Source of the DNA: Thermoplasmata archaeon
Lineage (GTDB): Archaea > Thermoplasmatota > Thermoplasmata > Lutacidiplasmatales > UBA184
Direction of reading: 5' to 3'
DNA length: 33,681 bases
Assembly: GCA_021826685.1 (NCBI GenBank)
Contig: JAKAYT010000013.1
Location: 1 to 33,681 of the forward strand
The notes beneath the pieces were generated by a model, which ran no database searches, was not told where the DNA came from, and saw nothing but the letters and a program-made list of their open reading frames with translations. Below, one piece after another: positions 1 to 33,681 of the stretch (its first letter is position 1; the number at the start of each line of letters is the position of its first letter). The translations under genes were made by a program, and so were the position numbers.

Positions 1-678
1 CTCGTTCTAGGGACTGCGTTCGCATGGTTCCTGTTCGATATCTCGTTCTACGGAACGAGCATCTACACTCCCACGCTCATCAGTTCGTTGAGCCTGGCCT
101 ACGCGCCGCATCTCACCGCGATCCAACACTTGACGACCGCCGAGGAATACACGGCCCTCATCACAGTGATCTTCACCGTCCCGGGATACTGGATCGCGGT
201 AGCGCTGATCGATCGGGTGGGTCGTCGCACGCTCCAGCTCGTCGGCTTCGGGTTCATGGCCCTCGCCTTCGCGGTTCTGGGATTCGTCCCGTCCCTAGTG
301 GCACTCGGCGCGCCGTTCGTCGCAATTTACGGCCTCACGTTCCTGTTCGGGAACATGGGCCCCAACACCACGACGTTCGTCGTGCCGACGGAGGTCTTTC
401 CAACCCAGTATCGAACGACCGGCCATGGAATTGCGGCGGGAGCTGGAAAAACCGGGGCCGCCATCGGCACGCTGTTCTTTGCGGCCCTCGTCGCGATTTG
501 GAGCCCGTCCGGCATGATGCTCTTCCTCGCCCTGATCGCTCTGGCGGGAGTGATCGTAACGTTTGTGCTGATCCCGGAAACGAAGCAGCTGAGCCTTGAG
601 GTATCGTCCAAACAGGAAGAGTTCCAACAGGAGCTCGCCGCGCCCGCGGCCACCGCGCCCACTGTACCGTCCGAGTAG
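1..678 (+). CDS. MFS transporter, phosphate/sugar symporter-like, 3' part
   Basis: The reading frame is already open at base 1 and ends at TAG 676-678, so only the last 225 residues are present. The visible part begins inside a membrane helix with the string AWFLFDISFYGTS, which resembles the start of the second half of PHS-family (phosphate:H+ symporter, Pho84-like) and related sugar carriers. A DRVGRR loop follows, which is the usual cytoplasmic motif between two MFS helices, and then PTEVFPTQYRTTGHGIA, the typical charged loop of the same family. Four to five further hydrophobic helices and a polar alanine/proline-rich cytoplasmic tail complete it. It probably imports a small solute by proton symport across the cell membrane. 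The substrate cannot be named from this fragment. Confidence 0.85.
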   Translation, partial: LVLGTAFAWFLFDISFYGTSIYTPTLISSLSLAYAPHLTAIQHLTTAEEYTALITVIFTVPGYWIAVALIDRVGRRTLQLVGFGFMALAFAVLGFVPSLVALGAPFVAIYGLTFLFGNMGPNTTTFVVPTEVFPTQYRTTGHGIAAGAGKTGAAIGTLFFAALVAIWSPSGMMLFLALIALAGVIVTFVLIPETKQLSLEVSSKQEEFQQELAAPAATAPTVPSE

Positions 679-990
679 ACTGCCCCCCTCCCCCAAATCG
701 ACGGTCAGAAGAGTCGCCTCTTTCGGACCCGGGATCTTCTCGGAGGCGCGGGGATTCCCGGCATGTTCGATGGGCGACCCTTTGGAAATCGTTGTGTCGG
801 AGAGAATCGGGTGGGGAGGGAGAGCGTGATAGAGGACGTGGAACGATAGGCGGCGCATGCGGGCCAAGATAGTAATGGCCCGGGTCGGCTTGTGCTGGAG
901 CTCTGAGCTATCGAGAGCGTGCGCTCATAGGGCCTCCTTATCCACTATCGGGGTTGGGTCGCGTTCTGCGCCCGGGAGGGTGCCGACGGC
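679..990. other. Non-coding gap between convergent genes
   Basis: These 312 bases separate the transporter stop from the threonine synthase stop on the other strand. Short frames exist, but none has sensible composition or a recognisable motif. No tRNA, long inverted repeat or T-rich terminator is visible. It is probably the shared 3' region of two convergent transcripts. Confidence 0.5.
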
Positions 991-2190
991 CTACCGCGAT
1001 CCGGGTCCCGTGCCCGGATTCTCAGCCGCGAGAAACGGGATTCCTGAACCCGTGTTGTAGAGGAGAACCCGCTCGCCCGGACGCAACGCACCGCGGGCCA
1101 GAAGCGGTGCGAGCGCGGCGTACGGCGCTGCGCCTTCCGGAGAGGCGGAAACACCGTGCCGCTTCCCGAGATCTCGGACCGCGTCAAGGATCGATGCATC
1201 GGAGACCGTGATCCCTCCGCCTCGGCTCTCCCGCAGAGCCTCGAGGACCCGCTCGGATCCGAAAGGTGCGGGCACGAGCAGCCCGGGGGCTACGGTCTGG
1301 GCATCGTTCCACGGTCGAGCTCGGGCGTCTCCCTCGTCCAGCGCGCGGACGATAGGAGCACATCCGTCGGGTTGAACGGAGTAGAGCCGGGGCATCCGGT
1401 CGAGCAGGCCCAGCTCAATGAGCTGGAGAAACGCGCGGAACATCCCAATGACCCCCGTGCCGCCGCCGGTGGGATACAGGATCGCATCCGGCATACGATC
1501 GGGCGCCATCTCCTCCCAGATCTCGAGGCCCATCGTCTTCTTTCCCTCGGCCCGGAACGGTTCGCGAAGCGTGGACATGTCGAGCGCCCCGGTCGCTGCT
1601 TCCGCGGTGCGGGCGGCGATCCCCGCCTCTCGTATGGTCGCGCCCTCCCGCACCACTTCGGCGCCGTAGAGCCGGCAGGCCGATTCCATCACGGCGGGCG
1701 TTCCGGTAGGCAAGTAGATCCGTGCGGTCGCGCCGGCCCGTGCGGAGCAGGCGGCCAGCGCGACACCGGCGTTGCCGGCGCTCGGAACGAAGAACTGGCG
1801 AACGCCCAGCTCCCCGGCGCGGGAGACGGCCACGCTCATTCCCCGGATCTTGAACGAACCCGTGGGGAGCAGGCCGTCGTCCTTCAGCCATACCTCAAGC
1901 CCGTCCGCACTGGGAACCGTGCCGAGCTCGATCACGGGAGTGAACCCTTCGCCAAGCGTGACGATCGATCGATCGTCCTTAACGGGCAGCAGCTCGCGGT
2001 ACCGCCACAGCGTGGCAGCGCGCTGGGCCAGTGCCTCTCTCCAGGTGTGAGCCTCCCAATGGGCGAGGTCGTACGTCGCGAAGAGCGGCCCAGAGCAGGT
2101 CGGACAGACGGTCTGGACCGAGTCTGCGGAGAGGGTCATACCACACGCGCGGCACTCGAGCAGTGCCAACCGAGATCCGGTGGCGGTCAT
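991..2190 (-). CDS. thrC: Threonine synthase-like PLP enzyme
   Basis: The protein has 399 residues and probably converts O-phosphohomoserine to threonine in the cytoplasm with pyridoxal phosphate. An N-terminal zinc ribbon (C13, C16, C29, C32) is typical of archaeal and bacterial threonine synthases. The PLP lysine should be K114 in GSFKIRG, a PSAGNAG substrate loop follows at about 136-142, and the phosphate-binding TGGGTG lies at 241-246. The usual threonine synthase motif is SFKDRG; the isoleucine here resembles threonine dehydratases, but the zinc ribbon and length favour ThrC. The frame stays open upstream to 2511, running over the divergent fhs gene; the ATG at 2190 is chosen because similarity begins there and a TATA-like TTCTATGG lies about 29 bases upstream (around 2216-2223). 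Confidence 0.85.
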   Translation of the reverse strand: MTATGSRLALLECRACGMTLSADSVQTVCPTCSGPLFATYDLAHWEAHTWREALAQRAATLWRYRELLPVKDDRSIVTLGEGFTPVIELGTVPSADGLEVWLKDDGLLPTGSFKIRGMSVAVSRAGELGVRQFFVPSAGNAGVALAACSARAGATARIYLPTGTPAVMESACRLYGAEVVREGATIREAGIAARTAEAATGALDMSTLREPFRAEGKKTMGLEIWEEMAPDRMPDAILYPTGGGTGVIGMFRAFLQLIELGLLDRMPRLYSVQPDGCAPIVRALDEGDARARPWNDAQTVAPGLLVPAPFGSERVLEALRESRGGGITVSDASILDAVRDLGKRHGVSASPEGAAPYAALAPLLARGALRPGERVLLYNTGSGIPFLAAENPGTGPGSR

Positions 2191-2251
2191 CGTTCTCGCC
2201 GGGACCACCCCTCTCCCATAGAAGACGGGTTGGGAAGGATTGACTGAGTGC

Positions 2252-2257
2252 TTAACA
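2252..2257 (+). promoter_or_regulatory. TATA-like element of fhs
   Basis: TTAACA is centred about 27 bases before the ATG at 2282, the spacing expected when transcription starts at the start codon. There is no Shine-Dalgarno sequence, which fits a leaderless mRNA. The element lies in the 91-base divergent region shared with thrC. Confidence 0.4.
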
Positions 2258-2281
2258 GGCCGCCACCGCCTCTCGGTCTCG

Positions 2282-3898
2282 ATGGCGCTCAAGCCGATCC
2301 ATGAGGTGGCCGAGTCGCTAGGAATCCCCGAGGGGTCATGGATCCCGTATGGTCGCTCGATCGCGAAGGTCGACCCGGCCGCCGAGTCACGGCAGGCCGG
2401 TCGTTCGAACGGGCGCATCGTCTTAGTCACCGGAATGACACCGGGCCACGAAGGCGTCGGAAAGACGGTGACCACGTTGGGGCTCGTCGAAGGGCTCACG
2501 CGACGGGGCATTCGCGCGATCGCTCTTCTCCGTCAACCGTCTCTCGGCCCGGTGTTCGGGATCAAGGGTGGCGGCGCGGGAGGAGGCCGAGCGACCGTCG
2601 AACCTCAGGACGAAGTGAACCTTGGGCTCACCGGGGACATCGACGCCGTCACGAACGCGCACAATCTTCTCGCGGCCCTCATCGACAACCACCTCCATCA
2701 CGGCAACCCGCTGGGCATCGATCCGGCGACGATCGCATGGCCGCGCGCCCTCGACGTAGAGGACCGGGCCCTTCGGGACATCGAGGTCGGAGCCGGGCCC
2801 GGCAACGGGCCGGTGCGCCGGTCCTCGTTCGTGGTCACGGCCGCCTCCGAGATCATGGCGATCCTGGGACTCGCGCGCGATGCCGCCGACCTCAAGTCCC
2901 GCTTGGAACGGATCCGGGTCGGTCTCGATCGCACCGGTCGTGTCGTTCGCGCCGGGGACCTCTCGGCCGGAGGCTCGATGGCGGCCATCTTGCGGCGTGC
3001 CCGATGGCCCAATCTCCTCCAGACCTCCGAAGGGAGTCCCGTGCTCGTTCACGGGGGCCCGTTCGGTAACCTCTCCTACGGCACCACGACGCTCGCCTCG
3101 ATCGAGCTCGCTCGTCGACTGGCCGACGTGGTGGTCATCGAAGCCGGATTCGGATCCGACCTCGGTGGGGAAAAGTTCGTGGACATCGTCGCTCCGCAAA
3201 CCGGTGCGTTCCCTTCGGCGGCGGTGCTGGTCAGCAGCCTCCCGGCGCTGCACGGGCACGCGCCGGGAGCGGTCGGAGCCGGTTCGCTCGACGCGGGTCT
3301 GGAGAACCTCGACCAGCATATTCGGAACCTTCGATCCTTCGGAATGGACCCGGTGATTGCGCTCAACCGCTTCGCGAACGACGATCCCCGCGAGATAGCG
3401 ATGGTGCGCTCGTTCTGCGCCGGAGTTTCGGTCGCCATCGAGGAAGGGACCGGATTTTTGAACGGGGGTGCCGGGATGGAGGGAGTCGCGGAAGCGACCT
3501 TGACGGCGCTGTCCCGTGGCCAGACGGTACGACCGATCGTTAGTGGGGCGCAGCCACTACCGGAACAGGTCGACACGATCGTGCGGACATGCTACGCCGG
3601 AGACGGGGTCGACCTATCTCCCGAGGCAAGACGCGAGCTGGAGGACCCCTCGGCTCTAGAGACGGATCACGGACCGGTATGCGTGGCCAAGACGCCGCTC
3701 TCGCTGAGCGACGATCCGCATCGTTTGGGACGCCCTCGCGGTTACCGGGTGCATGTTCGCAGGTGGGTCCCGGCCAGTGGGGCCGGGTACACGGTCGCGC
3801 TGCTCGGCGAGATCCAGACCATGCCCGGACTGCCCACCGACCCCCGGGCCACCCGGATCACGGTCGACGAGCACGGGGAGCCTATCGGGGCTACCTGA
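2282..3898 (+). CDS. fhs: Formate-tetrahydrofolate ligase
   Basis: This enzyme makes 10-formyl-tetrahydrofolate from formate, ATP and tetrahydrofolate. The 538-residue protein is slightly shorter than the usual 555-560. The P-loop is GHEGVGKT at 55-62, followed by the family signature PSLGPVFGIKGGGAGGG, then NLGLTGDIDAVTNAHNL and the near-terminal GEIQTMPGLP. The P-loop reads PGHEGVGKT where most relatives have PTPAGEGKT, but the lysine and threonine are kept. A TTG 14 codons upstream could extend it; the ATG is preferred because of the family start and the TATA spacing. A methylenetetrahydrofolate-reductase-like gene at 20112-21107 may draw on the same one-carbon pool. Confidence 0.95.
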   Translation: MALKPIHEVAESLGIPEGSWIPYGRSIAKVDPAAESRQAGRSNGRIVLVTGMTPGHEGVGKTVTTLGLVEGLTRRGIRAIALLRQPSLGPVFGIKGGGAGGGRATVEPQDEVNLGLTGDIDAVTNAHNLLAALIDNHLHHGNPLGIDPATIAWPRALDVEDRALRDIEVGAGPGNGPVRRSSFVVTAASEIMAILGLARDAADLKSRLERIRVGLDRTGRVVRAGDLSAGGSMAAILRRARWPNLLQTSEGSPVLVHGGPFGNLSYGTTTLASIELARRLADVVVIEAGFGSDLGGEKFVDIVAPQTGAFPSAAVLVSSLPALHGHAPGAVGAGSLDAGLENLDQHIRNLRSFGMDPVIALNRFANDDPREIAMVRSFCAGVSVAIEEGTGFLNGGAGMEGVAEATLTALSRGQTVRPIVSGAQPLPEQVDTIVRTCYAGDGVDLSPEARRELEDPSALETDHGPVCVAKTPLSLSDDPHRLGRPRGYRVHVRRWVPASGAGYTVALLGEIQTMPGLPTDPRATRITVDEHGEPIGAT

Positions 3899-3924
3899 GC
3901 GCGCCGCGACGCGGTTCGGGTCCG

Positions 3925-4638
3925 TTACTGAGAGGGCCATTCGGGCCAGGCGTACTGCTTCGAGCCGTCGAGGAACGCCTGGAGGAGCGCCCGCAGCTCC
4001 CCGGTCTGGGCCTCGGTCGCCTCGAGTGCGCTCCGCCATTTCGCGACCGCGGCACTGGAGAGGTGCATGGGAAGACAGGTGTTCGCGAAATCCCACTCGA
4101 ATCCGGCCCACGCCAGCTCGGACGTGGACAGCCCCACGAGAACGTTGCCAAGAAGCCGGATGTAGGACTGCGGTCGGAGCGCGTAGCCGCCGAGAAGAGT
4201 CTGGATCTCGTTGACCCGGCCGGCGCTTTGCCCCGGCTCGTCCTCCAGTTGCGCGAGGGACAAGCGGCACTCTTGCGTGTGCGATATCGAGGAGCGGGCC
4301 ACGGTGAACTGGCTCACGTGAACGTCGAGCATCCGGTCGACGTACTTCTGCCAGATCGTGAGGCCCGAGCGCAGGATTTCGGCCGGAACAGGCCTTCCCG
4401 CGCTCAGGCTCTGACCAAGCGCGGACATCCGACGCAGCAACGGTTCCAAGATGTCCTGGCGCTCGTGCTGGAGTTCGTCGATTAGCTCGCGAACGATCTC
4501 GATCGTATCCGAGGGAGTCGACGCGACGGTCGCCGCCTTCAGGACCGTCGGTCGGGAGGGGAGGTGGAACGCGGAACGAATGCGGGAACCTTTCGCGGGG
4601 ACACGTGACTCGGAGGACGCGGTCGATGAGTCGCTCAC
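3925..4638 (-). CDS. Uncharacterised helical protein, possibly hemerythrin-like
   Basis: A 237-residue soluble protein starts with GTG at 4638 and converges with fhs 26 bases away. The first 40 residues are polar and probably disordered; the remainder is predicted helical with no signal peptide or membrane segment. The stretch around 50-110, with ELIDELQHER followed about 50 residues later by WQKYVDRMLDVHV, recalls the spacing of metal-binding helices in hemerythrin-like domains (H58, H107, H120). The full iron-ligand set is not evident, so this is only a suggestion. Tryptophans cluster near the C-terminus (WPEWPSQ). A TATA-like GATTAA lies about 40 bases upstream on the minus strand. I do not recognise the family with certainty. 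Confidence 0.6.
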   Translation of the reverse strand: MSDSSTASSESRVPAKGSRIRSAFHLPSRPTVLKAATVASTPSDTIEIVRELIDELQHERQDILEPLLRRMSALGQSLSAGRPVPAEILRSGLTIWQKYVDRMLDVHVSQFTVARSSISHTQECRLSLAQLEDEPGQSAGRVNEIQTLLGGYALRPQSYIRLLGNVLVGLSTSELAWAGFEWDFANTCLPMHLSSAAVAKWRSALEATEAQTGELRALLQAFLDGSKQYAWPEWPSQ

Positions 4639-4778
4639 GAGCGCGAAAGTTGAGCCCGCGCTCTTGAAGGCTCGGTTAATCGCATCTGACGTGCCCGGGC
4701 TGACGTCCCTCGATAGGTCGAACGAATTCGACTCCGTCCTTATCTTTCCGCGGTTTCCTGATTGCTTCAGAGGTCTCT

Positions 4779-5342
4779 ATGGTAACACCCTCCACGGTCT
4801 CGGGTGTGATGACGCGTCCCGTGATGACGACCCGGCCCAACGCGCGCCTAGACGAGGTGGCGCGAACCCTTCGGCAGTTCCACGTTTCGGGCCTGCCCGT
4901 GGTCGACGAGGTTCAGCGGGTCGTGGGTGTGATCAGCGAGAAGGACATCGCACGGGATCTCCAGTTGGCCGCGGGAGTGGCTTCCCCCCGGGGGATTCTC
5001 GATCTCCTGCTCGAGTCCGCTCCCCCCGGAGGAGAGGGCATCCTCGAGGTCTGCCGGAACCGCCTGCATAACGCCCGGGTCCGGGATGCGATGACCCATC
5101 CGGCGATCACTCTTCGCGAGGACGCACCGATCTCCGATGTGGCCCGGCTAATGCGCGAGCGTTCGATCAACCGTGTGCCGGTAGTCGACTCCGGAGGGAG
5201 CCTCGTGGGGATCGTGACCCGGGAAGACCTGCTGGCCGCCCTGGGCGTCCGACCCCACCACGAGCCGAGGACGCGGCGGCCACCCCCGTTGGTGAGCCGC
5301 GACGAGAGGCGGTCGGAGTCCGACCCGTTCTCCGACGCCTAA
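4779..5342 (+). CDS. CBS-domain pair protein
   Basis: A 187-residue cytoplasmic protein consists almost wholly of two CBS motifs, at about residues 8-70 and 98-155. Each begins with a VxxxMT string (GVMTRPVMT and RDAMTHPAIT) and ends with a GVISEKD or GIVTREDLL strand, the classic CBS pattern. Such pairs fold into a Bateman module that usually senses adenine nucleotides or S-adenosylmethionine. Stand-alone versions are common in archaea and mostly have no known partner. About 30 residues of charged tail follow. A TATA-like TTATCTTT at 4740-4747 lies 35 bases before the ATG. No operon partner is visible, so the regulated target cannot be inferred. Confidence 0.85.
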   Translation: MVTPSTVSGVMTRPVMTTRPNARLDEVARTLRQFHVSGLPVVDEVQRVVGVISEKDIARDLQLAAGVASPRGILDLLLESAPPGGEGILEVCRNRLHNARVRDAMTHPAITLREDAPISDVARLMRERSINRVPVVDSGGSLVGIVTREDLLAALGVRPHHEPRTRRPPPLVSRDERRSESDPFSDA

Positions 5343-5398
5343 CCCCCCGCCGAGGGTTGCCGGGACTGGTCCAGTCCGCATCGCTCCCGAGCGAGCGA
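5341..5398 (+). other. Three tandem hairpins after the CBS gene
   Basis: Directly after the stop codon, three short inverted repeats follow each other: AACCC/GGGTT (5341-5345 with 5354-5358), GGACTG/CAGTCC with a three-base loop (5363-5377), and TCGCTC/GAGCGA (5381-5398). They could stabilise or end the mRNA. There is no T-run, so this is not a standard archaeal terminator. Confidence 0.35.
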
Positions 5399-5939
5399 CT
5401 TCGGGTCAGATCGTAGAGGAGACCAGGGATCCGCGACCAACACGACGGACCATGGAGGGTCGGATTGCATGCGGGCCTCCCGCGCGCTCTCGGTCGTGGA
5501 TCGTCGCTCGCCGCGGCTTCGAGGTGAAGATCCTGGGCCGAGGTCCCGGGACTTGGAGGGTTCGCGCTGCCGGCGCGTCGTTCGATCCCGGCCCTTGAAA
5601 TTGGGAGCCCTTGGACCGAGGGATTCCCGGGACGGATGGGCCGAAATTCGACAAACTCTTCATGAGCGGGCTCGGAGGTGCATGTGCCGTCGACCGCGAG
5701 GGATTGTCGCTGCGGATCGGGTCGAGTTGGCTTAGGAGCCGGGCCCGGAGGAGTCTTCCTCGGCGTTCCGCCGGACGTGAACGGTCACTTCACTTCCCAT
5801 CGACCCACGATCGTCCCACGGCGGAGGGTCGGCGGGACCCTGCCTTTCCTGTCCTTGGGGCGCGCACGGGAAGCGGGACCGCGGCTGAGCCTCACGCGTC
5901 GGGCGACGCTAGTTACGGGGTCGCGGTGCCCGGGCCCAT
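5399..5939. other. Long non-coding stretch
   Basis: No convincing gene is visible in these roughly 540 bases. Open frames on both strands are rich in arginine, serine and proline, which is the signature of chance frames in GC-rich DNA. A T-loop-like GTTCGATC near 5580 is not flanked by tRNA stems. A 10-bp palindrome GTCCCGGGAC (5543-5552) is isolated. The stretch could hold an unrecognised RNA or a fully decayed gene. Confidence 0.5.
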
Positions 5940-6583
5940 CTAGGCGAGGTGGGCCCAGACGATGCTGAACGCGTAGAGCATCGCTGCCAGACCGGCGAGG
6001 AACGTCAGCGCCATGAACGCGCCCAGAAGAGCCGTCCACATGCGGGGGTACTCGGGGGTCTCGGTCGAAGCGATCGGCTGGACGTTGGGAAACTTCGGTC
6101 CTACGATGAACCAGTCGACGAACAGCGTCGGGACGATCGAGCCGATGGCCAGGGCCCCGAACGCGAGGTAAAGCAGCAACGTCTCGAGCGGGTCGGACGT
6201 CAGGCCCAGCTGATAGGCCCGGACGCCGTAGAGCATGATGCCGCAACCCACGACGACCCCGAACACTCCTACGAAGCTGGTCGGCAACCGGAACCAGACC
6301 GTGAGGCCGAACGCTCCGATCAGCAGCGCGAACAGCGTGAGCGGATCGAAGAAGAAAACGTTGTACGACCCAAAGAGGGGAAAGGTGAGTTCTCCCCATA
6401 GAGCTACGACTCCCGCGACGACCGCGAGCACGATCAACACGAACGCGCCCCCTCTAAGTCCGGTCGCGGCGCGGTCGAGATCCTTGCGTCGGAAGTTGAA
6501 CCAGACGTAAAACCCCGTTAGAAGACGGTCACGGCAGCGAGGATCAGAAGGTCGACGATCAGAGAGATGTTGTCGATCGTCAT
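5940..6583 (-). pseudogene. DUF981-like membrane protein, split by a frameshift
   Basis: Two frames together make one plausible membrane protein of about 210 residues. The first starts with ATG at 6583, is preceded by a good ribosome site (GAGGTG, 6592-6597), reads MTIDNISLIVDLLILAAVTVF and stops at TAA 6518-6520. The second, shifted by one base, continues LTGFYVWFNFRRKDLDRAA and runs through four to five more hydrophobic segments to TAG at 5940-5942. The joined first helix is coherent only across the shift, so a base has been lost at or just before the TAA. Without it, the second part would have to start at the GTG at 6440 and lose its first helix. The arrangement resembles DUF981 archaeal membrane proteins of unknown function. 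A sequencing error, a true mutation or recoding are all possible. Confidence 0.65.
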
Positions 6584-6591
6584 CCTACGCA

Positions 6592-6597
6592 CCTCTC
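6592..6597 (-). promoter_or_regulatory. Shine-Dalgarno site of the split membrane gene
   Basis: On the minus strand, GAGGTG lies eight bases before the ATG at 6583. It matches the archaeal 16S anti-Shine-Dalgarno sequence and decides the start: the gene begins at 6583, upstream of the frameshift, rather than at the GTG at 6440. Confidence 0.5.
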
Positions 6598-7068
6598 GGC
6601 GGCGAGGTCGGCAGTTGGCCGGGCCGAGCCACTACTCTGTACAGATCGATCTCGGTCATCGGGTTTCCGTAACGTGCAGGTGGGACCCTATCATCTAAGC
6701 CCGAGGTCAACCCGGTTTGAGCCGCTCGGAAGATAAAGGCTCTCTTGGAGATGGCGTATGCGACCTCACCGTCGGTCGAGCGGGTCAAGCCCGGGCCATG
6801 AACCGGATGAGATGGTGTGGGTTCGCGCAGTCCCCGGAGGAAGGGGGATCGGTTCTCTCCGGGACGTTCCCAGAAGGTGGGGTAGAACCACGTTGGACCA
6901 CATGTCGCTTCGGCTCGTAAAAACGAGGTCTCCGAAAGGAACTGGTAGTTGCTAGCCGAGAAGGACGATCGGCGCCGATTGGTCTACTCCTCGTACCTGG
7001 CTCAAGGCCGGCGCTGTCTCCCTCGTCGCCGATCCCAAGTCCGGCGAGATTGAGGCGTCCCCGAGACG
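6598..7068. other. Long non-coding stretch
   Basis: Nearly 470 bases have no credible reading frame on either strand. An imperfect hairpin lies at 6909-6936: TTCGG pairs with CCGAA, and inside it CTCGT/ACGAG closes an AAAA loop with four unpaired bases on one side. A weak AT-rich spot (AAGATAAAGG, near 6728) could be a promoter on either strand. No tRNA or repeat is visible. Confidence 0.45.
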
Positions 7069-7230
7069 CTAGGTCGCAGTTCGCTGGGTCGGGCGCTTGG
7101 GGGAAGACGGGGTCTCCTCGAGACCGGAGTGGGCTTCTTCCCGATGCAGCGCGAGAGTCTCCTCGGAGCGGAAGACGCGGCCGCACTGGGGGCAGATCGC
7201 CTCTATCTCATCGTACTCCACGTACGGCAT
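7069..7230 (-). CDS. Short C2H2 zinc-finger protein
   Basis: A 53-residue protein is encoded from ATG 7230 to TAG 7069-7071. Residues 13-34 form one classical zinc finger, with C13-x2-C16-x12-H29-x4-H34 and the hydrophobic positions F20 and L26 in the usual places (CPQCGRVF, then LALHREEAH). An acidic start (VEYDEIE) and a basic, proline/threonine-rich tail flank it. Single-finger proteins of this size are widespread in archaea and are thought to bind nucleic acids or proteins; the target here is unknown. An in-frame stop 10 codons upstream fixes the start closely. It lies 59 bases after the DUF973 gene in the same direction and may share its transcript. Confidence 0.8.
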   Translation of the reverse strand: MPYVEYDEIEAICPQCGRVFRSEETLALHREEAHSGLEETPSSPKRPTQRTAT

Positions 7231-7289
7231 CGCAAGGGCGGCGAGGGGCGTGCTCGCCTAAGGACCTTCCGAATCGCGCTCGCGGGACC

Positions 7290-8186
7290 CTACGCCGCCC
7301 CGGGGGCTGACCGTGCCATCGCACGCTGGCGAACCCCCCACGCGGCGATGATGATCAGGATGTAGCCGACCAGGTTGATGTACGGGAAGATCGAGAGAAC
7401 CATTCCCACCTTGAACAGGACCGCGTCGTACCGAGTCCCCAACCTCCATAGGCCGAGCCAGATCCCGATCAGGCCGATCAACGCGAGGAGGGCGCCGAGC
7501 AGGGCGATACCGGCGGCTCCGATCAACCTCCCCGTGTAGGGGCTGATGCACGACGACGGTATGGGAACCACGCCGGCCGCGCAGGATACGATGCCGCCGA
7601 AGAGATAGAGGACCCAGGCGACGGCCCCGATTGCGATGATCACGCCGGCGATTGCGACCCAACTGAGGCGGGCGGGGGTGCGGAACCGCCGATCGTTCGG
7701 CGCGAGCGCGGCGAACGCGCGCCCGTACAGGAAGTACTGCAGGGCGGAGAAGGCCCCCGCAACCGCCGCGACGGCGATCAGCGCACTGACGACCGTGGTC
7801 GAGAAAGCGTGCAGGCCCGTGGTATTCAGGTTCGAAAGAGCAATGCCCATGATGGCGGGGAGAGCGATCGTAACTGCGTACGCGACGAATCCCAGGATCG
7901 CGGCCAAGAGAATCCACCGCATCGATCCGGCGTCTACGGGCCCCCACGGCTCGGTCGACGGAGCGGCGCCACCCATTCCGGGGTACTGGGGAGGATTGCC
8001 CGTTGCCGCCCCGCCGCCGGCGGCCCAAGAGGGGGCCGAAGATGCCGGCGGAAGGGACGGGGAGCCCGAGGGCGGGTACGGCGGCGGGGCGCCGGCCGGT
8101 GGCATTGCCCGACCGCATGCCGGGCAATACGCCGCGTTGGCATCTACGGGTCGCCCACAGTTGGGACAGTATCGAACGGCTGCCAT
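7290..8186 (-). CDS. Zinc-ribbon DUF973-type membrane protein
   Basis: A 298-residue protein starts with a zinc ribbon (C7, C10, C21, C24; YCPNCG and YCPACG), followed by about 60 proline/glycine/alanine-rich residues forming a flexible linker, then five or six membrane helices from about residue 95 on. The end of the membrane part, with FKVGMVLSIFPYINLVGYI, resembles DUF973, an archaeal membrane family without assigned function. The frame is open further upstream to 8342, but the ATG at 8186 is favoured because the ribbon begins there and an AT-rich box sits about 33 bases before it. It is divergent from the PadR regulator, which may control both. Confidence 0.8.
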   Translation of the reverse strand: MAAVRYCPNCGRPVDANAAYCPACGRAMPPAGAPPPYPPSGSPSLPPASSAPSWAAGGGAATGNPPQYPGMGGAAPSTEPWGPVDAGSMRWILLAAILGFVAYAVTIALPAIMGIALSNLNTTGLHAFSTTVVSALIAVAAVAGAFSALQYFLYGRAFAALAPNDRRFRTPARLSWVAIAGVIIAIGAVAWVLYLFGGIVSCAAGVVPIPSSCISPYTGRLIGAAGIALLGALLALIGLIGIWLGLWRLGTRYDAVLFKVGMVLSIFPYINLVGYILIIIAAWGVRQRAMARSAPGAA

Positions 8187-8214
8187 TCGGACGGGAGAGG
8201 GGGGGCAGACGTGG

Positions 8215-8223
8215 AATATCTTT
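8215..8223 (-). promoter_or_regulatory. TATA-like box of the DUF973 gene
   Basis: On the minus strand the sequence reads AAAGATATT, centred about 33 bases before the ATG at 8186. It supports that start and a short or absent leader. Confidence 0.45.
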
Positions 8224-8302
8224 CTTCCGATGGGCCGGCAGGGGTCGGAAACCGCGCCCGAACCCGTCGAGGTCTCTGCTCGGTTATAGATTACGATACC
8301 GA

Positions 8303-8310
8303 TATATATA
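8303..8310 (+). promoter_or_regulatory. TATA box of padR, palindromic
   Basis: TATATATA, inside the palindromic GATATATATATC (8301-8312), is the strongest TATA element in the window. Its centre is 26-27 bases before the GTG at 8333, so the padR transcript is probably leaderless. Because the element is symmetrical it could also direct transcription towards the DUF973 gene, which would then have a leader of roughly 90 bases. A PadR operator would be expected to overlap it. Confidence 0.65.
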
Positions 8311-8332
8311 TCGCAACTAGGTATCGACTCTT

Positions 8333-8866
8333 GTGACGTCACAACGCCCCCCGCATCGTCGGTGGCCCGGTGGCTTGGTCGGCACCTACGCGCTCGCCAT
8401 GATGAGTCGGGCCCCGATATATGGAGGGGAGCTTGCTCAGCGCATTGAAGACCTCACGCGGGGCGCATGGAGACCGGGCGCGGGCGCGATCTACCCGAGC
8501 CTGAGAGGGCTCGTCTCGAGGGGGGAGGCGCGGATCGGTCGTCAGGACGGGCGAAAGGTGTACATCTTGACCGCCCGCGGAGCCGCGCGCCTCAACGACC
8601 TGCGCAATCGCATCCGGGAGCGGGGCAGCCGATTCGCCGAGCTTCGCAACCTGATCTTGGACATGGTCGAGCCCTCGGACCGGGCTGCCATCATGCTGGA
8701 CCAACTTCACCACTCGATCCGCGGCTTCGAAGAAATGTATCGGTCGCCGGACTCGATTCCGGACGCTCGGGCCCGAGCTCGAACGCTGGCGCGAGCCCGC
8801 ACGGAGCTTCGACAAGGGCTCGCACGGCTCGGTCCGCCAAAGGGCCATCGAGGTTCTCGTGACTGA
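8333..8866 (+). CDS. PadR-family transcriptional regulator
   Basis: A 177-residue protein with a PadR-type winged helix at about residues 15-95: LVGTYALAMMSRAPIYGGELAQRIED, then WRPGAGAIYPSLRGLVSRGEAR and the wing KVYILTARG. The C-terminal part is helical and charged, as in PadR dimerisation arms. PadR proteins usually repress the transporter genes next to them and release DNA when a toxic ligand binds. Here the gene overlaps the ABC ATPase by eight bases, so regulator and exporter form one operon and autoregulation at the 8303 TATA box is likely. The GTG start fits the promoter spacing. Confidence 0.9.
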   Translation: MTSQRPPHRRWPGGLVGTYALAMMSRAPIYGGELAQRIEDLTRGAWRPGAGAIYPSLRGLVSRGEARIGRQDGRKVYILTARGAARLNDLRNRIRERGSRFAELRNLILDMVEPSDRAAIMLDQLHHSIRGFEEMYRSPDSIPDARARARTLARARTELRQGLARLGPPKGHRGSRD

Positions 8867-9842
8867 AGACGCCATCGTCGCGAACGGCATCACGAAGGCC
8901 TACGGCTCGATGACCGCGGTCGATCACGTCTCCTTCCGCGTTCCCAGCGGAGGGATCTTCGGCCTGGTCGGCCCGAACGGCGCCGGGAAGACAACCATCA
9001 TCAAGGTCCTTACCGGACTCTCGGACTTGACCGGGGGAAACGCCCAGGTGGCAGGATTCGATGTCCGCAAGTACCCGATGGAGGTCAAGCAGCGGATCGG
9101 CTGGGTCGCCGCCGAGGTGATTCTCGACGACGACTTCTCGGGCTGGGAGAACCTCTGGCTCCAGGCGAAGTTCCAGCGGGTCTCCGAATGGAAGGGCCGG
9201 GCCAAGCAGCTTCTCGATTACTTCGCGCTCTCCGCGTTCAAGGACAACAAGGTGGGCACGTACTCGACCGGGATGCGCAAGAAGCTCGAGATTGCGCTCG
9301 CCCTCCTGCACGAACCCCAGATCATCTTCATGGACGAGCCGACGATCGGCCTCGATCCCGGAACGCGCCGAATGCTCTGGGAGCTCATCACCGGCGTGAA
9401 TCGGGAGTACGGGATCACGATCTTCCTCACGAGCCATTACATCGAGGAGGCCGACGCGCTCTGCAGCCAGGTGGCGATCCTCGACCAAGGCAAGATCGCC
9501 GCGATGGGCTCGCCCAATGACCTCAAGGCCCGGGTCCAGGGCGACTACATCGAGCTGGAGACCGGCGAACCGGTCAACGAGACGCGACTACTCGCGATCC
9601 CCGGCGTCCGCGAGGTACGAGCCCAGGGTCGGACGTGGATTCTCAAGGTCGACCGCTCGGAGGAGTTCCTCCCCAGCCTCTTCGATCACGTGAAGCCGGA
9701 CCTGATCCACAAGATCAACGTCGAGAAGCCGAGCCTTGAGTCCGTCTTCATGCAGTTGACGGGCAAGCGGATCGACCAAGCGGGCGCCGAGGTCCAGGAC
9801 TATCGCAAGTTCTACGCCAACGTCCGGAGGGCCCGCGGATGA
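8859..9842 (+). CDS. ABC exporter ATP-binding subunit
   Basis: A 327-residue cytoplasmic ATPase of the drug-exporter (DrrA/CcmA-like) type. Walker A is GPNGAGKT (38-45), the signature is YSTGMRKK (135-142), Walker B is IIFMDE (155-160), the D-loop GLDP follows, and the switch histidine is in TSHYIEEAD. Two departures are visible: the signature is STGMR rather than LSGGQ, and the Q-loop reads GWVAAEVIL, with no glutamine in the expected place. Both also occur in some exporters of this class. About 100 C-terminal residues form the extra domain typical of DrrA-like proteins. The GTG start overlaps padR by eight bases, and the stop overlaps the permease start as ATGA. Confidence 0.93.
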   Translation: MTEDAIVANGITKAYGSMTAVDHVSFRVPSGGIFGLVGPNGAGKTTIIKVLTGLSDLTGGNAQVAGFDVRKYPMEVKQRIGWVAAEVILDDDFSGWENLWLQAKFQRVSEWKGRAKQLLDYFALSAFKDNKVGTYSTGMRKKLEIALALLHEPQIIFMDEPTIGLDPGTRRMLWELITGVNREYGITIFLTSHYIEEADALCSQVAILDQGKIAAMGSPNDLKARVQGDYIELETGEPVNETRLLAIPGVREVRAQGRTWILKVDRSEEFLPSLFDHVKPDLIHKINVEKPSLESVFMQLTGKRIDQAGAEVQDYRKFYANVRRARG

Positions 9843-10696
9843 GCGCCGAGACCGAGCACGGCGTCGCGCTCCCCACTCCGAACGTCGTCGCCCCGCCGAC
9901 CTCCGAGTTCCATCGGATCGGTCAGATGAGCCAGTTCACCGGTCTGTACTCCCGGGAGCTCCTGCGGACCTTCCGAAACCCTTGGGTCCTCGTGATCACC
10001 GTCGTTCAGCCGTTCATGTGGCTCGCCTTCTTCGGCTCGAGCTTCGCGAACGTTCCGCTCGCCGAGCTCGAAAAGCTGCTGCACATCACCATCTCGAGCT
10101 ACACCCAATTCCTGCTCCCGGGGGTCCTGTCGACGTCGATGCTGAGCGTCGGGATGTTTGGCGCGATGAGCACGATCCAAGACAAGCGGTTTGGCTACAT
10201 GAAACGGATTTTGCTCACACCCACGTCCAAGTCCACGGTGTTCCTGGCGAAGGCCCTCGGCTCCGCGACGCGGGGGCTCGTCCAGATCCCGGTAATGGTC
10301 GTCGCCGCCCTTGCGTTCGGCGTTCAACTGGACGGGACCCCCCTCATGTGGGCCGGCTTCGTCCTCGCGCTGATCTTCCTCGCGCTCGGGTTCTCAAGCC
10401 TGTTCCTCGCGGTGACCGCCTCGAGCACCGACTGGCAGACCCCGGGGGTCATCTCGAACTTCATCATGATGCCCCTGATGTTCGCGAGCGGGGCGCTTTT
10501 CCCGACGGCGAACTTCCCGGCCTGGATGGCTACGATCGCCAACTGGAACCCGGTGACCTACACCGCCCTCTTGGGGCGCGGGGTTGTCGTCAGCGGCACC
10601 TTTGACTGGCTCTACCTCGGCTACGTTGCGATCTTTGCCGGACTCCTGGTGCTCGCGGGCACCTTGGTGGGCCGCAAGTACATGAAGGTCGAGTGA
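9839..10696 (+). CDS. ABC-2 type exporter permease
   Basis: A 285-residue integral membrane protein with six predicted helices. An N-terminal cytoplasmic segment of about 40 residues ends in SRELLRTFRNPWVLV, the usual entry to the first helix of DrrB-like permeases. The later FASGALFPTANFPAWM string, just after helix five, is the conserved re-entrant region of the ABC-2 family. It pairs with the preceding ATPase, whose stop codon overlaps its ATG. Together they probably export a small hydrophobic compound or lipid-like toxin under PadR control. The substrate cannot be told from the sequence. Confidence 0.92.
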   Translation: MSAETEHGVALPTPNVVAPPTSEFHRIGQMSQFTGLYSRELLRTFRNPWVLVITVVQPFMWLAFFGSSFANVPLAELEKLLHITISSYTQFLLPGVLSTSMLSVGMFGAMSTIQDKRFGYMKRILLTPTSKSTVFLAKALGSATRGLVQIPVMVVAALAFGVQLDGTPLMWAGFVLALIFLALGFSSLFLAVTASSTDWQTPGVISNFIMMPLMFASGALFPTANFPAWMATIANWNPVTYTALLGRGVVVSGTFDWLYLGYVAIFAGLLVLAGTLVGRKYMKVE

Positions 10697-10754
10697 CCCG
10701 GAGCTGGGGCCGGAGAGGACCCCCGGCATGGGTGGTGTGAGGGTGCGCTCACGC

Positions 10755-10760
10755 TTATAC
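10755..10760 (+). promoter_or_regulatory. TATA-like box of the pirin gene
   Basis: TTATAC is centred about 38 bases before the ATG at 10796, predicting a leader of roughly a dozen bases. That leader contains AGGTGA (10783-10788), a good match to the archaeal Shine-Dalgarno consensus, seven bases before the start. This gene therefore seems to use a leader, unlike several neighbours. Confidence 0.45.
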
Positions 10761-10795
10761 GACTCCTCCCCACCTAGCGAGTAGGTGACATCGTC

Positions 10796-11671
10796 ATGAC
10801 CGCTCTTCTCCGCTCGATCGCCCAACGCTTCCCCGGAACCGAGACGATGGAGGGGGCCGGAGTCCGTCTCCGGCGGATGTTCGGTAACCGCCAGGTCCCG
10901 CTGTTCGACCCGTACCTTCTGCTGGACAACTTCGGCTCCTCGAACCCGGAGGACTACCTCGCGGGCTTTCCGTGGCACCCGCACCGGGGGATCGAAACGG
11001 TCACGTACATGCTCGAGGGCGAGGTCGCCCACGGCGACACGCTGGGGAACTCCGGCACGATCGGCCCGGGCGACGTCCAGTGGATGACCGCCGGTAGCGG
11101 GATCATCCACCAGGAGATGCCTCAGCGCTCGGAGGGACGGCTCTCCGGTTTCCAGCTGTGGGTCAATCTCCCCGCGAAGGAGAAGATGGCGGTCCCGGCG
11201 TACCGGGGGCTATCGGGCGCCGACCTCCCAATCGTTCCGTTGGAGCACGGTGGCAAGGTTCGGGTGATCGCGGGAACGTTCGACCGCGTCGTCGGACCGG
11301 TCCGCGGCCTTTCCGTCGATCCCACGTACCTCGACATCGACCTGCCGGCCCACGAGTCGATCGAGCTCCCCACCCCGCGCAGTCACACCGCCTTCTCTCA
11401 GGTGGTGAGCGGGTCCGGCTCGTTCGACGCGGCCCCGGGTCCCCGGGCCTCGCCGGGCGAGACGCTCCTGTACGGACCCGGCGAGCGCGTGCGGATCGCC
11501 GCCGGAGACGAGCCGCTTCGGTTCCTGTTCGTCACGGGGCGGCCGATCGGCGAGCCGGTCGCGTGGTACGGCCCGATCGTGATGAATCGCCCGGAGGAGC
11601 TGAACGAGGCGGCGCGCGAACTACAGACCGGCCAGTTCATCCGCCACCGCTCCCCGATCCTCGAGGAGTAA
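10796..11671 (+). CDS. Pirin family protein
   Basis: A 291-residue bicupin. The N-terminal cupin carries the metal site: FPWHPHRGIETVTY gives H61 and H63, and SGIIHQEMP gives H105 and E107, matching the His-His-His-Glu iron site of human pirin and the quercetinase-like E. coli YhhW. The C-terminal cupin (about 170-270) lacks such residues, as usual. Some pirins oxidise flavonols and others regulate metabolic enzymes or transcription, so the cellular role here is open. The last 35 bases overlap the end of lysK on the opposite strand; both reading frames look normal to the end. Confidence 0.92.
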   Translation: MTALLRSIAQRFPGTETMEGAGVRLRRMFGNRQVPLFDPYLLLDNFGSSNPEDYLAGFPWHPHRGIETVTYMLEGEVAHGDTLGNSGTIGPGDVQWMTAGSGIIHQEMPQRSEGRLSGFQLWVNLPAKEKMAVPAYRGLSGADLPIVPLEHGGKVRVIAGTFDRVVGPVRGLSVDPTYLDIDLPAHESIELPTPRSHTAFSQVVSGSGSFDAAPGPRASPGETLLYGPGERVRIAAGDEPLRFLFVTGRPIGEPVAWYGPIVMNRPEELNEAARELQTGQFIRHRSPILEE

Positions 11672-12695
11672 GGCCTTCGAGGAGCTGACGGAAGGCGACG
11701 CGGAGCACTTCCGCACTCGTGTTGAGGTCCGCGAGGTCGAGCGCCTCCTCGTCGGTGTGGTCGAGGTGGGCGTCCCCCGGCCCGTAGGCGGCGCCGCCGA
11801 GGCCCCATGCCGGGGCCACGATGTTGAGGTCCGACGTGCCGCCCTTGCGCCAGAGCGTCGGCCGCCCGCCCTGAGCTCGGATCCCGTCGACCAGCGCGCG
11901 GACCACCGGGTCCGAACGGCCGCTCTCGAACGGCTCGATGGAAGCGATCGTCTCTATGGAGTCGGCGGCTGTGAGAGGGGGCAGGGACGCCGCGACGCTC
12001 TCCACCGTTCGGCCGGGAGGGATCCGCAGGTCGACCACGACCTCCACCGATTCCCTTCCGGCGCTCTCGCCCGATCGGATCGCATCGACCTTGACGGTCA
12101 GGGAGTGGAAGCGATCGACCCCCGTGTCGGATAGCTCCCGCACCGCGCAGGCCCAGTCCATGGCCCGCTCGGTGGTCGACAGATCGGGGGCCGAGAGATG
12201 GCGACGTTCCCCGCGTATCCGTGCGCGAAGTCGGAGATCCCCCTTGTAGCCGATGGCGATGCCGTTCCAGCCGCTCGGTTCCCCGGCGATGACCGCCTCC
12301 GGCGCCAGCGAGGGGATCAGGTGCCGTGCGCCGCGGCTGTCCGACTCCTCGCCGACCGAAGCGACGACCACGAGCTCGCCGTGCGGAAGGACCTCGGGGC
12401 GGGCGAGCAGCGCGGAGAGGAGGGGTCCCTTCGCGTCGCACGCCCCGCGACCCAGGATGCGACTCCCGTCCCGGCGAACCGGGATCCGCCCGGGGACCGT
12501 ATCGATGTGTCCGAGGTAGACGATCTGCGGGCGCCCGCGGCCGCACCGTGCGACTCCGTTGCCGACCGCGTCGGTCTCGACCGCAAAGCCGAGGCGGGTA
12601 GCTACCCGGGCGAACGCGCGGACCCCGGCGGTCTCGTCCCCCGTCGGGCTGTACGCCTCGAGGAGGTCCGTGAGGAGAGCGGCCTCATCGGCCAT
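11637..12695 (-). CDS. lysK: [LysW]-lysine/ornithine hydrolase
   Basis: A 352-residue M20-family metallopeptidase that should cut the finished ornithine (or lysine) off the C-terminus of LysW, the last carrier-bound step. Metal-binding residues are visible: H63 and D65 in LGHIDTVPG, D87 in GRGACDAKG, and the E116-E117 pair in VGEESDSRG. Its ATG overlaps the end of lysJ by 11 bases, so it is the last gene of the operon. The final residues (GSGSGGG) are low complexity and lie where the gene overlaps the convergent pirin gene by 35 bases, so the tail may be under constraint from the other strand rather than functional. Confidence 0.9.
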   Translation of the reverse strand: MADEAALLTDLLEAYSPTGDETAGVRAFARVATRLGFAVETDAVGNGVARCGRGRPQIVYLGHIDTVPGRIPVRRDGSRILGRGACDAKGPLLSALLARPEVLPHGELVVVASVGEESDSRGARHLIPSLAPEAVIAGEPSGWNGIAIGYKGDLRLRARIRGERRHLSAPDLSTTERAMDWACAVRELSDTGVDRFHSLTVKVDAIRSGESAGRESVEVVVDLRIPPGRTVESVAASLPPLTAADSIETIASIEPFESGRSDPVVRALVDGIRAQGGRPTLWRKGGTSDLNIVAPAWGLGGAAYGPGDAHLDHTDEEALDLADLNTSAEVLRVAFRQLLEGLTPRGSGSGGG

Positions 12696-13845
12696 CGCGC
12701 AGGACCTCGTCGATCGTGGCGAGCGCCGAGTCCCAGTCCGCTTCGGCGATCGGGATCGGCGGCAGGAGCCGGATGACCTCAGGACCCGCCGCGCTGGCGA
12801 GATAACCCCGCCGGCGCAACTCCTCCAGGTAGGGTGCCGCCCGCTCCCGGAGCTCGACGCCGATCATCATCCCGAGCCCCCGTGCTTCGCGGATCTTGGG
12901 GTTCGCGAGCCCGCGTAGGCGCGCCAGCCCCGCGACCCCGAGGCGCTCGGCGCGCTCGTCGATCCGTTCGTTGACCAAGACGTCCAGTGCGGCCACGCCG
13001 GCGGCGCACGCGATCGGGTTCCCCCCGAACGTCGAGTGGAGCGTTCCTTGGAACTTCGCCTCGACGTCGGTCGTCGTGACCGTCGCGCCAATCGGAATGC
13101 CTCCCGCCAGCGACTTCGCGAGCGCGAGGATGTCGGGGTGGATCCCGTAGCGCTCGAACGCCCATCGGCGACCGGTTCGGCCCATGCCGGTCTGGATCTC
13201 GTCGAAGATGAGCTTCGCCCCGTGGGCGTCGCACGCGGCCCGGGCCGCCCGAACGAACTCAGGGTCGGCCACGTGGATGCCGCCCTCGCCCTGGACGAGC
13301 TCCAGGATCACGCCGGCGGTCCGGTCCGTGACCGTAGCTTCCAGCTTGGCGATGTCGTTCAAGGGCACGTGCGCGAACCCCGGCACGAGGGGCTCGAACG
13401 GCCGGCGCAGGTCCGAGCGCCAGGTCGCGGACAGCGCGCCCATCGTGCGCCCGTGGAAGCCGCGCATCATCGCGACGAACTCCGTCCGGCCGGTGGCCGA
13501 TCGCGCGAGCTTGATCGCCGTCTCCATCGCCTCGGTCCCGGAGTTCGATAGGAACACGCGCGCGAGGCGCGGGGGCATCAGGCTGAGCAATCGGTCGACG
13601 AAGTCGATACGCGGTCGGGTCGTGTAGCCGGAGCTGACGAAGACGAGCTCGCCGGCCTGGCGCTGGATGGCCTCGACGATGCGCGGATGGGAGTGCCCCA
13701 GATTGGCGACGCCGAGGGAGGCCCCCAAATCGACGTACTTGCCTCCGGTCGCGTCCCAGACGTAGGCCCCCTCCCCGCGGACGATCGTCCGTCGAGCCAC
13801 TCCCGCGATGCCGAACTCCCCACGCGCGATCTCCGAGCCCATCAT
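12685..13845 (-). CDS. lysJ: [LysW]-aminoadipate/glutamate semialdehyde aminotransferase
   Basis: A 386-residue class-III PLP aminotransferase that converts the carrier-bound semialdehyde to an amine using glutamate. The PLP lysine is K244 in LALAKSLAGG; NSGTEAMETA (101-110) binds the cofactor phosphate, and IFDEIQTGMGRTG contains the PLP-contacting aspartate. Similarity is to LysJ/ArgD, and the LysW operon decides in favour of the carrier-bound substrate. Two adjacent ATGs (13845 and 13842) could start it; the first forms an ATGA overlap with the lysZ stop. The protein probably serves ornithine formation, and many archaeal homologues handle lysine intermediates as well. Confidence 0.92.
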   Translation of the reverse strand: MMGSEIARGEFGIAGVARRTIVRGEGAYVWDATGGKYVDLGASLGVANLGHSHPRIVEAIQRQAGELVFVSSGYTTRPRIDFVDRLLSLMPPRLARVFLSNSGTEAMETAIKLARSATGRTEFVAMMRGFHGRTMGALSATWRSDLRRPFEPLVPGFAHVPLNDIAKLEATVTDRTAGVILELVQGEGGIHVADPEFVRAARAACDAHGAKLIFDEIQTGMGRTGRRWAFERYGIHPDILALAKSLAGGIPIGATVTTTDVEAKFQGTLHSTFGGNPIACAAGVAALDVLVNERIDERAERLGVAGLARLRGLANPKIREARGLGMMIGVELRERAAPYLEELRRRGYLASAAGPEVIRLLPPIPIAEADWDSALATIDEVLRDGR

Positions 13846-14639
13846 ACGAACACGGTCCCCTGTCCGGCCAGGGCAGCCGCGACGGGCCGGGGGGTCGCCG
13901 ACGAGCCGATGACGGCGCTCCCGACCCCCGCGCGAACGGCCTCGATCGCGGCCCGGACCTTCTTGTGCATCCGTCCCCGCGCAGCGGTCATCACCTCGGC
14001 CTCGTTCGAGGCGTCGACCCGAGGGATAAGGCTCCGCGGGTCGTCCGCATCGCGCAGGACGCCCTCCACGTTCGTCAGCAGCACTAGCCCGTCCGCGTGG
14101 AGCGCCGCCGCGACGCGCGCGGCCACGCGGTCGGCGTCGACGTTCACGACCTCTCCTTCGGGCGTAAGGGCCGGGGGGCCGATGACCGGAACGTAACCGC
14201 CCTGTCGCAACCGTTCGATCAGGTCGGTCCGGACCGACTCGAGCGAGCCGGAGAGGTCGGCGGCCACCCGGACGACGCGCCCATCTTGGACCGCGCGCGC
14301 TCCTTCCTTGCGCCGTGCGGTCAGGAGACCGCCGTCGACGCCCGAGAGACCCACGGCCGGCACGTGGCGGGTCGCGAGCTCCCGGACGATTCGGGTCTGG
14401 ACGCTCCCGGCGAGCGCAAGGATCACCACTTCCAGGTGGGCCGCGTCCGTGTGCCGGGAGACGGTGCCACTGGGGCTGGTGTAATATCGGGGGGGCCGAC
14501 CGAGCGCCGTGCCCAGGCGATCGATCTCTTCGGATCCGCCGTGGACGAGGACGTACTCGGACGGACGCAGAGCTACCTCGTCCAGCACGGGAGCGAGGCT
14601 GTTCCCGCTCGCTCCTCCGACCTTCACGACGATCGTCAT
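13842..14639 (-). CDS. lysZ: [LysW]-aminoadipate/glutamate kinase
   Basis: A 265-residue amino-acid kinase, homologous to N-acetylglutamate kinase, that phosphorylates the side-chain carboxylate of the LysW-bound substrate. Visible family strings are MTIVVKVGGASG at the start, VLVHGGSEEID for the substrate, and VNVDADRVAARVAAALHADGLVLLTNVEGV for the nucleotide region. Near the end, GRMHKKVRAAIEAVRAG matches the conserved kinase segment that contacts ATP. The frame is open 25 codons further upstream, into lysY, but homology begins at the ATG at 14639, which leaves a five-base gap after the lysY stop. Confidence 0.92.
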   Translation of the reverse strand: MTIVVKVGGASGNSLAPVLDEVALRPSEYVLVHGGSEEIDRLGTALGRPPRYYTSPSGTVSRHTDAAHLEVVILALAGSVQTRIVRELATRHVPAVGLSGVDGGLLTARRKEGARAVQDGRVVRVAADLSGSLESVRTDLIERLRQGGYVPVIGPPALTPEGEVVNVDADRVAARVAAALHADGLVLLTNVEGVLRDADDPRSLIPRVDASNEAEVMTAARGRMHKKVRAAIEAVRAGVGSAVIGSSATPRPVAAALAGQGTVFV

Positions 14640-14644
14640 GCGCC

Positions 14645-15673
14645 CTACGCCGGGTGAAGGCCCGCGAACTCGAGACCTCGCGTCTCGGGGAACCCGACAG
14701 CGATGTTGAGGCACTGGAGGGCGTTGCCGGCGGCGCCCTTCATGAGGTTGTCAATGGCGCTCAGGGCGACCACGCGTCCTGCACGGGGGTCCAGGGCGAA
14801 CCCGACGTCCGCGTAGTTCGACCCGTACAGGACCTTCGGATCCGGGGCGCGGTGGATCCCGTCCGGGTCGTGGACGATGCGCACGAACGGCTCGTTCGCG
14901 TACGCGGCCCGATAGGCGCGCCAGAGCTGCTTGTCGTCGGTCGGACCGGCGCCGACGGCGTGGCAGGTCGAAAGCACGCCCCGCACCGAACCGACCGCAT
15001 GCGCGCTCATCGCGATCCGCAGGCCCGTCTCCTGCTCGATCTCGGCGGTGTGGCGGTGGCCGACCGGAGCGTACGGGCGGATCGCACCGCTGCGCTCGGG
15101 ATGGGCGGCGGCCGGACCGGCATCCGCACCCCCCGCGGAGGAGCCGCTCTTCGCGTCGACGATGACCGGGCGCTTCGCGTCGATCAGTTGCGCGTCGACC
15201 AAGGGGCGCAACGCCAGGATCGAGGCGATCGCGATGCACCCGGGATTCGCGATGAGCCGCGCGCCCCGCAGCGCTTCGCGATGCAGCTCGGGAACCCCAT
15301 AGACGCTCCGGCGGAGGAGTTCGGGGTGCGGATGCTCGACGCCGTAGAACTCGGGGTACTGGGCCGGGTCCTTGAGGCGGTGGTCGGCCGAGAGATCCAC
15401 GACCCAACCGCCGGACGCGAGCCATTCGGGCATCCGGCCCATGGCCGAACGATGCGGAACGGCGATGAACGTGACATCCGCGGGCTCGACCTTCTCGTGC
15501 GGCACGAACACAAGCTCGGTGCGCTTGCGAAGGTTCGGGTGCACCCGGCCGACGGCCTGGCCGGCGTGACTGTCGGAACTGACCTGCACGACCTCGAGGT
15601 CCGGATGCTGCAGGGCAAGGCGTAGGAGCTCGCCGCCGACATACCCCGAAGCGCCGACGATCGCGGTCTTCAT
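14645..15673 (-). CDS. lysY: [LysW]-aminoadipate/glutamate phosphate reductase
   Basis: A 342-residue NADPH-dependent semialdehyde dehydrogenase of the ArgC/LysY family that reduces the acyl phosphate made by LysZ. The nucleotide-binding GASGYVGG lies at residues 7-14, the nucleophile is C146 in IANPGCIA, and a histidine-rich GHRHTAEIEQE string near the middle belongs to the catalytic domain. Length and motif order are normal. The ATG overlaps the lysX stop as ATGA, so the two are translationally coupled. Confidence 0.93.
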   Translation of the reverse strand: MKTAIVGASGYVGGELLRLALQHPDLEVVQVSSDSHAGQAVGRVHPNLRKRTELVFVPHEKVEPADVTFIAVPHRSAMGRMPEWLASGGWVVDLSADHRLKDPAQYPEFYGVEHPHPELLRRSVYGVPELHREALRGARLIANPGCIAIASILALRPLVDAQLIDAKRPVIVDAKSGSSAGGADAGPAAAHPERSGAIRPYAPVGHRHTAEIEQETGLRIAMSAHAVGSVRGVLSTCHAVGAGPTDDKQLWRAYRAAYANEPFVRIVHDPDGIHRAPDPKVLYGSNYADVGFALDPRAGRVVALSAIDNLMKGAAGNALQCLNIAVGFPETRGLEFAGLHPA

Positions 15674-16524
15674 GGCTGCGCCGCCTCGAGGGCGAAGGAG
15701 AGGATCCGGTCGGCGATGTCGACCTGGGTCGTCGTTCCCTGGAGAGCCTTGAACTCCGGGGTAGGATTGACCTCGTGGACGACGTACCCCTCTGGCCCCT
15801 CCATCACATCGACCGCGAGAACGCCGCCGCCCATCGCCCGAGCCGCGCGCCTCGCGAGCTCGGAGAGCTCGCCCGAGAGGGGCAGGGCTTCGGTCGTGGC
15901 TCCTCGAGCCGCGTTCGTCCGCCAGTGCGTCGAACGGCGGACCATCCCCGCAATCGGCTCGTCGCCCACGACCAGGATGCGCAGGTCCCGCTCGGGCTTG
16001 GGGACGTGCTCCTGAACGTAGAAGATCGACTGGGTTGGAGACGGTAGCGCGCTCTTGTGTTCGAGGATTTGCTCCGCTTCCTCGCGGTCATGCACCCGCG
16101 CGATGAGGCGACCCCATGAACCGATCGGAGGCTTGAGGACCGCCGGATAACCGATCTCGTCCAGCGCGCGAAGCGCGGCCTCTTCGGTGAGGGCCACGAT
16201 CGTCCGAGGGGTGGGGATACCGGCCCGACTCAGCGCGAGGGAGCCGAGGATCTTGTCCCCGGCACGTTCGGTGACTTCGGCATTGTTCACCGTCCTGACG
16301 CCCTCGTTCTCGAGGCAGCGCAGCGCGTAGAGCCCCCGGATGTGGCTCACCGACCGGTTGAGCACGAGATCGATCGGGGGGGGCGCACCGCCGATCGGGA
16401 ACAGCATCCCCTCGTCGTGCATCGGCTCGAGGGAGATCCCCCGGGCGCTCGCCGCAGCGAGCAGCCACTTTTCCTCGGGTCTCAGGATCGTGTAGAAGAG
16501 GCCGAGGCGGATGGGCTCACTCAC
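15670..16524 (-). CDS. lysX: LysW ligase (LysX/ArgX-type ATP-grasp)
   Basis: A 284-residue ATP-grasp ligase that joins glutamate or 2-aminoadipate through its amino group to the C-terminal glutamate of LysW. ATP-grasp strings are visible: YPAVLKPPIGSWGR for phosphate binding, YVQEHVPKPERDLRILVVGD, and the metal-binding E251 and N253 in HEVNPTPEF. The GTG start at 16524 overlaps lysW by eight bases. Whether it is LysX (aminoadipate), ArgX (glutamate) or bifunctional cannot be settled by eye. The operon holds argG and argH and no homocitrate-pathway genes, which favours glutamate and arginine. Confidence 0.9.
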   Translation of the reverse strand: MSEPIRLGLFYTILRPEEKWLLAAASARGISLEPMHDEGMLFPIGGAPPPIDLVLNRSVSHIRGLYALRCLENEGVRTVNNAEVTERAGDKILGSLALSRAGIPTPRTIVALTEEAALRALDEIGYPAVLKPPIGSWGRLIARVHDREEAEQILEHKSALPSPTQSIFYVQEHVPKPERDLRILVVGDEPIAGMVRRSTHWRTNAARGATTEALPLSGELSELARRAARAMGGGVLAVDVMEGPEGYVVHEVNPTPEFKALQGTTTQVDIADRILSFALEAAQP

Positions 16525-16678
16525 CCCAGTCTTCCGCTTCCTTCGGGGCGCGTTCGACGGTGATCGGTGCGGTGGCCAGAACCTCGAGCTCCGTCCCGCA
16601 GTCCCGGCAGGGGAAGATTTCGCCGGCGATCATCGCACCACAGTCGACCTGGGCATCGCATTCCGGACAGTTGGTCAT
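16517..16678 (-). CDS. lysW: LysW amino-group carrier protein
   Basis: This 53-residue acidic protein carries the growing amino acid. It starts MTNCPECDAQ and ends in EDWGE, the invariant C-terminus whose final glutamate is loaded by LysX. Zinc is expected at C4, C7, C24 and C27 (CPEC and CRDC), the zinc-ribbon knuckles of the family; C13 is extra. The chain passes from LysX through LysZ, LysY, LysJ and LysK while the carrier keeps the substrate's amino group protected and supplies a charged docking surface. It overlaps argH by four bases (ATGA) and lysX by eight, so the carrier and its loading enzyme are translated together. Confidence 0.96.
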   Translation of the reverse strand: MTNCPECDAQVDCGAMIAGEIFPCRDCGTELEVLATAPITVERAPKEAEDWGE

Positions 16679-18093
16679 TTTCGTTCCTCGTTCAACAGCT
16701 CCTCAATGAGCTCGACGCGGTGGCCGAGCGAGGAGAGGGAAGGGCCATGGGCTGCGAGGATCTCGCGGGCCCGGTCGAGCTGGACCCCCACCGAGGTCGG
16801 AGAAGGGCCGCCCGGGGTGGCACGGCGTTCGAGGGCATGCGCGGGATCGAAGAGCGAATCGGCAGCCGACCGCAGTGCCGGGAGAGCGCGGCGAGCACTC
16901 GCGGGCCCGATCGAGCCCTCGGTCTCGCGAACATAGGCCCCGACGGCTTCGTGGGCCTCGCGGAACGGCGTCCCTTGCCGGACGAGTTCCTCGGCGAGGT
17001 CGGTGGCCAAGAGCGCCGGGTCCGAGGCGGCCGCCGCCATGCGCGTGCGGTCGAATGCGAGGTCCTCCAAGGCAGAAGCGAGCGCAGCGAGCGTGAGGTC
17101 GATCGTCCGTACCGCATCCCGCACCGGAGCCTTGTCCTCCTGGAGATCGCGGTCGTAGGCGAGAGGGATCCCCTTGAGCGTCCCGAGCAGGGTGACGAGG
17201 TCCCCCGTCACGCGAGCGGCCTTGGCCCGGGCGAGCTCCGCGACGTCGGCGTTCCTCTTCTGCGGCATCAGGCTGCTGCCGGAGCCCACGCGCTCGCCCG
17301 CGCGGGCGAAGCCGAATTCAGCGGTCGTCCATAGGACCCACTCCTCGCCGAGAACGCTCAGGTGCGTCGCGAGAAGAGCGAGGTCGAAGAGCAGCTCGGC
17401 AAACGGATCTCGGTCGCTCACCGCGTCCAGCGAGTTCTCGAACGCGTGGTCAAACCCGAGACGCCGGGCGACCCAAGCGGGATCGATCGGCAGCGTGGAG
17501 CCGGCGAGCGCCCCCGCTCCAAGCGGGGAGACGTTCGCGCGCCGCTCCGTGGCGAGCAGGCGGTCGAGGTCCCGCTCGAGGCGCCAGAAGTGGGCGAGGA
17601 GGTGGTGGGCGAGGCTAACGGGCTGCGCCCGCTGGAGGTGCGTGTACCCCGGCAAAAGGGTCCCTTGCTCGCCCGCCGCGTGGTCGACGAGTATCCGCTG
17701 GAACGACTCGAGCAGCTGGACGGTCCCGTAGACGACCTCGCGAAGGTACAAGCGCTCGTCGAGCGCAATCTGATCGTTGCGGCTCCGAGCCGTGTGAAGG
17801 CGGCCGCCGGCCGGCCCGATGAGTTGGGTCAGGCGGACCTCGATGTTGGTGTGAACGTCCTCAAGATCATCGCGCCACGGGAACGAGCCGTGGGCGATCT
17901 CCCGGTGGATCGCCCGAAGGCCCCCGATGATACGGCGCGCGTCATCCTTCGAGACCAGGCCCACCCGCTCCAGCATCTCGGTGTGGACGATGCTGCCGGC
18001 GAGATCGACTCGTGCCAGCGCGCGGTCGACGTCGAGCGAACGCAGGAACTCGCTGCCGCCGGTTCGGACGTAGCTCGGCGATGTGGACGCCAT
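16675..18093 (-). CDS. argH: Argininosuccinate lyase
   Basis: A 472-residue member of the fumarase/aspartase superfamily that splits argininosuccinate into arginine and fumarate. The signature SGSSLMPQKRN occupies about 271-281, the catalytic-loop serines among S271-S274; H152 in GYTHLQRAQP is the expected general acid/base, and TARSRNDQIA (101-110) binds substrate. A TTG five codons upstream could extend it, but the ATG at 18093 is preferred and leaves 27 bases after argG. The enzyme acts as a cytoplasmic tetramer. Its stop overlaps lysW, placing the last arginine step in one transcript with the carrier pathway that makes ornithine. Confidence 0.95.
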   Translation of the reverse strand: MASTSPSYVRTGGSEFLRSLDVDRALARVDLAGSIVHTEMLERVGLVSKDDARRIIGGLRAIHREIAHGSFPWRDDLEDVHTNIEVRLTQLIGPAGGRLHTARSRNDQIALDERLYLREVVYGTVQLLESFQRILVDHAAGEQGTLLPGYTHLQRAQPVSLAHHLLAHFWRLERDLDRLLATERRANVSPLGAGALAGSTLPIDPAWVARRLGFDHAFENSLDAVSDRDPFAELLFDLALLATHLSVLGEEWVLWTTAEFGFARAGERVGSGSSLMPQKRNADVAELARAKAARVTGDLVTLLGTLKGIPLAYDRDLQEDKAPVRDAVRTIDLTLAALASALEDLAFDRTRMAAAASDPALLATDLAEELVRQGTPFREAHEAVGAYVRETEGSIGPASARRALPALRSAADSLFDPAHALERRATPGGPSPTSVGVQLDRAREILAAHGPSLSSLGHRVELIEELLNEERK

Positions 18094-18120
18094 GGTGGGA
18101 ACGGTCAACGTGCCTCGCTC

Positions 18121-19365
18121 TCAGCGCGATGTCCGGCGTTGGCGAGGAACGGTCGCGGTCGCAGGGCGGGACTTCTCCTCCCCGACGGCCGCCCAGGTGC
18201 GGCTCGGGAGCCCCCAGACGTAGATGAAACCCTCCGCGCTCGACGCGTTGAACCGGTCGCCTTCGGAGTAGGTGGCGAGATCGTGGCGGTAGAGGGCGTA
18301 GGGGCTCGTGCGGCCCGAGACGCGGGATGAGCCCTTGTAGAGCTTCATCGCCACCTCGCCGGTCACCCGCTCCTGGGTCGACGCGACGAAGGCGTCGATG
18401 GCCGTGCGCAAGGGCGTGTACCAGAGGCCGTCGTAGATCAGCTGGGAGTAGCGGAGCTCACCCACGCGTTTGAAGTCGAGAAGATCCCGGGGAAGGACCA
18501 ACGCCTCGAGCGCCTGATGCGCGGCGAGAAGGACCGTGGCCGCGGGACACTCGTACACCTCGCGCGACTTGATCCCGACCAGGCGAGATTCGAGGTGGTC
18601 GATCCGGCCAACCCCATGCGTACCGGCCGTGCGGTTGAGCTGCTCGATGATCGTACGAGGGCCCATCCGCACTCCGTTGAGGTGGGTTGGCGCCCCATGC
18701 TCAAACCCGATACGGACGTGCTCGGGCTCGTCGGGTGCGGTGAGTGGAGACTGCGTCCAGGCGTACACCTCTTCGGGAGGTTCGAGCGCGGGATCCTCGA
18801 GAACCCCGCACTCGACCGAGCGACCCCAGAGGTTCTCGTCCGTGCTGTACGGGGAGGCCTTCTTCGCGGTGACCGGAACGTGGTGGGCCGCCGCGTAGGC
18901 GATCTCCTCGTCGCGAGTCATACCCCACTCGCGGGCGGGTGCAATGACCTTGAGTTCGGGAGCAAGGGCAGTGGTGGAGAGGTCGAAACGGACCTGGTCG
19001 TTCCCCTTGCCCGTACAGCCGTGGGCGATGTGGGTCGCGCCCTCCTTGCGGGCCACCGCGACGAGGTGCTTACCGATCAGCGGGCGAGCGAGGGCGGTGC
19101 TCAGGGGGTAGACCCCCTCGTAGATCGCGTTCGCGGCGATCGCGGGGAGGAGATAGTCCCGGGCGAACTCCTCGCGCGCGTCCACGATGTAGGCGCGGCG
19201 AGCCCCGGAGGCAAGGGCCTTCTTGCGGACGGCGTGCAGGTCGACGGGCTGCCCGACGTGCACCGTTAGGGCGATGACCTCGAAACCGCGCTCCTTGAGC
19301 CACGGGATAGCGACAGAAGTATCCAGTCCTCCCGAATACGCGAGGACAACTTTAGGGGAACTCAT
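18121..19365 (-). CDS. argG: Argininosuccinate synthase
   Basis: A 414-residue enzyme that condenses citrulline and aspartate with ATP. The N-type PP-loop AYSGGLDTS lies at residues 9-17; HGCTGKGNDQVRF and SPYSTDENLWGRS are conserved substrate and nucleotide strings. The frame is open 66 codons upstream, across the regulator's promoter; the ATG at 19365 is chosen because homology begins at MSSPKVVLAYSGG. The last 15 or so residues are basic and probably disordered. As first gene of the operon it lies 99 bases from the divergent ACT-domain regulator, with the large palindrome between them. Confidence 0.95.
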   Translation of the reverse strand: MSSPKVVLAYSGGLDTSVAIPWLKERGFEVIALTVHVGQPVDLHAVRKKALASGARRAYIVDAREEFARDYLLPAIAANAIYEGVYPLSTALARPLIGKHLVAVARKEGATHIAHGCTGKGNDQVRFDLSTTALAPELKVIAPAREWGMTRDEEIAYAAAHHVPVTAKKASPYSTDENLWGRSVECGVLEDPALEPPEEVYAWTQSPLTAPDEPEHVRIGFEHGAPTHLNGVRMGPRTIIEQLNRTAGTHGVGRIDHLESRLVGIKSREVYECPAATVLLAAHQALEALVLPRDLLDFKRVGELRYSQLIYDGLWYTPLRTAIDAFVASTQERVTGEVAMKLYKGSSRVSGRTSPYALYRHDLATYSEGDRFNASSAEGFIYVWGLPSRTWAAVGEEKSRPATATVPRQRRTSR

Positions 19366-19431
19366 CTCGATCGATCTTGAGCAGGGAAGAGTACCACCGT
19401 CAGGTATTTGTACCGTGTGACCATCTTTGAA

Positions 19432-19459
19432 CAAAAACGGACACATGTGTCTGTTTTTG
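19432..19459. promoter_or_regulatory. 28-bp palindromic operator candidate
   Basis: Half-sites CAAAAACGGACACA and TGTGTCTGTTTTTG are mirror images with one mismatch pair (19439 with 19452). The perfect core is GACACATGTGTC (19440-19451), flanked by A- and T-tracts. TTTGAACA also occurs as a direct repeat at 19426-19433 and 19456-19463. The palindrome ends six bases before the ATG of the ACT-domain regulator and overlaps its presumed core promoter; the argG start is 66 bases away on the other side. I see no second copy in the window. It is probably bound by the adjacent regulator, controlling itself and the arginine operon. Confidence 0.7.
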
Positions 19460-19464
19460 AACAT

Positions 19465-20115
19465 ATGGCTTCGGAGGACCGGTCGACGGCCCAGGACGTC
19501 CGCGCATGGATCGACGGACACCCCGTCGTCGTGGAAGCTTTGCGGCTGGGAATCGCGAACCACTCCGCCCTGGCTCGCCGGATCGCGGAAGACCTGGGCT
19601 CGAGCCGCCTACCGGCGATCCGGGCGGCGTGCCGTCGCTACCCGCCGCGGGGAGATCAAGGGTTCCAAGAGCGCTCGCTCACCCGGTTGCTGGCCAAGAG
19701 CCGCATCGAGACCCGGACGAAGGTCGCTGCGGTCACCGTCACCGAGGGCGTGGACGTCCTGCAACGTTTGGGCGACATCGTGGAGGAGATCCTGGACGAG
19801 AACCAGATCTGCCGCCTCATCCAGGTCTCTCGCGGCACGGTGATCGTTGTCGACGAGGATTCCGTGGGTCGGTTCGTCAAACGCCTTCGCGAGAACCAAA
19901 TCCTCTCGATCCACCGGGGGCTCGTCGAACTCGCCGTCACGAGCCCGGTGAGCATCGAGGCCACTACCGGCCTTCTCGCCCGGCTCGCCTCGGTCCTCTC
20001 CTCGCGCGGGATCAACATCGTCGAGGCGATGAGCTGCTACACTGACACGATATTCGTCCTGGACCGTGAGGACATGGCGAACGCGGTAGATGCGCTCGCG
20101 AACGTCCTCGCCTAG
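19465..20115 (+). CDS. ACT-domain regulator of amino-acid metabolism (COG2150-like)
   Basis: A 216-residue protein. Residues about 16-58 look like a helix-turn-helix (VVVEALRLGIANHSALARRI, then SSRLPAIRAACRRY). Two ACT-like halves follow: about 84-140 and a clear C-terminal one at 150-214 (LLARLASVLSSRGINIVEAMSCYTDTIFVLD). ACT domains bind amino acids, so this is probably an amino-acid-responsive DNA-binding protein of the archaeal COG2150 type, whose members are predicted rather than proven regulators. A TTG start at 19408 would add 19 residues translated from the palindrome, so the ATG at 19465 is preferred. Arginine or lysine would be the natural ligand. It overlaps the convergent reductase-like gene by four bases. 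Confidence 0.85.
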   Translation: MASEDRSTAQDVRAWIDGHPVVVEALRLGIANHSALARRIAEDLGSSRLPAIRAACRRYPPRGDQGFQERSLTRLLAKSRIETRTKVAAVTVTEGVDVLQRLGDIVEEILDENQICRLIQVSRGTVIVVDEDSVGRFVKRLRENQILSIHRGLVELAVTSPVSIEATTGLLARLASVLSSRGINIVEAMSCYTDTIFVLDREDMANAVDALANVLA

Positions 20116-21107
20116 CCGGCCGCGCTCGGGACGTGCGCCGGGGCGGGCAGGGCCCGCGCGATCGCTTCGAGGATTGGAACGACGAGGGGGAGGTGCCGGG
20201 CGGAGATCTGTTCCACGTTGACCCCTAGGAGGAGCTGGGGGGCCCTAGCCGCCACGCCCCGCCGGATTTGTTCGTAGACCTGAACAGCTCGCGATGTCGA
20301 CGCCTCGGCCCCGGCGGTCCCGCCCCACTCGGCCGCGGCGAGCACCGCATCCTCGACGGCGAGAGGAACCTCGGCACCGAGCCAACGAACGAATTCCACG
20401 TCCGCCTCGTCGGCGAGAGGAGCTAGGCTGAGGAGCACGGGCGCGGGCGCAATCGCCTCTGCCGCGCAGCGCTCGCCGTACGCGACGAGGGTCGCGAGCG
20501 CAGGTTCGGCGTCGTAAAGGATCTGGGTCGTGAAGAAGGTGCACCCGGCCTTCGTTTTCGCGAGCATCCGATCCGCTTCGCCCATGCGCTGCGGAATCGC
20601 GACGTTCCCGATCCCACCCCCCGCGCGGGCGAAGACCGGTTCGCAGATGCGGTTCGCCTCGATCACGGGGGGTCCGGGATAGGGGATGAAGCGCGAGTTA
20701 CCGCCGATCAGGACGGCGTGCCGGACGCCGAGGCCGGTCGTCTCCTCGGCCCATCGCCGTACATGCTCGGCGTCCGTGAGATGCGCGACGACCTTGTTGA
20801 CGATGCCGAGCCGGCCGGTGCGCTCGGCGATCCGACGGGTGTAGAGCCGGGGATCGGACGTACGGTAGTACGGACGCCCGTCATGATTCTCATCGAGAAG
20901 CTCGGGCACGTTGATCGCGTCGATACGCGGGATCTGCTCGACGACGCGTGCGACGGCCTCGAACTGGCGATCCGCCGACGCAGGAGATAGGCGCGCGGAC
21001 GGGGGAACGGGCTCGAAGAAGAGCGGAGCGTGCACGAAGGCGGATCGGACGTGGGAAGTCATCGGGACATTCCTCGATCGGCGCGGCAAGTCGTGCAGAT
21101 CGCTCAT
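20112..21107 (-). CDS. Methylenetetrahydrofolate reductase-like protein
   Basis: A 331-residue protein with the TIM-barrel layout of the MetF family. FFEPVPPSA at the start stands where the family has the catalytic glutamate region, AINVPELLDENHDGRPYY follows strand two, HAVLIGGNSR resembles the strand that contacts flavin, and KAGCTFFTTQILYDAE corresponds to the family's conserved ITQ-containing strand. It may interconvert methylene- and methyl-folate or a related pterin; similarity is partial, so the substrate is uncertain. An ATG at 21062 is an alternative start; 21107 is kept because a TATA-like element (CATGTAAGA, about 21130-21138) lies 27 bases upstream. The fhs gene in this window suggests an active folate one-carbon pool. 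Confidence 0.7.
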   Translation of the reverse strand: MSDLHDLPRRSRNVPMTSHVRSAFVHAPLFFEPVPPSARLSPASADRQFEAVARVVEQIPRIDAINVPELLDENHDGRPYYRTSDPRLYTRRIAERTGRLGIVNKVVAHLTDAEHVRRWAEETTGLGVRHAVLIGGNSRFIPYPGPPVIEANRICEPVFARAGGGIGNVAIPQRMGEADRMLAKTKAGCTFFTTQILYDAEPALATLVAYGERCAAEAIAPAPVLLSLAPLADEADVEFVRWLGAEVPLAVEDAVLAAAEWGGTAGAEASTSRAVQVYEQIRRGVAARAPQLLLGVNVEQISARHLPLVVPILEAIARALPAPAHVPSAAG

Positions 21108-21202
21108 AGGCTTTCGTCCGGCGGGCGCTCTTACATGGTGCGTAATCGCCGCGCGGAGGGGGTAACCTCTAACTTCAAACTACGAGGGGGTGTGCGTCCT
21201 GC

Positions 21203-22030
21203 GTGCCGCCAGCCAAGCGCTCGGTAACGGTTGCTGGCTTCCGCCTAGGGGACCCTCGGGCGCGCGTGCACATCGCGGCCGTGGGGTTCGAGGTCGAGCG
21301 GGTCACCGAACCGATCCAGATCGACCGGGCCGACCGAGTCTATCTCCTGACGCGCTCCGAGCACGACGACGCGGCGCCGTTCGTCGCCGAGGTCGAACGC
21401 CGGCTTCGAGCCGCCTCCTGGCCCGTGGAAGTGCGGGTTGTCCGGACGGACATCTGGGATGTTTTCGGCGCCCTTGCGGTCTATCGGAAGATCTTCGAAT
21501 CCGAGCGCCGCCTCGACCGACATCAGGAGGGCGTTGTGCCGGTCCGAGTGAATGTATCCACCGGGACCAAGATCACCGCCATCGCAGGGACGCTGGCCTG
21601 CATGCTGTGGAAGGGGGAGCCGTACTATGTCCGGGTCTCCCAGGCCTGGTACTCGGACCGATCGCCAAAGGTCCGGACGGTGAACGACGTGATCCGGGAG
21701 ATCGACCCGGTCGGCGTCTATGAGCTGCGACAGCCCGGCCCCGAGCTCGTCGGGGTACTGGAAGCCCTCCAACGGCGCGGCGGAACGCTCCGCAAGCACG
21801 AGTTGATCCGCGAGCTCGGGCTGGACCGGCCCTCGGAAGGGGGAGCGCCAACCTCTCCGCAGGCCCGGCACGGCCGCCTACGGCGGCGTCTCGAGCCACT
21901 GGAGCGGAGATGGGGGTTCGTACGAACCGATGCCGGCGGCCCGCGCGGACGAGTTCACCTCACCGAGCAGGGGCGCGTCGCGCTCGTCCTTTTTGGGAGT
22001 TCCGGGATGTCGACGGAAGAAACGAAATAA
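21203..22030 (+). CDS. CARF-like/winged-helix regulator (DUF6293/HFX_2341-like)
   Basis: A 275-residue protein. The first 160 residues form a Rossmann-like domain: VHIAAVGFEVERVTEPI, then ADRVYLLT, and the nucleotide-loop string VNVSTGTKITAIAG (116-129). This arrangement matches the archaeal HFX_2341/DUF6293 regulators, whose N-terminal domain is related to the CARF domain that senses cyclic oligoadenylates in type III CRISPR systems. Residues about 180-265 form a winged helix (VGVLEALQRRGGTLRKHELIRELG, and wing RVHLTEQGR). No CRISPR array or cas gene is in the window, so its ligand and target are unknown. The GTG at 21203 is the first start; a GTG before HIAAVGF is another possibility. Confidence 0.75.
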   Translation: MPPAKRSVTVAGFRLGDPRARVHIAAVGFEVERVTEPIQIDRADRVYLLTRSEHDDAAPFVAEVERRLRAASWPVEVRVVRTDIWDVFGALAVYRKIFESERRLDRHQEGVVPVRVNVSTGTKITAIAGTLACMLWKGEPYYVRVSQAWYSDRSPKVRTVNDVIREIDPVGVYELRQPGPELVGVLEALQRRGGTLRKHELIRELGLDRPSEGGAPTSPQARHGRLRRRLEPLERRWGFVRTDAGGPRGRVHLTEQGRVALVLFGSSGMSTEETK

Positions 22031-22035
22031 ACGAT

Positions 22036-22047
22036 TGTAACGTTACA
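22036..22047. promoter_or_regulatory. 12-bp perfect palindrome
   Basis: TGTAACGTTACA lies five bases after the CARF-like gene, in the 288-base gap before the second ABC operon. It is AT-rich compared with its surroundings and could be an operator. The rest of the gap (22048-22289) has no recognisable gene or promoter; its plus strand is a C-rich run near 22200-22255. Confidence 0.4.
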
Positions 22048-22289
22048 TTGTCTAAGTACCTCCGCGACGATGGAAGTCTCGTGCAGCGGAGGGGTGGTCG
22101 GGCGATCGGGAGCCCGCAGGGGCTCGCGACCCCGATTCCGGCCGAGCAGGTGCACGAGACGACCCACGGGTCGTGGCCGATGCCGTGCCGGAACGCGCCG
22201 AGCCCTCCTCCGCCCCCCTCCTTTCCGAGACCCGGCCCCCCTCCCCGGCCCGGGGAGCATGCCGTCGCTCCGGTCGTTGGAGTGTAGAC

Positions 22290-22297
22290 TTCATACA
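22290..22297 (+). promoter_or_regulatory. TATA-like box of the second ABC operon
   Basis: TTCATACA is centred 25-26 bases before the ATG at 22319, consistent with a leaderless transcript and with that start rather than the open frame extending upstream to 22070. Confidence 0.5.
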
Positions 22298-22318
22298 AGG
22301 CAGCCGCTCGACCCCACG

Positions 22319-23269
22319 ATGGCCGACGCGATCGTGGTTGAGGGCCTGACCAAGAACTACGGTAGCCTCGCCGCGATCGACAATATCAGTTTCCGCGTGC
22401 CCCCCGGAAGCGTCTTTGCGTTTCTCGGCCCGAACGGTGCCGGCAAGACTACCACCACCGAGATCCTCGAAGGGCTACGCGCTCGGTCGAAGGGAAGCGT
22501 GCGGGTGCTCGGGCTGGACCCGTGGGGTGAGGGGCGCCCGCTTCACCGGCAGATTGGCGTCATCCCGCAGGACTTCCGTTTCTTCGAGAAGATCACGCCC
22601 CGCGAGTCGATCGATTACTATAGCACCCTGTTCGGAACTCACCCGGACCCCGCCGCGCTGTTGGAGCGGGTGAAGCTCTCGGACAAGGCGAACTCCCGCT
22701 TCGACACCCTGAGCGGGGGGCAGAAGCAGAAGCTCGGGCTCGCGCTTTCGTTGGTCAACGATCCCCGCATCTGCTTTCTGGATGAGCCGACGACCGGACT
22801 CGACCCCACCGCCCGCCGAGCAATCTGGGACGTCGTCCGGGAACTACGCAGGGAGGGTCGGACGGTCTTCCTTACGACCCACTATCTCGAGGAGGCCGAG
22901 ATCCTCGCGGACCGCGTCGCGATCATCAACCACGGACAGATCGTCGCGGCCGGATCCCCCGCCGAAATCATCGACCGGCTGGGCGGTCCGGCTCGCCTGA
23001 GGATCGTCGCAGGCTCGGACGTCGCCGATTTCGTCCGCTCTCGTTTCCCGAACGAGGTCCGACGGGAAGGGGACCATATCGACGTCGTGTTGCGCGATCG
23101 CGAGGATGCGCTCGCCATATTGGAGGCGGTCCAGGCGAGCCGCCTCGCCTGGACCGGCTTCACCACGGTACGCGACACGCTCGAGGACGTATTCGTGCGA
23201 CTGGTCGGTCGGATGGATGACGGAGTCCTGAAGTCCTCGGACGGAACCGCGGCGGGGGCGAGCACATGA
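22319..23269 (+). CDS. ABC exporter ATP-binding subunit
   Basis: A 316-residue ATPase with a full set of canonical motifs: Walker A GPNGAGKT (37-44), Q-loop glutamine Q84 in VIPQDFRFF, signature LSGGQ (131-135), Walker B ICFLDE (151-156) and the switch histidine in TTHYLEEAE. It belongs to the CcmA/NatA-like exporters. The C-terminal 90 residues form the usual accessory domain. The open frame continues upstream but is proline/arginine-rich and not conserved in character; the ATG at 22319 fits both homology and promoter. ATGA overlap couples it to the permease. Confidence 0.93.
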   Translation: MADAIVVEGLTKNYGSLAAIDNISFRVPPGSVFAFLGPNGAGKTTTTEILEGLRARSKGSVRVLGLDPWGEGRPLHRQIGVIPQDFRFFEKITPRESIDYYSTLFGTHPDPAALLERVKLSDKANSRFDTLSGGQKQKLGLALSLVNDPRICFLDEPTTGLDPTARRAIWDVVRELRREGRTVFLTTHYLEEAEILADRVAIINHGQIVAAGSPAEIIDRLGGPARLRIVAGSDVADFVRSRFPNEVRREGDHIDVVLRDREDALAILEAVQASRLAWTGFTTVRDTLEDVFVRLVGRMDDGVLKSSDGTAAGAST

Positions 23270-24384
23270 ATGGGCGCCGAATCCTCGCCGACCTCAAGGT
23301 CACCGCCCGAGGATACTTGCGCAACCCGATCGCCTTGTTCTTCTCGCTCATCTTCCCACTGATCCTCATCCTGCTCTTCGGGCTGATCTTCGCGAACACC
23401 GGCGCGACCGCGGCGACGCTCTACACCGAGAACTTCGACCACGCGAGCCCGGTCAGTCAGGAGTTCCTGTCCGGCCTGAACCAGACCCACCTCGTCACGG
23501 TCCAGGTGATCAACACGTCGACCGGGAACCTATCGGTGTGGCTCGGGCAGAACGACAATCCCGTGGGACTCGTCATCCCCGCGGGCTTTGGCCAGAATTA
23601 CACCCAACATATCGCGACCAACGTCACCCTCTATGTCAACCCCCAGGACGCGGGCGCGGCGGGTAGCGCGGAGGGAGCGGTGCAGGCGGTCGAGAACGAG
23701 TTCAACCTGCACGCGGCCTGCCAGAGCACGAACGGGACCTGCTCCCCCGTGCTCGGTTACATCCCGCAGAGCGTTGGCAAGACGTACTTCACCTACATCG
23801 ATTACCTCGTTCCCGGCCTGATCGGCTTCTCGATCCTCACGAGCCCGATGTTCTCGATGGTCGACGTCACGAGCAGCTACCGTAAGGAAGGGATCTTCCG
23901 GCAGCTCTCCCTCACCCCGCTCACCCGCGATGAGTGGCTCGCCTCGCGCGTGATCTGGTACACGATCCTCACGTTCCTCGCTGCGGCCATCATGCTCGGT
24001 TTCGGGATCGGGGTCTTCGGCGCCAAGGTCACGATCTCGGTCTGGATGGTTCCCTTCCTGCTCGTCGGGCCCCTGCTGTTCGTCTCGCTGGGGATGCTGG
24101 CCGGTTCGATCGCTCGGACCCCCGAGAGCGCGGCGGTCATCGGGAACATCATCACCTTCCCCATGATGTTTCTCGCCGGGACGTTCTTCCCGGTGTCGGA
24201 ATTCTCGCCCGGCCTTCAGGTCGTCGCGAAGGTCCTCCCGCTCTACTACGTGATCGACGGGATGAACCAGGTCCTCCTGTTCCAGAACTACGCGAGGGCC
24301 CTGACCGACTTCGTGATCGTTCTGGGTATCGCCGTCGTCTTTTTCGCCGCCGCGGTCTACCTGTTCCGGTGGAAAGGCGAGTGA
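23266..24384 (+). CDS. ABC-2 type permease with large extracellular loop
   Basis: A 372-residue membrane protein: one helix near residues 19-42, then about 130 residues outside the membrane, then five helices from about 185 on (SILTSPMFSMVDVTSSYRKEG is the conserved ABC-2 entry, and FPMMFLAGTFFPVSEF the re-entrant region). The extracellular part contains six Asn-x-Ser/Thr sites (NQT, NTS, NLS, NYT, NVT, NGT), which suits N-glycosylation at the archaeal cell surface. Two cysteines (in HAACQ and GTCSP) lie close together in the same loop and could pair. It forms an exporter with the preceding ATPase. The stop overlaps the flavin reductase start as GTGA. Confidence 0.9.
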   Translation: MNGRRILADLKVTARGYLRNPIALFFSLIFPLILILLFGLIFANTGATAATLYTENFDHASPVSQEFLSGLNQTHLVTVQVINTSTGNLSVWLGQNDNPVGLVIPAGFGQNYTQHIATNVTLYVNPQDAGAAGSAEGAVQAVENEFNLHAACQSTNGTCSPVLGYIPQSVGKTYFTYIDYLVPGLIGFSILTSPMFSMVDVTSSYRKEGIFRQLSLTPLTRDEWLASRVIWYTILTFLAAAIMLGFGIGVFGAKVTISVWMVPFLLVGPLLFVSLGMLAGSIARTPESAAVIGNIITFPMMFLAGTFFPVSEFSPGLQVVAKVLPLYYVIDGMNQVLLFQNYARALTDFVIVLGIAVVFFAAAVYLFRWKGE

Positions 24385-24908
24385 GCGAAGCGACTCGGCC
24401 CGACAGCGCCGCCTTCCGCCGCGCGATGTCGCTCTGGGCGACGGGCGTGGGCGTCGTCACGACCCGGGGCCCCGATGGCGACCATGGGCTCACCGTCAAC
24501 GCCTTCCTCTCCGTCACCCTCGAGCCGCCCACGGTCCTCATCAGTGTCGGCGACGAAGCGACGAGCTCCCCCACGATCCGGGAGACCCGTCGTTTCGCCC
24601 TCAGCGTCCTGCGCGCGGATCAGGCGGACATCAGCGTCCGCATGGCCACCGGCCGAGAGGGACGCCCAAAATTCGAGGGGTTGCCGTTGCGACGCAGCCC
24701 CGGCGGGCTCGCCTGGATCGAGGGGGCGCTTGTCCGGCTCGAGTGCGAGGTGAAGGCCGAGTACCGAGCGGCCGATCACTGGCTCTTCCTCGGCGAGGTC
24801 GTCGCCCTCGAGACCGGCCCGGACGGCCTTCCCCTCGTCTTCTATCGATCTCGCTACGGAGAGCCGGTCGGCCCGGACCAGGTCCGGTTACCCCTTCGTA
24901 AGGAATAG
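24381..24908 (+). CDS. Flavin reductase-like FMN-binding protein
   Basis: A 175-residue protein of the HpaC/flavin-reductase fold. FRRAMSLWATGVGVVTTRGPDG, then LTVNAFLSVTLEPPTVLISV and the RFALSVLRADQ strand, are the usual order of the split-barrel domain that binds FMN and reduces it with NAD(P)H, often to serve a partner oxygenase. No such partner is nearby; thioredoxin reductase follows after 43 bases in the same direction. The GTG at 24381 overlaps the permease stop by four bases; an in-frame GTG at 24369 is an alternative that would overlap further. Coupling to an ABC exporter is unusual and may be accidental. Confidence 0.85.
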   Translation: MSEATRPDSAAFRRAMSLWATGVGVVTTRGPDGDHGLTVNAFLSVTLEPPTVLISVGDEATSSPTIRETRRFALSVLRADQADISVRMATGREGRPKFEGLPLRRSPGGLAWIEGALVRLECEVKAEYRAADHWLFLGEVVALETGPDGLPLVFYRSRYGEPVGPDQVRLPLRKE

Positions 24909-24951
24909 GCCCCGGGGAGCGCGACTCCTTTAACGGAGGGTCCCTTCCGGT

Positions 24952-25923
24952 GTGGACGTGACCGAAGCGGCGGTGACCAACGTTCGCCTTGCTATAGTCG
25001 GCAGTGGGCCGGCCGGCCTCACGGCGGCCCTCTACGCGGCGCGCGCGAACCTCGATCCCCTGGTGATCGGAGGGGTCCCGGCCGGCGGCCAGCTGATGCT
25101 GACCAGCGAGATTGAGAACTACCCCGGCTTCCCCGACGGTATCCAGGGTCCGGAACTGATCGAGCTCTTCCGTAAGCAGGCCGCGAAGTTCGGCGCCCGG
25201 TTCCTGGACGACAACGTGATCGGCGTCGACTTCACCCGCCGACCGTTCGTACTTCGGACGGGCACGAACGGGGACGTTCGGGCCCGGAGCGTGATCGTGG
25301 CGACCGGCGCGAACGCGCGTTGGCTGGAGCTCCCCAACGAGCAACGGCTTCGCGGAAAGGGCGTCTCGGCGTGCGCGACCTGCGACGGGTTCTTCTTCAA
25401 AGGCCGCGAACTCGTCGTGGTCGGTGGTGGAGACTCCGCGATGGAGGAGGCCCTCTTCTTGACGAAGTTCGCCACGCACGTCACGGTCGTCCACCGCCGC
25501 CCGCACCTGCGGGCGAGCCGCATCCTTCAGGCACGGGCGCGCGCGCACCCCAAGATCAGCTTTGTGATGGACGCCGATGTCGTCGACGTCTTCGGAAAAG
25601 AGACCGTCGAGGGGATCGTCGTCCGGGAGCACGGTTCCGGTGAGAGCCGGACCCTCCCGGCCCAGGGTCTCTTCGTCGCAATCGGCCACGACCCCGCGAC
25701 CGAAGTCTTCCGGGGAGCGCTCGAGCTCGATGGCAAGGGCTACGTCAAGACCCATGATATCACGCGCACGAGCGTGGACGGAGTCTTCGCGGCGGGGGAC
25801 GTCTACGACCACCGGTACCGCCAGGCCGTCAGCGCCGCCGGGCTCGGGTGCATGGCCGCCCTGGACGCGGAGAAGTTCCTCGAGGAGGAGGCGCCCCTAC
25901 CTGTCGGACCACCGCCGACGTGA
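24952..25923 (+). CDS. trxB: Thioredoxin reductase
   Basis: A 323-residue flavoprotein that reduces thioredoxin or a similar disulfide protein. FAD binds at GSGPAG (17-22), the redox disulfide is C141-C144 in CATCDG, and the second nucleotide site is GGGDSA (about 158-163). HRRPHLRAS provides the basic residues that usually mark NADPH preference. GDVYDHRYRQAVSAAGLGCMAALDAEKFL closes the FAD domain as in bacterial TrxB. Starts at GTG 24952 or GTG 24958 are both possible; the second lies 27 bases after TTTAA (24929-24933) and fits a leaderless transcript better. Confidence 0.93.
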   Translation: MDVTEAAVTNVRLAIVGSGPAGLTAALYAARANLDPLVIGGVPAGGQLMLTSEIENYPGFPDGIQGPELIELFRKQAAKFGARFLDDNVIGVDFTRRPFVLRTGTNGDVRARSVIVATGANARWLELPNEQRLRGKGVSACATCDGFFFKGRELVVVGGGDSAMEEALFLTKFATHVTVVHRRPHLRASRILQARARAHPKISFVMDADVVDVFGKETVEGIVVREHGSGESRTLPAQGLFVAIGHDPATEVFRGALELDGKGYVKTHDITRTSVDGVFAAGDVYDHRYRQAVSAAGLGCMAALDAEKFLEEEAPLPVGPPPT

Positions 25924-25944
25924 CCGAGCGCATCCGGGCAGGCC

Positions 25945-25952
25945 TTTAATAT
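25945..25952 (+). promoter_or_regulatory. TATA-like box of the ferredoxin-lipid reductase genes
   Basis: TTTAATAT is centred about 34 bases before the ferredoxin ATG at 25983 and stands out in GC-rich surroundings. It probably drives the plus-strand gene string that follows, at least through the lipid reductase. Confidence 0.55.
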
Positions 25953-25982
25953 GGCCCCCCACGTGGCACGGGCGCGCCGCCG

Positions 25983-26174
25983 ATGGTGAACAAGAAGAGC
26001 CTGCACATCGAGTCGTCCGGCCAGCTGTGCATTTACTGCGGAGCCTGCGTCGGGATCTGTCCGCTCAACTGCATCTATCTCGACGAGACCCGGATCACGT
26101 TTGACGAGCGGGTCTGCACCCGCTGCGAGATCTGCGTCAAGGCGTGCCCGGTCGGCGCGATCGAGATCGGGTAG
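25983..26174 (+). CDS. 2[4Fe-4S] ferredoxin
   Basis: A 63-residue electron carrier. Cluster one is bound by C16, C19, C22 (and C55 in the usual cross-over), cluster two by C45, C48, C51 (and C26): the strings are CIYCGACVGICP and CTRCEICVKACP. C30 is an extra cysteine outside the ligand sets. The next gene, 16 bases downstream, is geranylgeranyl reductase, and ferredoxin has been shown to support this reduction for a methanogen enzyme, so the pairing suggests it is the physiological donor here. Confidence 0.94.
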   Translation: MVNKKSLHIESSGQLCIYCGACVGICPLNCIYLDETRITFDERVCTRCEICVKACPVGAIEIG

Positions 26175-26190
26175 GTAGGCGGGAGGTCGC

Positions 26191-27381
26191 ATGGTCCAGA
26201 ATCTGAAAACCGACGTCCTCGTCATTGGCGCGGGTCCCGCCGGTAGCATGACCGCGAAGTGGGCCGCGAAGAACGGCGCTCGGGTCCTCATGATCGAGAA
26301 GCGGCAGGAGATCGGCAGCCCCGTTCGCTGCGGGGAGGGGATGAGCAAGTCCTGGCTGCCCGAGGTGGGCATCACTCCCGGCGCATGGGTCAACCTGGAG
26401 GTCGAGGGGGCTCGCATCTTCTCCCCGCGCGAGCAGGTCTTCGAGATCAACGAAAAGCACGCCGGCAACGAGGTCGGCTACGTCGTCGAGCGCGATGGGT
26501 TCGACAAGGCGCTCGCGATCGACGCCGCGAACGCGGGCACCGAGATCCGGCTCAAGACGGCGGCCACCGGGATCCTGAAGGAGGGCGGCCGGGTCGCCGG
26601 CGCCCGGGTCAAGCAGTTCGGAGAGCCGTTCGAGATCCGCGCAACGGTCACGATCGGCGCCGATGGGTTCGAGAGTCAGGTCGGCCGGTGGGCCGGACTT
26701 CCCACGAACATCGCGCTGCGGGACATGGACACGTGCCTACAGTACCGTATGACGAACGTCGATTGCGATACCCGCTACTGCGACTTCTACCTGGGCGAGG
26801 TGGCCCCGGGCGGCTACGTCTGGGTCTTCCCGAAGGCCGACGGGCTCGCGAACGTCGGGATCGGGGTGCAGCTCAGCAAGGTCCGGGGAATGGCCGACCC
26901 CCGCACGTACCTCGACGCCTGGATCGCGAAGCACCCCGCCTACTCGAAGGGGAAGACGATCGATGTCGTCGGCGGCGGCGTTTCGATCTCCCAACCGGTA
27001 AAGCAGTCGGTTACCGACGGGCTCATGCTCGTCGGGGATGCGGCCCGTATGATCGACCCGCTCACGGGCGGCGGGATTGCAAACGGTTGCATCGCCGGAA
27101 AGATCTGCGGCGAGGTCGCGGCGCAGGCGGTCCACGCGGGGGACCCCTCCCGCGCGTTCCTCGACCGCTATGAGAAGGGCTGGCGCGCGAAGCTCGAGGA
27201 AAAGCTCTACCGGAACTGGTACGCGAAGGAGAAGCTCTGCACGCTCTCCGACGCGACGTTCGACAAGATCATCGACGCGCTGCAGGGCGTTCGCCTCGAG
27301 AAGCTCAGCGTCCACAACATCCTGAAGGCCGTCCACGATAAGTACCCGGACGTCACGAAGGAGTTCGAGGCGTTCCTGTAA
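26191..27381 (+). CDS. Geranylgeranyl reductase (archaeal lipid saturation)
   Basis: A 396-residue FAD enzyme that saturates the isoprenoid chains of archaeal ether lipids. GAGPAGS (13-19) binds FAD, PVRCGEG (about 44-50) is the conserved cysteine-containing loop of the family, GADGFESQVGRWAG lies in the middle, and LVGDAARMIDPLTGGGIANG contacts the flavin. Length and motifs agree with the structurally known Thermoplasma acidophilum enzyme. GGAGGT (26182-26187) precedes the ATG by three bases, a close but usable ribosome site. With the ferredoxin gene just upstream, the pair forms a self-contained reduction module at the inner face of the membrane. Confidence 0.93.
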   Translation: MVQNLKTDVLVIGAGPAGSMTAKWAAKNGARVLMIEKRQEIGSPVRCGEGMSKSWLPEVGITPGAWVNLEVEGARIFSPREQVFEINEKHAGNEVGYVVERDGFDKALAIDAANAGTEIRLKTAATGILKEGGRVAGARVKQFGEPFEIRATVTIGADGFESQVGRWAGLPTNIALRDMDTCLQYRMTNVDCDTRYCDFYLGEVAPGGYVWVFPKADGLANVGIGVQLSKVRGMADPRTYLDAWIAKHPAYSKGKTIDVVGGGVSISQPVKQSVTDGLMLVGDAARMIDPLTGGGIANGCIAGKICGEVAAQAVHAGDPSRAFLDRYEKGWRAKLEEKLYRNWYAKEKLCTLSDATFDKIIDALQGVRLEKLSVHNILKAVHDKYPDVTKEFEAFL

Positions 27382-27402
27382 CGCCGCGGATCGGGAGCAG
27401 CG

Positions 27403-28032
27403 ATGCCGGGCGCACCGAACCGGCCGCCCGAGATGGCGGCCCCATCCCCCCCACCGACCGTCGACGCGCCCGAGCGACGCGTTCTGCGCCGCCTCGCCCC
27501 CAGCCGGATCGCGCTCAGCCTCGACGTGTGGCGCGGCGCGCCGAGCCGGGAGCTCACCGAGCCGTTGGAGAAGGCCGAGGCGGCGTACGGAGCCCGGGAG
27601 TGGCGCGAGGCCGAGAGCCAGCTCGATCGCCTCGCGATCCGATTCCACGAGCCCCGCTGGCCGACGCTTCCCCCACCGTTCCGCGAGCTCCGGGTCCCGA
27701 TCCCACCCCCCCATCCGCCGCAATGGGATCCCGAGTTCCGCGCCTCTCCCGAGGAGAGGGAGGCGATGAAGGCCCGAAAGACCGGCGAGACCCAGGTGGC
27801 CCTCGTGATCGCGAGCATCGCTTGGGCGAAGACGAAGGGGATCGACGTGGGGGGTTTCGAGACCACCGCCGAGACGGCTCGCGCCGCGTTTGCGAGCGGG
27901 GGCCCCGTCGCGGACCTCTACGCGGCGATCGACCCCATCTGGGAGGCCCTGCGGGCGAAGGTGCCCCTGCCGAAGGCGGCGGCGAGCCGGGCGACGGCCG
28001 CGGCGGCTCCCGCCCCGCCCGAAGAGGCATAG
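27403..28032 (+). CDS. Uncharacterised protein with TPR-like helical pair
   Basis: A 209-residue cytoplasmic protein 21 bases after the lipid reductase. Both ends are alanine/proline-rich and probably disordered. Residues about 53-82 read LTEPLEKAEAAYGAREW followed by REAESQLDRLAIRFHE, a helical pair like one tetratricopeptide repeat. A proline-rich stretch (PPPFRELRVPIPPPHPP) links it to a second helical region, residues about 115-185 (ALVIASIAWAKTKGIDV). No catalytic motif is seen. The following gene carries a related helical pair. I do not recognise the family. Confidence 0.75.
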   Translation: MPGAPNRPPEMAAPSPPPTVDAPERRVLRRLAPSRIALSLDVWRGAPSRELTEPLEKAEAAYGAREWREAESQLDRLAIRFHEPRWPTLPPPFRELRVPIPPPHPPQWDPEFRASPEEREAMKARKTGETQVALVIASIAWAKTKGIDVGGFETTAETARAAFASGGPVADLYAAIDPIWEALRAKVPLPKAAASRATAAAAPAPPEEA

Positions 28033-28039
28033 GCCGGCC

Positions 28040-28384
28040 GTGGGGAGCGACGGGGATCGGTCCGTCGTACGCCGGGACGAAGGCGAGGTCACGAGCTGGC
28101 CGCGGGGTCTCGCGGGCTATGTCCCGGCGGGATCCCCGGACCAGGGGCCTCCCTCCGAGGAAGAGGATCGCCTCGCCCAGCGCATCCGCCTCGCCGCCCG
28201 CCTGATCGACCTCCTGCGTTCCTCCGGGCGCGAAGATCCGTCGTGGGAACGCGAGCTCCGGGCCGCCGAGAGGGCCTACCGCGAGCGCGACCGCGCCCGC
28301 GCGCGGGAGGTCATCGAACGGTTGATCGGCGTTCTGGGAATGGCGGCCGGCGTCCCCGGGGCCTCGGGTCCTCCCCCGCGGTAG
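28040..28384 (+). CDS. Uncharacterised small protein related to its neighbour
   Basis: A 114-residue protein starts with GTG seven bases after the previous stop. The first 45 residues are polar. From about 46 to 103 it is helical: RLAQRIRLAARLIDLLRSSG, then WERELRAAERAYRERDRAR and AREVIERLIGVLG. The AERAYRERDRARAREVIERL segment aligns by eye with AEAAYGAREWREAESQLDRL of the preceding protein, suggesting duplication or two chains that interact through the same repeat. No known motif. The sharp GC richness makes other starts possible, but the GTG gives the tightest spacing. Confidence 0.65.
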   Translation: MGSDGDRSVVRRDEGEVTSWPRGLAGYVPAGSPDQGPPSEEEDRLAQRIRLAARLIDLLRSSGREDPSWERELRAAERAYRERDRARAREVIERLIGVLGMAAGVPGASGPPPR

Positions 28385-28416
28385 GCTTACAGGGACGTTT
28401 GCCTCCGGGCGAGACG

Positions 28417-29406
28417 ATGTCGGAACCTCGGTTCGGGACCTTCTCGATCGTCGCCTACGACCCCGCCGGCCGGGCATGGGGCGTCGCCGTCCAATCGAAG
28501 TTCATCAGCGTCGGCTCGGTCGTCCCGTGGGCGCAAGCGAACGTCGGCGCCCTCGCGACGCAGGCGTTCGCGAACGTGCGCTACGGGCCCGAGGGCTTGA
28601 AGATGCTCGCCGAGGGCCGCTCGGCGGCCGATGTCGTGCGCTCGCTGACCTCCTCGGACCCGGGCAAGGACGAGCGCCAGCTGGGCGTCGTCGATCGGAA
28701 GGGAGAGGCCGCTGCGTTCACCGGCGCGAAGTGCATGGAGTGGGCCGGGCACGAGGTGGGCAATGGGTTCGCCTGCCAGGGGAACATTCTGTTCGGCCCC
28801 GCCGTGGTGCCGGCGATGGCCCGAACCTACGAGCGGACGCCCGGCGACCTGCCGGAACGCCTCCTGGCCGCGTTGTCGGCCGGCCAACGGGAAGGTGGCG
28901 ACCGCCGGGGGATGCAGTCCGCCGCGCTGCTCATCGTTCGGGAGAAGGGCGGCTACGACGCCGGGAGCGACCGATGGGTCGATATCCGCGTGGACGACCA
29001 TCCCGCCCCGATCGAGGAGCTCAAGCGCGTCTTTCGGCTCTACGACCTCACGATGCTGAGCCGGGAGGATCCGGCGACCCTGCTTCCGATCGACGGGGAC
29101 GTCGGGAAGGCGCTCCAGCACGACCTCGGCGTCTTGGGGTACTACCCGGGCCGCCCAAGCGGTACCTGGGACGAGGCCAGCCGCGCGGCGTTCCGCAAGT
29201 TCGTCAACGAGAACAACTTCGAGAACAAGATGCGCGACGACGACAAGGTCTGGCCGTCGATCGTGCGCTACCTCGCGGATGCGGCTCAGGCCGAGATACA
29301 GCGTCGAACGAAGACACAGCCGATCCAGCCGCACGCGCTCGAGCGCGGACCCGGGGCCGCGGCGGGAGGAGACGCATCGGGGAAGAAGCCCGCTCCGTCC
29401 AAGTGA
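28417..29406 (+). CDS. DUF1028 Ntn-hydrolase-like protein with peptidoglycan-binding-like domain
   Basis: A 329-residue protein. The first 215 residues are a typical DUF1028 domain: GTFSIVAYDP, WGVAVQSKFISVGSVVPWA, GALATQAFANVRYG, and GNGFACQGNIL. The family is thought to share the Ntn-hydrolase fold; T8 or S10 could be the nucleophile after processing, but no activity is established. Residues about 225-300 (LLPIDGDVGKALQHDLGVLGYYPGRPSGTWDE) look like the peptidoglycan-binding-like domain often found behind DUF1028. Archaea lack murein, so this part must bind something else. There is no signal peptide. The stop overlaps the Pcc1 start as GTGA. Confidence 0.88.
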   Translation: MSEPRFGTFSIVAYDPAGRAWGVAVQSKFISVGSVVPWAQANVGALATQAFANVRYGPEGLKMLAEGRSAADVVRSLTSSDPGKDERQLGVVDRKGEAAAFTGAKCMEWAGHEVGNGFACQGNILFGPAVVPAMARTYERTPGDLPERLLAALSAGQREGGDRRGMQSAALLIVREKGGYDAGSDRWVDIRVDDHPAPIEELKRVFRLYDLTMLSREDPATLLPIDGDVGKALQHDLGVLGYYPGRPSGTWDEASRAAFRKFVNENNFENKMRDDDKVWPSIVRYLADAAQAEIQRRTKTQPIQPHALERGPGAAAGGDASGKKPAPSK

Positions 29407-29636
29407 CGGTCGCATTATCGCGTCGATACGACGATCCTCGGGTGGCCGAGATGATCGCGGCGGCGATCGAGGTCGATAACCCGAGCCAGGTCGAAGTGAG
29501 GACGGTCGCGGAGTCGCTCGAGATCCGCGTGATCGCTCCGTCGGCGGCGAGCGCCCGCGCGACGCTCGAGGACCTGATGGCCTGCATCCAGGCGGCCGAG
29601 CGGACGGTCGGCTCGGGCCGTGGGCCGCCGACGTGA
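29403..29636 (+). CDS. pcc1: KEOPS complex subunit Pcc1
   Basis: A 77-residue protein matching the small dimeric Pcc1 subunit of the KEOPS complex, which makes the t6A modification at position 37 of ANN-decoding tRNAs. The family pattern is visible: an N-terminal helix ending EMIAAAIEVDNPSQ, strands VEVRTVAESLEIRVIAP, and the long helix ARATLEDLMACIQAAERTV. Length is normal. The GTG start overlaps the DUF1028 stop, so the two are translationally linked. The other KEOPS genes (Kae1, Bud32, Cgi121) are not in the window. Confidence 0.8.
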   Translation: MTVALSRRYDDPRVAEMIAAAIEVDNPSQVEVRTVAESLEIRVIAPSAASARATLEDLMACIQAAERTVGSGRGPPT

Positions 29637-29694
29637 GCCCCCGCTCTCCCCGGGCCCGATACCGTCAAGAACCGCCCGGAAGTCCGTGCGGAGA

Positions 29695-30132
29695 ATGTCC
29701 GCCCCGGACGATGCGACGACCCGCGACATCCTCACCCGCGCCCGCACGATCGCCGTCGTCGGCCTCTCCGACAAGCCCGAGCGGGACTCCCACGAGGTGG
29801 GGCGCTACCTCCAAGCGCAGGGGTACCGAATCGTCCCGGTCAACCCCACGGTGACCGAAATCCTCGGCGAGCGATCGTACCCATCGGTGAGCGCCATACC
29901 CTCCGACGTGCCGATCGACATCGTCGACGTCTTCCGCAAGAGCGACCAAGTTCCCCCGATCGTCGACGAGGCGCTCTCGCGCAACGTGCCCACGATCTGG
30001 CTTCAGCTCGGCGTGGAGAACCCCGCGGCCGGGGCCAGGGCCCGCCGTGCGGGCGCTCACTTCTACGAGAACTCCTGCATCAGGGTGGCGCACCGCCGGT
30101 TGAAGATCCCGGTGAAGAGCGGCCGGCCCTGA
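29695..30132 (+). CDS. CoA-binding domain protein
   Basis: A 145-residue single-domain Rossmann protein of the CoA_binding_2/YccU type. RTIAVVGLSDKPERDSHEVGRYLQAQGY is the nucleotide-binding turn, VPVNPTVTEILGERSYPSV the second strand with its loop, IDIVDVFRKSDQVPPIVDEAL the third, and TIWLQLGVENPAA the fourth. These proteins bind coenzyme A in structures, but a cellular function is not established. The ATG at 29695 is used; open frame extends 25 codons upstream but is proline/arginine-rich and lies in the 58-base gap after Pcc1. Confidence 0.88.
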   Translation: MSAPDDATTRDILTRARTIAVVGLSDKPERDSHEVGRYLQAQGYRIVPVNPTVTEILGERSYPSVSAIPSDVPIDIVDVFRKSDQVPPIVDEALSRNVPTIWLQLGVENPAAGARARRAGAHFYENSCIRVAHRRLKIPVKSGRP

Positions 30133-30145
30133 CGGAGGGAGAAGG

Positions 30146-30946
30146 ATGGCCGCACCCGTTCGTTCGCCGATGGCTCCCACCGCCGTCGCTCCGCCCTCGA
30201 TGCCCCGGAGCGGCGCTTTCCGGGAGGTGGGCACCGTCCGGCATGCGAGCATCCATGCCCAACGCTACCGCCTGCGGGGGGCCGGCAAGGTCACGGGAGA
30301 GGTCGACGTCGACGAGGCCGTCTTCGATGGGATCGCCACCATCACGGGCCCTCTCATCGCCAACCAACTGGATGTCCGAGGGACCTTCGAGGTCGGAGGT
30401 GATGTCACGGTAAGCGGCGGCGTGGTCGTGCGGGGCACCGGTCGCTTCCTCGGTTCCGTCCGGGCAGGCCAGCTTACCACCGACGGGCTCGTGCGCGTCG
30501 CGAAGGATGTACGCGTCGTCGGGACCCTCACGGCCAAGGGCGCCCTCGAGATCGGAAAGGACGTCACCGCGGCGCTCTTCCTTCACGACGGGAGGATCTC
30601 CCTCGCGGGAGTCCTTCGCGCGCAGGAGGTCGAAGCGGTCTTCGAGTCGGAGTCGAGCATCCGGGAGATCGAAGCCACCCAGGTCTCCCTTCGCCCCCGC
30701 CAGATCCTCCGGCTCCCGGTGGACGTGCCCATCCTGAGCCCGAAGGCGCTCCTTCGGGTCGGCCGCATCGAGGCCGAGTCGGTACAGATCGAGGGCGTGG
30801 ACGTCGACTACGTCCGGGCGGGGTCGATCGCGCTCGGTCGGCACTGCCACGTCACCCGGATCGACGGTACGGTCGTGAAGAAGGATCCGTCCAGCCACAT
30901 CGGCTACGAGTCCCGTACCCCGCCGCCGCACGGGCTCTCGCGCTAG
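30146..30946 (+). CDS. Bactofilin-like beta-helical protein
   Basis: A 266-residue protein. After 25 polar, proline-rich residues it becomes a long run of short hydrophobic turns with glycines at regular distance: ITGPLIANQLDVRGTFEVGG, DVTVSGGVVVRGTGRFLGSV, TLTAKGALEIGKDVTAAL and so on to about residue 165, as expected of the right-handed beta-helix of bactofilins and related polymer-forming proteins. Residues 170-266 continue with strand-rich sequence ending in a polar tail. Bactofilins polymerise without nucleotide and shape cells; archaeal relatives exist (for example halofilin). No signal peptide or membrane anchor. GGAGGG (30135-30140) serves as ribosome site. Confidence 0.75.
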   Translation: MAAPVRSPMAPTAVAPPSMPRSGAFREVGTVRHASIHAQRYRLRGAGKVTGEVDVDEAVFDGIATITGPLIANQLDVRGTFEVGGDVTVSGGVVVRGTGRFLGSVRAGQLTTDGLVRVAKDVRVVGTLTAKGALEIGKDVTAALFLHDGRISLAGVLRAQEVEAVFESESSIREIEATQVSLRPRQILRLPVDVPILSPKALLRVGRIEAESVQIEGVDVDYVRAGSIALGRHCHVTRIDGTVVKKDPSSHIGYESRTPPPHGLSR

Positions 30947-30958
30947 GGTCCGCGCCGC

Positions 30959-30964
30959 TTTATT
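30959..30964 (+). promoter_or_regulatory. TATA-like box of ileS
   Basis: TTTATT is centred 26-27 bases before the ATG at 30988, the leaderless spacing seen at padR and fhs. It separates ileS from the preceding gene string as its own transcription unit. Confidence 0.55.
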
Positions 30965-30987
30965 CGTGGACGCGCGTGCGGACCGCC

Positions 30988-33681
30988 ATGTCGGCCGACG
31001 AGGAGGGGTCGAGCGGTAGCCCCCACCCGATGGACCTCCATTCGAAGGTCGCCGATTACTGGAGCCGGACGGGGGTCATCGAGCGGGCGCTCTCGGCCGC
31101 CGGGTCGGGGCCCGTCTTCCGGTTTACCGAGGGTCCGCCGACGGCCAACGGTCGCCCCCACACGGGCCACATGATGCCCGGTACTCTGAAGGACGTGCAG
31201 CTTCGCTATCGGAGGATGCAGGGGTACCGCATCGTCTCGCCCATGGCCGGTTGGGACTGCCACGGGCTCGGGGTCGAGATCGAGATCGAGAAGAAGCTCG
31301 GGGTGCGGACCCGGCACGACATCGAGGCGTACGGGATCGATCGGTTCTGTGCGGAGTGCCGGACGAGCACCCTCGCCGTCGCCGCCGCGTGGCAGGAGAT
31401 GTACCGACGGCTGGGCTACTGGCTCGACTACGACCATGCCTACCAGACGATGGCGCCGCCGTACATCGAGAGCGTCTGGTGGTCCCTCAAGACCCTGTTC
31501 GATCGCGGTCTCGTGGAGAAGGGCCACTACGTGCTCCCGTACTGCCCGCGGTGCGAAACGACCCTCAGCTCGCACGAAGTCGCGCAGGGGTACAAAGAGA
31601 CGGTCGACCCGTCGATCACCGTTCGGTTCCCGCTCCGAACGACGGGTGGACCCCCGCGCGATCTCCTCGTCTGGACGACGACCCCGTGGACGCTCGTTTC
31701 GAACGTCTTCGTCGTCGCCCGAGCCGATCTTCCGTACGCCGTGGTTCGTGAGGCCGACGGCCGAGAGGTCGTGCTCGCTGAGGCCGCGATCCCGCGCTAC
31801 TTCCCCTCGCCGCCCGAGATCGTGGCGCGGCTGACCGGCGAGCAGCTGAAGGGCCTAGAGTACGACCCGCCGTTTCCGTTCGTGCCCGATGCCCCGGGCC
31901 GCTTCCGCATCCTCTTGGACGACATGGTCGACGCCAAGGAGGGCACCGGATTCGTTCACGGGGCGCCGAGCTTCGGCCCGGACGACTACCGCATCGGCGA
32001 GCGGGAGAAGCTCGGAACGTTCGATCCGCTCACGAGCCGTGGGGTCTTCACATCGCAGATCCCTCTGGTCGAGAACCGGTTCTTCAAGTCGGCGGACCCG
32101 GTCCTGATCGAGGATCTCGAGCGGCGGGGTCGGCTCTACCGCCACGACACGCTGCGCCACACCTACCCGTTCTGCTGGCGATGCAGCACGCCGCTCCTCT
32201 ACCGGGCGATCGACTCCTGGTTCGTCCGCAGCTCTCGCTTCTCGGACGCGATGGTCCGGAACAACGCGAACGTGACGTGGGTCCCCGCGCACGTGCGAGA
32301 CGGGCGCTTCGGCAACTTCCTCACCGAAGCGAAGGACTGGGCCCTTTCTCGGAGCCGCTACTGGGGGACGCCCCTGCCGGTCTGGGTCTGCCCTCAGGGC
32401 CATCCCACCTGCATCGGTTCGTACGCCGAGCTCGCGAAGGTCTGGGGCCGCCCCCTCCCGGATGACTTCGACCCGCACCGTGTGGGGGTCGACCCGATCG
32501 AGTTCCCGTGCCCGACGTGCGGCCAGCCCGCCCACCGGGAGCCCTACACCATCGATGTGTGGTACGACAGCGGCTCCGCGCCGTTCGCGCAGTATCACTA
32601 TCCGTTCGATGCCGGGACGTTCGACCCCGCGGCTCCCCTCGACTACGTCGCCGAGGGGATCGACCAGACCCGGGGGTGGTTCTACACGATGCACGTGCTC
32701 GCGACCGCCCTGTTCGCGCGGCCGGCCTATCGGGCCGCGGTGGCCACCGGGATGGGCCTAGACGACGTCGGCAAGAAGATGTCGAAGTCGAAGGGCAACG
32801 TCGCCGATCCCATCGACATCCTCACCCGCATCGGCGGCGATGCGGTGCGCTGGTACCTCCTCAATCTCGACTTCACCGAAGGGGTCCGCATGAGCGAGAG
32901 CGAGATGCGCGCCCATGCCGCGCGCAGCCTCGGCCTCCTGACGAACGTCGTGGCGTTCTACCTGCAGAACGCGCGAGCGGACCGACTGTCTCCGTCCCAC
33001 GAAGCGCCGTCGTCGACCGACCTGCTCGACCGATGGATTCTCTCCCGTCTCGAGGGGACCCGGCAGCGCGTCGAGGCGTCCCTCGAGAGCTTCGATCCCC
33101 GTCCCGGCGCCAGTACCCTGAAGGCGTTCATCGACGACCTTTCGACCTGGTACTTGCGTCGATCTCGTCCCCGGTTCTGGGCGGAGGCCGGGACGCCGGA
33201 GCGTGCCGCGGCGCACGCGACGCTCGGCTACGTCCTACACTCCCTCTCCCGCGTCCTGGCGCCGTTCTCCCCGTATACGGCAGAGTGGATCGCCCAGGAG
33301 CTCGCGGACCGGCCCTGGGCCGAGGCAGGTTCTTCGGTGCACCTCGACCGCTGGCCGGTTCCGCAACCGGCCCTGCGGGACGAGACGCTGGAGGCGGGCA
33401 TGGATGAACTGCGCGCCCTGGTGGGAGTGGGGCGGGAGCTCCGCCAGCGTGCCGGGGTACGGGCCCGGATCCCCCTCGCCGAACTCGTTCTCTTCGGCGC
33501 TCCCTCCGAGAGGCTCGAGGCGCTCGGGAGCGAGGGAGAAGCGCTCCTCGCGGCCGAACTCAACGTTCGGGCGGTGCGTTGGGATCCGGAGCCCCGCCCC
33601 GACCGCTTCCCCGAAGACGCATGGGTGATCCGGGTCGAGGGGGATCGTAGGGTCGCGGCCCTCCCGCGAGCGCCCACCCCC
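30988..33681 (+). CDS. ileS: Isoleucyl-tRNA synthetase, N-terminal 898 residues
   Basis: The frame runs open from ATG 30988 to the window edge, so about 150 C-terminal residues are probably missing. The HIGH-type motif is HTGH in GRPHTGHMM (about residue 57-60), the KMSKS motif is in DDVGKKMSKSKGN, and the WDCHGL string next to the first is typical. The editing (CP1) domain shows WTTTPWTLVSN and EGTGFVHGAPSFGPDDY. Two zinc-type cysteine pairs are seen, CPRC near 185 and CPTC near 510. The anticodon-binding helical domain begins around residue 680. It charges tRNA-Ile in the cytoplasm. Confidence 0.96.
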   Translation, partial: MSADEEGSSGSPHPMDLHSKVADYWSRTGVIERALSAAGSGPVFRFTEGPPTANGRPHTGHMMPGTLKDVQLRYRRMQGYRIVSPMAGWDCHGLGVEIEIEKKLGVRTRHDIEAYGIDRFCAECRTSTLAVAAAWQEMYRRLGYWLDYDHAYQTMAPPYIESVWWSLKTLFDRGLVEKGHYVLPYCPRCETTLSSHEVAQGYKETVDPSITVRFPLRTTGGPPRDLLVWTTTPWTLVSNVFVVARADLPYAVVREADGREVVLAEAAIPRYFPSPPEIVARLTGEQLKGLEYDPPFPFVPDAPGRFRILLDDMVDAKEGTGFVHGAPSFGPDDYRIGEREKLGTFDPLTSRGVFTSQIPLVENRFFKSADPVLIEDLERRGRLYRHDTLRHTYPFCWRCSTPLLYRAIDSWFVRSSRFSDAMVRNNANVTWVPAHVRDGRFGNFLTEAKDWALSRSRYWGTPLPVWVCPQGHPTCIGSYAELAKVWGRPLPDDFDPHRVGVDPIEFPCPTCGQPAHREPYTIDVWYDSGSAPFAQYHYPFDAGTFDPAAPLDYVAEGIDQTRGWFYTMHVLATALFARPAYRAAVATGMGLDDVGKKMSKSKGNVADPIDILTRIGGDAVRWYLLNLDFTEGVRMSESEMRAHAARSLGLLTNVVAFYLQNARADRLSPSHEAPSSTDLLDRWILSRLEGTRQRVEASLESFDPRPGASTLKAFIDDLSTWYLRRSRPRFWAEAGTPERAAAHATLGYVLHSLSRVLAPFSPYTAEWIAQELADRPWAEAGSSVHLDRWPVPQPALRDETLEAGMDELRALVGVGRELRQRAGVRARIPLAELVLFGAPSERLEALGSEGEALLAAELNVRAVRWDPEPRPDRFPEDAWVIRVEGDRRVAALPRAPTP

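Follow-up and report, generated by a model that had tools for sequence, protein, structure and literature searches.

The DNA between argG, the first gene of an arginine operon, and a divergently transcribed gene for an ACT-domain protein contains a large palindrome, which raises the question of whether an operator lies here and, if so, which protein reads it and for which promoter. The locus was studied within a 33,681-nt stretch of DNA from a Thermoplasmata archaeon, referred to below as the window. A first-pass annotation, made from the sequence alone, had described a divergent eight-gene arginine operon. This was borne out by profile searches, which gave the minus-strand order argG-argH-lysW-lysX-argC-argB-argD-argE, of the LysW type. 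The start codons of argG and the ACT gene are about 100 bp apart. The genes concerned are the following.

11637..12695, minus strand: argE/lysK-type hydrolase (TIGR01902, over cut-off)
12685..13845, minus strand: argD-type aminotransferase (PF00202, 350 bits)
13842..14714, minus strand: argB-type kinase, start not settled (NF010659, over cut-off)
14645..15673, minus strand: argC-type reductase (TIGR01850, over cut-off)
15670..16524, minus strand: lysX-type ligase (TIGR02144, over cut-off)
16517..16678, minus strand: lysW carrier protein, 53 aa (PF21344, 51.9 bits)
16675..18108, minus strand: argH (TIGR00838, over cut-off)
18121..19365, minus strand: argG, argininosuccinate synthase, first gene of the divergent operon (TIGR00032, 531 bits)
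19465..20115, plus strand: ACT-domain protein, 216 aa, presumed operator-binding regulator (Pfam DUF7523 and ACT_7)

An orthologue 99% identical to the window protein was found in Thermoplasmata archaeon isolate YP1.bin82 (locus L032). Convergent to the ACT gene lies a gene at 20112-21107 with weak methylenetetrahydrofolate reductase matches, which is kept in L032. A formate-tetrahydrofolate ligase gene is located at 2240-3898 of the window.

The 28-bp palindrome and its conservation

The annotated palindrome with one mismatched pair is present at 19432-19459, where the arms CAAAAACGGACACA and TGTGTCTGTTTTTG are complementary in 13 of 14 pairs. No palindrome this good (14-bp arms, at least 13 pairs) arose in 60 first-order shuffles of the window. 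It does stand out as claimed: the only other one in the window at this threshold, at 23127-23154, is GC-rich. The latter, also with 13 of 14 pairs, lies within an ABC-transporter ATPase coding sequence. When the mismatched pair was left open, the pattern of the 19432-19459 palindrome occurred at a single place in the 1.39-Mb genome of this archaeon at up to three mismatches. The direct repeat reported to flank the palindrome was likewise recovered, with TTTGAACA at 19426-19433 and again at 19456-19463. It forms the end of an 18-bp direct repeat whose copies are 78% identical and are spaced by exactly 30 bp. The palindrome ends 5 bp 5′ of the ACT-gene ATG at 19465. Its placement in the core promoter calls for correction: the sole conserved TATA-like box is found further left, at about 19407-19412.

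Conservation was assessed in an alignment (A1) of 27 argG/ACT intergenic regions from the genus (family f1), window included. Two loci were left out, L026, which has no upstream DNA at a contig edge, and L001, a duplicate of L002; L034 was positioned by eye. Judged by length, the contigs of L116 and L032 are identical, as are those of L108 and L033, so that L116 and L108 add no independent evidence. On all 26 readable upstream sides, window and L032 included, argG divergently adjoins the ACT gene, running off the contig in three (L010, L015, and L020).

The annotation had taken the palindrome for the operator and had named its absence from relatives that keep the gene pair as evidence against this. 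Such absence was observed for the palindrome as worded: among 26 aligned relatives, 13 of 14 pairs are kept by the near-identical L032 only, and the other 25 retain 4-10 pairs of 13 or 14. A tandem unit in the same bases, in contrast, is conserved. The palindrome was consequently rejected as a functional unit. Judged from the alignment, it is a lineage-specific symmetry made up of a middle half-site, the left half of a second site, and A/T flanks. That the palindrome arose by chance and has no role is scarcely credible overall. The confinement of full symmetry to one lineage agrees with such an origin, which is possible for the extra A/T arms alone; for the half-sites it is refuted, the shuffles yielding nothing comparable and the half-sites being kept throughout the genus and over-represented in other families.

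A tandem site beside a single TATA-like box

What the relatives keep is a series of boxes at intervals of about one helical turn (YGACC, GGACA, GGGCA, inverted TGTCC, and GGACA), together with one TATA-like box. In the 27 regions, the conserved unit consists of two imperfect palindromes of 16 bp, TGTCC-N6-GGACA, arranged in tandem; a middle half-site in phase with them is usually present as well. The proposal of an operator between argG and the ACT gene is largely upheld, a conserved regulatory element being present, but its unit, its extent, and its likely mode of action have to be revised. In window coordinates, the parts are as follows.

19407..19412, no strand assigned: single conserved TATA-like box (A1 columns 12-17)
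19418..19433, plus strand: site I, TGACCATCTTTGAACA, promoter-proximal and weaker (aligned in 27 intergenic regions)
19432..19459, no strand assigned: reported 28-bp palindrome (13/14 in window and L032; 4-10 pairs in 25 others)
19439..19443, plus strand: middle half-site, GGACA here and GGGCA in most of the genus, sharing the helical phase of sites I and II (A1 columns 44-48)
19448..19463, plus strand: site II, TGTCTGTTTTTGAACA, 30 bp from site I on the side away from argG, the stronger of the two in most relatives (consensus TGTCC-N6-GGACA)

Using a best-pair scan that admitted spacings of 28-32 bp, the distance between sites I and II was 30 bp in 24 of 26 script-scanned regions and 29 bp in L004 and L005. 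Paired-site scores in these 26 regions ranged from 14 to 18 of 20; when the regions were shuffled, 17 of 5200 sequences scored as high. L022 was the weakest, its score being reached in 9 of 200 shuffles, followed by L003 with 3 of 200. The middle half-site is not kept in L033 and was not seen in family f5.

L033 carries a perfect TGACC-N6-GGTCA as site I with the 30-bp spacing held, and the whole element lies 13-15 bp further than usual from the ACT start codon. Since this shift leaves the spacing unchanged, the element is not tied to the start codon, which speaks for a site bound at the DNA level. The alternative that the element works as RNA, through a hairpin in the 5′ mRNA leader of the ACT gene, draws on the ability of GGRCA-N4-TGTCC to pair and on the position of the element just 5′ of the start codon in the genus. 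The consensus fold, however, amounted to −0.7 kcal/mol and its covariation term was 0, although one of the four predicted pairs shows a single two-sided change, and 25 of the 26 relatives have lost the 28-bp pairing. The 30-bp spacing and the f5 position upstream of the argG TATA box described below likewise suit DNA and not RNA. With a negligible consensus fold, the hairpin was rejected and is considered very improbable.

Genome G022 carries two argG/ACT pairs (L014 and L079), each with its own site; the second, outside the alignment, has a perfect TGTCC-N6-GGACA.

The TATA-like box reads TTTGTA in the window and TTTATA in most relatives, or TATAAAT on the argG strand. It adjoins the first copy of the direct repeat, outside the 28-bp palindrome. 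Its distance to the argG start is about 35-43 bp in 26 loci including L033 (late alignment starts were subtracted by hand), and its distance to the ACT start is 74 bp in L033 versus 51-62 bp elsewhere. Read on the argG strand, f1 promoters present a strong site, 30 bp, a weak site ending in GTCA, a few bp, and TATA; in the window, the weak site (site I) takes the form TGTT-N8-GTCA. The most informative comparison is with f5, for which eight loci were fetched and in which argG and the ACT gene are not arranged divergently. The same order recurs there: all six loci that hold argG have a strong TGTC-N8-GACA, 31 bp, a weak TGTT-N8-GTCA, and a TATA-like box in the argG promoter. Together with the maintained TATA-argG distance, this arrangement indicates that the element, like the TATA box, is first of all part of the argG promoter. 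The element does stand in front of the ACT gene, as the annotation had it, but probably serves argG first and not the ACT gene alone. In f8, a site scoring at least 8/10 is located about 43-46 bp before the ACT gene in 8 of 13 loci, abutting a TATA box of that gene, which points to autoregulation there too.

Occurrence of the protein and the site across the class

The ACT-protein family was detected by profile search (E ≤ 1e-10) in 273 of 400 sampled genomes of the class and in 62 of 104 genera. Forty loci were picked by a strong ACT match alone, families with weaker matches, such as f9, f15, f19, f20, and f31, falling outside this sample. Arginine genes lie near the ACT gene in 36 of the 40, and of the four remaining loci two end at contig edges. 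Gene order varies between families: argG and the ACT gene are divergent in f1, f25, and f26, argD precedes the ACT gene in most f8 loci and in f22, the ACT gene faces argH-argG in f5, and argD-ACT-argG is the order in f11 (two loci chosen for argG nearby). At the genome level, 20 of the 21 ACT-positive genomes also had argG, as opposed to none of 30 ACT-negative ones, barring a doubtful match of 31% identity in G042; 20 of these 30 were called ACT-negative by profile search and 10 only by a less sensitive single-sequence search, and many genomes are incomplete.

For other families, upstream regions of ACT, argG, and argC genes were scored with a motif fixed after inspection of f1, L029, L030, and L033. 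Sites of at least 8/10 were found in 40 of 67 regions (5.2 expected from shuffles) and sites of at least 9/10 in 18 (0.4 expected). After removal of the loci seen early, the numbers were 32 of 54 (4.3 expected) and 14 of 54 (0.4 expected), respectively. Random 250-bp coding stretches gave at least 8/10 in 5.8% and at least 9/10 in 0 of 1295. Relative to the rest of the same loci, 9/10 sites were enriched about 29-fold, with 18 in 14,059 upstream positions versus 21 in 484,076 elsewhere. Kinship within families makes these numbers optimistic, and the p-values of the enrichment overstate the evidence for that reason.

Among argG promoters outside the paralogue group described below, 36 of 39 hold a site of at least 8/10. 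Over those 36, the best offset for a second site was 30 bp (score 3.69, compared with an all-offset mean of 2.56, SD 0.36). Offsets of 30 or 31 bp ranked first in f1, f5, f11, f22, f26, and f32 (one promoter each in f11 and f32); such an offset was tied second in f29 and third in f25, and f8 and f30 differ. Conservation of the element and its spacing, its recurrence at arginine promoters, and the link to the regulator gene are computational observations.

A single 16-bp site is too short for whole-genome searching, and a 46-bp sequence model was used. Applied to the genome of the window, it gave a single match at E ≤ 10, the argG/ACT site, in a scan that scored 150 of 152 first-look candidates. 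No 8/10 site was present there in the 260 bp 5′ of the argF match, the second carbamoyltransferase, carB, or the partial carB-like match; the DNA preceding carB is coding, so that its 260 bp do not represent the carAB promoter. Similarly, 21 other genomes were searched. The argG/ACT promoter was matched in all nine with an orthologue (best E 1.3e-8 to 2.5e-5) and in the second G022 copy (E 2.6e-5), as expected by construction since nine of those ten sites are in the model. A second comparable site was absent from the nine orthologue genomes, in which a partial G002 match (E 0.3) and reverse-strand echoes were seen. Six genomes of the same genus with only diverged ACT paralogues had no match at E ≤ 5. 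Three partial matches (E 0.11-0.41), none of them at an arg cluster, came from the six genomes of other families. Five f1 loci from outside the model were also scored: three had E < 1e-6, L118 had 0.026, and L119 had 0.057.

In four genomes of the same genus (G018, G025, G010, and G024; L067-L070), a pair of diverged DUF7523-ACT genes, in place of a single one, flanks the arg cluster, and argG is only 51-58% identical to that of the window. Replacement of the whole arg cluster together with its regulator is a possible reading of these sequences. In clusters with diverged paralogues, 16 regions contained no site at 9/10 and six at 8/10, above local background, and a degenerate version of the site may persist there. 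Argininosuccinate synthase promoters from 13 genomes with paralogues only were scored as well; 12 lack an 8/10 match, and L129 has one.

Diverged ACT-family matches were also obtained in open frames some 480-570 aa long, each matched over two stretches (L077 and L078, from G026 and G005, and G036:C153). This suggests a longer protein with a duplicated N-terminal part. No argG was found in the genome of G026, which has this long-frame form.

The DUF7523-ACT protein and its candidate role

The window protein, placed by the annotation among COG2150-type predicted regulators, matched Pfam DUF7523 (PF24367) with 31.1 bits and ACT_7 (PF13840) with 31.4 bits, both above cut-offs of 27 bits; the DUF7523 profile was matched over its first half only (1-78 of 158). 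DUF7523 at the N-terminus and ACT_7 at the C-terminus were matched by all 27 aligned members (E up to 1). A structure model of the N-terminal 60 residues alone had a pLDDT of 82 with four predicted helices, spanning residues 8-57; its fold matches were weak and mixed, none being clear, which has no bearing on whether the fold is new. The whole-protein model, built from three sequences, had a mean pLDDT of 51, too low for usable fold matches. A sequence search of the PDB returned three matches at E ≤ 1, to the ACT regions of YdjB and of aspartokinases (E 0.005-0.09). No match to plasmids was found with the window protein. Profiles of the Lrp/AsnC helix-turn-helix and RAM domains are absent from the six Pfam matches of the window protein (E ≤ 1), and neither Lrp/AsnC profiles nor the ArgR C-terminal profile occur among the 25 most-matched families listed for the 27 members. 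The ArgR DNA-binding profile (PF01316) was matched by one of the 27 only, at E 0.054.

The annotation had proposed the ACT protein as binder of the site. Gene context makes it the obvious candidate, and we infer DNA binding by the DUF7523-ACT protein on these grounds and the kind of ligand from the gene neighbourhood. The site is probably an operator for this protein, placed as an activator site for argG and as a blocking site for the protein's own gene. That another transcription factor, for instance of the Lrp type, binds the site and that the ACT protein is a co-regulator or a regulator of enzymes without DNA binding is unlikely. The N-terminal fold lacks a confident match, and stand-alone RAM-domain proteins without a DNA-binding part exist, according to PMC2995911; against this, the site precedes the ACT gene itself in families with differing gene orders, and the ACT gene recurs in arg clusters, a count that covered window genes only and that another regulator could escape.

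Regulation by the DUF7523-ACT protein could proceed as follows. The five half-sites, about one helical turn apart, would make up two dimer sites 30 bp apart and a middle half-site. Site I, which lies upstream of the argG-operon TATA box by a few bp, would take up one dimer, and site II, 30 bp further back, would act as a helper. The same complex would span the DNA from the argG TATA box to the ACT start and hold expression of the protein's own gene down. Binding would be tuned by an amino acid of the arginine pathway sensed by the ACT domain; in the simplest case, arginine would turn activation off.

Several known systems resemble parts of this scheme. In bacteria, ArgR controls the arginine operon, and often its own gene, through tandem imperfect palindromes (ARG boxes). 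The present locus shares with it an arginine operon with tandem imperfect palindromes, and differs from it in the 30-bp spacing of the sites and in the near absence of ArgR DNA-binding profile matches noted above. In archaea, LysM acts on the related LysW pathway of lysine synthesis. PMC2995911 describes for Ptr2, LysM, and Ss-LrpB a site that precedes BRE/TATA by a few bp and is backed by additional sites, a response of LysM to lysine, and a possible simultaneous road-block of its own gene by Ptr2. An amino-acid-type C-terminal domain, a dimer site near TATA, and helper sites behind it are common to these regulators and the present case, which is set apart by DUF7523 and ACT_7 in place of Lrp/AsnC domains, a different half-site, and the tie to arginine genes. 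For repression by P. furiosus LrpA and A. fulgidus MDR1, the same source reports binding beside TATA on the downstream side. Site I is similarly placed relative to the ACT gene, beside the TATA box and on its downstream side, but here the same complex faces argG from the upstream side.

Because the site positions are like those of archaeal activators, an activator of the arginine operon that would also restrain production of itself is preferred, with a plain repressor as the main rival. As to direction alone, we lean slightly towards activation of argG; repression is possible but less probable. In its full form, the rival reading keeps operator and protein and has the arginine-bound protein cover both promoters, shutting off the operon and its own gene. 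This is somewhat doubtful. The sites do lie within a shared intergenic region of about 100 bp beside the sole conserved TATA box, the site abuts the TATA box at f8 ACT promoters, and feedback repression is the commonest logic of biosynthetic operons. In f1 and f5, however, the sites fall entirely on the upstream side of the argG TATA box and their spacing is constrained, which is the arrangement described for archaeal activators.

DNA switches that sit at a biosynthetic operon beside the gene of the regulator are of a familiar kind. Judging from the literature searched, part of which was covered by titles and abstract beginnings, there appears to be no description of this protein family, of the half-site, of the 30-bp tandem by the TATA box, or of the spread over the class. 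A search for COG2150 with an ACT domain and for DUF7523 returned no paper, and titles and abstract beginnings named neither this protein nor a regulator of arginine synthesis in these archaea. A search of PMC10433800 for six regulator terms gave a single hit, in the reference list. The chances are about equal for and against the full account preferred here, namely an undescribed archaeal transcription factor family that would act on a 30-bp tandem of TGTCC-N6-GGACA and regulate the arginine pathway in many Thermoplasmata lineages, the window's operator, when bound, driving the operon from a shared TATA box and blocking the protein's own gene.

The analysis provides a named protein family, a defined half-site, a fixed spacing, and predicted targets, which can be tested in vitro with short DNA. 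Finally, DUF7523 was searched for in control genomes. None of 13 others exceeded the cut-off, and Haloferax volcanii did, which offers a relative in a genetically tractable archaeon.
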